DNA from: Desulfarculus sp.
GTDB taxonomy: Bacteria > Desulfobacterota > Desulfarculia > Desulfarculales > Desulfarculaceae
DNA: 50,010 nucleotides
Assembly (NCBI GenBank): GCA_003605055.1
Contig: QZKP01000013.1
Span: forward strand, 1 to 50,010
Direction: 5' to 3'
The position numbers and the translations under genes are program-made. Below the pieces are notes generated by a model. That model was given only the letters and a program-made list of their open reading frames with translations. It was not told where the DNA came from and did no database searches. The first letter of the stretch is position 1; every line of letters begins with the position of its first letter. Of this stretch, positions 1 through 50,010 are shown one piece after another.

Positions 1-17
1 GAACCAGGAGGCACAGT

Positions 18-43
18 GCCAACGGACACATCAGCCCGTTGGC
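18..43. other. Hairpin upstream of the first gene
   Basis: Positions 18-25 and 36-43 are perfect 8-bp inverted repeats around a 10-nt loop. No T-run follows on either strand, so it is not a typical intrinsic terminator. Nothing else is recognisable in bases 1-101. Confidence 0.35.
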
Positions 44-101
44 CTATGAACACAAAATGATCGCTTAACCAATTGTCCGCTGTTACTGGGCAAGATCAAA
101 G

Positions 102-452
102 ATGCCTAGGACGATGCTGCTCTGGGCGGCGATGGTTCTGCCCACCCTGCTTTTCGCCCTGCCCGCGCGCGCCGAGCTGGTGGTTCTGGGCGCGGATGTG
201 GCCGCGGACCGCTCGGCCATCATCGTGCGCCTGGCCAGGGCCGGCGGCAACCAGTATCAGGTGGAGTTCCGGGTCAACGGCCTGCCGGACTACTCGGCCA
301 AATTCATCTGTGAGATGCAACGCGCCGGGACTCGGGGGGACGAACAGAGGGCCTTGTACGCGATCAGTGATTTCATTAACAGACACAACTCGTTCGACCT
401 GGAGACCGCGCTCCTCAATAAAAGGGTATTCAAGAGGTGCCGGCAGAGATAG
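102..452 (+). CDS. Small secreted protein of unknown function
   Basis: This 116-residue protein has a clear Sec-type signal peptide: a basic start, a hydrophobic stretch at about residues 5-20 and an Ala-Arg-Ala cleavage site near residue 24. The mature part of about 90 residues has only two Cys and ends in a basic tail (KRCRQR). No family is recognised. The alternating hydrophobic pattern of the first half of the mature protein suggests a small beta-rich domain. Overlapping frames on both strands are also open here because of high GC, but only this frame begins with an export signal. No good Shine-Dalgarno precedes the ATG at 102, and the ATG at 114 is an alternative start. Its role is unknown. 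Confidence 0.6.
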   Translation: MPRTMLLWAAMVLPTLLFALPARAELVVLGADVAADRSAIIVRLARAGGNQYQVEFRVNGLPDYSAKFICEMQRAGTRGDEQRALYAISDFINRHNSFDLETALLNKRVFKRCRQR

Positions 453-568
453 CCCTGGCGGCAAGCGGCCCCCGCCCCTTTCCTCCCCGCCCATAACCTG
501 ATACCCTTCGCAGGAGCCCCGGCCCCGCTGCTATAATGCAGCCAGCCGGGGAGGGCGGGAGGTGATGC

Positions 569-1600
569 TTGAGCCCTGAGGAGCTGCACGGCCGGCTGGT
601 GGACGGCGCGCCCAGCGAGGAGGACCAGGCCCTGGAGAGCCTGCGGCCCTCGTCATTGGACGAGTACATCGGCCAGGCCGAGGCCAAGGCCAACCTCAAG
701 GTGTTCATCGAGGCCGCCCGCCAGCGGGGCGAGGCCCTGGACCACGCGCTCCTGCACGGCCACCCGGGCCTGGGCAAGACCACCCTGGCCCACATCCTGG
801 CCTCGGAGCTGGGCGTGGGCATCACCGCCACCAGCGGCCCGGTGCTGGAGCGGGCCGGCGACCTGGCCGCCATTCTCACTAACCTGGAGCCGCGCGACGT
901 CCTGTTCGTGGACGAGATACACCGCCTCAACCACGTGGTGGAGGAGGTGCTCTACCCGGCCATGGAGGACTTCCACCTGGACCTGGTGATCGGCTCCGGG
1001 CCCAGCGCGCGCACGGTCAAGCTGGACCTGCCGCCCTTCACGCTGGTGGGGGCCACCACGCGGGTGGGGCTCTTAACGCCGCCCCTGCGCGACCGCTTCG
1101 GGGTGCAGGTGCGGGTGGACTTCTACAGCGTGGCGGAGCTGGCGGCCATCGTGCTGCGCTCGGCGCGCATCCTGGGCCTGGCCATGGAGGACGCGGGCGC
1201 GGCCGAGATCGCCCGCCGCAGCCGGGCCACGCCCCGGGTGGCCAACCGCCTGCTCAAGCGGGTGCGCGACTTCGCCCAGGTGGAGGGCGGCGGCCGGGTG
1301 GACCGCGAGCTGGCCGACTACGCCCTGGCCCGCCTGGGCGTGGACGAGAGCGGCCTGGACCGCCTGGACCGCCAACTGCTCAGCACCATCGTGGAGAAGT
1401 TCGACGGCGGGCCGGTGGGCCTGGGCACCCTGGCCGCGGCCGTGAGCGAGGAGGCCCACACCATCGAGGAGGTGTACGAGCCCTACCTGATCCAGCAGGG
1501 GCTGCTCAAGCGCACCGCCTCGGGCCGGGTGGCCACGGCCCGGGCCTACGAGCACCTGGGCCTCACCCCCAGCCGCAGCGCCCAGAAGCGGCTGTTTTAG
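569..1600 (+). CDS. ruvB: Holliday junction branch-migration ATPase RuvB
   Basis: RuvB is the hexameric AAA+ motor that, with RuvA, drives branch migration of Holliday junctions in the cytoplasm. The 343-residue length is normal. Visible are the Walker A motif GHPGLGKTT (64-72), Walker B DEIH (115-118), sensor 1 GATTR (161-165), the arginine-finger segment PPLRDRFG (171-178) and the C-terminal winged-helix region that usually contacts DNA. The start is a TTG at 569 preceded by GGGAGGTGAT; the nearby ATG at 565 is in another frame and stops after four codons. ruvA and ruvC, often adjacent to ruvB, are not in this window. The family assignment is certain. Confidence 0.97.
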
Positions 1601-1621
1601 GCCGGCTTCGCCAGCCAGCGT

Positions 1622-1822
1622 GCCGCTGGGGGCAAAGCGGGTCGAGAGACTATCTGCCAGGGTCAAACTCTGATGCTCCCGTTGAAAACATATGGGAGCC
1701 CAAGCCTTGGGCCCGGCATACTGCGTTGCCGGCATCGCTCCAGCCTCGACGTAGTTTCAGCTACGCCTCCGGCTGTCGCTCGCCGGACGCCTTGTCTGCC
1801 GACGCCTGGCTGTGCCGGGTCC
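1622..1822. repeat. Modular intergenic repeat, copy 1
   Basis: This non-coding stretch after ruvB shares three blocks with the intergenic region at 38039-38260. Block A runs from the GGCAAAGCGG segment at 1631 to the AGCCCAAGCCTTGGGCC palindrome at 1697-1713. Block B (1716-1786) begins with 26 bases identical to the other copy. Block C (1788-1822) starts CGCCTTGTCTGCC. The order here is A-B-C, against B-A-C in the other copy. A small stem in block B (around 1750-1765) keeps its pairing with compensating changes between copies. Short open frames here, including a minus-strand one beginning MPATQYAG, are repeat artefacts. The rest of 1601-1925 shows no gene. Confidence 0.75.
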
Positions 1823-1925
1823 CGACCAAAACGCGGCAGACAGCAGGTGCTTTTTTCATGACCGAAATATTAATTAGAATGGGCAGCGATTGTGCCGCCC
1901 CAACCCTGTTGTAAGTTGACCACTC

Positions 1926-2681
1926 GTGTTGACCAGGACCTTCATTCACATCCCCACCGTGGGCCCCAAGCGCGAGCTGGCCCTGTGGCGCGCCGGCCTG
2001 CGCGACTGGCGCGACTTCCTGGCCCGGGGCGCGGAGCTGGCCCCACGCGCGGTGTTCAATCTGGGCCGCCCGGTGATCCAGCGCAGCCTGGCAGCCCTGG
2101 AGCGGCCGGGCGGCCTGGCCGAGCTGGCCGGCCTGATCCACACCAGCGAGCACTGGCGCTTCTATCCGCAATACAAACGCGTGGCGTATCTGGACATCGA
2201 GACCGGCGGCGACCCCGAGGACTTCGGCGGCATAACCGTGGTGGGCCTCTACGACGGCCGCGAGGTGCGCCAGTACGTGGCCGGCCGCGATCTGCACGAG
2301 GCAAGCCAGGCCATGGCCGGCTACGAGGTGGTGGTCACCTTCGCCGGCGCCAGCTTCGACCTGCCCGTGCTCAGGCAGGTGTTCTCGCGGCTCTTAGTGC
2401 CGCCGGTGCACATTGACCTGCGCTGGCTGCTCAGGCGGCTGGGGCTTCGCGGCGGGCTCAAGCGCATAGAGCGCAGCCTGGGCCTGGAGCGGCCCGAGCA
2501 CGTGGGGGACATGGACGGGTACATGGCGGTCATGCTCTGGCAGGAGCACCTGGCCGGCGACGAGGAGGCGCTGCGGACGCTATTGGATTACAACGCCTGC
2601 GACATCGTGAACCTGGAGCCGCTCTTAAAAATGGCGGTGGGCCAGTTAAGGGAGCGGGTGTTGGGTAGGGCGGAAATTTAG
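1926..2681 (+). CDS. YprB-like RNase H-fold exonuclease (DEDD type)
   Basis: This is a 251-residue predicted 3'-5' exonuclease of the RNase_H_2/YprB family. The N-terminal segment TFIHIPTVGPKRELALWRAG resembles the helix-hairpin-like start of these proteins. The DEDD-type metal ligands are visible: D90 and E92 in LDIETGG, D145 in ASFDLPVL, and the C-terminal motif DYNACDIVNL with Y222 and D226. Known relatives act on nucleic acids, but their substrates are poorly defined. The GTG at 1926 is used because it gives the expected family N-terminus; no clear ribosome binding site precedes it, and the TTG at 1929 is possible. It stands alone between the repeat and an AT-rich island. Confidence 0.85.
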   Translation: MLTRTFIHIPTVGPKRELALWRAGLRDWRDFLARGAELAPRAVFNLGRPVIQRSLAALERPGGLAELAGLIHTSEHWRFYPQYKRVAYLDIETGGDPEDFGGITVVGLYDGREVRQYVAGRDLHEASQAMAGYEVVVTFAGASFDLPVLRQVFSRLLVPPVHIDLRWLLRRLGLRGGLKRIERSLGLERPEHVGDMDGYMAVMLWQEHLAGDEEALRTLLDYNACDIVNLEPLLKMAVGQLRERVLGRAEI

Positions 2682-2752
2682 TGAAAAATCTTAGTTCATT
2701 ATTGGTGTTGCGATACTATTAGAGTTGATAAACGGTTTGGGGGCGTGTCGCG

Positions 2753-3586
2753 ATGGCCGAGATAAAATCGATAGAAGAAGCAGTTCCCGGCTCCATAGTT
2801 TTTTTTATGGATGCAAAAAACAGGATGCCGCCTCAAAAAAGTGGTTTTTCGCAAATCGGAATCATCCATCAAAAAGGGAAAGTGCTGTATGTTAGAAAAA
2901 CGATATGGCGACGGAAATTATTAGAAAAAGAATTATCGGAAATAAAAGGACCATTATCTATTTATAGCTTGAAGGATTTAGAAGAATCCAAAAAAATAAC
3001 CAGGTTTTTTAATATTAATATAATGAATTGCAGGATGTTCGATTTAGGGATGCGCTATATTAAGAGGGATACTACTTTTTTTGATAAACCTTTGTTGTTA
3101 CCAAAACTGAACAAGATAGTTGATCAAGATGATTTTATAAAAAAATGGAATTTATTGAAATCCAACCTAAAGCCAGTGGATCTGCTTTTAATTTATGATA
3201 CTAGTAGTATTGTTAGTTGGCTAATAAAAACGATTGATAACGGAATTTGGAGTCACGTTGCGGGATACACAGGGGATGGTACAGTATGGGAGGCCATTTC
3301 GTCCGGAGCAGTCGAAAGGCCTTTAGAGGTGTATAAAAATTCAAAGTACCATATAGGAGTTTACAGATTTCGCGAAGAACTTTCGGATCAAGAGGCCGCG
3401 GAGATAGTCAGTAAGGCTAGAGAAAGGATTGGACAGCCATACGGGTATTTAACGCTCTTGTGGATCGGATGGCTGAGATTATTTAAAAGAAATTCGTTTC
3501 TTTTCGAAGGTGAATTTGATCCATGGAAAATCACACCTAACGATTTTGTTTATTCAGGACTTTGGTGGTTGGTAGAATTTATATAA
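2753..3586 (+). CDS. Permuted NlpC/P60 (YiiX-like) family protein, predicted catalytically altered, paralogue 1
   Basis: This 277-residue protein is strikingly AT-rich next to its neighbours, which suggests transfer. The C-terminal half fits the circularly permuted papain-like fold (YiiX/LRAT-like): a strand-helix entry at about 142-160, the His motif WSHVAGYTGDG (H168), VWEA with E180, and a C-terminal PNDFVYSGL. In active members the last motif normally carries the catalytic Cys (consensus like F-x-C-S-E-L); here that place is Y267. The N-terminal 130 residues form a second conserved region shared with the next gene (PGSIVFF, SGFSQIGI, FDLG motifs). No signal peptide is seen. A pseudoenzyme or binding role is inferred; function is unknown. 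The downstream paralogue starts 12 nt after this stop. Confidence 0.65.
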   Translation: MAEIKSIEEAVPGSIVFFMDAKNRMPPQKSGFSQIGIIHQKGKVLYVRKTIWRRKLLEKELSEIKGPLSIYSLKDLEESKKITRFFNINIMNCRMFDLGMRYIKRDTTFFDKPLLLPKLNKIVDQDDFIKKWNLLKSNLKPVDLLLIYDTSSIVSWLIKTIDNGIWSHVAGYTGDGTVWEAISSGAVERPLEVYKNSKYHIGVYRFREELSDQEAAEIVSKARERIGQPYGYLTLLWIGWLRLFKRNSFLFEGEFDPWKITPNDFVYSGLWWLVEFI

Positions 3587-3597
3587 GGCGATTAATT

Positions 3598-4500
3598 ATG
3601 GCGAAATGGATTTTATCTAAAATGGAAAAAAACGAAGCAAAAAAAGCAGAACCGGAGACAATTTCAGTCAGAGACTTAAAAGATAAAATACCCTCAGGGG
3701 CTAATATTTTTTTCAACGATCCACATACCAGAAGAAAGCCAGATAGAAGTGGATTTAATCAGTATGGTATTTTTCTAAGAAATGGTAACGTCTTGTTCAA
3801 TAGGCCACGTTGGTATGGCAGAAAAGGAAAAATGTTTGAATTGCCCCCTGCTATGTTGGGTAAGGAAATTAAGGTTGCTTGTTCTCAGGATATTTCTTTT
3901 AGGAGTAAATTTTGCATCTATTTTGAAATGAATAGAGATAATTATCGTCTTTTTGATTTGGGTATTAGTAAATTAACCTCAAATGAATTTAGCTTTTTTG
4001 ATTACCCTGAAATAATGCCCAACTGGAAGGAAAAGCAGTTTGATGATAACAAAGAAAAGTGGGAAAGATTATATTCTGTTATTAAGCCTGGCGATTTGTT
4101 CACGGCTTTTGACCCACAAAGTCTAGTAAGTAGATTGATAGCATGGGTTGACGATGGTTCGTGGAGTCACTGCGGGCTTTGTTTGGGAGGTAGCCAGGTC
4201 AGCGAGGTTACGTCGAAGGGACGTATAATTAGTGATCTGGAAGATTATAGAAAAAAGAGAGTACACGTTGGTGTCTACAGGCAGTGGCCAGAACTTAATG
4301 AAGATCAAACTGCGAGGTTGATACATTTTTCCTTAAGCAAGCTAGGAGGCAAGTATAATTATATTGGTGCTTTTAAATGCGGTGTTAATACTCTTCTTGG
4401 AAGGGATAATTGGGTAAATAAAAGGGGAGATAGGTTCATAGCTCCTACACCTAATGGAATGATTTATTCTGGTCACTTTAGACTCATAGAATATATTTAG
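3598..4500 (+). CDS. Permuted NlpC/P60 (YiiX-like) family protein, predicted catalytically altered, paralogue 2
   Basis: This 300-residue protein is a paralogue of the preceding one along its full length (SGFNQYGIF, LFDLG, KPGDLF, SWSHCGL, HVGVYR motifs). The His is H191, E203 matches the other copy's E180, and the expected catalytic Cys is again Tyr, Y290 in GMIYSGHF. The same substitution in two diverged copies argues for a retained, non-hydrolytic function. The ATG at 3598 has AAGGCG seven bases upstream; a TTG at 3562 inside the previous gene would add 12 residues. Base composition is AT-rich like its partner. The pair may be translated together, and the products could act as a heteromer. 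The family link is by fold-level motifs only. Confidence 0.65.
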   Translation: MAKWILSKMEKNEAKKAEPETISVRDLKDKIPSGANIFFNDPHTRRKPDRSGFNQYGIFLRNGNVLFNRPRWYGRKGKMFELPPAMLGKEIKVACSQDISFRSKFCIYFEMNRDNYRLFDLGISKLTSNEFSFFDYPEIMPNWKEKQFDDNKEKWERLYSVIKPGDLFTAFDPQSLVSRLIAWVDDGSWSHCGLCLGGSQVSEVTSKGRIISDLEDYRKKRVHVGVYRQWPELNEDQTARLIHFSLSKLGGKYNYIGAFKCGVNTLLGRDNWVNKRGDRFIAPTPNGMIYSGHFRLIEYI

Positions 4501-4506
4501 CTTATT

Positions 4507-5484
4507 TCAATACTTCTTGCCTTTTCCCCTACTCTCCCCCCCGCTCACCGCCCACACGCAATAATGCGCATCCTTCTTCTGCCCCACGCCGATGCCGCCC
4601 TTGTCCAGGTACAGGGCCATGGCCCACTCCGGGTCGAAGCCGCTGCTGGTGGCGGACCAATACTGCTCCTGCACGCCCACGAAGGGGTGGCCCGCGGGCA
4701 GGGCCGGGTGGTGGGCCGCGGCGTCCACCAAAAGCTCCAGCTCCTGGATGCTGGGCAGCCGCCAGCCCCCTAGCCCGCCCAGGCCGCGCTGGTTCAGGGC
4801 CGCGGCCGCCTGGCCGGCCTCGAACCAGCTCATTGGCCCCGGCCCCAGGTCCGCGGCCCGGGCCCAGACCAGGCCCGTGAGGTTGTCTTGCACCACCGGG
4901 CCCTGGGCCGTGAAGCGGGGCTGGGGCCAGGGCCGGCCCAGGCGCAGCTCGCCGTCCTGGCCGCTGCCCGCGCAGGGCAGGGCCGCGCCCGCGGCGCCGT
5001 AGCACCTGATCTGCCCGCTGGCCGCCAGGGACGCGCTGCTCCCCCGCACGGGCAAAAGGAAATAGGAGCGTCCCTTGTCGCCGTAGAACAGGCGGCCGCC
5101 CTCCAGGTGCAGGTACCAGGCGTAGGCCGGGTCGCCGGCGTAGCTGGTGGCGCTCCAGTACCAGGCCAGCTCCAGGCCCACAAAGGGATGGCCCGCGGGC
5201 AGGGCCGGCCGGGCCTGGGCGTAGTCTATGAGGCTAACCAGCTCCCGGCGGTTGGGCAGCCTCCAGTCGCTGTAGCCCAGGTACACCCGCTGGTTGAGCC
5301 CAGCCACCCGCTCCAGGGCCTCGCCCCAGAAGCAGGGCTCGGCCAGGGGCGAGAGGTTTTGCAGCCAGGCCAGGCCCGTGCGCTGGTCGCGCGCCAGGCC
5401 GGCCTGCACCGTGAACCGGATCTGATGCGCCAAAGACCCCTCGTTTCCGGCCCCGCGCGGCCAAGCCCGCTTGGCAGCGGGCAA
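4507..5484 (-). CDS. DUF1566 (Lcl C-terminal domain) repeat protein
   Basis: This protein of about 325 residues is built from two copies of the DUF1566/Lcl_C domain, roughly residues 24-150 and 191-315. Each copy has an RTGLAW or LTGLVW entry, a WRLPNRREL or WRLPSIQEL motif (74-82; 241-249), AGHPFVG, a YWSATS motif (109-114; 275-280) and a final strand LLPVRG or CVWAVSGG. Such domains occur in surface or envelope proteins of many Desulfobacterota and have a C-type-lectin/formylglycine-enzyme-like fold by family annotation; no activity is known. The start is uncertain: the TTG at 5484 lacks a strong ribosome binding site and the frame stays open upstream. No signal peptide is seen with this start, so the true N-terminus may lie elsewhere. 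Confidence 0.8.
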   Translation of the reverse strand: MPAAKRAWPRGAGNEGSLAHQIRFTVQAGLARDQRTGLAWLQNLSPLAEPCFWGEALERVAGLNQRVYLGYSDWRLPNRRELVSLIDYAQARPALPAGHPFVGLELAWYWSATSYAGDPAYAWYLHLEGGRLFYGDKGRSYFLLPVRGSSASLAASGQIRCYGAAGAALPCAGSGQDGELRLGRPWPQPRFTAQGPVVQDNLTGLVWARAADLGPGPMSWFEAGQAAAALNQRGLGGLGGWRLPSIQELELLVDAAAHHPALPAGHPFVGVQEQYWSATSSGFDPEWAMALYLDKGGIGVGQKKDAHYCVWAVSGGESRGKGKKY

Positions 5485-5552
5485 AAAACTGGTACATCTG
5501 TCGCTGGCCTTATGGTAACACTCTTTTAAGGGACCACCCGCGGGAGAAGGGC

Positions 5553-6137
5553 GTGATTAAGCGCGCGGCGCAAGGCAAGCGGCTGCCAAGGGGCCTGGGG
5601 CTGACGGTCCTGGCCCTGTGCCTGGCCGCGGCCGGCTGCGGCGGCCAGGAGGCCGTGTCGGCCAAGGCCCGGGAGTTCAAGGCCGCGGCCCTGGCGCACA
5701 TCAAGCAGGCCAAGGCCCGCCTGCCCGCCCTGGAGGGGCCGGAGCTGGGCCAGAAGGTGGACCAGGTCCTGCGCCAGATGTTCCGCGAGGCCCACCAGAA
5801 GGGCGCGCCCCTGCCCTGCGCCCTGGCCGTGCTGGACCGCCAGGGCCGCGTGATCGCCGGGCGCTACCCCGACACCACGCAGCCCGAGGGCGTGGTGGCG
5901 GCCACGCCGGGCCAGAACTACTCCCGCTATCAGGGCATGCGGCAGGTGCTGCAAGAGGGCCGCACCGCGCACTTCCCCCTGTACGACTCCGGCGGCCAGC
6001 TCTACGTGATCTGCTCGCCCCTGGAGCGGGGCGGCTCGGTGCAAGGGGCCCTGTGCCTGGGCTTTGACGCCCAGGAGGTGCACGGCCGCCTGGGCGTATC
6101 CCAGAAAGAGTTCCTGGCCCTGAACTTCGAGCCCTAG
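5553..6137 (+). CDS. Lipoprotein with Cache-like sensor domain, first gene of the mla-type operon
   Basis: This 194-residue protein starts at GTG 5553, preceded by GGAGAAGG. A basic N-terminus and hydrophobic segment lead to a lipobox-like AAGC with C29, so it is probably lipidated. The mature part has the pattern of a single Cache/PDC-type domain: an N-terminal helix (30-75), then LAVLDRQGRVIAG (about 88-100), a loop, and a closing sheet with LYVICSPL and GALCLGFD. Cache domains usually bind small ligands outside the cytoplasm. The stop is 27 nt before the mlaE-like gene, so co-transcription with the lipid-transport genes is likely. A sensory or accessory role for the transporter is inferred. 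Confidence 0.65.
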   Translation: MIKRAAQGKRLPRGLGLTVLALCLAAAGCGGQEAVSAKAREFKAAALAHIKQAKARLPALEGPELGQKVDQVLRQMFREAHQKGAPLPCALAVLDRQGRVIAGRYPDTTQPEGVVAATPGQNYSRYQGMRQVLQEGRTAHFPLYDSGGQLYVICSPLERGGSVQGALCLGFDAQEVHGRLGVSQKEFLALNFEP

Positions 6138-6164
6138 GCGCCGGCCGGGGAGCTGAGGGGGCCC

Positions 6165-7307
6165 ATGCTGCACCGACGCCATCGGGATGGATACCAGATC
6201 AGCCTGCAAGGGCCGCCGGGGGGCGCGCAGACCCTGCGCCTGAGCGGCCGCCTGAACCTGCAGGCCATGGGCCATCTCTTGGCCCAGTTCAAGCGGGTGC
6301 TGGAGCCGACCCCGCCCGCCTCGCTCACCGTGGAGCTGTCCGGGGTGCAGTATCTGGACAGCGGCGGGGCCCTGGCCCTTAACCTGCTCAGCGAGCAGGC
6401 GGCCCAGCGCCAGGTGCCGCTGAAGCTGGAGGGGCTGGGCCCGCAGGGCCAGCAGATGCTGGCTCTGGTGCGGCCGGACAGGCTGGCCCCGCCAATGCCC
6501 CCGCCCACGCCCCGGCCGGGCAACTTCATCGAGAACCTGGGCGTGGGCGCCCTGCGCCTGCTGGACGACCTGGTGGAGGTGGTGGCCTTCGTGGGCTCCC
6601 TGGCCCGGGCCCTGGCCCTGGTGGCCCGGCGGCCGTCCGTCCTGCGCTGGCGGGACGTGGAGCTTTACATGGAGCGGGTGGGCGTGGACGGCCTGCCCAT
6701 CGTGGCGCTGATCAGCTTCCTGCTGGGGCTGATCATGGCCTTCATGAGCGCCATCCAGTTGAAGCACTTCGGGGCCAACATCTACGTGGCCGACCTGGTG
6801 GCGGTGGCCATGGTGCGCGAGCTGGGGCCCATCATGACCGCGGTCTTGGTGGCCGGCCGCTCGGGCTCGGCCTTCGCCGCCGAGATCGGCACCATGGTGG
6901 TCAACCAGGAGGTGGACGCGCTCAAGGTCATGGGCTTTGACATTACGGTGTTCCTGGCCATGCCCAAGATCGTGGCCGCCCTGTTGATGGTGCCCCTGCT
7001 GATCCTCTTCTCCGACCTGCTGGCCATCGTGGGCGGCATGATCATCGGGGTGACCTACCTGGACCTGACCGTGTACAGCTACGTGCAGCACACCTTGGGC
7101 GCCCTGTCCGTGGGGGCCATCACCAGCGGGGCCCTCAAGGGCGTGGTGTTCGCCTTCTTGATCGGCGGCATCGGCTGCCAGCGCGGGCTGGCGGTGGCCG
7201 GCGGGGCCGAGGGCGTGGGCCGGGCCACCACCTCGGCGGTGGTGGCGGGCATGTTCCTGATCGTGGTGGCCGACAGCATCTTCGCCATCGTGCAGTACTA
7301 CCTGTAG
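6165..7307 (+). CDS. mlaE: MlaE-type lipid ABC transporter permease with N-terminal STAS domain
   Basis: This 380-residue protein is a fusion. Residues 10-105 form a STAS (MlaB-like) domain with a conserved YLDSGGA loop at 63-69; residues 123-380 form an MlaE/YrbE permease with about five membrane segments and the family motif region ELGPIMTAVLVAGRSGSAFA. MlaE is the inner-membrane part of MCE transporters that move phospholipids between the inner and outer membranes. In E. coli the STAS protein MlaB is separate; here it is joined. The ATG at 6165 is preceded by GAGGGG. The next gene, the ATPase, begins 13 nt after the stop, within a tight operon. Confidence 0.92.
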   Translation: MLHRRHRDGYQISLQGPPGGAQTLRLSGRLNLQAMGHLLAQFKRVLEPTPPASLTVELSGVQYLDSGGALALNLLSEQAAQRQVPLKLEGLGPQGQQMLALVRPDRLAPPMPPPTPRPGNFIENLGVGALRLLDDLVEVVAFVGSLARALALVARRPSVLRWRDVELYMERVGVDGLPIVALISFLLGLIMAFMSAIQLKHFGANIYVADLVAVAMVRELGPIMTAVLVAGRSGSAFAAEIGTMVVNQEVDALKVMGFDITVFLAMPKIVAALLMVPLLILFSDLLAIVGGMIIGVTYLDLTVYSYVQHTLGALSVGAITSGALKGVVFAFLIGGIGCQRGLAVAGGAEGVGRATTSAVVAGMFLIVVADSIFAIVQYYL

Positions 7308-7319
7308 GGAGGCCAAGCC

Positions 7320-8099
7320 TTGACCCAGGCCGACGCCAGCCCCAGCCCAGCCCCGGCGCCCATCCAGGTGGAGGACGTGACCCTGGGCTACGGCCAGAAC
7401 ATCATCGTGGAGCACCTGAGCTTCAGCGTGACGCCCGGGGAGATCGTGGTCATCGCCGGGGGCAGCGGCTGCGGCAAGTCCACGGTGCTCATGGCCGTCA
7501 TCGGCCTGCTGCCGCCCCGGCAGGGGCGCATCCTGGTGCACGGCGTGGACCTGGCCCGGGCGGGCGAGAAGGAGCTGGCCCGGGTGCGCCGGAGCTTTGG
7601 GGTGCTGTTCCAGTCCGGGGCCCTGCTGGGCTCCATGACCCTGGCCGAGAACGTGGCCCTGCCCCTGGCCGACGCCGCCCACCTGGACCGCCGGACCCTG
7701 GATCTGCTGGTGCGCCTGAAGCTGGCCCTGGTGGACCTGGACGGCTTTCAGGACTACCTGCCCGCCGAGATGTCCGGGGGCATGAACAAGCGGGCCGCCC
7801 TGGCCCGGGCCCTGGCCCTGGACCCCAGCATCCTGTTCTTCGACGAGCCCTCGGCGGGCCTGGACCCGGTGACCAGCGCCGAGTTGGACCGGCTGATCCT
7901 GCGCCTGAACCAGGCCCAGGGCACCACCATGCTCATCGTCACCCACGAGCTGGACTCCATCTACGCCATCGCCCACCGGGTGGTGCTGTTGGACAAGGCC
8001 GCCAAGGGGATCATCGCCGTGGGCGACCCCCACCGATTGCGCGATGACTCCCGCGACCCCCGGGTGCAGGAGTTCTTCCACCGGCGGCCGCGGGACTGA
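7320..8099 (+). CDS. mlaF: MlaF-type lipid ABC transporter ATPase
   Basis: This 259-residue ABC ATPase energises the MlaE permease. It has the Walker A motif GGSGCGKST (47-55), Q-loop Q98 in LFQSGAL, the signature MSGGM (151-155), which is the MlaF-typical variant of LSGGQ, Walker B ILFFDEP (171-177) and the switch H209. The start is a TTG at 7320 with GGGAGG upstream; no ATG fits. The C-terminal tail ending EFFHRRPRD resembles the MlaF extension that contacts a neighbouring subunit. It lies between the permease and the MCE-domain gene. Confidence 0.93.
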   Translation: MTQADASPSPAPAPIQVEDVTLGYGQNIIVEHLSFSVTPGEIVVIAGGSGCGKSTVLMAVIGLLPPRQGRILVHGVDLARAGEKELARVRRSFGVLFQSGALLGSMTLAENVALPLADAAHLDRRTLDLLVRLKLALVDLDGFQDYLPAEMSGGMNKRAALARALALDPSILFFDEPSAGLDPVTSAELDRLILRLNQAQGTTMLIVTHELDSIYAIAHRVVLLDKAAKGIIAVGDPHRLRDDSRDPRVQEFFHRRPRD

Positions 8100-8112
8100 A
8101 AGGAAAGGGTTC

Positions 8113-9078
8113 ATGAGCACCCAGGCCTCGAATCTCAAAGTGGGGCTGTTCGTCATCCTGGGCCTGGTCCTCGGCGTGGGGGCCGTGGCCTGGCTGGGCG
8201 CCTCCCAGTACCTCAAGGGGGCCAAGACCTACGTCACCTTCTTCAACGAGTCGGTGCTGGGCCTGCAAAACGACTCCACGGTCAAGTACCGGGGGGTGGA
8301 CGTGGGCCGGGTCAAGGCCATCCGGGTGGCCCCGGACTACCGCCTCATCGAGGTGGTGATGGCCGTGGAGTTCGAGGGCGACCTGTCCAAGGAGATGGTG
8401 GCCCAGCTCACCAGCGCGGGCATCACCGGCATCACCTTCATCGAGCTGGACCGCAAGAAGCCCGGGGCGGCCGAGGAGTCGCCGGGCATAGACTTCGTGG
8501 CCGAGTACCCCATCATCCCCTCCCGCCCCTCGGAGCTGACCCGCATCGTCAGCACCCTGGACAGGGTGATGAGCCAGTTCCGGGACATTGACTTCAAGGG
8601 CATGGGCCAGAAGGTGGACCAGACGCTCACCTCCCTGCAAAAGCTCATGGGCGACCAGCGGCTGCAGCGGGCCATGAGCCAGTTGGAGGCGGCCACCGCG
8701 GCCACGGAAAAGCTGGCCGCCCGCCTCAACCTCCGCCTGAGCGACCAGACGGTGCAGGAGTTGGTGGACAACTCCCGGGCCGCGGTGGCCGCCGGCCGGG
8801 GGATGCTGGCGGAGCTGGAGCGGGAGTTGAAGGCCATGAAGCTGGCCCAGACCACCGCCCGGGCCAGCCAGCTCTTCAGCGACCTGGAGCAGCGCAGCCG
8901 GCAGATGGGCGCCCAGGCCCAGCAGTTGGCCCTGCAGGCCCAGAGCATCGGCCGCAACCTGGAGCAGGCCTCGGCCAATCTGCGCGACCTGATGGGCCGC
9001 CTGCAGCAGAATCCCTCGGCCCTCATCTTCAGCCAGCCGCCGCCCCCCCGCCGGGAGCGCGCGGCCACAGGGAAATAG
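8113..9078 (+). CDS. mlaD: MlaD-type MCE-domain lipid-binding protein
   Basis: This 321-residue protein has one N-terminal membrane anchor (about 9-30) and one MCE domain (about 36-115), containing FNESVLGLQNDSTVKYRGV and the SAGITGITFIEL strand. A long helical, Gln/Ala-rich coiled-coil region follows (about 165-300), with a Pro-rich tail. MCE proteins form hexameric lipid-conducting rings or tubes in the periplasm. The long helical tail suggests a needle reaching toward the outer membrane, as in PqiB or LetB-type proteins, rather than the short MlaD of E. coli. The ATG at 8113 with AAAGGAAAGGG is preferred over an in-frame start 69 nt upstream inside the ATPase gene. Confidence 0.9.
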   Translation: MSTQASNLKVGLFVILGLVLGVGAVAWLGASQYLKGAKTYVTFFNESVLGLQNDSTVKYRGVDVGRVKAIRVAPDYRLIEVVMAVEFEGDLSKEMVAQLTSAGITGITFIELDRKKPGAAEESPGIDFVAEYPIIPSRPSELTRIVSTLDRVMSQFRDIDFKGMGQKVDQTLTSLQKLMGDQRLQRAMSQLEAATAATEKLAARLNLRLSDQTVQELVDNSRAAVAAGRGMLAELERELKAMKLAQTTARASQLFSDLEQRSRQMGAQAQQLALQAQSIGRNLEQASANLRDLMGRLQQNPSALIFSQPPPPRRERAATGK

Positions 9079-9080
9079 CC

Positions 9081-9758
9081 ATGGCGGCTCTAGCCCCCCG
9101 CACCATGACCTGGCCGGCGCTGGCCCTGCTGCTGGCGCTGTTGCTGCTGCCCGCCTGCCTGGGCGGCCCGTATCCGCCCTACCTGCGCCAGTATCTGCTG
9201 GAGTACCCCCCGCCGCGGGTGAGCGGCCTGGCCTCCCTGCCGGTGGCGGTGCAGGTGGGCCGCTTCAGCGCCGCGCCGGGGGTGGACAGCCAGCAGATGT
9301 TCTTCGCCCCCCAGGGACAGGAGCGCGACCACTATCCCTATCACCGCTGGCTGGTGGGCCCGGCCCAGCTGGTCAGCGAGGTCCTGCTGCGGGATCTGAC
9401 GGCCTGCGGGCTGTTCCAGGCGGCCCTGGGGCCGCACAGCCTGCAGCAGGCCCGCTTCGTCATCGAGGGAGGGGTGCAGAGCTTCTTGGAGCGCGACCAG
9501 GGGGAGCGGGCCCAGGCCCGCCTGGAGCTGGTGCTCACCTTGCTGGACGCCAGCCAGGCCGAGCTCTACCGCCGGGTGATGTTCCAGCGCACCTACCAGG
9601 CCCAACAGGACATGAGCGCCCAGAGCGGCCCGGCCCTGGCCGCGGCCATGAGCCAGGCCATGGCCTCGCTCTCGCCCCGGATCATCCGGGAGGTGCACGC
9701 GGCCATCCAAAAGCGGCTCGAGGCGGGCCCGCCGCCTCTGGGCAAACCGGCGCCGTAG
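9081..9758 (+). CDS. ABC-type transport auxiliary lipoprotein (PqiC-like)
   Basis: This 225-residue protein begins 3 nt after the MCE gene. It has a lipoprotein signal with lipobox LPAC (C26). The mature part matches the ABC-transport-auxiliary family (PF03886-type, as in PqiC): YLLEYPPP near the lipidation site, then an alternating alpha/beta domain with ELLVLTLLD-like strands and a C-terminal helix. In known systems this lipoprotein sits in the outer membrane and receives the MCE tube. Together with the three preceding genes it completes an envelope-spanning lipid transporter. Export to the outer membrane is inferred. Confidence 0.8.
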   Translation: MAALAPRTMTWPALALLLALLLLPACLGGPYPPYLRQYLLEYPPPRVSGLASLPVAVQVGRFSAAPGVDSQQMFFAPQGQERDHYPYHRWLVGPAQLVSEVLLRDLTACGLFQAALGPHSLQQARFVIEGGVQSFLERDQGERAQARLELVLTLLDASQAELYRRVMFQRTYQAQQDMSAQSGPALAAAMSQAMASLSPRIIREVHAAIQKRLEAGPPPLGKPAP

Positions 9759-9817
9759 GCCTGATCAGCGGTTGGCGGCGAGGGAGGACCGCCGGCGGGG
9801 CTCCGGCCGAGCCAGGG

Positions 9818-11053
9818 CTAAGGCTTGATATGGCGGGATAGGGAGAAGCAGAACACGGCGCCGCGGCCCGCGGCCGGCTCCAGCCAGGCCCGGCCGCCGT
9901 GGCGCTGGGCGATCTCCTTGACGATGGCCAGGCCCAGGCCGGTGCCCTCGGTGCCCTGGGAGGTGGCGGCCCGCTTGAACAGGGTGAAGAGCTTGTCGGC
10001 CAGCTCGTCGGGCACCCCCACCCCGTCGTCGCGCACCTGGATCACCACCTGCTCCGGCTGCTCCTCGGCGCCGACCTCTATGCGGCTGAGCTGGGGCCCG
10101 CCGTACTTGAGGGCGTTGTCCAACAGATTCATCAGGGCCCGGCTCAGGGCCAGGCGGTCGGCGGTCAGCCGCACCGGCCGGTCCGGCACCACCAGCTCCA
10201 CCCCGGCCGCCTGCAGGCGCTCATCCAGCTCCCCGGCCAGCTCGGCCAGCACCTGCCCCAGCTCCAGACCCACCGGCTCCAGGGGGGCCTCCTTGGCCCG
10301 GATGTAGTGGTTCACCTCCTGGGTCAGGTCCTCCAAATGCCCGGCGGCCCGCTCTATCTGGTCCATGATGGCCCGGCCTTTCTGGTCCAGGCCTTGGTCC
10401 AGGTGTCGGGCCAGCCGGCGCACCAGGGCGTGCACCCCGCCGGCCGGGCTCTTCATGTCGTGGCAGGCGGTGTAGGCGAAGAACTGCACCGCCTCCTTCT
10501 GCTCGTTGAGCAGGCGGGCCTGCCAGACGCTCTCGGCGGCGGTGGCGGTGAGGTTGCCCATGACCATGGCCAGGTCTATGGTGCCCATCTCCAGGGGGAT
10601 CACCTCCCGGGCGGCCAGGTTCATCACCCCCAGCACCCGGTCGCGGGTGATGAGCGGCAGGCAGATGACCACCTTGAAACCCTTGCTGGACAACAGGGCC
10701 ACGCGCCGGGGGTCCCCCAGGTCCTGTACGTGCATGGCCAGGAAGCTGCGGTCGCGGGCGGCCTTGCCGGTGAAGCTGCTGGAGGCGCGCACCGTCTCCA
10801 GGCCGCTGGGGTCCAGCCCGCGGTGGGCCGCCAGCCGGAACTGCTCGCCGCCGGGCTGCATCAGGTACACCCGGCCGGCGCTGACCCCGAACTGCTCCAT
10901 GACCAGGCCCAGGGAGATATCCCACACCTGCTCCAGCTCCACGCAGGTGGACAGGAGGTTGCTGAGCTCCAGCAGCACCGACAGGGGGCGGTTGCGCTGG
11001 CCCAGTTGGGCCTGATCCAGGGATACGGTTATGAGGCGCTGGTTGCGCAGCAC
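9818..11053 (-). CDS. GAF-domain sensor histidine kinase
   Basis: This 411-residue cytoplasmic kinase has a GAF domain at about residues 25-180, a short dimerisation helix with the phospho-acceptor H198 in ACHDMKSP, and an HATPase_c domain at about 295-405. The N-box is NLLDNALKYGG (N313), the G1 box is DDGVGVP (342-348) and the G2 box GTGLGLA (370-376). No membrane segment is seen, so the GAF domain probably senses a soluble or redox cue. The start is GTG 11053. No response-regulator gene is adjacent, which makes it an orphan kinase. Its stop lies close to that of the convergent lipoprotein gene. Confidence 0.9.
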   Translation of the reverse strand: MLRNQRLITVSLDQAQLGQRNRPLSVLLELSNLLSTCVELEQVWDISLGLVMEQFGVSAGRVYLMQPGGEQFRLAAHRGLDPSGLETVRASSSFTGKAARDRSFLAMHVQDLGDPRRVALLSSKGFKVVICLPLITRDRVLGVMNLAAREVIPLEMGTIDLAMVMGNLTATAAESVWQARLLNEQKEAVQFFAYTACHDMKSPAGGVHALVRRLARHLDQGLDQKGRAIMDQIERAAGHLEDLTQEVNHYIRAKEAPLEPVGLELGQVLAELAGELDERLQAAGVELVVPDRPVRLTADRLALSRALMNLLDNALKYGGPQLSRIEVGAEEQPEQVVIQVRDDGVGVPDELADKLFTLFKRAATSQGTEGTGLGLAIVKEIAQRHGGRAWLEPAAGRGAVFCFSLSRHIKP

Positions 11054-11071
11054 GGGCTTGCCCCGCCTGAG

Positions 11072-11092
11072 AAAAACCAGCCCCGGGGCTGG
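11072..11092 (-). terminator. Intrinsic terminator after the 82-residue gene
   Basis: On the minus strand the palindrome CCAGCCCCGGGGCTGG (11092-11077) is followed by five T (11076-11072). It lies between the end of the small gene at 11132 and the histidine kinase start at 11053, so the two are probably separate transcription units. Confidence 0.6.
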
Positions 11093-11131
11093 GCCCCGGG
11101 GCGGCCAGGCCCGGGCAGGGGGCCGGCGGTC

Positions 11132-11380
11132 CTAGGCGTAATTTTCAAAGTTTTTCACGAACTGGCCGATCTGCACCCCCAGGTACACGCACTGGGTGCC
11201 CTCCAGGCAGGCCAGGGCGTCCTTCTGGTCCAGCAGGGTGTGCAGGCGATGGTCGCCCTTGGAGAGCATGACCACCCAATAGTCCTTGTCCGGCTTGAAC
11301 TCCAGGTCCAGATTCAGGCCGTGCTGGGTTATCTCCGGGTACATCTCCTTGAGCTTGGCGGCCAAAGCGCCTTTGTCCAT
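11132..11380 (-). CDS. Conserved-looking small soluble protein, function unknown
   Basis: This 82-residue protein has an excellent ribosome binding site (GGGAGGAT) six bases before the ATG at 11380 and is followed by an intrinsic terminator. It is a compact alpha/beta protein with no signal peptide or membrane segment. Features visible are KLKEMYPEITQHG near the N-terminus, a YWVVMLSKG strand, two Cys (in ACLEGTQC) and a FVKNFENYA tail. No family is recognised. Gene signals are good enough to call it real. Confidence 0.7.
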   Translation of the reverse strand: MDKGALAAKLKEMYPEITQHGLNLDLEFKPDKDYWVVMLSKGDHRLHTLLDQKDALACLEGTQCVYLGVQIGQFVKNFENYA

Positions 11381-11514
11381 CGCTATCCTCCCAGGCTAGG
11401 CGTGTCATAGAGCGGGTTACGCCCCCATGCTAGAGGCAACCCCCAGGGGTGTCAATGCCTAAGGGGCGGCCGCGGCGGGCTATAATAGAAGACAGCAATT
11501 ATAGGAGGCAGGCC

Positions 11515-12027
11515 ATGCGCCGCGCGACGCTAATCTGCCTGGCCGCGGCCCTGCTCATGGCCGGCTGCGGCGGGTTCTACGCCCCGGCGGGGGAGCACCC
11601 CGCCCGCCTGGTCCTGCAGGCCGCCGGCCGCATCAGCCGGGCGGACATTGACCAGGCGGTGGCGGACAAGATCGGTCCGCTGAGAGACCAGCCCACCCTG
11701 GACCACTGGCTGGGCCCGCCCACCTGGCAGGTGGAGGCCGTCCTGCTGGGCGCGGCCGGGGCCGTCTGGCGCCTGGAGCCCCTGGGTGGCCTGGCCCGGC
11801 CCGAGGTGGGGCTGGCCGCGGAGGGCCAGGCCGAGTTCCTGGCCCCGGCCGGGCCCGGCCGCTACCGCCTGGTGTTCTCCTGCGTGGTCACCCACTACTG
11901 GTCAGAAGGCCTGCGCACCTATCAGGAGCCGGTGTACGTGCGCCTGTGGGTGCGGGAGCTGGAGCTGACCTTGCCCGCCGGCGGCCGCCTGGAGCTGGCG
12001 CCCTTCAGCGGGCCGGGCCGTCCATGA
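11515..12027 (+). CDS. Predicted lipoprotein of unknown function
   Basis: This 170-residue protein starts at ATG 11515 with AGGAGG upstream; an open extension to 11449 lacks these signals. The N-terminus is a lipoprotein signal with lipobox LMAGC (C18). The mature part has the look of a SmpA/BamE-like or related envelope beta-domain (WQVEAVLL, VWRLEPL, YRLVFSCVVTHYW), but no family is firmly recognised. A TATAAT at 11481-11486 could be a -10 element, although no good -35 is seen. Its stop overlaps the start of the following lipoprotein hydrolase by ATGA, so the two are probably translated together. Confidence 0.7.
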   Translation: MRRATLICLAAALLMAGCGGFYAPAGEHPARLVLQAAGRISRADIDQAVADKIGPLRDQPTLDHWLGPPTWQVEAVLLGAAGAVWRLEPLGGLARPEVGLAAEGQAEFLAPAGPGRYRLVFSCVVTHYWSEGLRTYQEPVYVRLWVRELELTLPAGGRLELAPFSGPGRP

Positions 12028-12821
12028 GGCGGGCCCTGATCGTAATCCTGGGGGTCATGATGAGCGCCTGCAGCAGCATCGTGGAGAGCCAGATATTCTT
12101 TCCGGAAAAAGACCTCTACGCCACACCGACCGCCCTGGGCCTGGCCTATGAGGACGTGTGGCTGACCGCCGCTGACGGCACCCGCCTGCACGGCTGGCAC
12201 CTGCCGGCCCCTGGGGCTCGCCATTTGCTGCTGTTCTGCCACGGCAACGCGGGCAACATCTCCCACCGCCTGGACAACCTGGCCCGCTTGCAGCAGGCGG
12301 GGCTGGCCAGCTTCATCTTCGACTACCGGGGCTACGGCCGCAGCCAGGGATCGCCCAGCGAGGCGGGCATGTACCAGGACGCGGAGGCGGCCTTTGACTG
12401 GGCTCAGCAAAAGGCGGCCGGCCAAGGCGGGCGGGTGGTCGTCTTCGGCCGCTCCCTGGGCGGGGTGGCCGCGGTGTACCTGGCCACGGTGCGCTCGCCG
12501 GCGGGCCTGATCCTGGAGAGCACCTTCACCAACCTGGGGGACATGGCCAGGAGCTTTCTGCCCCTGCCCGGCCTGGGCGGCTGGCTGGGCAAGCGCTTCA
12601 ACTCCCTGGGCCGCGCGCCCCAGGTGCGGGCGCCGGTCTTGGTGCTGCACGGCGACGCGGACGAGATCGTGCCCCTGGCCTTGGGCCAGGCCCTGTTCGC
12701 GGCCCTGCCCCCGCCCAAGCAGTTCGTGCTGCTACAGGGCGCCGGGCACAACGACACCTATCTGCGGGGCGGGGCGGCCTACTTCCAGCGCCTGAAGGAG
12801 TTCGTTGACAAAATCCCCTAG
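12024..12821 (+). CDS. Alpha/beta-hydrolase lipoprotein (BEM46/YfhR-like)
   Basis: This 265-residue serine hydrolase has a lipobox-type N-terminus (MMSAC, C16). The alpha/beta-hydrolase fold is clear: HGNAGNISHR oxyanion region (73-82), YRGYGRSQGSPSE (101-113), nucleophile elbow FGRSLGG (S144), acid HGDADEIVP (D213) and catalytic GHND (H242). Such BEM46-like proteins are esterases or thioesterases with mostly unknown substrates. The start at 12024 overlaps the stop of the upstream lipoprotein gene by four bases. If lipidated, the enzyme would face the periplasm. Its 3' end is convergent with the isochorismatase-like gene, 14 nt away. Confidence 0.85.
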   Translation: MRRALIVILGVMMSACSSIVESQIFFPEKDLYATPTALGLAYEDVWLTAADGTRLHGWHLPAPGARHLLLFCHGNAGNISHRLDNLARLQQAGLASFIFDYRGYGRSQGSPSEAGMYQDAEAAFDWAQQKAAGQGGRVVVFGRSLGGVAAVYLATVRSPAGLILESTFTNLGDMARSFLPLPGLGGWLGKRFNSLGRAPQVRAPVLVLHGDADEIVPLALGQALFAALPPPKQFVLLQGAGHNDTYLRGGAAYFQRLKEFVDKIP

Positions 12822-12835
12822 GCCGCAGGCCCCGC

Positions 12836-13399
12836 CTACTTGACCAGGCGCAGCACCTGGCGGAACTCGTCGCTGCCGGCCTGGCCCAGGATCTCGTACA
12901 TGAACATCTCCGTGGAGCTGATCACCGCCCCGGCCTGGGCCAGGCGAGTGAGGGCCACCCGCCGGTTGGCCTCCACCCGGCTGGCCACCGCGTCGGCGAT
13001 GACCTGCACCCGGTGGCCCACCAGGCCCGAGAGCGCGGTCTGGGCCACGCAGATGTGGGCCTCGATGCCGCAGAGGACCAGGGTGCCCTTGTCCTGCTGC
13101 CAGAGCAGCTCCTGGAAGGCGGGGCTGGCGAAGCAGTCAAAGGCGATCTTGTCCACCTTGGGGCTGCCCGCGGGCAGGGCCTGGGCGATCTCGGCCAGGG
13201 TGGGGCCCAGGTTGGCCTGCTCGCTGACCACCACCGGCAGGCCGGCGACGCCCGCGAACTTGGCCAGGCGCAGCACATTGGCCGCCAGGGCCTCCTTGCC
13301 CTCCATGACCCGGTGCAGCTTCTCCTGCATGTCTATGATCACCAGCAGGCAGTCCTGGCGCCGCAGCAGCGACGGCGCCTGTCTCAGGTCCCGCTCCAT
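12836..13399 (-). CDS. Isochorismatase-family cysteine hydrolase
   Basis: This 187-residue cytoplasmic enzyme belongs to the isochorismatase-like cysteine hydrolases (nicotinamidase, YcaC and relatives). The catalytic triad is complete: D23 in IIDMQ, K84 in KIAFDCF and nucleophile C117 in GIEAHICV. The family's cis-peptide region lies just before that Cys. The ATG at 13399 is preceded by GGGAGAGAGAGG and is preferred to an upstream in-frame start at 13510 that would add a basic, low-complexity tail. The substrate cannot be told from sequence; the short size and the lack of the nicotinamidase metal-site pattern suggest a YcaC- or ycaC-related hydrolase. Confidence 0.87.
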   Translation of the reverse strand: MERDLRQAPSLLRRQDCLLVIIDMQEKLHRVMEGKEALAANVLRLAKFAGVAGLPVVVSEQANLGPTLAEIAQALPAGSPKVDKIAFDCFASPAFQELLWQQDKGTLVLCGIEAHICVAQTALSGLVGHRVQVIADAVASRVEANRRVALTRLAQAGAVISSTEMFMYEILGQAGSDEFRQVLRLVK

Positions 13400-13597
13400 G
13401 CCTCTCTCTCCCTGGGCCGGGGCCCATGTGCGGTTAACAGCGGCCGCCTTCATTCTAGCAGAAGCCCGGCCCTCGGGCCTCGGCTTGCCCCGGACCGTCC
13501 GGCCCGGCACGGACGGCTTGTTTAAGCACCGCGGCCTGGCTTAACCTGGGAGCAGACGGGTCCGCGCAGCGCCGGCCCTCTGGCAAGGAGCAGCCCT

Positions 13598-14002
13598 ATG
13601 AAGCGATTGGCCATCCTATCCCTGGCGGCCCTGCTGGCGGCCGCGGCCCCGCCCGCCTTGGCCGCGGCCCAGGACCAGGCGCCCCTGGTCAGCCCCCAAG
13701 AGCTCAAGCAGATGCTGGGCCGGGCCGGGGTGGTGGTGCTGGACGTGCGCCTGGGCCAGCACTACCGGGCCTCCAAGTACAAAATCGCCGGCGCCCTGCG
13801 CGAGGACCCCTTCCAGGCGGAGCAGTGGGCCGCCAAGTACGACCAGGGGCGCACCTACGTGCTTTACTGAGCCTGACCCGACGAGTACACCAGCGCCCGG
13901 GTGGCGCGGAAGCTGATGGAGAGGGGATTCAAGAAGGTCATGGTGCTGGAGGGCGGCTGGAACGCTTGGCAGGAGGGGAAATTCCCCATGGAGGCCAAGT
14001 AG
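13598..14002 (+). CDS. Secreted rhodanese-like selenoprotein with two in-frame UGA codons (predicted UxU)
   Basis: A conventional reading stops at 13870, but the frame continues through TGA at 13868-13870 and TGA at 13874-13876 to a TAG at 14000-14002, giving 134 residues. The part after the UGAs is a perfect rhodanese C-terminus: PDEYTSARVA, GFKKVMVLEGGWNAW. Relatives of this subtype have YCxCP-(D/N)-E at the active loop; here both Cys positions are UGA (codons 91 and 93), so the product would read Y-U-A-U-P-D-E. A signal peptide (about residues 1-23) predicts export. The ATG has AAGGAG nearby. A hairpin starts 11 nt after the second UGA. selD lies 17.6 kb away in the same window. Rhodaneses are sulfurtransferases. 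Sec insertion is inferred; sequencing error at two sites or a pseudogene are alternatives. Confidence 0.75.
13888..13903 (+). other. Candidate bacterial SECIS upper stem-loop
   Basis: CACC (13888-13891) pairs with GGTG (13900-13903) around an 8-nt loop. The stem begins 11 nt after the second in-frame UGA, the same spacing seen after the Sec codon of selD in this window and in E. coli fdhF. The stem is short and a lower stem is weak, so this is a candidate only. Confidence 0.4.
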
Positions 14003-14047
14003 GCCGCCGGCCGGGCCTGGCGGACCGCTGGCTAGTGCGAGGATGTC

Positions 14048-14788
14048 ATGAGAATATCAGCCTTGTGCCTGTGCCTGGGGCTCTTGCTGGGCCTGGCCGG
14101 CCCGGCCGCGGCCCAGGCCGTGGACTACTCCCTGTACGCCGATCTGCTGAAAAAGTACGTGCAGGGCGAAGCGGTGGACTACGCCGGCCTCAAGGGAGAG
14201 CGGGCCAAGCTGGACAGGTTCCTGACCCAGATGGCCCAGGCGGAGCCGGAGCGGCTGGGCCGCGCCGAGCAGATGGCCTTTTACATCAACGCCTACAATG
14301 CCTGGACCCTGTGGCTGATCCTGACCAAGTACCCGGAGCTGAAGTCCATCAAGGACCTGGGCGGCCTGCTCTCCGGCCCCTGGTCCCAGAAGATCGTGCG
14401 CCTCAAGCACGGGGTGCTGACCCTGGATGAGGTGGAGCACGACATCCTGCGGCCCCGCTTTAAGGACCCCCGGGTACACTTCGCGGTCAACTGCGCCTCC
14501 AAGGGCTGCCCGCCGCTGTGGCCGGAGCCCTTCACCGGCGCCCGCCTGGACGAGCAACTGGACCAGGCCACGGCCGCGGTGATCAACGACCCCCGGCGCG
14601 CCAAGCTGGAGAATGGCGTCCTGTACCTGAACAAGGTCATGGACTGGTACGCCGGCGACTTCCCCCGCGATCAGGTGAGCTTCGTCAAGAAGTACGCCCG
14701 CGGCGAGCTGAAGAGGCGGCTGGAGGCCCTGGGCGACAAGGTGCGGGTGGATTACCTGGACTACGACTGGTCCCTGAACGACAAGTAG
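14048..14788 (+). CDS. DUF547 family exported protein
   Basis: This 246-residue protein has a signal peptide (cleavage near AAAQA, residue 23) and a DUF547 domain across most of the mature part. Family motifs seen are AFYINAYNAWTLW, the Cys-containing HFAVNCASKGCPPL and a terminal LDYDWSLN. DUF547 proteins are widespread and unassigned biochemically; the conserved Asn/His/Cys residues hint at a papain- or transglutaminase-like site. The start is ATG 14048. It follows the UGA-containing rhodanese by 45 nt on the same strand, so co-transcription is possible, and it ends at a strong terminator. Confidence 0.85.
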   Translation: MRISALCLCLGLLLGLAGPAAAQAVDYSLYADLLKKYVQGEAVDYAGLKGERAKLDRFLTQMAQAEPERLGRAEQMAFYINAYNAWTLWLILTKYPELKSIKDLGGLLSGPWSQKIVRLKHGVLTLDEVEHDILRPRFKDPRVHFAVNCASKGCPPLWPEPFTGARLDEQLDQATAAVINDPRRAKLENGVLYLNKVMDWYAGDFPRDQVSFVKKYARGELKRRLEALGDKVRVDYLDYDWSLNDK

Positions 14789-14791
14789 GGC

Positions 14792-14841
14792 CGGAAAAAA
14801 AGCAGGGAGGCCCCGGACGCGCCGGAGCCTCCCGTTTTTTT
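14792..14841. terminator. Bidirectional intrinsic terminator
   Basis: A GC-rich stem with arms GGGAGGC and GCCTCCC, extended by CCGG pairing, lies at 14805-14833. It is flanked by seven T on the right (14835-14841) and seven A on the left. It therefore can end both the plus-strand DUF547 gene and the convergent minus-strand oxidoreductase gene. Confidence 0.9.
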
Positions 14842-14843
14842 GC

Positions 14844-17429
14844 CTAGGCCAGGCGCGAGGCCACCAGCTCGGTGATGTCCAGCACCTTTATCTTGCCGAT
14901 CTTCTCCTTGCGGGCCCGGGCCGCGGCCTGGTTCAGGGAGTTCTTGCAGGAGGGGCAGGCGCTGACCACGGCCTCCGCGCCCTGGGCGATGGCCGCCTTG
15001 ATGCGCTCCAGGGCGATGTCCCCACCCAGGGCGTTGTCAAAGGCCTTGACCCCGCCGCCGCCGCCGCAGCACTTGGCCAGGCTGCGGTTCTGGGGGAACT
15101 CCACCAGCTCCACGCCGGGCAGGGCCTTGATCACCTGGCGCGGCGGCTCGTACACGCCCAGGTGCCGGCCCAGGTCGCAGGGGTCGTGGTAGATGACCCG
15201 CGTGGCCGGGGCGTCGTCCTTGAACCTGAGCCGGCCCTCGCCGATGAGCCGCTCCAGCAGGAACACGGCGTGCTCGGGCTGGTAGCCGTCGCCGAAGCCG
15301 TGCTTGGGGTAGAGCTCCGCGAAGGTTTTGTAGCAGCCGGCGCAGGCCGTGAGCAGGGTGCGCACGCCCTTGTCCTGGAACAGGGCGGCGTTGGCCGCGG
15401 CCACCGCGTTGAAGGTCTGCATGTCCCCCACCAGGTAGGCCAGGTAGCCGCAGCAGTTCTCCTGCTGGCCCATGGTGGTGTAGTCGAGGCCGGCCGCGTC
15501 CAATATCTTCATCAGGGCCGGGATGATGCGCACGTCCTGGTAGGAGGCCACGCAGCCCAGGTGCAGCATCACCTCGGCCCGGTCCTTGGCCTCATAGCCC
15601 ACGGGGTAGGAGTCGCAGCGCTTGTCCCGCGGCTGGGCAAAGGGGTTGCCCAGTTCTATCATGTCGTTCATGAGCTTCTTGAAGGTCTCGGGCAGAAAGC
15701 CCGCCTGCACCAGGCGCTGGCGCGCGGCCTGCACCACCCCGGCCACGTTGACCTGGGCCGGGCAGGTGTACTTGCAGTTCAGGCAGAGCATGCACTGGTA
15801 CAGGCGCCGGGCCATGTCCGCGCTGGGCTGGGCCTGGCCGGTGAGCAGGGCGAAGGCCAGGGTGATGCGGCCGCGGGCGTTCATGGCCTCCAGGTTGGTC
15901 TGGGCGTAGGTGGGGCAGCCCAGGCGGCAGAAGCCGCACTGGATGCAGGCCACGATCTCGTTGTCCATTTCGCCGAAGCTGGCCACCCCCTTTTGGCCGG
16001 CGCGCAGGGGCTCGAAGCCGCTGGCCTGGTACACGTCGGCGATGGAGCCCTTGAGGCCCATCTTGCCCGGGTTGAGGATGCCCTGGGGGTCCAGGGCGTC
16101 CTTGACGGCCTGCATCACCTGCATGCCCACCGGGCCCAGCTCCACGTTGATGTAGGGCGCCTTGGCCATGCCCAGCCCGTGCTCGGCGCTCATGGTGCCT
16201 TCCATGGCCGCCGTGACCTCCACCAGGTCCTGGGCGATCTTCTTGACCGCCTCCCACTCGGCGGCGTTCTTCACGTCCATGATGAAGGTGGCGTGCAGGT
16301 TGCCGTCGCCGATGTGGCCGAAGGTGGCGATGGGGAAGCCGTGCTTTTTACCGATGGCCTGTATCTGTTTGATGGTCTCGGGTATCTTGGTCACTGGCAC
16401 CCCGAAGTCCTCCATCAGGGGCACCAGGCGGTAGCCGGGCTTCAGGCGGCTCATGGCCGGCACCAGCTTGTGCCGCGCCTCCCAGAGGGGCGCCTTCTCC
16501 ACCGGGTCGTCGGTCCACTTAGAGCGCAGGATGCCGTGCTTGGCGCTGATGGCCTCCACCTGCTTCACGTAGTCGCCCACCGCCGCCCGGTGGCCGTCCA
16601 GCTCCAGCATGATCAGGCAGCCCACGCCGGGCTCCACCTTCAGGCCGATGGCCTTGACCAGCACCTGGATGGACACGTCGTCGAGTATCTCGCAGGTGGC
16701 GATGGGCACGCCGGTGGTGAGCATCTCCGTGACCGCCGCGCCGGCGCTGCTGATGCCGCCGAACTCCAGGCGGGCGCTGATGGCGTACTCGGGCTGGGGC
16801 AGGATCTTCACCGTGGCCTCGGTGATGACGCCCAGGGTGCCCTCGCTGGCGCAGAAGAGCTGGGCCAGGTTGTAGCCGGAGCTGGTCTTGGGGGCTTTGC
16901 TGCCCACCTTGAGCACCCGGCCGTCGGCCAGCACCACGGTGAGGGCCATCACGTAGTCCTTGGTGGTGCCGTACTTCACGGCCCGGATGCCGCTGGCGTT
17001 GGTGTTTATCATGCCGCCGATGGTGGCGATGCCCGCGCTGCCCGGGTCGGGCGGGAAAAAGAAGCGGTCCTTGACCAGGGCCGCGTTCAGGGCCCCGCAG
17101 ACCACGCCGGGCTGCACCCGGGCGTAGTGGTCGGGCAGGTTGATCTCCAGGATCTGGTTCATGCGGATCAGGTTGAGCACCACCCCGCCGTTGGCCGCCA
17201 GGGCCGCGCCGGTCACCGAGGTGCCGCCGCCGCGGGCGGTCACGGGCACGCCGGCCTCATGGCAGGCGCGCAGGACCTGGCTGACCTGCTCGGTGCTGTG
17301 GGCGAAGACCATGGCCTCGGGCAGGCCCATGTGCACGGACATGTCCCGGGCGTAGGCCAGGCAGTCGGCCTCGCCCACCACTACGTTCTCTTCTCCTACG
17401 ATCTCCGCCAGCCGCTTGCTGATTTCCAT
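14844..17429 (-). CDS. FAD-linked 2-hydroxyacid oxidase fused to Fe-S/CCG (GlcD-GlcF type) module
   Basis: This 861-residue fusion has, in order, an FAD_binding_4 domain (about 35-210, with the RGGGTSVTGAA motif at 66-76), an FAD-oxidase C-terminal domain (about 215-455, with GHIGDGNLH at 371-379), two [4Fe-4S] motifs CIQCGFCRLGCP (495-506) and CMLCLNCKYTCP (546-557), and two CCG domains (CC at 659-660 with C696/C699; CCGG at 787-790 with C825/C828). The CCG part resembles HdrD/GlcF and may bind non-cubane clusters. Known relatives oxidise lactate or glycolate and pass electrons through the Fe-S half. The ATG has GGAGGAG upstream. It is the last gene of the Hdr operon; the electron partner is inferred to be the Hdr complex or the lipoyl protein. 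Confidence 0.9.
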   Translation of the reverse strand: MEISKRLAEIVGEENVVVGEADCLAYARDMSVHMGLPEAMVFAHSTEQVSQVLRACHEAGVPVTARGGGTSVTGAALAANGGVVLNLIRMNQILEINLPDHYARVQPGVVCGALNAALVKDRFFFPPDPGSAGIATIGGMINTNASGIRAVKYGTTKDYVMALTVVLADGRVLKVGSKAPKTSSGYNLAQLFCASEGTLGVITEATVKILPQPEYAISARLEFGGISSAGAAVTEMLTTGVPIATCEILDDVSIQVLVKAIGLKVEPGVGCLIMLELDGHRAAVGDYVKQVEAISAKHGILRSKWTDDPVEKAPLWEARHKLVPAMSRLKPGYRLVPLMEDFGVPVTKIPETIKQIQAIGKKHGFPIATFGHIGDGNLHATFIMDVKNAAEWEAVKKIAQDLVEVTAAMEGTMSAEHGLGMAKAPYINVELGPVGMQVMQAVKDALDPQGILNPGKMGLKGSIADVYQASGFEPLRAGQKGVASFGEMDNEIVACIQCGFCRLGCPTYAQTNLEAMNARGRITLAFALLTGQAQPSADMARRLYQCMLCLNCKYTCPAQVNVAGVVQAARQRLVQAGFLPETFKKLMNDMIELGNPFAQPRDKRCDSYPVGYEAKDRAEVMLHLGCVASYQDVRIIPALMKILDAAGLDYTTMGQQENCCGYLAYLVGDMQTFNAVAAANAALFQDKGVRTLLTACAGCYKTFAELYPKHGFGDGYQPEHAVFLLERLIGEGRLRFKDDAPATRVIYHDPCDLGRHLGVYEPPRQVIKALPGVELVEFPQNRSLAKCCGGGGGVKAFDNALGGDIALERIKAAIAQGAEAVVSACPSCKNSLNQAAARARKEKIGKIKVLDITELVASRLA

Positions 17430-17461
17430 GGCTGCTCCTCCTGACCCCCCGGCCTCTGGCC

Positions 17462-17494
17462 AAAAAGATCGAGGAGGGGCGCGGGCGCCCCTCC
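17462..17494 (-). terminator. Weak terminator-like stem or attenuator between lbpA-like and oxidoreductase genes
   Basis: On the minus strand GGAGGGGCG (17494-17486) and CGCCCCTCC (17481-17473) form a nine-pair stem with a CCCG loop. Five T follow about seven bases later (17466-17462). The distance is too long for a standard terminator, so partial read-through or mRNA processing is more likely. Confidence 0.35.
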
Positions 17495-17591
17495 CCGTGG
17501 TTCTAAGCTGGTACCCGGCTAAAGGTGCGGGGCCAGAGGCCCCCGCCTCCCGCCGGGATGCTAAATCGCAGGTAATATCGGCCGGGCATGC

Positions 17592-18020
17592 CTAGGCCTG
17601 CTCCTTGTTCATGCGCTCTATCTCGCCCAGCACCCAGTCCGCGTAGGCCTGGCCCTGCATCAGGCCGCCCAGCTCCGCCGGCAGGTCGCTGGGCTTGATC
17701 TTGCATATCCAGCCCGCGCCGTAGCAGTCGGCGTTGATCAGCTCGGGCTCGTCCTCCAGGGCCTCGTTGCCCTGGGCCACCGAGCCCGAGACCGGGGCGT
17801 AGACCCGGCCCACCCACTTGCCGCTCTCGATGGAGCCGAAGGGCTTGCCCTGGGTCACCTCGTCGTCCTCGGCCGGCACGTCCACGAAGGTGATCTCGCC
17901 GGCCAGCTTCTGGGTGAGGTCCGTGGTGCCCATCACCACCAGATCGCCCTCCACCCGGGCCCAGAAGTGGTTTTGGTCGTAGTAGAGCTCGTCGGGAAAG
18001 TTATAGCCGGCTACCTCCAT
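17592..18020 (-). CDS. Lipoate-binding GcvH-like protein (LbpA-type)
   Basis: This 142-residue protein has the lipoyl-domain fold of glycine cleavage H protein. The lipoylated lysine should be K68 in IESGKWVGRVYAPVSG. The sequence around it (ESGKW) resembles the LbpA proteins of sulfur-oxidising Hdr-like systems more than classical GcvH (usually ESVKA). No gcvT or gcvP is nearby; instead the gene sits between hdrB and a hydroxyacid-oxidase/Fe-S fusion. The ATG at 18020 has AAGGAG eight bases upstream; a GTG nine bases earlier is too close to it. A role as a swinging-arm carrier or thiol redox partner of the Hdr complex is inferred; a plain GcvH remains possible. Confidence 0.75.
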   Translation of the reverse strand: MEVAGYNFPDELYYDQNHFWARVEGDLVVMGTTDLTQKLAGEITFVDVPAEDDEVTQGKPFGSIESGKWVGRVYAPVSGSVAQGNEALEDEPELINADCYGAGWICKIKPSDLPAELGGLMQGQAYADWVLGEIERMNKEQA

Positions 18021-18138
18021 GCACTGCACTCCTTGGTAGGCCCGTTAAGGGCGTTTGGCCTTTGGCTGGTCGGGCGCGGCGGGCGCCCGGAGACTTATCC
18101 CGCGTAGCTATATCTTAGCACAAGGCGCGGGGCGTCTC

Positions 18139-19014
18139 CTAACCGGCCATGGCCTGCAAAAGCTCCTTGGGCTTGACCCGGTTGAGGCCCAGTCCCAACT
18201 CCTCGGGGCTCATCCCCAGGCCCAGGCCCAGCACCTGGGTCAGATAAACCACCGGCACCGCCAGCTTGGTCTCCAGGGACTTGGCGATCTTCTTCTGCTG
18301 GCCTTCGTACATCACGTTGCAGAAGGGGCAGACCAGCGCCAGGGCCGTGACCTGGGCCGCGCCCAGCTCCTTGAGCTTGGCCCCGGCCATGCGCCCGGCC
18401 AGCTCCTCGTCCACGCCCAGCACCCCGCCGCCGCAGCACTCCTTGAGGCTGGGGTGCATGAGGGCCCGGGCGCCGGTGGCCTGTATGAGCCGGGCCAGGC
18501 TTTGCGGGTCCTCGGGGTCGTCCAGGCCCTCCAGGGCCTCGCTGGGCTTCAGGTAGTGGCAGCCGTAGTGGGGCGCGAAGGTGAACCCGCTCAGGTCGCG
18601 CACCATCCGGGCCTTGATGGCCTCCAGCCCCACCTCGCTGAGCAGAAAGCGCATGAAGTGGGTCACCCGCACGCCGGGGCGATAGGCGAGCCCCACCCCG
18701 GCCAGGCGCTCATTCACCGCCGCGGCCGCCTCCGGGTCGGCCTTGAGGCGGTGCTCGGCCTCGGCCAGGTGGGCCGCGCAGGCCGAGCACAGGGAGACCA
18801 GGGGCAGGCCGTGCTCCGCGGCCTGGGCCAGGGCCCGGGCCGCCACGGTCAGGGCCGCGGCCTGGTCCGTGCCCTTGAGGGGAAAGCCGCAGCAGGCCAG
18901 GGCCGGGTCGTCCACCAGCTCCAGGCCCAGCCTGGCCGCCACCTTGCGCGCCGACAGCTCGTAGTTGAGGTTGCGCACCGGCACCGTGCAGCCCAGGAAC
19001 ATCAGCGCCTTCAT
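18139..19014 (-). CDS. hdrB: HdrB-like CCG-domain subunit
   Basis: This 291-residue protein has two CCG domains typical of heterodisulfide reductase subunit B: C9, C41-C42, C76 and C79, then C152, C193-C194, C229 and C232. In HdrB these bind noncubane [4Fe-4S] clusters that reduce disulfides. Many bacteria use such subunits with unknown thiol or disulfide substrates. The ATG at 19014 overlaps the hdrC stop by ATGA, showing translational coupling. The lipoate-binding gene follows after about 118 nt without a strong terminator between. Confidence 0.9.
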   Translation of the reverse strand: MKALMFLGCTVPVRNLNYELSARKVAARLGLELVDDPALACCGFPLKGTDQAAALTVAARALAQAAEHGLPLVSLCSACAAHLAEAEHRLKADPEAAAAVNERLAGVGLAYRPGVRVTHFMRFLLSEVGLEAIKARMVRDLSGFTFAPHYGCHYLKPSEALEGLDDPEDPQSLARLIQATGARALMHPSLKECCGGGVLGVDEELAGRMAGAKLKELGAAQVTALALVCPFCNVMYEGQQKKIAKSLETKLAVPVVYLTQVLGLGLGMSPEELGLGLNRVKPKELLQAMAG

Positions 19015-19511
19015 GCCGGCCCCTCCCCGGGCTCCCGGCCCTCGGGGGCCATGCCCAGCAGGCGCTGGAAGTCCTGGGGCCGCTCTTCTACGGCCGGCAG
19101 GCCCAGCTTAGCCCGCTTCTCGTTTTCGAACTCGCCCACCGGCAGCAGGCGGCCGTGCTTGGCCAAGAGCGAGGCCCCGGCCCGGGCCGCGGGCGGCGCG
19201 CAGCCGGCCCGGGCGGCGAGGTTCTTGATGGCCGTGAGCACGTCGGTGAAGCGCACCTGCTGGGGGCAGACCTCGGCGCAGGAATAGCAGGCCGAGCAGC
19301 GCCAGATCAGGGGCGAGGCCAGCACCTCCTCCCGCCGGCCCAAGAGGGTCAGGCGGATGATGCGCCGGGGGTCGTACTCGGGCAGATGACCGGCCACCGG
19401 GCAGCGGGCGGTGCAGGCCGCGCAGGCGAAGCAGGCCTTGAGGCCCGCGCCGCCGGGCTCGGCGGCCACCTGGTGCTTGAAGCCGGGATCGCCGTCGTTC
19501 AGGCGCATCAT
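19011..19511 (-). CDS. hdrC: HdrC-like ferredoxin subunit
   Basis: This 166-residue protein has two [4Fe-4S] motifs, CFACAACTARCP (27-38) and CSACYSCAEVCP (72-83), the hallmark of HdrC, with YDPRRIIRLTLLGRREE between them. In Hdr complexes HdrC carries electrons from HdrA to HdrB. The start (ATG 19511, or the next ATG) overlaps the stop of the HdrA-MvhD-like gene. The C-terminus after about 115 is longer and more charged than the core family, and is of unknown role. Confidence 0.9.
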   Translation of the reverse strand: MMRLNDGDPGFKHQVAAEPGGAGLKACFACAACTARCPVAGHLPEYDPRRIIRLTLLGRREEVLASPLIWRCSACYSCAEVCPQQVRFTDVLTAIKNLAARAGCAPPAARAGASLLAKHGRLLPVGEFENEKRAKLGLPAVEERPQDFQRLLGMAPEGREPGEGPA

Positions 19512-21367
19512 CCCTCCAGGGCCCGGGCGGCCATCTGCGCCACGGCCTGGGCCAGGACCCGGGGCTGATTGGAGGCCAGGTGCAAAAACTGCACGCTCTC
19601 CGGGGCCAGGCCCAGCCGCCCCAAGGTCCGGCTACACTGGCCCGCGCGCAGGCGGGAGCGCAGGTTGCCCGTGACCGAGCGGCAGTTGCCCTCGTGGCAG
19701 CCGGCCACCAGCACCGCCCGGGCCCCCAGCTCCAGGGCCTTCATGATCAAATGCTCGCCCACCCGGCCGGCGCAGACCACCGGGTTGATCACCAGCCCGG
19801 CCGGCCAGGCGTGGCCGCCGGCGCTCAGCTCGCCGGCGGCGGCGAGGGCCGAGTTCTGGCAGGCGAACAGCACCAGCCGGGGCTCGGCGGCCAGGGCCAG
19901 GGCCCGCTGCAGGCCGGCGAACATCTCCGGGTTGGACCAGCCCGGCGGGGCGATGGCCTGGGCCGGGCACTCGGCGGCGCAGACCCCGCAGGCCAGGCAG
20001 CCGGCCGGCGCGCAGTGGATGCTGTCCACCACGTGCCGGGGCACGCCGTGGGGGCAGGTGCGCACGCAGGTCAGGCAGCGGGCGCAGATCTTGTCTCGCA
20101 CCACGGGCATGGGCACCAGCTTGCCGGCCAGCCGCTCGTGCATCTCCGCGGCCGCATCCGCGGCCTCCACCCGCCGGGCCGCCCCGGGCGCGGTGCCCCT
20201 GAGCGCGCCCAGGATGTACAGACCCGTGCGGCTGCTGCGGCCGCCGCTGAAGCGGGGGTTGTCCGGCACCAGGGACTCCCAGGACGGCCAGAGCAGGCGG
20301 TTGTCCAGGAAGGCCGGCCGGGCGGCCCGGGCCTGGTCCGCGGTGATAATCAGGTCTGGGGCCAGCTCCATCTCCTGGCCCAGCAGGGGGTCGGGCCAGG
20401 CCAACTCCCGGCCGCCCTCCCGGACCGCCAGCCCGCCCGGCGCCACCCGCGTGGCCAGCACCCCGGCCTGGCGGCACTGGCGGAAGAGGCGCTCGCCGTG
20501 GTCGCTGGCCACCCGGGCCTCGCTGTAGAGCAGGACCACCTGCACCCGGGGCCGCTCGGCCAGGGCCAGGGCCGCGCGCAGGGCCCGGGCAAAGGAGTCG
20601 GCGGTGAGCGGCCGGGCGGTGCCGGCCAGCACGGCCGCATACAGCCAGCCGTCCGGCGGGCCGGATACTTCCTGGACCCGCAGCTGCCAAACCGGCTGAG
20701 TCAGGGCCGGGTCCAGGCCCGGCGCCTCGCAAGAACTGGCCCACTGGCCCGGTGGCGCCAGCACCACCGCGCCGAAGCTCTGCCAGCCCGCGCCCTGGGG
20801 CCCGGCCAGGCGGGCCCGGAAGCCCCCGGCCGCACCGGTCAGCTCGGTCAGCTCAGTGCCCGGGGCCAGCTCCACCTGAGCCGGCAGACGCGCGGCCAGC
20901 AGGCTGACCTCCTGGGGGTCGTCGTCTTGGCCCGGGACGTGGGCCGCGTCAAAGGGCGTGGCCAGGAGCACCGGGTGGCCCAGGGCCGCCTCCTCCTGGG
21001 CCGCGGACAGGGCGGCCAGGCCGGCCCCGGCCACCAGCACGTTCTGGGCCGGCTGGGGGGCATAGACCGGGGGCAGGGTGCCCAGGGCCGCCCGGCCCGC
21101 GGCCCGGGCCACGGCCAGGGCCGCCCGGGCCAGGCGCAGGGCGTCGTCCCCGCCGCCCACCTCCAGGGCCAGGTCCAGCCACACCACGGGCTTGCCCAGC
21201 AGCCGGCCCTTGAGCCCCGGGGGGGCCGCGGCCTGGGGCCCGCTGACCACCGCCGCCTCCAGGAGCCCGCCCCGGTCCAGCTCCACCCCGGCCGCCCGGG
21301 CCACCAGCTCCGGGGCCAGGCCCTCCAGGCCGGGCCGCTCCAGCCAGACCAGGCTCACCCTAGCCAC
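19508..21367 (-). CDS. HdrA-like C-terminal part fused to MvhD-type [2Fe-2S] domain
   Basis: This 619-residue protein looks like the back half of HdrA joined to the MvhD delta subunit. Residues 105-400 resemble a degenerate FAD/NAD-type fold (NVLVAGAGLAALSAAQ at about 109-124). Ferredoxin motifs CARCLTCVRTCP (428-439) and CLACGVCAAECP (457-468) follow. The C-terminal 125 residues are MvhD-like, with four Cys in family positions: C503, C532, C557 and C562 (VAGCHEGNC). MvhD normally links a hydrogenase or formate dehydrogenase to HdrA. It starts with GTG 21367, overlapping the previous stop by eight bases. The degenerate first half suggests that flavin chemistry has moved to the upstream gene product. 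Confidence 0.82.
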   Translation of the reverse strand: MARVSLVWLERPGLEGLAPELVARAAGVELDRGGLLEAAVVSGPQAAAPPGLKGRLLGKPVVWLDLALEVGGGDDALRLARAALAVARAAGRAALGTLPPVYAPQPAQNVLVAGAGLAALSAAQEEAALGHPVLLATPFDAAHVPGQDDDPQEVSLLAARLPAQVELAPGTELTELTGAAGGFRARLAGPQGAGWQSFGAVVLAPPGQWASSCEAPGLDPALTQPVWQLRVQEVSGPPDGWLYAAVLAGTARPLTADSFARALRAALALAERPRVQVVLLYSEARVASDHGERLFRQCRQAGVLATRVAPGGLAVREGGRELAWPDPLLGQEMELAPDLIITADQARAARPAFLDNRLLWPSWESLVPDNPRFSGGRSSRTGLYILGALRGTAPGAARRVEAADAAAEMHERLAGKLVPMPVVRDKICARCLTCVRTCPHGVPRHVVDSIHCAPAGCLACGVCAAECPAQAIAPPGWSNPEMFAGLQRALALAAEPRLVLFACQNSALAAAGELSAGGHAWPAGLVINPVVCAGRVGEHLIMKALELGARAVLVAGCHEGNCRSVTGNLRSRLRAGQCSRTLGRLGLAPESVQFLHLASNQPRVLAQAVAQMAARALEG

Positions 21368-22451
21368 GGCCCGCCCCCTTGGTCGAGGCGACGTAGGCGG
21401 CGGCGGCCGCGGCGGCCAGGCCCGCGTGGTCTATGCTCTCGGTGAGCGAGCGCGGCCCCTGGCAGGCCCCGGCCACGAACACCCCGGCCGCGCCAGCGGC
21501 CACCGGCTCCTCGGCCCGGCCCAGGAAGCCGTCTTGCGTGCGGGCCAGGCCGAACATCTGGGCCAGGGCCCCGGCGCCGGCGGGCGGGCCCAGGCCCTGG
21601 CTGAGCACCACCAGGTCAAAGGCCTCGCGCATCTGCTTGCCCTCGGCCAGGGCGAAGACCACCTCCGGGCCGCCCGCGCCGGCGGCCACCTCGCCGGGCA
21701 TGGCCCGCACAAAGCGCATCTCGCGCCGCAGCCCGGCCAACTCCTCCTCCCAGGCCCGGCCGTAGTCCTGCACGTCCATGTGGAAGAAGGCGATGTCCAT
21801 GTCCGGGCGGCTCGCCTTGAGCAGGCGGGCCAGGCGCAGGGCGTAGCCGCAGCAGACCCGGGAGCACCACAGCCGGCCCAGGGACTGGTCCCGGGAGCCC
21901 ACGCACTGGATGAAGGCCAGCTTGGCCGGCGCGGGCCGTTGCTCCCAGGCCCCTTGGACCAGCCTGGCCTCCAGCTCCAGGGCGCTGATCACCCCCGGCA
22001 CCCGGCCGTAGCCCAGGCTGCTTTTGCCCGCCGGGTCAAAGGGCTGCGGCCCCACGGCCAGGATCACGGCCTGGGCCGCCAGGCTCACTCGGCCGGGCAG
22101 CGGCTGGCCGGGACCGATGGGCAAAGGCGCGGCCGGGCCGGCCGGGGCCAGCTCCACCTGCCAGCCGTGGCCCTCCGCGGGCCGGGCGGAGGTGGCCAGG
22201 GCCTGGGTGTAGATGGTGATCTGGGGCCGGGCGGCCGCCTCGGCCAAGAGGTCGGCCAGGCGGCAGGCCCCGCAGCGGGCGCAGGCCGACACGGCCTTGC
22301 AGCAGAAGTCCCGCGCCCGGCCGCCCAGGGCCGGCTCGCGCTCGGCCAGGGTGCAGGCCAGGCCCCGCCGGGCCAGGTCCACGGCCGCGGCCAGGCCGGC
22401 CACGCCGCCGCCCAGGATCAGGATCGGCGTGCTGGGGGGGGTGTTAACCAA
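21360..22451 (-). CDS. hdrA: HdrA-like FAD oxidoreductase, N-terminal half
   Basis: This protein of about 363 residues carries the nucleotide-binding motif LILGGGVAGLAAA (about 11-23), a Cys-rich loop FCCKAVSACARCGAC (49-63), the HdrA signature FIQCVGSRD followed by CSRVCCGYALRLA, and a closing FAD motif GVFVAGACQGPRSLTESI. It lacks the C-terminal ferredoxin domains of full-length HdrA, which are on the next gene, so HdrA is split. HdrA flavin can bifurcate electrons. The start is uncertain: the frame is open to TTG 22574, but that would overlap a strong plus-strand promoter, so TTG 22451 just before the Rossmann strand is preferred. It is the first gene of the minus-strand operon. Confidence 0.8.
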   Translation of the reverse strand: MVNTPPSTPILILGGGVAGLAAAVDLARRGLACTLAEREPALGGRARDFCCKAVSACARCGACRLADLLAEAAARPQITIYTQALATSARPAEGHGWQVELAPAGPAAPLPIGPGQPLPGRVSLAAQAVILAVGPQPFDPAGKSSLGYGRVPGVISALELEARLVQGAWEQRPAPAKLAFIQCVGSRDQSLGRLWCSRVCCGYALRLARLLKASRPDMDIAFFHMDVQDYGRAWEEELAGLRREMRFVRAMPGEVAAGAGGPEVVFALAEGKQMREAFDLVVLSQGLGPPAGAGALAQMFGLARTQDGFLGRAEEPVAAGAAGVFVAGACQGPRSLTESIDHAGLAAAAAAAYVASTKGAGRG

Positions 22452-22541
22452 GGCCGTGCGTTGCTCCAGGGTGTCGCCGCCAGCCCTGCCTGGCGCGCGT
22501 AGCTGCCCGCCGGGGCAGGGGATAAGCCCCTTGTTTTGCGC

Positions 22542-22570
22542 TTGACAAGCCCCGAGGGCCTGCCTATAGT
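22542..22570 (+). promoter_or_regulatory. Sigma70-type promoter for the dehydratase operon
   Basis: TTGACA at 22542-22547 is followed after 17 bases by TATAGT at 22565-22570. The -35 is perfect and the -10 is five of six. Transcription would start near 22577 and leave a leader of about 115 nt before the ATG at 22691. Confidence 0.8.
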
Positions 22571-22575
22571 GCAAA

Positions 22576-22594
22576 TTAGCTAGATTGTAGCTAA
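22576..22594 (+). promoter_or_regulatory. Palindromic operator candidate at the transcription start
   Basis: TTAGCTA (22576-22582), five bases, then TAGCTAA (22588-22594) is a perfect inverted repeat. It lies at the predicted start point of the promoter just upstream, a usual place for a repressor operator. No regulator gene is adjacent. Confidence 0.6.
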
Positions 22595-22690
22595 TATGTA
22601 GTCACCTTGTCCACCCGTTTTTGCCTTCCGCCGCTGCTTTTTTGGCTCCCAGGCCGGCGGCGGCGGGTCGCTGCCGCCGGAGGCCCTGCC

Positions 22691-23926
22691 ATGTCCGACG
22701 CACCGCCGCCCATCGCCGCCACCAAGCTGATGAAGAAGCTCATGGCCGAGCACTTCCTGGGCCTGGACCGGGCGGCGCGCGAGGGCAGCCCCAAGGTGGC
22801 CTGGTGCACCAGCGTGGGCCCGGCCGAGCTGCTGCACGCCCTGGGTTTTCTGGTCTATTACCCGGAGAACCACGGGGCCCTGCTGGGCGCCACCCGCATG
22901 GCCAGCGAGACCATCCCCGTGGCCAACGCCGCCGGCTACAGCCCGGACATCTGCTCCTACCTCACCGCGGACGTGGGGGCCTTCTTAAAGGGCGTCACGC
23001 CGCTGACCAAGGCCTACGGCATCAAGGGCGTGCCCCGGCCGGACGTGCTGGTGTTCAACACCAACCAGTGCCGGGACGTGCAGGACTGGTTCCAGTGGTA
23101 CGGCCGCCACTTCGGGGCGCCGGTGATCGGGGTGCGCACCCAGCGGGGGGTGGGCCCGGTGCTGGATTCCATGGTGGCCGACGTCTCCCGCCAGATACAG
23201 TACCTGGTGCCCGCCCTGGAGCAGATCAGCGGTAATAAGTTCGACATAGACCGCCTGCGCGAGACGGTGGGGCTGAGCAAGCAGTGTACGGTCATGTGGC
23301 GCCGGGTGCTGGAGTACGGGGCCAAGCACCCGGCCCAGCTCAGCTTTTTTGACCACACCATCCACATGGCCCCGGCCGTGGTGCTGCGCGGTCTGCCCGA
23401 GGCGGTGACCTACTACGACACCCTCCTGGCCGAGCTGGTGGAGCGGGATAAAGAGGGCCTGGCCGCGGTGCCCGGCGAGCGCTTCCGGCTGTATTGGGAC
23501 GGCATGCCGGTCTGGGGCCGGCTGCGCATGCTGGGGGACCTGATGGCCTCCCTGCACACGGCCATTGTGGCCTCCACCTACTGCAACTCCTGGATATTCG
23601 ACGCCTTTGACCCGGCGGACCCCTTCATTTCCATGGCCCGGGCCTATCTGGATCTGTTCATCGTGCGCGACGAGGCCTTCAAGGAGCGCTACATCCTGGA
23701 CCACGTGGCGCTCTACGGCTGCCACGGGGTGGTCTTCCACGACGCCAAGACCTGCCCCAACAACTCCAACAACCGCTACGCCATGCCCCAGCGCCTGCAG
23801 GATCTGCACGGCGTGCCCACCCTGGTCATCAACGGCGACCTGAACGACCTGCGCTGCTTCAGCGACGAGCAGGCCCGCACCAACCTGGAGGCCTTCGTGG
23901 AGCAGATAGAGGAACTGGCCGCCTGA
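22691..23926 (+). CDS. 2-hydroxyacyl-CoA dehydratase / benzoyl-CoA reductase-type subunit
   Basis: This 411-residue protein is of the HgdB/BcrB-BcrC family. Visible Cys in conserved surroundings are C39 (VAWCTSVGPAELLHALG), C88 (PDICSY) and C127 (NTNQCRD), probable ligands of a [4Fe-4S] cluster; C298, C344 and C355 (HDAKTC) lie in the second half. Only one such subunit is encoded, unlike the two of classical dehydratases or class I benzoyl-CoA reductases, which leaves open a homodimer or a double-cubane-type reductase. The ATG at 22691 follows CGGAGG. The activase gene overlaps its stop. The substrate is probably an acyl-CoA, given the adjacent ligase and thiolase. Confidence 0.88.
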   Translation: MSDAPPPIAATKLMKKLMAEHFLGLDRAAREGSPKVAWCTSVGPAELLHALGFLVYYPENHGALLGATRMASETIPVANAAGYSPDICSYLTADVGAFLKGVTPLTKAYGIKGVPRPDVLVFNTNQCRDVQDWFQWYGRHFGAPVIGVRTQRGVGPVLDSMVADVSRQIQYLVPALEQISGNKFDIDRLRETVGLSKQCTVMWRRVLEYGAKHPAQLSFFDHTIHMAPAVVLRGLPEAVTYYDTLLAELVERDKEGLAAVPGERFRLYWDGMPVWGRLRMLGDLMASLHTAIVASTYCNSWIFDAFDPADPFISMARAYLDLFIVRDEAFKERYILDHVALYGCHGVVFHDAKTCPNNSNNRYAMPQRLQDLHGVPTLVINGDLNDLRCFSDEQARTNLEAFVEQIEELAA

Positions 23927-24708
23927 TGGTGACCGGCGGGGTGGACATCGGGGCCAGCGCCACCAAGGCGGCCCTGCTGAACGGCAAGGGCGCCCTGCTG
24001 GGCTCGGCGGTGCTGCGCTCGGGCGTGGACTTCGCCGCCAGCGCCAACAAGGCTCTGCAGGCGGCCCTGGGGGAGGCGGAGCTTACGGCCGGGGAGGTGG
24101 GGCCCATCTTCGCCTGCGGCTACGGCCGGGGCAACGCGGCCTTTGCCGCCGCCACCCGCACCGAGATCGCCTGTCACGCGGCCGGGGCCTACCACTACTT
24201 CCCCCGGGCCCTGACCGTGGTGGACATCGGCGGCCAGGACAACAAGATCATCAAGGTGGCCGCGGGCGGCGCGCGCACCTCCTTCAAGATGAACCGCAAG
24301 TGCGCGGCCGGCACCGGGGCCTTTCTGGAGGAGATGGCGCTCCGGCTGGACCTGCCCCTGGAGTCGTTGAACGACCTGGCCGCCGGGGCCACCGAGGAGG
24401 CCTCCCTGGGGGCCTACTGCACGGTGTTCACCGCCACCGAGGTCCTGGCCAAGATAAGGGCCGGGGTGGCGGTGGCGGCGCTGGTCAAGGGGCTGTTCCG
24501 CTCGGTGGTGAAAAGGGTCCTGGAGATGGACACCCTGGAGGGCACGGTGGTGATGACCGGGGGGGTGGTGGCCCACAACCCCCACCTGGCGGTCATGCTG
24601 GCCCAGGAGGCGGGACGGGAGGTGAAGCTGCCGCCCCGCCCCCAGCTCACCGGGGCCATCGGCGCGGCCCTGCTGGCCCGCAGGAGCCTGGAGCAAGACG
24701 CGGCCTGA
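23926..24708 (+). CDS. BadF/HgdC-type ATP-dependent activase
   Basis: This 260-residue ASKHA-fold ATPase donates a low-potential electron, at the cost of ATP, to the partner dehydratase/reductase. Motifs are GGVDIGASATKAAL (4-17), VVDIGGQDNKII (98-109), the cluster Cys C126 in NRKCAAGTG and C165 in AYCTVFT, and the phosphate-binding MTGGVVAHN. A homodimer would hold one [4Fe-4S] cluster between subunits. The ATG overlaps the dehydratase stop (TGATG), so the pair is translated together at a fixed ratio. Confidence 0.93.
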   Translation: MVTGGVDIGASATKAALLNGKGALLGSAVLRSGVDFAASANKALQAALGEAELTAGEVGPIFACGYGRGNAAFAAATRTEIACHAAGAYHYFPRALTVVDIGGQDNKIIKVAAGGARTSFKMNRKCAAGTGAFLEEMALRLDLPLESLNDLAAGATEEASLGAYCTVFTATEVLAKIRAGVAVAALVKGLFRSVVKRVLEMDTLEGTVVMTGGVVAHNPHLAVMLAQEAGREVKLPPRPQLTGAIGAALLARRSLEQDAA

Positions 24709-24752
24709 GGGGGCCGCCCATTGGCATTGGCAAGGGAGGGAGATAGGCGACC

Positions 24753-26336
24753 ATGAACCGCTGGCTTACCGTGGGAGACATCCTGAGGGTCAACGCCCAA
24801 CTGTTCCCGGACAAGGAGGGCGCGGCCGACCTGCAGCGCTCGCTGAGCTTCAAACAGTGGAACGAGCGCTGCTGCCGCCTGGCCAACGCCCTGGCCGAGA
24901 TGGGCCTGGGCAAGGGCGACCGCGTGGCCATGCTGGGCTACAACTGCCTGGAGTGGCTGGAGTTCTACGGGGCCTGCGCCAAGGGCGGCTTCATCGCGGT
25001 GCCCATCATGTTCCGCCTGACGCCCAAGGAGTATACCTACATCGTGGCCGACGCCGAGGTCAGCGCCTTCATCGTGGAAAAGCCCTTTGCCGCTGACGTG
25101 GCCCAGCACAAGGGCGAGTTCAAGAGCGTGGGCGCGGACCGCTACATCTACTTCGGCGAAGGGACCGCGCCCGAGGGATTCAAGCACCTGGAAGACATCA
25201 TGGCCGCCGCCTCGCCGGCCGAGCCGGTCACCCCGGTGATCGACGAGGACGTGTGGATCATCATGTACACCAGCGGCACCACCGGCCGGCCCAAGGGCGT
25301 GGTGCGCACCCACGAGTCGTTGGCCGGCATGTACTGGACCAACATCGCCTCCATGGGCTATGACCGCGACGACCGCGGGCTCCTGGTCATGCCCATGTGC
25401 CACATCAACAGCGTGTTCTACTCCTTTGTCTTCACCTGCCTGGGGGCCACCTGCGTGGTGTACAACTCGATGTCCTTTGACCCCGAGCACATGATCAAGA
25501 CCCTGGCCGAGTTCAACGTAACCTTCACCTCCCTGGTGCCCACCCACTACATCATGATGCTGGCCCTGGCCGAGAAGGTTAAGACCAGCTACAACGTGGA
25601 CTGCGTGAAGAAGCTACTCATCTCCTCGGCCCCGGCCCGCCGCGATCTGAAGCTGGCCATCATGGACTACTTCAAGAACTCCCAGCTCTACGAGGCCTAC
25701 GGCTCCACCGAGGCCGGCCTGGTGACGCTGCTGCTGCCCCACGAGCAGTTCGACAAACTGGGCTCCATCGGCCGCGAGATTCCCGGCACGGACGTCATCA
25801 AGCTCCTGGACGAGGACAAGAAAGAGGTGGCGGTGGGCGAGGTGGGCGAGCTGTATTCGCGCGGGCCGGCCCTGTTCAGCCGCTACTGGAAGATGCCCGC
25901 GGAGACCGAGGCCGCCTTCGCGGGCGGCCACTTCAGCGCCGGGGACATGGCCTACAAGGACGCGGAGGGCTACTACTACCTGGTGGACCGCAAGAAGAAC
26001 ATGATCATCACCGGCGGGGAGAACGTCTACCCCAGCGAGGTGGAGGACTGCATAGGTGGCCACCAGGCCATCAAGGACGTGGCCGTGATCGGCGTGCCGG
26101 ACGAGAAGTGGGGCGAGAGCGTGACCGCGGTGATCATCCTGCACGCCGGATATGAGCCCAGCGAGGCCCTGGCCGAGGAGGTAAAGCAGTTCACCAAGGG
26201 CAAGATCGCCGGCTTCAAGCGGCCCAAGAACGTGTACTTCGTGGCCGAGAACGAGATGCCCCGCACCGGCACCGGCAAGATCCTGCACCGGGTGCTCCGG
26301 GAGCGCTACGGCCACTGGTCGGACAACAAGAAGTAA
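24753..26336 (+). CDS. Acyl-CoA synthetase (AMP-forming ligase)
   Basis: This 527-residue member of the AMP-binding superfamily activates a carboxylic acid to its CoA thioester. It has the P-loop motif YTSGTTGRPKG (172-182), a YEAYGSTEAG motif, the hinge region with DRKKNMIITGGENVYPSEVE, and the A10 lysine K509 in PRTGTGKILH. Length and motifs are full. The ATG at 24753 has GGAGGGAGAT upstream. It lies 44 nt after the activase, so it is in the same operon. Substrate class (fatty, aryl or short-chain acid) cannot be read with confidence. Confidence 0.92.
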   Translation: MNRWLTVGDILRVNAQLFPDKEGAADLQRSLSFKQWNERCCRLANALAEMGLGKGDRVAMLGYNCLEWLEFYGACAKGGFIAVPIMFRLTPKEYTYIVADAEVSAFIVEKPFAADVAQHKGEFKSVGADRYIYFGEGTAPEGFKHLEDIMAAASPAEPVTPVIDEDVWIIMYTSGTTGRPKGVVRTHESLAGMYWTNIASMGYDRDDRGLLVMPMCHINSVFYSFVFTCLGATCVVYNSMSFDPEHMIKTLAEFNVTFTSLVPTHYIMMLALAEKVKTSYNVDCVKKLLISSAPARRDLKLAIMDYFKNSQLYEAYGSTEAGLVTLLLPHEQFDKLGSIGREIPGTDVIKLLDEDKKEVAVGEVGELYSRGPALFSRYWKMPAETEAAFAGGHFSAGDMAYKDAEGYYYLVDRKKNMIITGGENVYPSEVEDCIGGHQAIKDVAVIGVPDEKWGESVTAVIILHAGYEPSEALAEEVKQFTKGKIAGFKRPKNVYFVAENEMPRTGTGKILHRVLRERYGHWSDNKK

Positions 26337-26395
26337 AACCCGGAGCTTTTCGGGTTAAGCCAAAACCCCCTGGCCCCTTCTACACGGAGCAGACC

Positions 26396-27589
26396 ATGTT
26401 CAACAAAACCTTCATCCCCTACAAGGGCTACTGGTCCTCGCCCTTCTCCCGCTGGCAGATGTCCTTTCAGAACGAGCACCCCATCAAGCTGGCCGCGGCC
26501 ACGGCCCGGAAGTTTCTGGGGCTGCGGGGCATCAGCCCCCAGGCCTTTGACGGCTGCACCCTGGGCATGACCATCGGCATGCCCTCCTGGTTCTACGCCA
26601 ACCCCTGGTTCTGCGCCCTGCTGGGCAACCCCAAGATCAGCGGCCCCACCGTCAGCCAGGCCTGCGCCACCAGCGCCACCACCATCTACACCGCCGCCGC
26701 CGGCGTGGAGTGCGGGGCCTACCAGTGCAACTTGGTGGCCACCACCGACCGCTGCAGTAACGGCCCCCACACCATCTGGCCCAACCCCCAGGGCCCGGGC
26801 GGCGAGGTGCTCAGCGAAAATTGGCTCATGGACAACTTCAACCACGACCCCTACGGCGGCCAGCCCATGTTCATGACCGCCGAGTTGGTGGGCAAGGACG
26901 CCGGCGGGGTGAGCAAACAGGAGTCCGACGCCCTGGCCGTGCGGCGCTACGAGCAATACCTCATGTCCACGGCCAAGGACCGCGGGTTCCAGAAGGGCTA
27001 CATGATCCCGGTGGAGATACAGCTCAGCAAGAAGAAGACCATCACCGTGGAGGCCGACGAGGGCATCAGCCCCTGCACGGCCGAGGGCCTGGCCGCGCTC
27101 AAGCCCCTGATCCCGGACGGCGCGCTCACCTTCGGGGCCCAGACCCACCCGGCCGACGGCAACGCCGGCCTGATCCTGGCCAGTGCGGACAAGGCCAAGG
27201 AGTTGAGCGCAGACCAGAGCGTGACCATCCAGCTCCTGTCCTACGGCTACGCCCGGGCCGAGAAGGCCCGCATGGCCGCGGCGGTGACGCCCTCGGCCCA
27301 GATGGCTCTCCAGCAGGCGGGCATCGCGGTCAAGGACCTGGCCGCGGTCAAGACCCACAACCCCTTCACCATCAACGACATCGTCATGGGCCGCCTGATG
27401 CAGATACCGCCGGAGATATTCAACAACTACGGCTCCTCCCTGATCTTCGGCCACCCCCAGGGCCCCACCGGCGCCCGCTGCGTGGTGGAGCTGATCGAGG
27501 AGCTGGTCAAGATCGGCGGCGGCTACGGCCTGTTCGCCGGCTGCGCGGCCGGCGACACCGCCGCGGCGTTGGTGGTCAAGGTCTCCTAG
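26396..27589 (+). CDS. Thiolase-family acyltransferase
   Basis: This 397-residue thiolase-fold enzyme has an acylated Cys C90 in SQACATSATT, the active-site His H353 in IFGHPQGPTGAR and the second Cys C383 in FAGCAAGDTAAAL, so a normal thiolase triad is present. The THNPFTINDI motif lies before the His. The N-terminal half is unusual in detail (YKGYWSSPFSRW, MTIGMPSWFYANPWF), unlike common FadA-type thiolases, which suggests an uncommon substrate or a non-classical subfamily. It starts at ATG 26396 in an acyl-CoA operon and is followed by a terminator. It probably cleaves or forms a C-C bond of a beta-ketoacyl-CoA. Confidence 0.85.
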   Translation: MFNKTFIPYKGYWSSPFSRWQMSFQNEHPIKLAAATARKFLGLRGISPQAFDGCTLGMTIGMPSWFYANPWFCALLGNPKISGPTVSQACATSATTIYTAAAGVECGAYQCNLVATTDRCSNGPHTIWPNPQGPGGEVLSENWLMDNFNHDPYGGQPMFMTAELVGKDAGGVSKQESDALAVRRYEQYLMSTAKDRGFQKGYMIPVEIQLSKKKTITVEADEGISPCTAEGLAALKPLIPDGALTFGAQTHPADGNAGLILASADKAKELSADQSVTIQLLSYGYARAEKARMAAAVTPSAQMALQQAGIAVKDLAAVKTHNPFTINDIVMGRLMQIPPEIFNNYGSSLIFGHPQGPTGARCVVELIEELVKIGGGYGLFAGCAAGDTAAALVVKVS

Positions 27590-27610
27590 GCCCAACTCAG
27601 TCCACAAGCG

Positions 27611-27643
27611 CGCCGGCCGGCTACCCGGCCGGCGTCTTTGTTT
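27611..27643 (+). terminator. Intrinsic terminator after the thiolase gene
   Basis: A perfect ten-pair stem, CGCCGGCCGG with CCGGCCGGCG, around a CTAC loop (27611-27634) is followed by TCTTTGTTT. The U-tract is imperfect, so termination may be partial and the next two genes could be partly co-transcribed. Confidence 0.7.
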
Positions 27644-27726
27644 GGCCGGCAATATTCGTTGCCAGGGCCGGCCGCTTGCGGCAAGCTGGGAATGAAGGCC
27701 GCTAAGATTCAACCCGGAGGTGCGCG

Positions 27727-28206
27727 ATGAAGGCCAGCGAGGTTCCCCTGTTGGTGCGGCGGGAGATCGAGGCCGCGGTGCTGGGCCAGGTCTACCAGAC
27801 CCTCAAGGAGCAACTGGGCCCGGACCGTGCCCTGTCCCTGCTGACCCAGGCCGTGGAGTCGGCCGCCCGGCAGGCGGGAGCGGCCTTCGCCGCCGAGGCG
27901 CCCGGCGGTAGGCCCAATCTCAAGCACTTCGCCACCATCTGGCAGCGCCTGACCGCCGCGCCCGGCTCCCTGGAGATCAAGGACTCCCAGGTGCAGGGCG
28001 GCCAGATGACCCTGACCGTGACCCACTGCGGCTATCTGGAGCTGTACCGCAACATGGGCCTGCCCGCGGAGCTGGGCCCGGTGCTCTCCTGCGCCCGGGA
28101 CTTCGCCTTTGCCCAGGGCTACTCCCCGCACCTAAGCCTGGAGCGGCCCATTTCCATCGGCCAGGGCCAGGATAGCTGCTCCTTCCGCTACACCTGGCGG
28201 GACTGA
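27727..28206 (+). CDS. L-2-amino-thiazoline-4-carboxylate hydrolase-family protein
   Basis: This 159-residue protein fits the ATC-hydrolase-like family (PF14196-type): an N-terminal helical half, then a V4R-like sheet with HCGYLELYRNMG, SCARDFAFAQGYSPHL and a terminal GQDSCSFRYTW. Cys at C101, C122 and C151 occupy family positions. Characterised relatives open the thiazoline ring of ATC to give S-carbamoyl- or N-carbamoyl-cysteine, but many anaerobes carry uncharacterised versions beside Fe-S proteins, as here. The ATG at 27727 follows GGAGG. The Fe-S protein gene begins 7 nt after its stop, so the two act as a pair. Confidence 0.75.
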   Translation: MKASEVPLLVRREIEAAVLGQVYQTLKEQLGPDRALSLLTQAVESAARQAGAAFAAEAPGGRPNLKHFATIWQRLTAAPGSLEIKDSQVQGGQMTLTVTHCGYLELYRNMGLPAELGPVLSCARDFAFAQGYSPHLSLERPISIGQGQDSCSFRYTWRD

Positions 28207-28213
28207 GGCGGCC

Positions 28214-28741
28214 ATGCTGCTCCGGGGCTATAAGAAGAGCCTGTTCCGGCCCGAGTGCAACCCCAGCTTCCAGAACCTGCACTGCATCGCGGAGCTGGAC
28301 CAGGACGTGGGCCCGGCCCTGCCGTATCTGAACGCGGTCCTGGGCGGCTCCCAGTACACCCTGGACCCGCCCTCGGTCACCTTCCGGGTGCACGGCCGGC
28401 TCATCACCGTCCATGCCGACCGCATCGCCATCAACGCCCTCAAGGACGCCGAGGAGGCGGACAAGATTCTGGGCTGGCTGCAGCGGGAGATAAACGACGC
28501 CTGGCAGCGGCGGGGCGAGATTGAGCCCAGCTATGAGGCCGCGCCCCAGCCCCAGGTGCTGGAGATTCTGCGGCTCCTGCCCCCAAAGGCCGGCTGCGGC
28601 CAGTGCGGCCAGGCGTCCTGCCTGGCCTTCGCGGCCCTGGCCGCCCAGGGGGCCCTGGGCGCCGGCGACTGCCCGCCCCTGGGCGACGAGGCCCGCGGAA
28701 AGCTGGCCGCCTACCTGGATCGCTTCAATTTGGATTATTAG
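28214..28741 (+). CDS. Fe-S cluster protein with C-terminal 4Cys domain
   Basis: This 175-residue protein has an N-terminal domain of unknown function (CNPSFQNLHCIAELDQ at 15-30; ALPYLNAVLGG; TFRVHGRLITVH) and a C-terminal Fe-S (PF04060-like) motif with C128, C131, C136 and C153 (CGQCGQASC... C). Proteins of this layout are common in Desulfobacterota, where they occur near corrinoid or acyl-CoA genes. The pairing with the ATC-hydrolase-family gene suggests a shared unknown reaction. The DNA changes abruptly to AT-rich immediately after its stop, where a convergent helicase gene ends. Confidence 0.8.
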   Translation: MLLRGYKKSLFRPECNPSFQNLHCIAELDQDVGPALPYLNAVLGGSQYTLDPPSVTFRVHGRLITVHADRIAINALKDAEEADKILGWLQREINDAWQRRGEIEPSYEAAPQPQVLEILRLLPPKAGCGQCGQASCLAFAALAAQGALGAGDCPPLGDEARGKLAAYLDRFNLDY

Positions 28742-28763
28742 TCAAAATATATTTATTATGGAG

Positions 28764-30620
28764 TTATTGTTGCAAAGTTTTTTTCTTGTTGGTTGGGGCC
28801 ATCCAAGCACTGTTTCTTCCAATTGTTTCAAGAAATCGCGACTTCTGCTTGTGCTCTAGAGCGTTTCCATATGAGATGTTGCGGGGCTTTTTAAAAGAAT
28901 GCAAAAGATAAAGCTTTTCCTTGGCACGGGTCATCGAAACATATAATAGGCGGGATTCTTCTTCTATGTCCTCACTCCTCGGGTCAGGTACTATATCATC
29001 TTCCAGTCCAACTATAATTACGACCTGAGCTTCAAGACCCTTGGCTTTTCTCATGGTTAATAATTGAGCTGATGTTGATCCAAAGGGTTGGTCAGTTTGG
29101 ATTATGTTTACAACATTTGAAATATCTTCAATTATTTTGTTTGGATTAACCCAAATTTTAGAGAGGGTTGCCAATAACCTAGCAAATTCACCTTTGTTGT
29201 CGCTCGCATAATTAACATAAGATTCTTCAAAAGCTAAAAGAGCCTCTTGTATCGCTTTAATAGTCTTATTCGGATTATCTAGATTCTTTAAGGCTGAGTA
29301 CAAATCATTTTTTTTGTCAACAGACTCCCAAAGTTGAGCAATATTTGTCTCTTCCGCTATCCTATTATTTATTGTTTCTTCTGAAGATCTCCCGTTTTTT
29401 TTAGCGCCCGGAACATGTGCAATACCTCCAGTTATGAGGTCTTCACAAATTAACCTTGTCATAAAACTATCATCTGTTTTTTGAACCCAATCTATAAATC
29501 TTTTGACCACAGCAATCCGTTTGGGTAGTAAATCTATTGTACAATTATATGGAACCTTTTTTTTGGTTAAGGCCTTCATAAGCAAAGGGAAAAAATCTTT
29601 TTTAGGTGCTAAAATTAATACTGTCTTTTTTTCTTGAATAGCCTTCCGGGCAATAGACGCGACTACTTGCGCCTCATAGATTTCGCTGGATAAATGACAT
29701 AAGCAACTGGGCGCACCATCTTCTTTATGATATTGAAGACTAGGCTTGCCGCTCCATGATAAATAATATTTTTCCAGGACTTTAAACGAATCCTCCATTA
29801 TGCTCTGGTGACACCGCCTACTGTGAGCCAAAGTTGTTACTTCAGCATTTGGAAAGAATTTATTAAACTTAAGGATAAATTTTGGATCACCTCCGCGAAA
29901 GCCATAAATACTCTGTGCATCGTCACCTACAACAAAGAGACCATTGGGATTTTCCTTGCTCAATAGTTCAATCATCTTAAACTGAGCTGCATTAATATCT
30001 TGGTATTCGTCTACTAGGAGATGTATCGTTTGTCTTTGGTATTTTTGAAGAATGTCTGGGAAATGTTCCAAAATATTACAAGCAAAATGAATTTGGTCAT
30101 CAAAGTCTATATAATTGCACTTGGACATAATATCTCGATATTTTTTGCATATTTCACAATATTTTTCCCCTGGTGATTCTTGACAATCACCGCAGGACTT
30201 GCATTTTGAAGCGATAATACTATCAGGCTCGGTATAACCAAGTATTAAAACAGCGTCTCTAAATAATAGCCGTTTTATCTCTTCTTCATTTTGAACTTTC
30301 AATTCTGCCTTGCGTAGCTTAACGTGACGTGGTTTTTCTTTTACTATACTTAAGCCTAGAGAATGCATTGTAGAAATAAAGGGAAGTTGGTCTCCTGGTA
30401 TTTTGAAGTGCCCTGTTGGGTCTATAAGTTCTTCTATCATATGACGACTGGCATCTTTCCCGAATGTCAGGACGGAAATGGTGTCCTTATTAACACCATT
30501 ATCTAATAATTTTTTAATTCGATCTGCTAATAGGTACGTTTTTCCTGCGCCCGGACCAGCAAGGACTAACGTGGGGGAAGAAAAATTAGCAACGATTTCT
30601 TCGTAACTATTAAGAGCCAT
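28764..30620 (-). CDS. UvrD/Rep-like superfamily 1 helicase with Cys-rich insert
   Basis: This 618-residue DNA helicase has Walker A AGPGAGKT (21-28), Walker B LLVDEYQD (201-208), motif III GDDAQSIYGFRG (232-243) and motif VI LLYVSMTRAKEKL near the C-terminus. An insert at 140-158 with five Cys (C140, C143, C146, C155, C158) looks like a metal-binding finger. The gene is strongly AT-rich in a GC-rich region and sits only 20 nt behind selD on the same strand, so it was probably inserted after the selenium genes. The ATG at 30620 follows AAGGGGGGAATT. A repair or phage-defence role is possible; no defence partner gene is adjacent. Confidence 0.9.
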   Translation of the reverse strand: MALNSYEEIVANFSSPTLVLAGPGAGKTYLLADRIKKLLDNGVNKDTISVLTFGKDASRHMIEELIDPTGHFKIPGDQLPFISTMHSLGLSIVKEKPRHVKLRKAELKVQNEEEIKRLLFRDAVLILGYTEPDSIIASKCKSCGDCQESPGEKYCEICKKYRDIMSKCNYIDFDDQIHFACNILEHFPDILQKYQRQTIHLLVDEYQDINAAQFKMIELLSKENPNGLFVVGDDAQSIYGFRGGDPKFILKFNKFFPNAEVTTLAHSRRCHQSIMEDSFKVLEKYYLSWSGKPSLQYHKEDGAPSCLCHLSSEIYEAQVVASIARKAIQEKKTVLILAPKKDFFPLLMKALTKKKVPYNCTIDLLPKRIAVVKRFIDWVQKTDDSFMTRLICEDLITGGIAHVPGAKKNGRSSEETINNRIAEETNIAQLWESVDKKNDLYSALKNLDNPNKTIKAIQEALLAFEESYVNYASDNKGEFARLLATLSKIWVNPNKIIEDISNVVNIIQTDQPFGSTSAQLLTMRKAKGLEAQVVIIVGLEDDIVPDPRSEDIEEESRLLYVSMTRAKEKLYLLHSFKKPRNISYGNALEHKQKSRFLETIGRNSAWMAPTNKKKTLQQ

Positions 30621-30640
30621 AATTCCCCCCTTTATGGCGG

Positions 30641-31684
30641 CTAGAAGCTGACCTGGACCTGGCCGGGGTGCTCGGCCACGCTTCGGCCGATGACCGCGCC
30701 GGCCACGCCGCGCTCGCGCAGCATGGCCAGGGCCGGCTCCACGTCCGCGGGCGCCAGGCCCATGAGCATGCCGCCCGAGGTCTGGGCGTCTGAGAGCAGG
30801 TCCAGCAGAATGGGCTCCGCCGTGCCGCTCAGGATGAGGCTCTTTTCGCAGTAAGCGCGGTTGGCGTGGCTGCCCACCGGCACCAGGCCCATGGCCGCCA
30901 TCTCCCGGGCCTGCTGGAGGATGGGCACCGCCCGGGCCTCGATGACCAGCCCCAGGCCCGAGGCCGCGGCCATCTCCTGGGCGTGGCCCAGCAGCCCGAA
31001 GCCGGTGATGTCCGTGGCCCCGGTCACCCCCAGGGCGGCCATCACCTCTGCGGCCGGGGCGTTGAGGGCGGTCATCATGGCCACGGACTCGGCCACCGCC
31101 TCGGCCGAGGCCAGACCGGCCTTGAGGGCCGTGGCGATCACGCCGGTGCCCAGGGGCTTGGTGAGCACCAGCACCTGGCCGGGCTGGAGCCCCGCGTTGG
31201 TCACCAGCCGCTCCGGATGCACCACGCCGGTCACCGACAGGCCGTACTTCAGCTCCGGGTCCTCCACCGAGTGGCCGCCGGCCAGCACCGCGCCGGCCTG
31301 GTGCACCTTGTCCAGGCCGCCGCGCAGGATGTCGCGGAACACCTCCCGGGGCATGTCCTTGACCGGGAAGCAGCAGATGTTCAGGGCGGTCAGCGGCCGG
31401 CCGCCCATGGCGTACACGTCGCTGAGGGCGTTGGCCGCGGCGATCTGGCCGAAGAGGTAGGGGTCGTTGACGATGGGCGTGAAGAAGTCCACGGTCAGGA
31501 TCAGGGCGATCTCCTCGGTCAGACGATAGACCCCGGCGTCGTCGGCGGTGTTCAGGCCCACCAACAGATCTGGGTGCTGCTCAACCGGCAGACCCTCCAG
31601 GATCCCGGCCAGGTCGCCCGGACCTATCTTGGCCGCTCAACCGGCGGCGCGGGCCTTCTCGGCCAGCTTCACCTTCTCGCTCAC
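30641..31684 (-). CDS. selD: Selenophosphate synthetase SelD, selenocysteine-containing
   Basis: SelD makes selenophosphate from selenide and ATP. The annotated-looking frame from 31564 misses the catalytic N-terminus. Reading through TGA at 31639-31637 gives 347 residues from GTG 31684 (GAGGAG six bases upstream) with the active site AAGUAAKIGPGDL, Sec at 16 and the partner Lys at 19, the same spacing as Cys17/Lys20 of E. coli. After it come the ATP-binding Asp motif TADDAGVYRL, the Gly-rich loop LGTGVI and GATDITGFGLLGH. A hairpin follows the UGA at the right distance. HAD and LysR genes lie upstream on the same strand, so it is part of a selenium cluster. The UGA reading is very well supported. 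Confidence 0.95.
31607..31634 (-). other. SECIS element of selD
   Basis: Eleven nt after the UGA, AGGTC (31625-31621) pairs with GACCT (31615-31611) around a CGGGC loop with Gs. GGCC arms (31634-31631 and 31610-31607) make a lower stem. This is the layout of a bacterial SECIS, with the same 11-nt spacing as E. coli fdhF. Confidence 0.7.
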
Positions 31685-31700
31685 GCTATGCTCCTCGGCT

Positions 31701-32171
31701 TCAACGCCTCAGGGTGGCCCGCAGGCGGTCGGGGTGGAGCAAAAGCTCCAGGCCCTCCCGCGGGCCGGACACCACCACGTCCGCGGCCGTGAGCGCCTCT
31801 GGGCTGGCGCCCTCGGGCCCCAGCACGGCGATGCCCAGGGCCGCCGCCCCCAGCATCAGGGCGTCGTTGGCCCCGTTGCCCAGGGCGGCCACGGACTCGG
31901 CGCCCAGCTCGCGCACGATGGCCAGCTTCTGGCCGGCCTCGTCGCCGGGGCGGATCAGGGCCAGCTCCACCTCCGGGCCCAGCAGGCCGGCGGCGGTGCC
32001 GAAGGTGTCGGCGGTGACCAGGTGGCAGGCCAGGCGGCCGCTGAGCCGCGCCACCGCCTCGGCCACCCCGGGCAGCAGGCCGCCGTCCCGGGCCAGGGTG
32101 CCGTTGAGGTCCAGCACCAGGTGCTCCAGGGCCAGCCTGCGCCAGCCCGGAACCTCCAGGGTCAGGGCCAA
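31701..32171 (-). CDS. HAD-superfamily phosphatase (soluble P-type ATPase-like)
   Basis: This 156-residue protein has the HAD motif I in the variant LDLNGTLARDG (20-30; D21), Thr53 of motif II in LVTADT, Lys82 and motif III GNGANDALML (98-107). It matches the short cap-less group called soluble P-type ATPase-like phosphatases. The TTG at 32171 with AGGAGGG nearby is preferred to the open frame upstream. It lies between the selenium-type LysR gene and selD, 16 nt before selD, so it is probably in the operon. Its substrate is unknown. Location suggests a role in selenium metabolism; that is inference. Confidence 0.8.
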   Translation of the reverse strand: MALTLEVPGWRRLALEHLVLDLNGTLARDGGLLPGVAEAVARLSGRLACHLVTADTFGTAAGLLGPEVELALIRPGDEAGQKLAIVRELGAESVAALGNGANDALMLGAAALGIAVLGPEGASPEALTAADVVVSGPREGLELLLHPDRLRATLRR

Positions 32172-32173
32172 GC

Positions 32174-33079
32174 CTAGCCCTCCTGCTCCACGGCGTCCAG
32201 GCCGGCCAGGCACAGGGCCATGAAGGCCTGGGCCGAGGGCGAGTGGGTGCGCTTCTTGCGGGTGACCAGATAGAAGCGCCGCCGCAGGTCCAGGCTTGAG
32301 ACCGCCACCTCTTTGAGCCGGCCGGCGGCCAGCTCCTCGGTGATGGCCCGCCGGCTCAGGAAGCCCAGGCCCACCTGGGCCCGCACCGCCTGCACCACGG
32401 CCATGGTGGAGCCCATCTCCGCGGAGATGTTCAGATCGCTCACCTCCACCCCGGCCTTCTTGAGGGCCCGGGTGAGGAACATGCGGGTGCCGCTGCCCGG
32501 CTCGCGGAAGACCAGGGGCGGCTTGCCCAGGTCCTTGGCCTTGAGGCTGTCGCCGTAGGGATGGCCTGGCCAGGCGGCCAGGCAGAGGTAGTCGTCCATC
32601 AGGGGGGTGAAGGAGAGCCGCTCCTCCTCCATGGTGGCCCCCACCAGGCCGGCCTCCAGCTCGCCGGAGAGCACCTGCTCCACCATCTGGCGGGTGTCGC
32701 CGATCTTGAGCGTCACCTTCACCTCCGGGTGCAGCAGGCGAAAGCGGCCGATGAAGGCCGGCAGCACGTACTGGCCCGGAATGGTGGAGCCGCCCACCAC
32801 CAACTCCCCGCGCAGCCGGCCCAGAAAGGCGTCCATGGCCCGCTGGGCCTCCAGCACCAGGGCCAGGATGCGCTGGGCGTACTCATAGAGCAGGTCCGCG
32901 GAGCGGGTGGGCAGTATCTCCCGGCCCAGGCGGTCGAACAGCCGCACCCCCAGCTCCTCTTCCAGGCTCTTGATGTGGCCGCTCACCGTGGGCTGGCTGA
33001 GGTACACCTCCTCGGCCGCCCGCGAAAAAGACCGGCATTCGAATACTTTGGCAAAAACTTCCAGGCGCCGCAGATCCAT
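32174..33079 (-). CDS. LysR-type regulator, selenium-metabolism-associated type
   Basis: This 301-residue regulator has an N-terminal winged helix-turn-helix (about 3-60, with FSRAAEEVYLSQPTVSGHIKSLEEELG) and a LysR substrate-binding domain (about 90-290, with GELVVGGSTIPGQYVLP and EPGSGTRMF). It resembles the group found beside selD and selenoprotein genes in Desulfobacterota. The ATG at 33079 is used; a TTG two codons upstream is possible. Its stop is 3 nt before the HAD gene. It probably controls the downstream selenium genes in response to a small selenium or thiol metabolite, which is inferred. Confidence 0.88.
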   Translation of the reverse strand: MDLRRLEVFAKVFECRSFSRAAEEVYLSQPTVSGHIKSLEEELGVRLFDRLGREILPTRSADLLYEYAQRILALVLEAQRAMDAFLGRLRGELVVGGSTIPGQYVLPAFIGRFRLLHPEVKVTLKIGDTRQMVEQVLSGELEAGLVGATMEEERLSFTPLMDDYLCLAAWPGHPYGDSLKAKDLGKPPLVFREPGSGTRMFLTRALKKAGVEVSDLNISAEMGSTMAVVQAVRAQVGLGFLSRRAITEELAAGRLKEVAVSSLDLRRRFYLVTRKKRTHSPSAQAFMALCLAGLDAVEQEG

Positions 33080-33169
33080 GCCCAACCCCCCGAAGCTATC
33101 GGGATTAACTTTTGGTATCTATTAGTTTTGCCAAGGATACCAGGGACAGGCCCTTCTGGTCAAGCCAGG

Positions 33170-34843
33170 TTAGAAACGGCCGCCGCCGGAGCGGAAGATG
33201 GACCAGACCAGCCACAGGCCGATCACCCCGCTGATGATGTAGCCCAGCACCCCCAGGGCGGGCAGGCCGAAGAGCTTGGGCTCCACGCCGGTGGTGATGA
33301 TCATGGAGCTGCCCACGATCAGGGCGGCCAGGATCAGCCCCACCGTGACCCGGGAGGAGCCCTCCTGCACGGCCTGGGTCAGGGGCTTGAGGCCCTTGAT
33401 CTCCAGGGCCAGGCCCAGCTCCCCCCGCTCCAGTTGCAGCAGCACCGTCTCCAGGCGGCGGGGCAGGTCCTGCAAAAAGTGCAGGCCGTCGGTGACGTGG
33501 GCCAGCACGCGCTTGAGCACCACGTCCGGCCGCCAGCGCTCCAGGTACAGCCGCCAGACATAGGGCCGCGCCGCCTCCACCGGGCGGTAGTCCGGGTCCA
33601 AGGCGTGGGCCACGCCCTCCATCTCCAGCAGGGCCTTGTCGGCCAGGGCGTACTGCATGGGCACCCGCAGGTGGTGCTGGCGCATGATCTCCATCATCTC
33701 CAGGATCACCTTGGAGGTGTCCGGCGGGCCCTGGCTGGTGGCGTAAACCATCTCCAGCAGATGGCCTACGTCCTGCTCCAGGGCCGGGTCGCCGCCCGCC
33801 CGCGGGGTGACCCCCATGTCCGCCCAGGCCTGCACGATCTGTTTGGGGTTGCGCTGCAGGATGGCCATTAAGAGGTCGCAGAGCTGGTAGCGGTCCTTGT
33901 CGCTCAGGCGGCCCACCAGGCCCCAGTCCAGCATGGCCAGGCGGGGGGTGCCGTCGGGCGCCCGGGTGGCCATCAGATTGCCCGGGTGGGGGTCGCCGTG
34001 GAAGAAGCCGCGCAGCAGCACCTGCTCCATCAGGGCCTGCACCAGGTCCTGGCCCAGGCGCTTCTTGTCCTCGGGGGTCAGCTCGGCCTGGCCCAGGCGC
34101 TGGCCCCGCACCAGCTCCATGGTCAGCAGCGCCGGCCGGCACAGCTCCAGGTGCGGGGCCGGCACCAGCACCCGGCTGTCGGCCGGGAGCTGGGAGCGGG
34201 CCACCAGCATGTGGCGGGCCTCCAGGGCGAAGTCCAGCTCCTGGTGCAGGGAGCGGTCCATCTCCTGCACCAGGGCCGGCAGGTCATAGGGCTTGACCGC
34301 CTCCATCTCCTTGTCCAGGACGCGGGCCAACACGGCCAGGAGCTCCATGTCCGCCTCGATGGTGCGCACGATGCCCGGCTTGCGCACCTTCACCGCCACC
34401 TCGCGGCCGTCGTCGGCCCGCACCGCCCGGTGCACCTGGGCCAGGGAGGCGCTGGCCAGGCTCTTCTGGTCGAACTGGCTGAAGCTCTGCTCCAGGGGGG
34501 CCTCCAGGGCCCCCTCCACCTGCTCCTTGATCTGCGCGAAGTCCAGGGGCGTCACCTGGTCCTGCAGCTTGCGCAGCTCCAGGAGCATCTCCTTGGGCAG
34601 CAGGTCCGGCCGCTGGGACAGGAGCTGGCCCAGCTTGACGAAGGTGGGGCCCATCTCCTCGGCCACCATGCGCAGGCGGGCGTAGAGGTTGTAGCGCCGG
34701 GCCAGCCTCTCCCCCCCGGCCGGCAGGGCCGCGGGCTCGCCCAGGGGCAGCCCCACCCGCTCCACCAAATCCGCGAAGCCGTGGCGCACCAGCACCACCG
34801 CCAGCTCGCTCAGGCGGCCGATGTTGCGTATGGCCTCCAGCAA
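33170..34843 (-). CDS. UbiB/ABC1-family atypical kinase
   Basis: This 557-residue protein is a UbiB-type protein-kinase-like ATPase, a family needed for quinone biosynthesis. Motifs are KLGQ (70-73), the Ala-rich loop SLASASLAQVH (128-138), the ion-pair Lys K152 in AVKVRKPG, HGDPHPGN (282-289) and LDWGLVG (305-311). Two C-terminal membrane segments (about 500-550) anchor it. The start is TTG 34843 (no ATG fits), just after the phasin-like gene's stop. No ubi or men genes are near. A quinone or lipid-related role is inferred from the family. Confidence 0.9.
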   Translation of the reverse strand: MLEAIRNIGRLSELAVVLVRHGFADLVERVGLPLGEPAALPAGGERLARRYNLYARLRMVAEEMGPTFVKLGQLLSQRPDLLPKEMLLELRKLQDQVTPLDFAQIKEQVEGALEAPLEQSFSQFDQKSLASASLAQVHRAVRADDGREVAVKVRKPGIVRTIEADMELLAVLARVLDKEMEAVKPYDLPALVQEMDRSLHQELDFALEARHMLVARSQLPADSRVLVPAPHLELCRPALLTMELVRGQRLGQAELTPEDKKRLGQDLVQALMEQVLLRGFFHGDPHPGNLMATRAPDGTPRLAMLDWGLVGRLSDKDRYQLCDLLMAILQRNPKQIVQAWADMGVTPRAGGDPALEQDVGHLLEMVYATSQGPPDTSKVILEMMEIMRQHHLRVPMQYALADKALLEMEGVAHALDPDYRPVEAARPYVWRLYLERWRPDVVLKRVLAHVTDGLHFLQDLPRRLETVLLQLERGELGLALEIKGLKPLTQAVQEGSSRVTVGLILAALIVGSSMIITTGVEPKLFGLPALGVLGYIISGVIGLWLVWSIFRSGGGRF

Positions 34844-34846
34844 GGG

Positions 34847-35179
34847 CTAGCCGTCCTGCTTTTCCGGCCCCAGGCGGCGGGCCAGGGCGTCCAGCTCCAG
34901 CTCCAGCTTGGCCACCCGCCGCTCCAAGGCCTCCAGGTCCGCGCGCTGGGCCAAGTTCAGGGCGGCGGCGGCGTTGTCCATGGCCTGGCCGGCCCGCTCG
35001 CCCCAGGCCCGGGCCTGGCGCTTGGACTCCTCCACCATCTCCTGGGCCAGGTTCTCGGCGTCCTCGCGGCTCAGCTTGCCCTGGGCCACGGACTGGTCGA
35101 AGAACTCCAAGGCCTTTTCCTTGGTCAGGACCACGGCCCCGATGCTGGCCAGGAGCAGATTTTTGATGGTTTCCAACAT
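34847..35179 (-). CDS. Phasin-like / PHA-granule-associated small protein
   Basis: This 110-residue protein has a hydrophobic N-terminal part (LLLASIGAVVL) and a long amphipathic helical region with heptad-like spacing (ALNLAQRADLEALERRVAKLELELDAL). This matches the PhaF/PhaI-type phasin family, though coiled-coil similarity alone can mislead. The ATG at 35179 is preferred, with a GTG at 35185 possible. Its stop lies 4 nt before the UbiB-like gene, so they form one unit; the same pair is common in Desulfobacterota and suggests a membrane or granule-surface partner of UbiB. Confidence 0.7.
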   Translation of the reverse strand: MLETIKNLLLASIGAVVLTKEKALEFFDQSVAQGKLSREDAENLAQEMVEESKRQARAWGERAGQAMDNAAAALNLAQRADLEALERRVAKLELELDALARRLGPEKQDG

Positions 35180-35472
35180 ATTCACCTGCCTTTATCCGGA
35201 AGCTTTGCCTGGCGCAAGGGCCGTAAGTTACCGGTGATTATCCTTGACGCTCATGGGAGCGCCTTATATCGTTTATAGATAACAATAGGGGCTGCGGCTC
35301 CTTTTAGCCCCAGGGACGCGTAAGGTTCTCCCCCCCAAGGCTCTGGCTGGGGGGCGAGTCTTTCCCTCCTCGGGGCCGCGTGGCTAACTGCTCCTGCCTC
35401 AATCCTAAAACGCCCCTGGGGCCATGTCAATTTGACAGGCCCCCGCCAGCAATGCGTCTGGAGGGCAGGCTG

Positions 35473-38013
35473 GTGACCGCCGCAAGCGACAAACACAGCC
35501 CCGGCCAGGGGAAACGCGGCAGACACGGCGGCAGCTTGGTGCTGGCGGTGGTGGTGGCCACCCTGGTGCTGCTCTCCATGCAGTACCTTTTCGCCATGGG
35601 CTATTTGGAGGCCCACGTCCAGGACCATCTGGAGGGCCACCTGCGGCAGGTGCTGAACCTGGCGCGGTCGCCGGCCATGGCCAGCGACCCGGCCCAGGCC
35701 CTGCGCCGGGCCCGGGAGGACCCCCTGGCGGGCTACGGCGAGGGGCGGCTGGTGCACACCTACGGCCTGGATCCCTCGGGCCGGGTGCTGGTGCCCCCCC
35801 GGCGTCCGGGTCTGGCCCTGCCGCCTCCCGCGGTGCTGGCTGGGCTGGCCCGCGGCGGCCCGGGCGGCCGGGAGCTGACCATCCAGGGCCGGCCGGCCTG
35901 GGCGGCCGTTGAGCGTCTGCCCGGCGGGGGCCTGGTGGTGGTGAGCCAGGGCTTTTTCACGGACTACCTGCAACCCGCCCTGGGCCCCCTGATCCGCTCC
36001 AGCCTGCTGGCCACCCTGGGGCTGGTGGTGCTGATAGTTCTGCTGGGGGCGTTCGTGGCCCGGCGCCGGATCAGCCGGCCCCTGCGGCGGCTCACGGCCG
36101 AGGCCGAGCGGGTGGCCTCCGGCGACCTGACCCCGCCCCCGCCCTTGGCCGGCCGCGGCGACGAGCTGGGCCGCCTCTCCCTGGCCCTGAACCACATGAC
36201 CCTGGCCGCCCAGCGCATGGTGGGCCAGGCCGCCCTGGAGCAGGCCCGCTTCCAGCGCCTGTTCAACGACAGCAAGGACGGGGCCTTCATCACCGACCAA
36301 CAGGGGCGTCTGGTGGAGGTCAACGAGGCCCTGATGGAGATGCTGGGCTGCACGGACCGCGCCCAGCTCATGGGCAAGGACCAGGCCCGCGAGCTCTTCC
36401 TGGACCCGGAGGAGGGCCGGCTCTACGGGGACACCCTGGCCGCCCAGGGTTACGTGCAGGACTTCCCGGCGGTGTTGCGGCGCCTGGACGGCAGCAGCTT
36501 CGAGGCCCTGCTCACGGTCACCGACGCCAAACAGAGCCACATCCGCTTCGGCCTGATCCGCGACGTGACCCGCATGCGCGCCGCCCAGCGGGCCCTGGTG
36601 GAGAGCGAGGCCCGCTACCGCCGCCTGGTGGACAACGCCCCGGACATCATCTACCGCTGGTCTTTCGAGCAGAACCGCTTCGAGTACCTCAGCACCTCGG
36701 CGCAGGAGATCACCGGCTACAGCCCCCAGCGCCTGGTGGACAGCCCCGCGCTGCTCTGGCAGGTGGTGCACCCCGAGGACCGCCGGCGGGTGAGACGCCA
36801 GTGGCTGCGGCTGATGCGCGGCCGCGGGCCGGCGGTGGGCCAGCAGGAGTTCCGCATCCTCACCGCCGAGGGCGGCGCCCGCTGGCTCATGGAGCGCAGC
36901 ATCCTGCTGCGCGACGAGCTGGACCACCCCCTGGCCCTGGAGGGCATCGCCACGGACATCACCGACCGCAAGCTGGTGGAGCTGGAGCTGGTGCGCGGCC
37001 AGCAGATGGTGGAGGACACCCTGCAGGGGCTGCCGGCGGCGGTCATGGTCTTAGACCGCGAGCACAAGGTGGCGCACTGGAACCGGGCCCTGGAGGCCCT
37101 CACCGGAGTGCCGGCCGAGCAGGTGGTGGGCAGCAACCGGCAGTGGCACCCCTTCTACCCCCAGGCCCAGCCGGTGCTGGCCGACCTGATCCTGGAGGGC
37201 CAGGACGAACAGATCAAGCACCTGGCCGAGGCCGAGAGCATCAAGCCCTCCAAGCTGGTGGAGGGCGGCTGGGAGGGCGAAGGCTTCTACCCCGGCCTGG
37301 GCGAAAAGGGAACCTATCTGTACTTCCTGGCCGCGCCCATCCGGGACGCCGAGGGCCGGGTGGTGCGGGCGGTGGAGACCCTGGTGGACCTCACCGACAA
37401 GCGCAGCCTGGAGCAGGAGCTGGTCAAGCTGTCGGTGACCGACAACCTCACCGGCCTGTACAACCAGCGCTTCTTCTACGCCTCCCTGGGGCGGGAGATG
37501 GAGACCTCGCAGCGCTACGACCTGCCCCTGTCCCTGCTCATGGCCGACATAGACCTGTTCAAGAGCTTCAACGACAGCTTCGGCCACCTGGCCGGCGACC
37601 AGGCCCTGAGCCAGTTCGCCGAGGTGCTGGGGCGCTGCGTGCGCGGCATGGACCTGTGCTGCCGCTACGGCGGCGAGGAGTTCGTGGTGCTCTTGCCCCA
37701 CGCCGCCTTGCCCGAGGCCATGAAGGTGGCCGAGCGCGTGCGGGCCGGGGTGGCCGGCACCGTGCTGCAACTGGAGACCAACGAGGGCCAGCGCACCACC
37801 AGCCGCATAACCGTGAGCCTGGGCGTGGCCACCCTGGGCGCCAAGGAGGACGCGCAGGAGCTGGTGCGGCGGGCCGACGCGGCCCTGTACGCGGCCAAGG
37901 AGGCGGGGCGCAACCTGGTGGGGGCCAGCCTGGCCGAGGGCCAGGTGCAGGTGCTGCCCCGGGGCACCCTGGCCCTGGCGCCCCCGCCCGAGGAGCAGCC
38001 GGCCAGCGCCTAG
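35473..38013 (+). CDS. Membrane-bound PAS-GGDEF diguanylate cyclase
   Basis: This 846-residue signalling protein has TM1 (about 21-43), a periplasmic sensor region, TM2 (about 175-197), a HAMP domain (about 198-240), three PAS domains (about 259-369, 379-499 and 512-644) and a GGDEF domain (about 653-814). The active site is RYGGEEF (GGEEF at 733-737) and the inhibitory I-site RGMD (724-727) is present five residues before, so it should make c-di-GMP with product inhibition. The GTG at 35473 has GGAGGG seven bases upstream and is preferred to earlier in-frame starts. No EAL domain is fused. Confidence 0.92.
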   Translation: MTAASDKHSPGQGKRGRHGGSLVLAVVVATLVLLSMQYLFAMGYLEAHVQDHLEGHLRQVLNLARSPAMASDPAQALRRAREDPLAGYGEGRLVHTYGLDPSGRVLVPPRRPGLALPPPAVLAGLARGGPGGRELTIQGRPAWAAVERLPGGGLVVVSQGFFTDYLQPALGPLIRSSLLATLGLVVLIVLLGAFVARRRISRPLRRLTAEAERVASGDLTPPPPLAGRGDELGRLSLALNHMTLAAQRMVGQAALEQARFQRLFNDSKDGAFITDQQGRLVEVNEALMEMLGCTDRAQLMGKDQARELFLDPEEGRLYGDTLAAQGYVQDFPAVLRRLDGSSFEALLTVTDAKQSHIRFGLIRDVTRMRAAQRALVESEARYRRLVDNAPDIIYRWSFEQNRFEYLSTSAQEITGYSPQRLVDSPALLWQVVHPEDRRRVRRQWLRLMRGRGPAVGQQEFRILTAEGGARWLMERSILLRDELDHPLALEGIATDITDRKLVELELVRGQQMVEDTLQGLPAAVMVLDREHKVAHWNRALEALTGVPAEQVVGSNRQWHPFYPQAQPVLADLILEGQDEQIKHLAEAESIKPSKLVEGGWEGEGFYPGLGEKGTYLYFLAAPIRDAEGRVVRAVETLVDLTDKRSLEQELVKLSVTDNLTGLYNQRFFYASLGREMETSQRYDLPLSLLMADIDLFKSFNDSFGHLAGDQALSQFAEVLGRCVRGMDLCCRYGGEEFVVLLPHAALPEAMKVAERVRAGVAGTVLQLETNEGQRTTSRITVSLGVATLGAKEDAQELVRRADAALYAAKEAGRNLVGASLAEGQVQVLPRGTLALAPPPEEQPASA

Positions 38014-38038
38014 CCCGGATATTTCAGGAGGGTTGGGC

Positions 38039-38260
38039 GTCCGGCACAGCCAGCCGCCCGCATACTGCGTTGCCGGCATCGCTCCCGCCTGGATGTAGCT
38101 TTAGCTACACCTGCGGCGCTCGCTCGCCGCCGGCGGGCCGCCGATGGCAAAGCGGTTCGAGATGCCATCTGCTCTAGCTGGCCATCAACGCTCCCGAAAA
38201 AGGGACTTGGCAGCCCAAGCCTTGGGCCGCCTTGTCTGCCGGCGGCTGGCTGTGCCGGAC
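38039..38260. repeat. Modular intergenic repeat, copy 2, with terminal inverted repeats
   Basis: This 222-bp element has perfect 20-bp inverted ends (38039-38058 and 38241-38260). Inside, block B (38060-38132) and block A (38146-38228) match the blocks at 1622-1822 but in swapped order, followed by the shared CGCCTTGTCTGCC block at 38228-38240. A small stem, TGTAGC-TTTA-GCTACA at about 38093-38108, pairs with compensating changes against copy 1. It has no coding capacity. After it, 38261-38281 forms a further CTGGGT/ACCCAG hairpin, and the remainder to 38362 holds no feature I can see. Confidence 0.8.
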
Positions 38261-38362
38261 CTGGGTGCAGACCGGACCCAGGGGGTGCAGTGATTCTTCC
38301 TCACCACCACGCAAACAAGGCTCGAATCAGTTATACCGCCCGACCCTCATGGAATATCCGGA

Positions 38363-39070
38363 CTAGCCCATGCCCAAATAGGCCCGCTGCACGCGGCCGT
38401 CGGCGGCCAGCTCCCGGCCGCGGCCGCTCAGCACCACCCGGCCGGTCTCCAAGACGTAGGCCCGCTCGGCCAGGGCCAGGGCCGCGGCCGCGTTCTGCTC
38501 CACCAACAGCACCGTGACCCCCTGCGCATGGATGCGCCGGATGATGGCGAACACCTCGGCCACCAACCGCGGCGACAGGCCCAGGGAAGGCTCGTCGAGC
38601 ATCAGCAGGCGGGGCCGGCCCATCAGGCCGCGGCCCAGGGCCAGCATCTGGCGCTCGCCGCCGGAGAGGGTGCCGGCCGGCTGCCGGCGGCGCTCGGCCA
38701 GGCGGGGAAAGGCGCCATAGACCCGCGCCAGGTCCTCGTTGAAGACCGCGTCCCGCGGGCGGAAATAGCCGCCCAGGAGCAGGTTCTCCTGCACCGAGAG
38801 GTTGACGAAAACCCGCCGGCCCTCGGGCACCAGGATCAGCCCCTGCCGGGAAAGGCGGTGGGCGCCAACGCCGGCGATCTCCTGTCCCTGGTAGCGGATG
38901 GAGCCCGCGGCCGGCCGCAGCAGCCCGCTCACCGCCGCCAGCAGGGTGGACTTGCCCGCGCCGTTGGCCCCCACCAGGGTCACGATCTCCCCCGCGGCCA
39001 CGGTCAGCGCCACCGAGCGCAGGGCGATGATGCCGCCGTAGCGCACCGTGAGGCCGCTCACCTCAAGCAT
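38363..39070 (-). CDS. livF: LivF-type branched-chain amino acid ABC transporter ATPase
   Basis: This 235-residue ABC ATPase has Walker A GANGAGKST (34-42), signature LSGGE (135-139) and Walker B LLMLDEPSLGL (155-165). Motifs such as LVPEGRRVF and LLVEQN place it in the LivF group. It powers the LivH/LivM permease together with LivG. Its ATG overlaps the livG stop by eight bases. It is the last gene of the minus-strand transporter operon. Liv-type transporters also carry aromatic acids, urea and short amides, so the substrate is open. Confidence 0.95.
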   Translation of the reverse strand: MLEVSGLTVRYGGIIALRSVALTVAAGEIVTLVGANGAGKSTLLAAVSGLLRPAAGSIRYQGQEIAGVGAHRLSRQGLILVPEGRRVFVNLSVQENLLLGGYFRPRDAVFNEDLARVYGAFPRLAERRRQPAGTLSGGERQMLALGRGLMGRPRLLMLDEPSLGLSPRLVAEVFAIIRRIHAQGVTVLLVEQNAAAALALAERAYVLETGRVVLSGRGRELAADGRVQRAYLGMG

Positions 39071-39869
39071 CGCCCGCCCCCTGGCCCGGGCGCACGGGCT
39101 CGCCGGGGCCCAGATAGGCCCGGATCACCGCCGGGTCCTGCTGCACCTCACGGGGCGCGCCCTGGGCGATGACCCGGCCCTGGTCCAGCACGGTCAGGCG
39201 CTCGCAGAGGTTCATCACAAAGCGCATGTCGTGCTCGATCAAGAGAATCGTCAGACCCATCCGGTCGCGCAGGCGGCGCACCAGATCGGCCAGATGGGCG
39301 GTCTCCTGGGGGTTCATGCCCGCGGCCGGCTCGTCCAGGAGCAGCAGCCGGGGCCCGGTGGCCAGGGCCCGGGCGATCTCCAGCAGGCGCTGCTGGCCGT
39401 AGGCCAGGCTCCCGGCCCGCTCGTCGGCCAGGCGCTCCAGCCCCACCAGCTCCAAGAGCTCCGCGGCCCGGGCGAACATGCGCTCCTCCTCGGCCCGGTA
39501 GCCGGGCAGGCGCAGGATGGCCGAGAGGAAGCTGGCCTGGAGCCGGCCGTGGAAGCCCACCAGCACGTTCTCCAGCACCGACAGCTCGTCGAACAGGCGG
39601 ATGTTCTGGAAGGTGCGGGCCAGGCCCATCTGGTTTATGCGGCTGGGCCGCAGCCCCAGGATGGGACGCTCCGCGAAGCTGACCTGGCCCGCCGTGGGGC
39701 GCACCCGGCCGGTGAACAGGTTGAAGCAGGTGGTCTTGCCCGCGCCGTTGGGCCCGATAAGTCCGGCCAGCTCGCCAGAAGCCAGGCTGAAGTCCAGGCC
39801 GTCCACGGCCAAGAGCCCGCCGAAGCGGCAGGTGAGGCCCGCGGCCTCGAGCAGCACCCGCCCGCTCAC
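39063..39869 (-). CDS. livG: LivG-type branched-chain amino acid ABC transporter ATPase
   Basis: This 268-residue ATPase has Walker A GPNGAGKT (39-46), the LivG-type signature LAYGQQ (155-160) and Walker B LLLLDEPAAGMNP. FQNIRLFDELSVLENV follows the Q-loop. The GTG at 39869 overlaps the livM stop (GTGA), which explains the start; an open frame upstream is a livM shadow. It partners LivF. Confidence 0.95.
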   Translation of the reverse strand: MSGRVLLEAAGLTCRFGGLLAVDGLDFSLASGELAGLIGPNGAGKTTCFNLFTGRVRPTAGQVSFAERPILGLRPSRINQMGLARTFQNIRLFDELSVLENVLVGFHGRLQASFLSAILRLPGYRAEEERMFARAAELLELVGLERLADERAGSLAYGQQRLLEIARALATGPRLLLLDEPAAGMNPQETAHLADLVRRLRDRMGLTILLIEHDMRFVMNLCERLTVLDQGRVIAQGAPREVQQDPAVIRAYLGPGEPVRPGQGAGDA

Positions 39870-40948
39870 GGCCGCCTCTGGTCCAGGACGGCCCACAGCC
39901 AGCGCCAGGAGAACTCGCGGCGGCCCAAGAGCCCCTGGCGCATGAAGATCATCACCGCCACCAGGATCAGGGAGAAGAAGACCATGCGCATGCCCGGGAT
40001 GCCCGGGATGTGCAGGCCGAAGAGGTTCAGGGGCTCCTCCACCACCCGCAGCCACTCCCCGCCGTAGGTGAACAGGAGCGCGGCCAGGAAGGCCCCGGTG
40101 TTGGAGCCCAGGCCGCCCACCACGATGATGATCAAGAGATTAAAGGTCAAAAAGAAGGTGAACAGCGAGGGGCTGATAGTGGTGATCAGATGGGCCAAAA
40201 GCCCGCCGGCCACGCCCTCGAAGAAGGCGCTGGTGGTGAAGGCCAGCATCTTGTGCCAGAAGGCGTTGATGCCCATGGCCTCGGCGGCCACCTCGTCCTC
40301 GCGCACCGCCTTGAGCGCCCGGCCGTAGGAGGAGTTGACCAGGCGCACGATGATGAACAGGGTCAGGGCCAGCAGCCCTCCGGTCCACCACAGGTCCGTG
40401 AGGTGGGGGATGCCCTTGAGGCCCAGGGGGCCGTTGGTGACGGCCTGGGCGTTGTTGGCCACCACCCGGATCACCTCGCCGAAGCCCAGGGTGACGATGG
40501 CCAGGTAGTCCCCGCGCACCCGGAACACGGGAAAGCCCATCAAAAAGCCCATCAGGGCGGTGAGCAGCCCGGCGATCAACAGCGCCGGCAGCAGGGGGAT
40601 GCTGATCACCGAAAGGGGCCAGATGATGGGCTCCAGGATGAAGCTGGCCGCCTTCTCGGCCGGGGACAAGGTGAGCAGGGCGGTCACATAGGCCCCGCAG
40701 GCCACGAAGGCGTTGGGCTCCAGGGAGAACTGGCCGGCGACGCCGTTGATGAGGTTGTAGCTCACGGCCAGCACCGCGAACAGAGCGGCCACGCAGGTCA
40801 TGTGCACCACGTAGCCGCCGGCGAAGGCCTGCAGCAGCCACAGCCCGCCGGCCGCGGCCAGGCTGGCCAGGATGGTCAGGCGGGTGTCCCGGCGGCGGGT
40901 GGTGTGCGCCGCGGGCAGGGGCCCGGCCTCGTACCAGCGCCGGCTCAT
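39866..40948 (-). CDS. livM: LivM-type permease
   Basis: This 360-residue inner-membrane protein has about eight to ten membrane segments and the LivM motifs SLEPNAFVACGAYV, GDYLAIVTLGFGEVIRV, TNGPLGL and IIIVVGGLGSNTGAFLAA. It forms the channel with LivH. The ATG at 40948 overlaps the livH stop (ATGA). An extra polar N-terminal segment of about 25 residues precedes the first membrane helix. Confidence 0.93.
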   Translation of the reverse strand: MSRRWYEAGPLPAAHTTRRRDTRLTILASLAAAGGLWLLQAFAGGYVVHMTCVAALFAVLAVSYNLINGVAGQFSLEPNAFVACGAYVTALLTLSPAEKAASFILEPIIWPLSVISIPLLPALLIAGLLTALMGFLMGFPVFRVRGDYLAIVTLGFGEVIRVVANNAQAVTNGPLGLKGIPHLTDLWWTGGLLALTLFIIVRLVNSSYGRALKAVREDEVAAEAMGINAFWHKMLAFTTSAFFEGVAGGLLAHLITTISPSLFTFFLTFNLLIIIVVGGLGSNTGAFLAALLFTYGGEWLRVVEEPLNLFGLHIPGIPGMRMVFFSLILVAVMIFMRQGLLGRREFSWRWLWAVLDQRRP

Positions 40949-41832
40949 TCCGGCAGCTCCTCGCCGATGATGCCGGTGGGCTTGAACAAGAGGATGCCGA
41001 TGAGCAGCACGAAGGCCAGGGCGTCGCGGTAGCCGGCCAGCTCCGGCAGCCAGGCCACCAGAAGTATCTCGGCCAGGCCCAAGAGCAGGCCGCCGATCAT
41101 GGCCCCCGCCACGTTGCCGATGCCGCCCAGCACCGCGGCCACGAAGGCCTTGAGACCCGGCAGCACGCCCATCAGGGGGTTGATCTGGGGGTACTTCATG
41201 GCCCAGAGCACGCCGCCGGCCGCGGCCAGGGCGCTGCCGATGGCGAAGGTGGCCGCCACCACCCGGTTGGTGTCGATGCCCATCAGGCGCACGGTGACCA
41301 GGTCCCGGGACAGGGCGCGCATGGCCATGCCCAGGCGGGTGCGGTAGATGATGATGAGCAGGCCGGCCAGGATCAGGCCGGTGATGATCGGCGTCCACAC
41401 GCTCAGGGAGAGCACCCGCACCGAGCCCCACTGGTAGATATGGTTGAACACCTCCGGCCGCAGGAAGGCCTTGGGCCGGCCGCCGAAGACCACCAGCCCT
41501 AGGTTCTCCAAAAAGAAGCTGACCCCGATGGCGGTGATCAGGGCGCTGATGCGCGGCGCCCGCCGCAGCGGCCGGTAGGCGCCCTGGTCTATGAGCACGC
41601 CCAACAGGGCCGTGAGCAGCATGGAGCCCATCAGCGCCGCCCACCAGGGCAGGCCGAACTGCACGGCCCCGAACCAGGCCATATAGCAGCCCACCATCAG
41701 CACGTCGCCGTGGGCGAAGTTGATCAGGCGCAGGATGCCGTAGACCAGGGTGTAGCCGATGGCGATCAGCCCGTAGAGGCAGCCCAGGGTCAGGCCGTTG
41801 ATGATCTGCTGGGTTAGCTGGGCGCCGTCCAT
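40945..41832 (-). CDS. livH: LivH-type permease
   Basis: This 295-residue permease has about eight membrane segments with the LivH motifs YGLIAIGYTLVYGILRLINFAHGDV, ISALITAIGVSFFLEN and VLGGIGNVAGAMIGG. The ATG at 41832 has GGGAG upstream. A strong hairpin separates it from the substrate-binding gene upstream, which probably lowers expression of the permease and ATPase genes relative to the binding proteins. Confidence 0.93.
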   Translation of the reverse strand: MDGAQLTQQIINGLTLGCLYGLIAIGYTLVYGILRLINFAHGDVLMVGCYMAWFGAVQFGLPWWAALMGSMLLTALLGVLIDQGAYRPLRRAPRISALITAIGVSFFLENLGLVVFGGRPKAFLRPEVFNHIYQWGSVRVLSLSVWTPIITGLILAGLLIIIYRTRLGMAMRALSRDLVTVRLMGIDTNRVVAATFAIGSALAAAGGVLWAMKYPQINPLMGVLPGLKAFVAAVLGGIGNVAGAMIGGLLLGLAEILLVAWLPELAGYRDALAFVLLIGILLFKPTGIIGEELPE

Positions 41833-41849
41833 GCCGCTCCCTGGATGGC

Positions 41850-41877
41850 GCGGGCGGGGCCCGGCCGCCCCGCCCGC
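41850..41877 (-). promoter_or_regulatory. Intercistronic stem-loop between substrate-binding gene and livH
   Basis: GCGGGCGGGGC and GCCCCGCCCGC form a perfect 11-pair stem around a six-base loop. No T-run follows. Such stems often protect the upstream binding-protein mRNA and reduce downstream expression. Confidence 0.6.
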
Positions 41878-41898
41878 ACTTCAGCCGCCGAAAAGGCC

Positions 41899-43017
41899 CT
41901 AGGGCTTGACCGTGGCCACGTAGGTGAACTGGCCGTCCTTGACCTTGAGTATCACCGCCGGCTTGACCGCGTTGTGCTGCACCAGGGTCAGGACGCCGGT
42001 GACGCCCGGGAAGTCCTTGGTCTGCTCCAGGGCCGCGGCCACCTCGGCGCCCTTCACGGACTTGGCCCGCTGCATGGCGTCCAGCAGGGCGTTGTAGGAG
42101 TCATAGGACAGGGCGCTCACCGAGTCCGGGGCCTCGTGGTAGGCCTGGCGGTAGGCGGCCACGAAGCTCCGGCCGCTCTTGGTGGTCACGCCCTTTTCGT
42201 CGAAGTGGGTGGTCAGGTACAGCCCCTCCACCGCCGGGCCGCCGATCTTGATCAGCTCCGCGGCCTGGGCCGCGTCGCCGCTGAGGAGCGGCTGCTTGAG
42301 CCCCAGCTCCCGGGCCTGGCGGGCGATGAGGGCGTCCTCGGTGAAGTAGCCGGGCACGTAGATGATGTCCGGCTTGGCCGCGGCGATGGCCCCCAACTGG
42401 GCGCTGAAGTCCTGGTCGCCGGTGTTGTAGTGGATCTTGAGCGCGATCTTGCCGCCCAGCTTGCTGAAAGCCCGCTCGAAGAAGCCGGCGATGCCCACGC
42501 AGTAGTCCTGGCTGATGTCTATCATCACCGCCGCGGTCCGGGCCTTGAGGTTGGCGCGGGCGAACTTGGCGGCCACGCTGCCCTGGAAGGGGTCTATGAA
42601 GCAGATGCGGAAGACGTATTTCCTGCCCTGGGTGACCAGGGGGTTGGTGGCCCAGGGGCTGAGCAGGGGCACGCCCGCCTGCTCGGCCACCGGCGCGGCG
42701 GCCAGGGAGTTGCTGGAGGTCAGGCAGCCCAGGATGGCCTGCACCCGGTTCTTCTGGATCACCCGGTTGACCGCGTTAGAGGCCTCCACCTTGTCGCTCT
42801 TGTTGTCAGCCACCACCAGTTCCACCGGCCGCCCCAGCACCGTGGGCCGGGCCTGCTGGGCCAGCTTGAGGCCCTTGACCCCGTTTTGGCCGTACACCGC
42901 GGCGGGACCGGTCATGGGAAACACCACCCCCAGCTTGACGGGCTCGGCGGCCGGGGCCGGCGCGGCCAGGGCCGCGCAAAGGACCGCGCACGCGGCGGCC
43001 AGCATCATACGCTTCAT
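41899..43017 (-). CDS. Periplasmic branched-chain-type substrate-binding protein, paralogue 1
   Basis: This 372-residue protein has a signal peptide (cleavage near PAPAA-EP, about 24) and a type I periplasmic-binding fold: VKLGVVFPMTGPAAVYGQNGVKG, ADNKSDKVEA, LLSPWATNPLVTQGRKYVFR and IDPFQGSVAA. It delivers ligand to LivHM. It is a close paralogue of the next upstream gene, sharing long motifs (NTGDQDFSAQLG, IKIGGPAVEG). Two tandem binding proteins before one transporter suggest two related ligands. Confidence 0.92.
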   Translation of the reverse strand: MKRMMLAAACAVLCAALAAPAPAAEPVKLGVVFPMTGPAAVYGQNGVKGLKLAQQARPTVLGRPVELVVADNKSDKVEASNAVNRVIQKNRVQAILGCLTSSNSLAAAPVAEQAGVPLLSPWATNPLVTQGRKYVFRICFIDPFQGSVAAKFARANLKARTAAVMIDISQDYCVGIAGFFERAFSKLGGKIALKIHYNTGDQDFSAQLGAIAAAKPDIIYVPGYFTEDALIARQARELGLKQPLLSGDAAQAAELIKIGGPAVEGLYLTTHFDEKGVTTKSGRSFVAAYRQAYHEAPDSVSALSYDSYNALLDAMQRAKSVKGAEVAAALEQTKDFPGVTGVLTLVQHNAVKPAVILKVKDGQFTYVATVKP

Positions 43018-43038
43018 GTCGGGTTATCCTCTTCTAGG

Positions 43039-44193
43039 CTAGGGGTTCATGGTGGTGACGTAGTCAAACTTGCCTTTTTTGACCTTGAGCAGCACCGCGC
43101 TCTTGACCGCGTTGCCGTCCGGGCCGATGTTGATGGCCCCGCTGACCCCGGCGAAGCCCCTGGTGGCGGCCAGGGCCGCGCGCAGCTTGGGGCCCTCCGT
43201 GGTTCCGGCCCGGGCCAGGGCGTCGGCCAGCACCAGGTAGCTGTCGGCCCCCAGGGCGTGGAAGCCGGTGAGGTCCTCCTTGACCTGGCCGGCCTTTTTC
43301 ATCTGCTCATAGCGCCGCAGGAACTGGGCGGCGCGCTGGCCCTGCACGCCGGCCGGGTGGAAGTGGGCGGTGAAGGTGAAGCCCTCCACCGCCGGGCCGC
43401 CGATCTTGATCAGCTCCGGGGCCTGGGCTCCGTCGCCGGAGAGCAGGGGGATCTTCAGGCCCAGCTCCCGGGCCTGGCGGGCCACCAGGGCGTCCTCGGT
43501 GTAGTAGTTGGGCAGATACAGGATGTCCGCCCCGGACTGCTTGACCGTGCCCAACTGGGCGCTGAAGTCCTGGTCGCCGGTGTTGCACTTGACCTGGGCC
43601 GCGATCTGGCCGCCCAGCAGGGTGAACTCGCGCATGAAAAAGGCGGCCAGGCCCACGCAGTAGTCCTGGGCCACGTCAATGAGCACCGCCGCCCGGCGGG
43701 CCTTGAGGTGGCGATAGGCGTAGCGGGCGGCCACCTGGCCCTGGAAGGGGTCTATGAAGCAGACCCTAAAGGCGTACTTCCGGCCCTGGGTGACCAGGGG
43801 GTTGGTGGCGGTGGGGCTTATCATGGGCCGCTGGGCCTGCTCGGCCAGGGGCGCCACGGCCAGGGCCCGGCCGCTGGTGGCCGGCCCCAGGATGGCCACG
43901 GCCTGCTCTTTCTTGAGCAGGCGGCTGGTGGCGTTGGCCGCCTCTACGTTGTCGCTCTTGTTGTCGGCCAGCACCAGCTTCAGGGGCCGGCCCAGCGCGC
44001 TGGGCTGCATCTGCTGGGCGATCTGCATGCCGATCCAGCACATCTGGCCGTAGGCTGCCACCGGGCCGGTCATGGGCAGCACCACCCCCACCACGATGGG
44101 CGGGGCCTGGGCCGCGGCCGGGCCCGCGGCCAGCAGGCACAACAGCGCCGCCAGGGCCAGCCGCAGGGCACGCACGCCAAGGCATCCGGGCAT
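43039..44193 (-). CDS. Periplasmic branched-chain-type substrate-binding protein, paralogue 2
   Basis: This 384-residue paralogue of the previous protein is the first gene of the transporter operon. A signal peptide ends near AAAQA. Motifs are VVGVVLPMTGPVAAYGQM, ADNKSDNVEAANA, ISPTATNPLVTQGRKYAFR and VGLAAFFMREFTLLGG. The ATG at 44193 has GAGGAG upstream and is preferred to an earlier in-frame start. Differences at the ligand cleft (WATNP against TATNP) suggest altered specificity. A TTGACA promoter lies about 75 nt upstream. Confidence 0.92.
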   Translation of the reverse strand: MPGCLGVRALRLALAALLCLLAAGPAAAQAPPIVVGVVLPMTGPVAAYGQMCWIGMQIAQQMQPSALGRPLKLVLADNKSDNVEAANATSRLLKKEQAVAILGPATSGRALAVAPLAEQAQRPMISPTATNPLVTQGRKYAFRVCFIDPFQGQVAARYAYRHLKARRAAVLIDVAQDYCVGLAAFFMREFTLLGGQIAAQVKCNTGDQDFSAQLGTVKQSGADILYLPNYYTEDALVARQARELGLKIPLLSGDGAQAPELIKIGGPAVEGFTFTAHFHPAGVQGQRAAQFLRRYEQMKKAGQVKEDLTGFHALGADSYLVLADALARAGTTEGPKLRAALAATRGFAGVSGAINIGPDGNAVKSAVLLKVKKGKFDYVTTMNP

Positions 44194-44272
44194 GGGCTCG
44201 CTCCTCGCCTGGTTTGGCAAATGATCAAAACCGCCGCGCCGGCCGGCGGCGGCGAGCAGACGGATGAAACTC

Positions 44273-44302
44273 AACATAAGTAAGGACGCCCAGGCATGTC
44301 AA
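44273..44302 (-). promoter_or_regulatory. Sigma70-type promoter for the Liv-type transporter operon
   Basis: On the minus strand TTGACA (44302-44297) is followed after 18 bases by TATGTT (44278-44273). The start point would be near 44266, giving a leader of about 70 nt before the ATG at 44193. Confidence 0.6.
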
Positions 44303-44394
44303 GCCGGCCGCGGGCGGGCGCGCCCTGAACCGGGGCCGCGGGCGCCGCCCCGGTGGCGGGCCGGCCGCGGTCATCAGGCGCCGGCCCGGCCGGC

Positions 44395-44508
44395 TCAGGC
44401 CTTTTCCTGGCCGGCCTTCTCCTGGCGCTGCTCGCGCCAGCCCAGCCAGGCCACCAACAGGGCCACGGCGATAGAGCCGCCGAAGATCACGTAAAACACC
44501 CAGTTCAT
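44395..44508 (-). CDS. 37-residue single-span membrane protein
   Basis: A near-perfect ribosome binding site (AAGGAGAG, six bases to the ATG at 44508) begins a 37-codon gene. The product has a single hydrophobic helix (VFYVIFGGSIAVALLVAWLGW) and a charged tail rich in Glu, Lys and Gln. Small one-helix proteins of this size often modulate a membrane complex. No family is recognised. It lies upstream of the transporter promoter and downstream of xth on the same strand. Confidence 0.6.
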   Translation of the reverse strand: MNWVFYVIFGGSIAVALLVAWLGWREQRQEKAGQEKA

Positions 44509-44584
44509 GCGGGCTCTCCTTGACCAGCAGGTGAAAGCCAGGGTTACACCGCCACCATAGCACCCGCCCGGGGGCGGGGCAAGC

Positions 44585-45364
44585 CTAGGCCTGGCCCAGG
44601 TCGAAGCCGGCCAATACCGGCGTGTGGTCGCTGGGCTTGGCCAGGCCGCGGGGGCCAATGTCCACCTCGCAGGAGGCGCAGAGCTTGGCCAGGGGCCGGC
44701 TGGCCAGCACCAGGTCCAGGCGCCAGCCCAGGTTGCGCTCAAAAGACTTGGGCAGGCGGTAGTCCCAGAAGGTGAACTGCTTGACCCCCGGGTGGTGCAG
44801 GCGGAAGCAGTCGCGCAGGCCCAGCGCGGCCAGGGCCCGGCGCTCCTCCGGGTGGCAGCCCACCTTGCCGGCCATGCGCTTGGGGTCGAACACGTCTAAG
44901 TCCTCGGGCGCCACGTTCATGTCCCCGGTCAGGACCAGGCGCTGCCGGGGCTGGAAGTTGGCCGCCAGCCAGCCGCGCAGTTGGGCCAGGAACTCCAGCT
45001 TGTAGGCAAAGGCCGGGTCGCCCACCTCCCGCCCCTGGGGCACGTAGCAGTTGACCACCCACACCCCGTCCACCAGCACGCTGAGCAGCCGGGCCTGGTC
45101 CTCGGGCCTGCCGCCGTCAAAGCCCACGCGCACCTCCTGGGGCTGGCTCTTGGTGAGCACGGCCACCCCGTTGAAGGCCTTCTGCCCCCAGCAGTGGACC
45201 ACGTAGCCTGCCTCCTGCAGGGCCTGGCGGGGGAAGTCCGCGTCCGGCGCCTTGGTCTCCTGCAGACAGACCACCTGCGGCCCGCGCGCGGCCAGCCAGT
45301 CCAGGAGCAGGGGCAGGCGCGCCCGGATGCCGTTGACGTTGAAGGTGGCCAGGGTCCAGCTCAT
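44585..45364 (-). CDS. xth: Exodeoxyribonuclease III (AP endonuclease)
   Basis: This 259-residue enzyme of the ExoIII/APE family cuts abasic sites and resects DNA ends. Catalytic residues are visible: N11 in FNVNGIRAR, E36 in CLQETKAPD, D148 and N150 in LTGDMNVAP, D217 in RLDLVLAS, and D246-H247 in SDHTPV. Length is normal. The ATG at 45364 follows GGAGGTG. It is divergent from a zinc-ribbon gene. Confidence 0.95.
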   Translation of the reverse strand: MSWTLATFNVNGIRARLPLLLDWLAARGPQVVCLQETKAPDADFPRQALQEAGYVVHCWGQKAFNGVAVLTKSQPQEVRVGFDGGRPEDQARLLSVLVDGVWVVNCYVPQGREVGDPAFAYKLEFLAQLRGWLAANFQPRQRLVLTGDMNVAPEDLDVFDPKRMAGKVGCHPEERRALAALGLRDCFRLHHPGVKQFTFWDYRLPKSFERNLGWRLDLVLASRPLAKLCASCEVDIGPRGLAKPSDHTPVLAGFDLGQA

Positions 45365-45486
45365 GATGCACCTCCGCCCAGGCCCATAATAGCACGCCCG
45401 GCCCCGGCCGACTTGCCAGGCCGGCGCGGGCGGGTTACACTCTTGCCGCGCGGGCCGGGGCCCAGGCCGGCCCGGGAGGAATGCTT

Positions 45487-45741
45487 ATGCCCATCTATGA
45501 ATTCCGCTGCGAGAGCTGCCAGCAGGTGTTCGAGCACCTGGCCCTGAAGGCCGGCGAAAAGCTGGAGCTGAAGTGCCCGGCCTGCGGCGGCGCGGAGCTG
45601 GCCCGGGTGCTGAGCACCTGCGCCGCCATCGTCTCCGGCTCCAGCCAGCCCGCCTGCCCCAGCCAGGGCCCCTGCCTGGAGCAGCGCTCCTGCGCCAACG
45701 CGGGCAACTGCGGCACCATCACCCTGCCCGGCCCGGACTAA
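45487..45741 (+). CDS. FmdB-type zinc-ribbon protein
   Basis: This 84-residue protein starts MPIYEFRCESC, the signature of FmdB-type putative regulators, with a zinc ribbon formed by C8, C11, C30 and C33. The rest holds five more Cys (C45, C57, C63, C69, C75), an unusually Cys-rich tail that may bind a second metal. The ATG at 45487 has GGGAGGA. Its target is unknown. Confidence 0.85.
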   Translation: MPIYEFRCESCQQVFEHLALKAGEKLELKCPACGGAELARVLSTCAAIVSGSSQPACPSQGPCLEQRSCANAGNCGTITLPGPD

Positions 45742-46008
45742 GGCCCGGCGCGGCCAGGCGGGCGCGCGGCCCGGGACAACCGGACAGCGCGACCGGCTCC
45801 CTGGCCGGCCGCGTAGTTTTGCCCGGCCTGCCCCCCGGGCCAGTTACGGCAAGTGAGCCTGACAGCGGCCGAAACCGGGGGGCGGTCCGTCAGGGCTCCG
45901 CAGAATTAAGTTATAAAAAACAATATGTTGTGTATTTGACGCCCGCCGGCGGGGTATTTGCATGTCTCTGCCCCGGCCCCTGGCTCGGCCGGGGTGGGGG
46001 GATCAGAC

Positions 46009-46374
46009 ATGCACCGCTATGCGGCCCTGTTGATTTTTTGCGGCGGGGCGTTGCCGGCCTGTCTGGCCGGGACGGTCCGCAAGCCGCCGGGCCAGGGGCC
46101 CTTTCTGGCCCCGGGGGCGCTCCAGTCCGCGGGCGCGGGCTGGCTGGGCTGGCTCCTGGCCGGGGTGGCGCTGGGCCTGGTGCTGGCCTGGGCCGGCCGG
46201 CGCTGCTGGCTGCGCCGGGCCGCGCAGGGCAAGGGAATCTGGGCCAGCGGCGACCTCAACCGCCTGCATGCGGCCCTGGCCCTGGTGGAGGAGGTGCTGG
46301 TGGGATTGAAGATCAGGGGCAAGGTGGTGGGGCTGGGGGCGTGGGCGAAGAGGAAGGCGCGGGAGAAAAGATAG
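46009..46374 (+). CDS. Putative small membrane or lipoprotein, function unknown
   Basis: A 121-residue frame begins at ATG 46009 with GGGGGGATC upstream. It has a short hydrophobic start ending in a lipobox-like LPAC (C18), a transmembrane segment at about 43-65 and a basic, helical C-terminus. In high-GC DNA such frames can be accidental, but the signals and hydrophobic pattern favour a gene. No homologue is recognised. The preceding 45742-46008 shows nothing convincing. Confidence 0.4.
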   Translation: MHRYAALLIFCGGALPACLAGTVRKPPGQGPFLAPGALQSAGAGWLGWLLAGVALGLVLAWAGRRCWLRRAAQGKGIWASGDLNRLHAALALVEEVLVGLKIRGKVVGLGAWAKRKAREKR

Positions 46375-46415
46375 GTGGAGCTACATGACGTATCCAACGC
46401 GGCTTCAGTCCATTT

Positions 46416-46847
46416 TTACAAGATGATTTCAAGCCGATACCGTAGCGTTTCCCGTTCATCGCTGGTCATGAAATACTCAACCGTATAGATCCAATCATGT
46501 TTCTGACCGCGGTGGGTAGAGATGTTCGCCATATCACTTTCTAAAGGCGTAAGTAAGGGAGCGTACGAAAGATGCTGCTTTGGATGGATTGCAATTCGTT
46601 TAGGATAAGGCACATTCTCATCCAACTCAACATCTATGCCTTCAATGAAACGCATTGCGCCCTGGTCTATAAGAATCGACCCGTTATGGTCAAAAATTAC
46701 TGACGGTCGAAGGGCACCTGCCAGCTTACGAAGAAAGGCGTCTTCACGAATTCGGCTTTCAATGCGTTTGTCAACGAAGCGCGTAAAACCGTAGATTGCT
46801 CCAATTACGACAACTACAGCCGCAATTATTTCAATAACTAAATACAT
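46416..46847 (-). CDS. Membrane-anchored hypothetical protein on AT-rich DNA
   Basis: This 143-residue protein has an N-terminal membrane helix (LVIEIIAAVVVVIGAIYGF) and a soluble domain of about 115 residues with IREDAFLRKLAGALRPSVIFDHNGSI and HDWIYTVEYFM. The base composition is lower in GC than its neighbours, suggesting transfer. The ATG at 46847 follows AAGGATT. No family is recognised; a membrane-tethered accessory or immunity-like protein is conceivable. Confidence 0.6.
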   Translation of the reverse strand: MYLVIEIIAAVVVVIGAIYGFTRFVDKRIESRIREDAFLRKLAGALRPSVIFDHNGSILIDQGAMRFIEGIDVELDENVPYPKRIAIHPKQHLSYAPLLTPLESDMANISTHRGQKHDWIYTVEYFMTSDERETLRYRLEIIL

Positions 46848-47209
46848 AGCTAATCCTTAAGCGACGAACCTTCCAATTTGTTTTAGACTCTCCCTACCCA
46901 CAGGATGCCATAACCCTACCTCTTCGAGGCCCTCAAAATCGGTTTGTCGTGATTAACCATTATCCGAAATTCATACTTGATTTCGCAAGTGCGCTAAAAT
47001 GATTTGTCGGGTTTCGGGTCTTCGGCCCTCAACCCAGCCAACGCGAAGCTGGATGTGGCCGCCCCATCCCCGGCGCCGAGACGCCGGAGTCCGGCGGGAG
47101 CCCGGCGGCGCGCGGGGCCGGCGAAAATTAAATAGGCCGCCAGGCACCAGGATATAGAGAATTATAATTTCCGCGTGATATAATTAAAAATCTTTTAATT
47201 GCGAGTCCT
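46848..47209. other. Intergenic region with several hairpins and AT-rich promoter-like end
   Basis: No gene is seen. Stems are at 47009-47035 (GGGTT and AACCC around an inner TCTTCG loop) and 47070-47087 (CCGGCG and CGCCGG). The last 60 bases are AT-rich, with TATAAT at 47163-47168 and at 47179-47184, but no fitting -35, upstream of the radical SAM gene. Confidence 0.5.
47182..47200 (+). promoter_or_regulatory. Palindromic operator candidate before the radical SAM gene
   Basis: AATTAAAA, three bases and TTTTAATT form a perfect inverted repeat that ends nine bases before the ATG at 47210 and overlaps a TATAAT. Its location suggests a regulator-binding site or translation-controlling hairpin. 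Confidence 0.45.
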
Positions 47210-48712
47210 ATGAAAGTCCTTCTGATCTACCCCCAGAGTCCAGAGACCTTTTGGAGTTTCAAACACGCCCTGAAATTCATCACCAAGAAGGCCCTGCACC
47301 CTCCCCTGGGGCTGCTCACCGTGGCAGCCATGCTCCCGGAGACATGGGAGAAAAAGCTGGTTGACGAGAACGTGGAGCCCCTCCTGGACAAGCACCTGGA
47401 GTGGGCGGACTACGCCTTTATCAGCGCCATGGCCATCCAGAGGAAGTCCGTGCAGCGGGTGGTGGACCGCTGCCGGGAAAAGGGGGTCAAGGTGGTGGCC
47501 GGGGGGCCTCTGTTCACCACCGGCCACCAGGAGTTCAGCGGCATTGACCACTTTGTGCTGGGCGAGGCCGAGGTCACCCTGCCCAGGTTCTTGCGGGACC
47601 TGGAGGCCGGCGAGGCCCGGGCCATCTACGCCACGGACCAGTTCCCCGACCTGGCCGGCACCCCGCCGCCCCTGTGGGGCCTGCTCAAGCTCAGGCGCTA
47701 CGCCTCCATGAGCCTGCAATACTCCCGGGGCTGCCCCTTTCAGTGTGAGTTCTGCGACATAACCACGCTGTTCGGCCGCAAGGTGCGCACCAAGTCCACC
47801 ACCCAGGTCCTGGCCGAGCTGGAGGGCCTGCGGGCCGCGGGCTGGCGGGGGGCCCTGTTCATCGTGGACGACAACTTCATCGGCAACAAGGTCAAGCTTA
47901 AAAGGAAGGTCCTGCCGGCCATCATCGCCTGGATGCGCCTTTACAAGCGCCCCTTTATCCTGTCCACCGAGGCCTCCATTGACCTGAGCGACGACGAGGA
48001 GCTGATGACCCTGATGGTGCGGGCCGGATTCGACGGGGTGTTCGTGGGCATCGAGACCCCCAACGAGGATAGCCTGGCCGAGTGCAGCAAGCTGCAGAAC
48101 CGCAACCGCGATCTGGTGGCCTGCATAAAGAAAATACAGAGCTTCGGCCTGGAGGTGCGCGGCGGATTCATCGTGGGCTTCGACCATGACTCCCCCTCGA
48201 TCTTTGACAAGCAGATCGAGCTGATCCAGAACAGCCGGATCGTCACGGCCATGGTGGGGCTGCTCAACGCGCCCCGGGGCAGCCGGCTCTACCAGCGCAT
48301 AGTCCAGGAAGGCCGCCTGGTGCAAGAGGTCACCGGCGACAACACCGACCTTTCCACCAACATCCAGCCCAAGATGGGCCTGGAGGCCCTGTCCCAGGGC
48401 TACCGCCAGATCATCAGCGGCATCTACTCCCCCAAGCCCTACTTCGACCGGGTGCGGGCCTATCTGCGGGAGTACCACCCCCAGCAAAAGAACCGGTCGC
48501 GTTTTCACGCCCGCTACATACGGCTGCACACCGGCTATGCCTGGGCCTTCCCCAAGACCCTGATCCTGCTGGGCGTCAAGGACCGGGCCCGCGTGCAATA
48601 CTGGAAGCTGTTCTTCTGGTCCCTGTTCCGGCGGCCCAAGCTCTTTCCCATGGCCATGACCTTTGCCGTCTACGGCTTCCACTTCCGCAAGGTCTTCCAG
48701 GCCTGCCTGTAG
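47210..48712 (+). CDS. B12-binding-type radical SAM enzyme (DUF4070 group)
   Basis: This 500-residue protein has an N-terminal B12-binding-like domain (about 1-140, HPPLGLLTVAAMLP and VVAGGPLFT) and a radical SAM domain with RGCPFQCEFC, the CxxxCxxC cluster motif with C175, C179 and C182. The region FVGIETPNEDSL and GFIVGFDHD match the superfamily core, and a C-terminal DUF4070-like part follows (about 360-500). It resembles HpnP-type and related methylases or cyclases. The classical DxHxxG B12 motif is not seen. A methylation or C-C chemistry role on a lipid or peptide is inferred; substrate unknown. Confidence 0.88.
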   Translation: MKVLLIYPQSPETFWSFKHALKFITKKALHPPLGLLTVAAMLPETWEKKLVDENVEPLLDKHLEWADYAFISAMAIQRKSVQRVVDRCREKGVKVVAGGPLFTTGHQEFSGIDHFVLGEAEVTLPRFLRDLEAGEARAIYATDQFPDLAGTPPPLWGLLKLRRYASMSLQYSRGCPFQCEFCDITTLFGRKVRTKSTTQVLAELEGLRAAGWRGALFIVDDNFIGNKVKLKRKVLPAIIAWMRLYKRPFILSTEASIDLSDDEELMTLMVRAGFDGVFVGIETPNEDSLAECSKLQNRNRDLVACIKKIQSFGLEVRGGFIVGFDHDSPSIFDKQIELIQNSRIVTAMVGLLNAPRGSRLYQRIVQEGRLVQEVTGDNTDLSTNIQPKMGLEALSQGYRQIISGIYSPKPYFDRVRAYLREYHPQQKNRSRFHARYIRLHTGYAWAFPKTLILLGVKDRARVQYWKLFFWSLFRRPKLFPMAMTFAVYGFHFRKVFQACL

Positions 48713-49022
48713 CCGGGTAAACCAGGGCTCAAAGATTCTATTCCGGCCCATCCGGGGTGATACGGCCGGATAACTTCCCCCAAGGCCCTAAAGCGTAAGG
48801 CCTTGCCCCCAAGGCAAGGGCCCGGCCGGGCCTTCGGGGGCGCAACCCCCGGGCGGCCCCGTCCCGCGGGTTGTCCGGATGGCCCACTAAGGGAAATTCA
48901 GGCTGGAGCGCGCAGGCACGCGCCAGTAAGCCGCGCCGGGCCGTTCGCGGCCCTGGCCACGGCGCCGGCGACGCGGGGCCGGGCGGCGTCCTCCACCGCC
49001 CGGCCCCGCCGAGGCGTCAGGC
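48713..49022. other. Intergenic region with three adjacent hairpins
   Basis: No gene is visible. CCTTGCC/GGCAAGG (48801-48819), GCCCGGCCGGGC (48820-48831) and CGGGGG/CCCCCG (48835-48851) are consecutive GC-rich stems without T-runs. They may protect the radical SAM mRNA 3' end. The rest shows nothing I can name. Confidence 0.4.
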
Positions 49023-49556
49023 TCAGCGCTTCTTCAGGCACCAGGCCTGGGCGGCCTGGTCCAAGGTGGCATAGCAGGGCCCGGCCTCGTCTCCCGACCC
49101 CTTGCGCTTCAGGCACCAGCGGTTTTTCACGTACACATAGGTCGGCACGCGGCCGTCGTTGCAGCGCACCTGCACCCGCTGCCGGGGGTTGGTGCCGCAG
49201 CACTTCCACTGGGTGAACAGCTTCCAGCCATTGCCGGCGCTGGGGATGGAGGACGGCATGGGCTCCCGCGGCGGGGCGGGTTTGGGCTGGCACCAAGCCT
49301 TGGCCGCCTGGTCCAGGGTGTTGTAGCAGGGCCCGGCCCCGTCGGGCTGGCCCTTGCGCTTCAGGCACCAGCGGCCCTGGTACTTGACATACACGGGCTG
49401 GCGGCCGTCGGCGCACCTGACCTGCACCCGCTCCAGGGGGTTCTTGCCGCAGCACGTCCATTTGCCCACCACGGTCCAGCCCCAGGCCGAGCCGGCCCAG
49501 AGCAGGGCGGTCAGCGAGGCCAAGACCAGCAGGTAGAGCGCACGGGACCTTTTCAT
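49023..49556 (-). CDS. Secreted protein with two identical-pattern six-Cys repeats
   Basis: This 177-residue protein has a signal peptide (to about residue 26) and two tandem domains, 27-89 and 111-173, joined by a Pro-rich linker. The Cys are at 35, 36, 48, 64, 77 and 89 in the first and at 119, 120, 132, 148, 161 and 173 in the second, with exactly the same spacing (period 84). Each domain has a CCG..NP..RVQVRC motif, WCLKRKG and AGPCY.TLDQAA.AWC. Disulfide-stabilised export is likely. No known family is recognised. The ATG at 49556 has GGGAGGAG upstream. Role unknown; binding or antimicrobial activity cannot be judged. Confidence 0.75.
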   Translation of the reverse strand: MKRSRALYLLVLASLTALLWAGSAWGWTVVGKWTCCGKNPLERVQVRCADGRQPVYVKYQGRWCLKRKGQPDGAGPCYNTLDQAAKAWCQPKPAPPREPMPSSIPSAGNGWKLFTQWKCCGTNPRQRVQVRCNDGRVPTYVYVKNRWCLKRKGSGDEAGPCYATLDQAAQAWCLKKR

Positions 49557-49831
49557 GGACTCCTCCCAATATCGTTTCCGGATATCACTGGAACCAGTTG
49601 GGAAAACAACTCGCAGCCGGGCGGGGCCGGCAAGGTTGTCCGGAGGGAAATGGAAGGCGGCCCAGGCCGAAGATCAGGCCAGGGGTCGAGCCAGGCCTTG
49701 ATTTGCAGAGGCGGCGTCACCAAGCGGCGTCTTACCTGATCTCCTGCGAAAAACCCGGCTTAGGCACTTGGCACCCCACCATAGCCGTCTTTAGGGCGCC
49801 AGTCAATCGGGCGGGTGGAGGCGGGCGGCCC

Positions 49832-50010
49832 TCAGGCGAACAGGGCCGCGGCCGCGTCGGCCATGGCCAGGCCGCGGGGGCTGGGGATGAGCCGGCCGCG
49901 GCCGATCTGGGCCCAGCCGCGTTCCTCCAGCTCGGCCAGGGCCCCGGCATACACCCGCCGGGGGCCGGCCCCCAGGATGGCGGCCAGGCGGGCCAGCTCC
50001 ACGCCGCGGG
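49832..50010 (-). CDS. hemW: HemW-like radical SAM protein, C-terminal fragment
   Basis: Only the last 58 codons are inside the window; the gene runs off the right edge. The stretch ends in a winged-helix-like tail with ALAELEERGW, RLIPSPRGLAMADAAAALF and a TGA at 49834-49832, matching the C-terminus of oxygen-independent coproporphyrinogen oxidase-like HemW proteins. HemW binds haem as a chaperone in known cases. Upstream of it, 49557-49831 shows no feature. Confidence 0.65.
   Translation of the reverse strand, partial: RGVELARLAAILGAGPRRVYAGALAELEERGWAQIGRGRLIPSPRGLAMADAAAALFA

Follow-up and report, generated by a model that had tools for sequence, protein, structure and literature searches.

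Two in-frame UGA codons in the active-site loop of a rhodanese-family protein are likely read as selenocysteine

Does a rhodanese gene with two in-frame UGA codons in its active-site loop encode a protein with two selenocysteines (Sec, U)? The question is raised by a gene at 13598..14002 on the forward strand of the window, i.e. the whole 50,010-nucleotide stretch of contig QZKP01000013.1 (Desulfarculus sp., assembly GCA_003605055.1) analysed here. The gene starts with ATG, 7 nt downstream of a sequence that reads as Shine-Dalgarno-like (AAGGAG, 13585..13590, +), and stops with TAG at 14000-14002, which gives 134 residues if TGA is read through. The first in-frame TGA (13868..13870) is codon 91 and the second (13874..13876) codon 93, so written U91 and U93 in the motif LYUAUPDE (context TYVLYUAUPDEYTSARV, with TGA translated as U). 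A first-pass annotation, made from the letters of the sequence, had placed both codons in frame and the frame and true stop intact beyond them, and our reading from the ATG at 13598 bears this out. Since translation with table 11 ends after 90 residues, annotation can easily miss the product. Its N-terminus (13598..13666, +) resembles a signal peptide and contains a hydrophobic segment, which is seen in 17 of the 19 family members that carry both TGAs; this prediction fits the earlier proposal of export, and the protein is probably exported. Among 12 genes of the window, which is 67% GC, TAG is the stop codon in 10 and TGA in 2, a small sample.

The window protein matches Pfam Rhodanese (PF00581) with 52.2 bits and the NCBIfam equivalog NF041203 (rhodanese_LYCAU) with 152.3 bits against a curated cut-off of 115, covering positions 7-126 of the 126-position model. 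In a structure model computed with Cys for Sec (pLDDT 89.6), a strand (residues 86-90) leads into a six-residue loop (91-96) and a helix (97-108), and the PDB matches of this model are rhodanese domains, including GlpE (1gmx, E 4.6e-6, TMq 0.64). Because of this strand-loop-helix arrangement in the model, we place U91, loop position 1, at the site of the rhodanese catalytic Cys and U93, loop position 3, in the same loop. Thiosulfate rhodaneses have an active-site loop of the pattern CRxGx[R/T], with Arg residues; the loop UAUPDE does not follow it, and its sixth position is Glu in 19/19 UxU and 61/64 CxU rows of the family. Relative to E. coli GlpE, a single-domain rhodanese, the window protein thus has the same fold and, in the model, a six-residue loop after the strand, but it differs by UAUPDE in place of CRxGxR/T, by Sec instead of Cys and by its signal-peptide-like N-terminus.

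How common are the two codons among homologues? We collected loci by searching the relatives of the window, the class it belongs to, a phylum sample and one other family, and by scanning 84,980 species genomes with a DNA pattern for YVLYUxUP; the member set was defined with a profile from four members, run over all loci collected to that point. Of the phylum-sample matches under the NF041203 cut-off, a minority was read. It comprises 96 distinct members including the window (64 CxU, 19 UxU, 7 CxS, 2 CxC, 1 SxS, 1 CxA and two without a motif, L035 and L218), and no pair of rows exceeds a similarity of about 90%, measured as a simple ratio. With the two motif-less members left out, the motif is readable in 94 rows including the window, a set in which UxU is over-represented, since the pattern scan favours it and every two-TGA match over the cut-off was read first: 64 are CxU, 19 UxU, none UxC and 11 other. 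Position 1 of the motif is Cys or Sec in 93/94 rows. The read-through product aligns across both UGAs with the 64 CxU and the 18 other UxU rows, as the first-pass annotation had asked of its homologues. That annotation had also expected the TGAs to replace a Cys-x-Cys pair; both do fall on Cys/Sec columns, but the usual pattern there is Cys-x-Sec, Cys-x-Cys being found in 2/94.

Two rows need a comment on how they were counted: L194 was entered as CxS and is excluded from the group of 10 non-Sec rows used below, and L166, which has an in-frame TAA, was entered as CxU and is excluded from the tree for the approximately unbiased (AU) test and from the structure alignment. Of the 93 rows listed, 73 are in A1. 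L194 itself (1543-1917, +) reads YCCSU, which puts the Sec one residue beyond its usual place. A few members look decayed: L220 (paired with L168) and L218 (paired with L165), both in G291, and L166 (paired with L085) in G243. L220 has a TGA replacing the conserved Trp, and L218 and L166 are cut by an in-frame TAA.

We regard the phylum sample as the fairest source for the frequency of UxU, because the pattern scan favours this form. In this sample, 83 matches exceed the NF041203 cut-off, in 60 of 395 genomes (counted from the match table), and 11 of the 83, from 10 genomes, contain two TGAs; all eleven are UxU. The pattern scan returned 43 stretches, seven of which encode the NF041203 family (Desulfarculaceae 1, Syntrophaceae 3, Syntrophales 1, Deltaproteobacteria 2). 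Since the pattern demands YVLYUxUP, other UxU genes would escape it.

The two codons are conserved. A homologue from the same genus (G002) has both TGAs at 51% identity to the window gene, and because the same two codons recur there and in 17 further UxU genes, we exclude chance as their origin. Codon 1 is TGA in 19/19 UxU rows and TGC (47) or TGT (17) in the 64 CxU rows, and all 83 CxU and UxU rows have TGA as codon 2. In the 10 non-Sec rows, codon 2 is TCA in six, one step from TGA, TGC in two, TCC in one and GCC in one. For the stretch downstream of the UGAs, 9/9 pairs with a finite Ks have a Ka lower than their Ks (a tenth pair has no finite Ks). Over 41 codons, the values range from 0.03/0.85 to 0.14/0.21 (L109/L132) and 0.27/0.53 (window/G002); for these last two pairs the contrast is modest, which we count against the double-Sec reading. 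The hairpin stem described next may hold down Ks in this stretch.

Is there an element that could direct Sec insertion? By comparison at a fixed position, we found a SECIS-like hairpin with the core GCGCC / CGGGT / GGCGC at 13893..13907 (+), i.e. with 5 bp in the stem and 5 nt in the loop. The stem begins 16 nt past the second UGA, and the loop lies at a distance of 27 nt from the first UGA and 21 nt from the second, downstream of both. A possible SECIS stem had been proposed to start 11 nt after the second UGA; a hairpin is indeed present in this region, but its conserved core starts at 16 nt. The excerpts of a 2026 review that we drew on give, as limits for bacterial SECIS elements, a loop of 3-9 nt, an upper stem of 4-16 bp, 16-37 nt from UGA to loop and a G within the first two apical loop positions (PMC13188914). 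The loop CGGGU with G at position 2, the 5-bp stem and the distances of 21 and 27 nt lie within these limits for both UGAs, and in these features the downstream RNA agrees with the bacterial SECIS model against which it was to be checked.

The hairpin has a fixed place in the Sec genes. All five pairs are present in 19/19 UxU, 62/64 CxU and 1/10 non-Sec rows; one pair is broken in each of the two remaining CxU genes, and the other nine non-Sec rows retain just one to three pairs. When the 3' letters of the pairs were redealt 2000 times, the mean was 9.4 and the maximum 14 for the UxU rows (observed 19/19), and the mean was 39.9 and the maximum 46 for the CxU rows (observed 62/64). Compared with every other position and loop size tried, this place ranks first in both UxU and CxU and 27th in the non-Sec rows. 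The second stem pair, formed by third codon positions, covaries between U-A and C-G, with 10 and 9 UxU rows, respectively, and 40 U-A, 21 C-G, 2 U-G and one mismatch in CxU. The loop has G followed by G or U in 83/83 Sec rows vs 3/10 non-Sec rows, while the residue encoded at this position varies between R, S, G and W in the Sec rows. We saw neither a shifted nor a second hairpin in the UxU genes. The one non-Sec gene with a full hairpin, L214 (368-763, -), is CxS with TCA at codon 2 and, judging from its sequence, seems to have lost its Sec recently.

The case for a SECIS element rests on this comparison, because folding of the window's own sequence resembles that of shuffled sequences and Rfam gives no match on the window at gathering thresholds. 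In single-sequence folding, the hairpin region was no better than shuffles in the window (z 0.63 and -0.23) or in G002 (z 0.16), and we discarded this method as SECIS evidence. A free search for the best hairpin returned differing places for many of the rows and no hairpin for others, and the fixed-position test was used instead.

Could the host decode UGA as Sec? The genome contains selA (606 bits) and selB (383 bits). The window itself encodes SelD at 30641..31683 on the reverse strand (GTG start; TIGR00476, 344 bits on 30641-31564), which is of the Sec type as previously annotated, with GUAAK and its TGA at 31639-31637 (-), and also a selenium metabolism-associated LysR-family regulator at 32174..33085 (-; NF040786, 289 bits, cut-off 250). 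The absence of selA, selB and selC had been named as evidence against Sec; the first two are present, but selC was not found in the draft assembly of the window (G000, 94% complete, 78 contigs). It was found there neither by the Rfam model (150 of 845 candidates scored) nor by a covariance model from eight relatives (150 of 861 scored), nor by an exact pattern, nor by BLAST with the gene of a congener; a looser pattern gave one match, at which ARAGORN calls no tRNA.

We consider the absence of selC to be probably an assembly gap, because the gene that neighbours selC in congeners is missing from G000 as well. A full selC is called in five of eight genomes of the genus (G001, G003, G004, G005 and G006), and in G003 and G005 a tRNA nucleotidyltransferase gene adjoins it. 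This nucleotidyltransferase gene was not found in G000 and G007; in G002 it is cut at a contig end, and in G007 a 43-nt piece of selC opens a contig. Neither selA nor selB lies within the 19, 19 and 3 kb around selC of G005, G003 and G036, respectively.

The selC pattern matched two to four times in each of four congeners, one full gene plus one to three more (L229, L234, L237 and L239 in G003; L228 and L233 in G005; L230 and L235 in G006; L231, L236 and L238 in G001). We rejected a multi-copy selC, as BLAST in G003 resolved a single full gene of 98 nt, the other three matches being 3' pieces of 66-69 nt. The RNA model gives one full and one weak match in G005, and, where it was run, ARAGORN calls tRNA-Sec in only some of the copies. 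The pieces look as if they were remnants of integrated elements that use selC as attachment site.

Judging from these comparisons, we consider it very likely that both UGAs are decoded as Sec in this NF041203-family rhodanese. Decoding would follow the ordinary SelA/SelB/SelD/tRNA-Sec route, and the single downstream hairpin, in the same place as in the CxU relatives, would direct both insertions. It is hardly credible that the gene is a pseudogene, or that sequencing errors put two nonsense changes into a CxC or CxU gene. The window does come from a single draft assembly, and some paralogues in the family contain a stray TAA, or a TGA where Trp is expected (L165/L218, L166, L220/L168), but the same two TGAs occur in G002 and 17 other genes, the hairpin covaries, Ka is below Ks after the UGAs and the frame runs intact to the TAG at 14000-14002. 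An improbable alternative is that only the second UGA encodes Sec, and that the first mostly terminates translation, or that a different tRNA inserts Cys or some other residue there, so that the protein would effectively be CxU. A possible reader exists in selC*, a tRNA-Cys with UCA anticodon known from published work, and E. coli requires a strict spacing between UGA and SECIS. Such a reading would also agree with the hairpin of the UxU genes, which stands unshifted where it stands in CxU genes, and with the greater number of CxU rows (64 vs 19). Against it, the 27 nt from the first UGA fall inside the quoted 16-37 nt range, and two species retain the TGA at codon 1 although their proteins are 51% identical, and it has more than one origin. 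Moreover, a search for a tRNA pattern with the anticodon loop TTCAAA gave one match, as did the control, and no tRNA by ARAGORN, in an assembly from which selC is likewise missing.

What would two selenocysteines do in a rhodanese loop? In the predicted model, Sec91 would occupy the catalytic Cys site, with Sec93 two residues on in the same loop. We speculate that Sec91 attacks a sulfane-sulfur, selenium or other oxidised substrate, that Sec93 resolves the intermediate under formation of a diselenide (a selenenylsulfide in the CxU enzymes), and that a periplasmic donor reduces the diselenide. We see the chances of such a diselenide redox role of Sec91 and Sec93 as evenly balanced. Both residues could instead be Sec but serve as ligands of a metal or metalloid, or in a true selenium or sulfur transferase acting through a Se-S intermediate, a transfer role like the one that the first-pass annotation had considered; this function, which shares the decoding with the diselenide proposal, seems to us possible without being the one we favour. 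The rhodanese fold with the place of the nucleophile kept speaks for it, as do the ligand roles of Sec that excerpts of the review mention for some other selenoproteins (PMC13188914). Cys or Sec at position 1 in nearly all rows and a loop without the Arg of thiosulfate rhodaneses speak against it, but do not decide the matter. On the whole, we lean slightly towards the view that UxU rhodaneses have evolved repeatedly as diselenide enzymes, and that in them one unshifted SECIS would serve two Sec insertions, at 27 and 21 nt. If this is true, SelB here either copes with differing spacings or engages one hairpin a second time within two codons, and rhodaneses could repeatedly exchange their catalytic Cys for Sec to give a diselenide centre.

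Is this form known? The family and its CxU selenoprotein are known already, and the double-Sec form is the new part; no UxU rhodanese was found in the literature searched, a scope that NCBI's own NF041203 entries lie outside. In the excerpts used, the 2026 review lists five rhodanese selenoprotein forms, of which NF041203 is form 3 (CxU, one Sec) and none is UxU, and states that two or three Sec occur in a small subset of 119 selenoprotein families or subfamilies (PMC13188914). The window protein resembles the NF041203 'rhodanese-related (seleno)protein' in its loop, the Sec at the second position, the place of the hairpin and its score over the cut-off, and differs in having Sec rather than Cys at the first position, a comparison made with the family name and the CxU of the excerpted review (PMC13188914). 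We call the gene a variant within NF041203 because the first motif position is TGA, as in 18 other rows, instead of a Cys codon. The TsoB rhodanese/DsbD fusion-like selenoprotein (NF045694) also combines a rhodanese-like domain with two Sec, spaced as UxxxxU according to the part of the review used (PMC13188914). In addition to this other Sec spacing, its model has 572 positions and a cut-off of 805 bits, of which the window protein reaches 26. UxxU selenoproteins have a thioredoxin-type fold, and a diselenide selenoprotein family with UxxU was reportedly described by Shchedrina et al. in 2007, with the diselenide named in the title. Such proteins (Prx-like) likewise place two Sec in one redox motif, as far as the excerpts of the two sources go (PMC13188914, PMC2398784), but with UxxU spacing and outside the rhodaneses.

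Did the double-Sec form arise once? A tree for which the motif columns were masked requires 10 changes for UxU, three of them forced by starred branches; 10 is not a firm count, because few columns were available for the tree (12 of its 91 inner branches are starred). A single UxU clade was rejected by the AU test (p 0.00014, 19 UxU held together, 82 rows), and UxU and CxU are mixed within starred clades (L151 with L099 and L169; L152-L153 with L179). From the sequences, the UxU form thus seems to have arisen more than once; UxU and CxU would be exchanged by a Cys/Sec change at loop position 1, in a direction that we infer. The mixture of both forms, with sister genes differing at this codon, is a natural experiment on the benefit of a second selenium atom, and also on how far one SECIS can serve two UGAs.

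The neighbourhood of the gene varies. A DUF547 gene (14048..14788, +) follows the rhodanese gene directly, with a gap of 45 nt; in G002, DUF547 is also downstream on the same strand, behind an NAD-binding/DUF2867 gene, and in L156, L157, L158 and L210 (UxU) and L088 (CxU) stop and start overlap. DUF547 lies downstream in 6/18 UxU vs 1/63 CxU loci with at least 600 nt of downstream sequence, in counts that cover the two nearest reading frames, the flanks being short in most loci. A single clade of the DUF547-linked genes was not rejected by the AU test (p 0.225). Seven DUF547 members (window, L156, L157, L158, L210, L088 and L147) have His131, His144, Cys149 and Cys154 invariant. A structure model of DUF547 (pLDDT 76, 7 sequences) has its best PDB match at E 1.2, and therefore taught us nothing on this protein. 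An isochorismatase-like neighbour is common to the window and G002. Elsewhere in the family, a family of 13 neighbouring genes, of which the one scanned is amino-acid-permease-like, accompanies 12 CxU loci and a truncated member, and multihaem cytochromes are both scanned neighbours of two small groups of loci.
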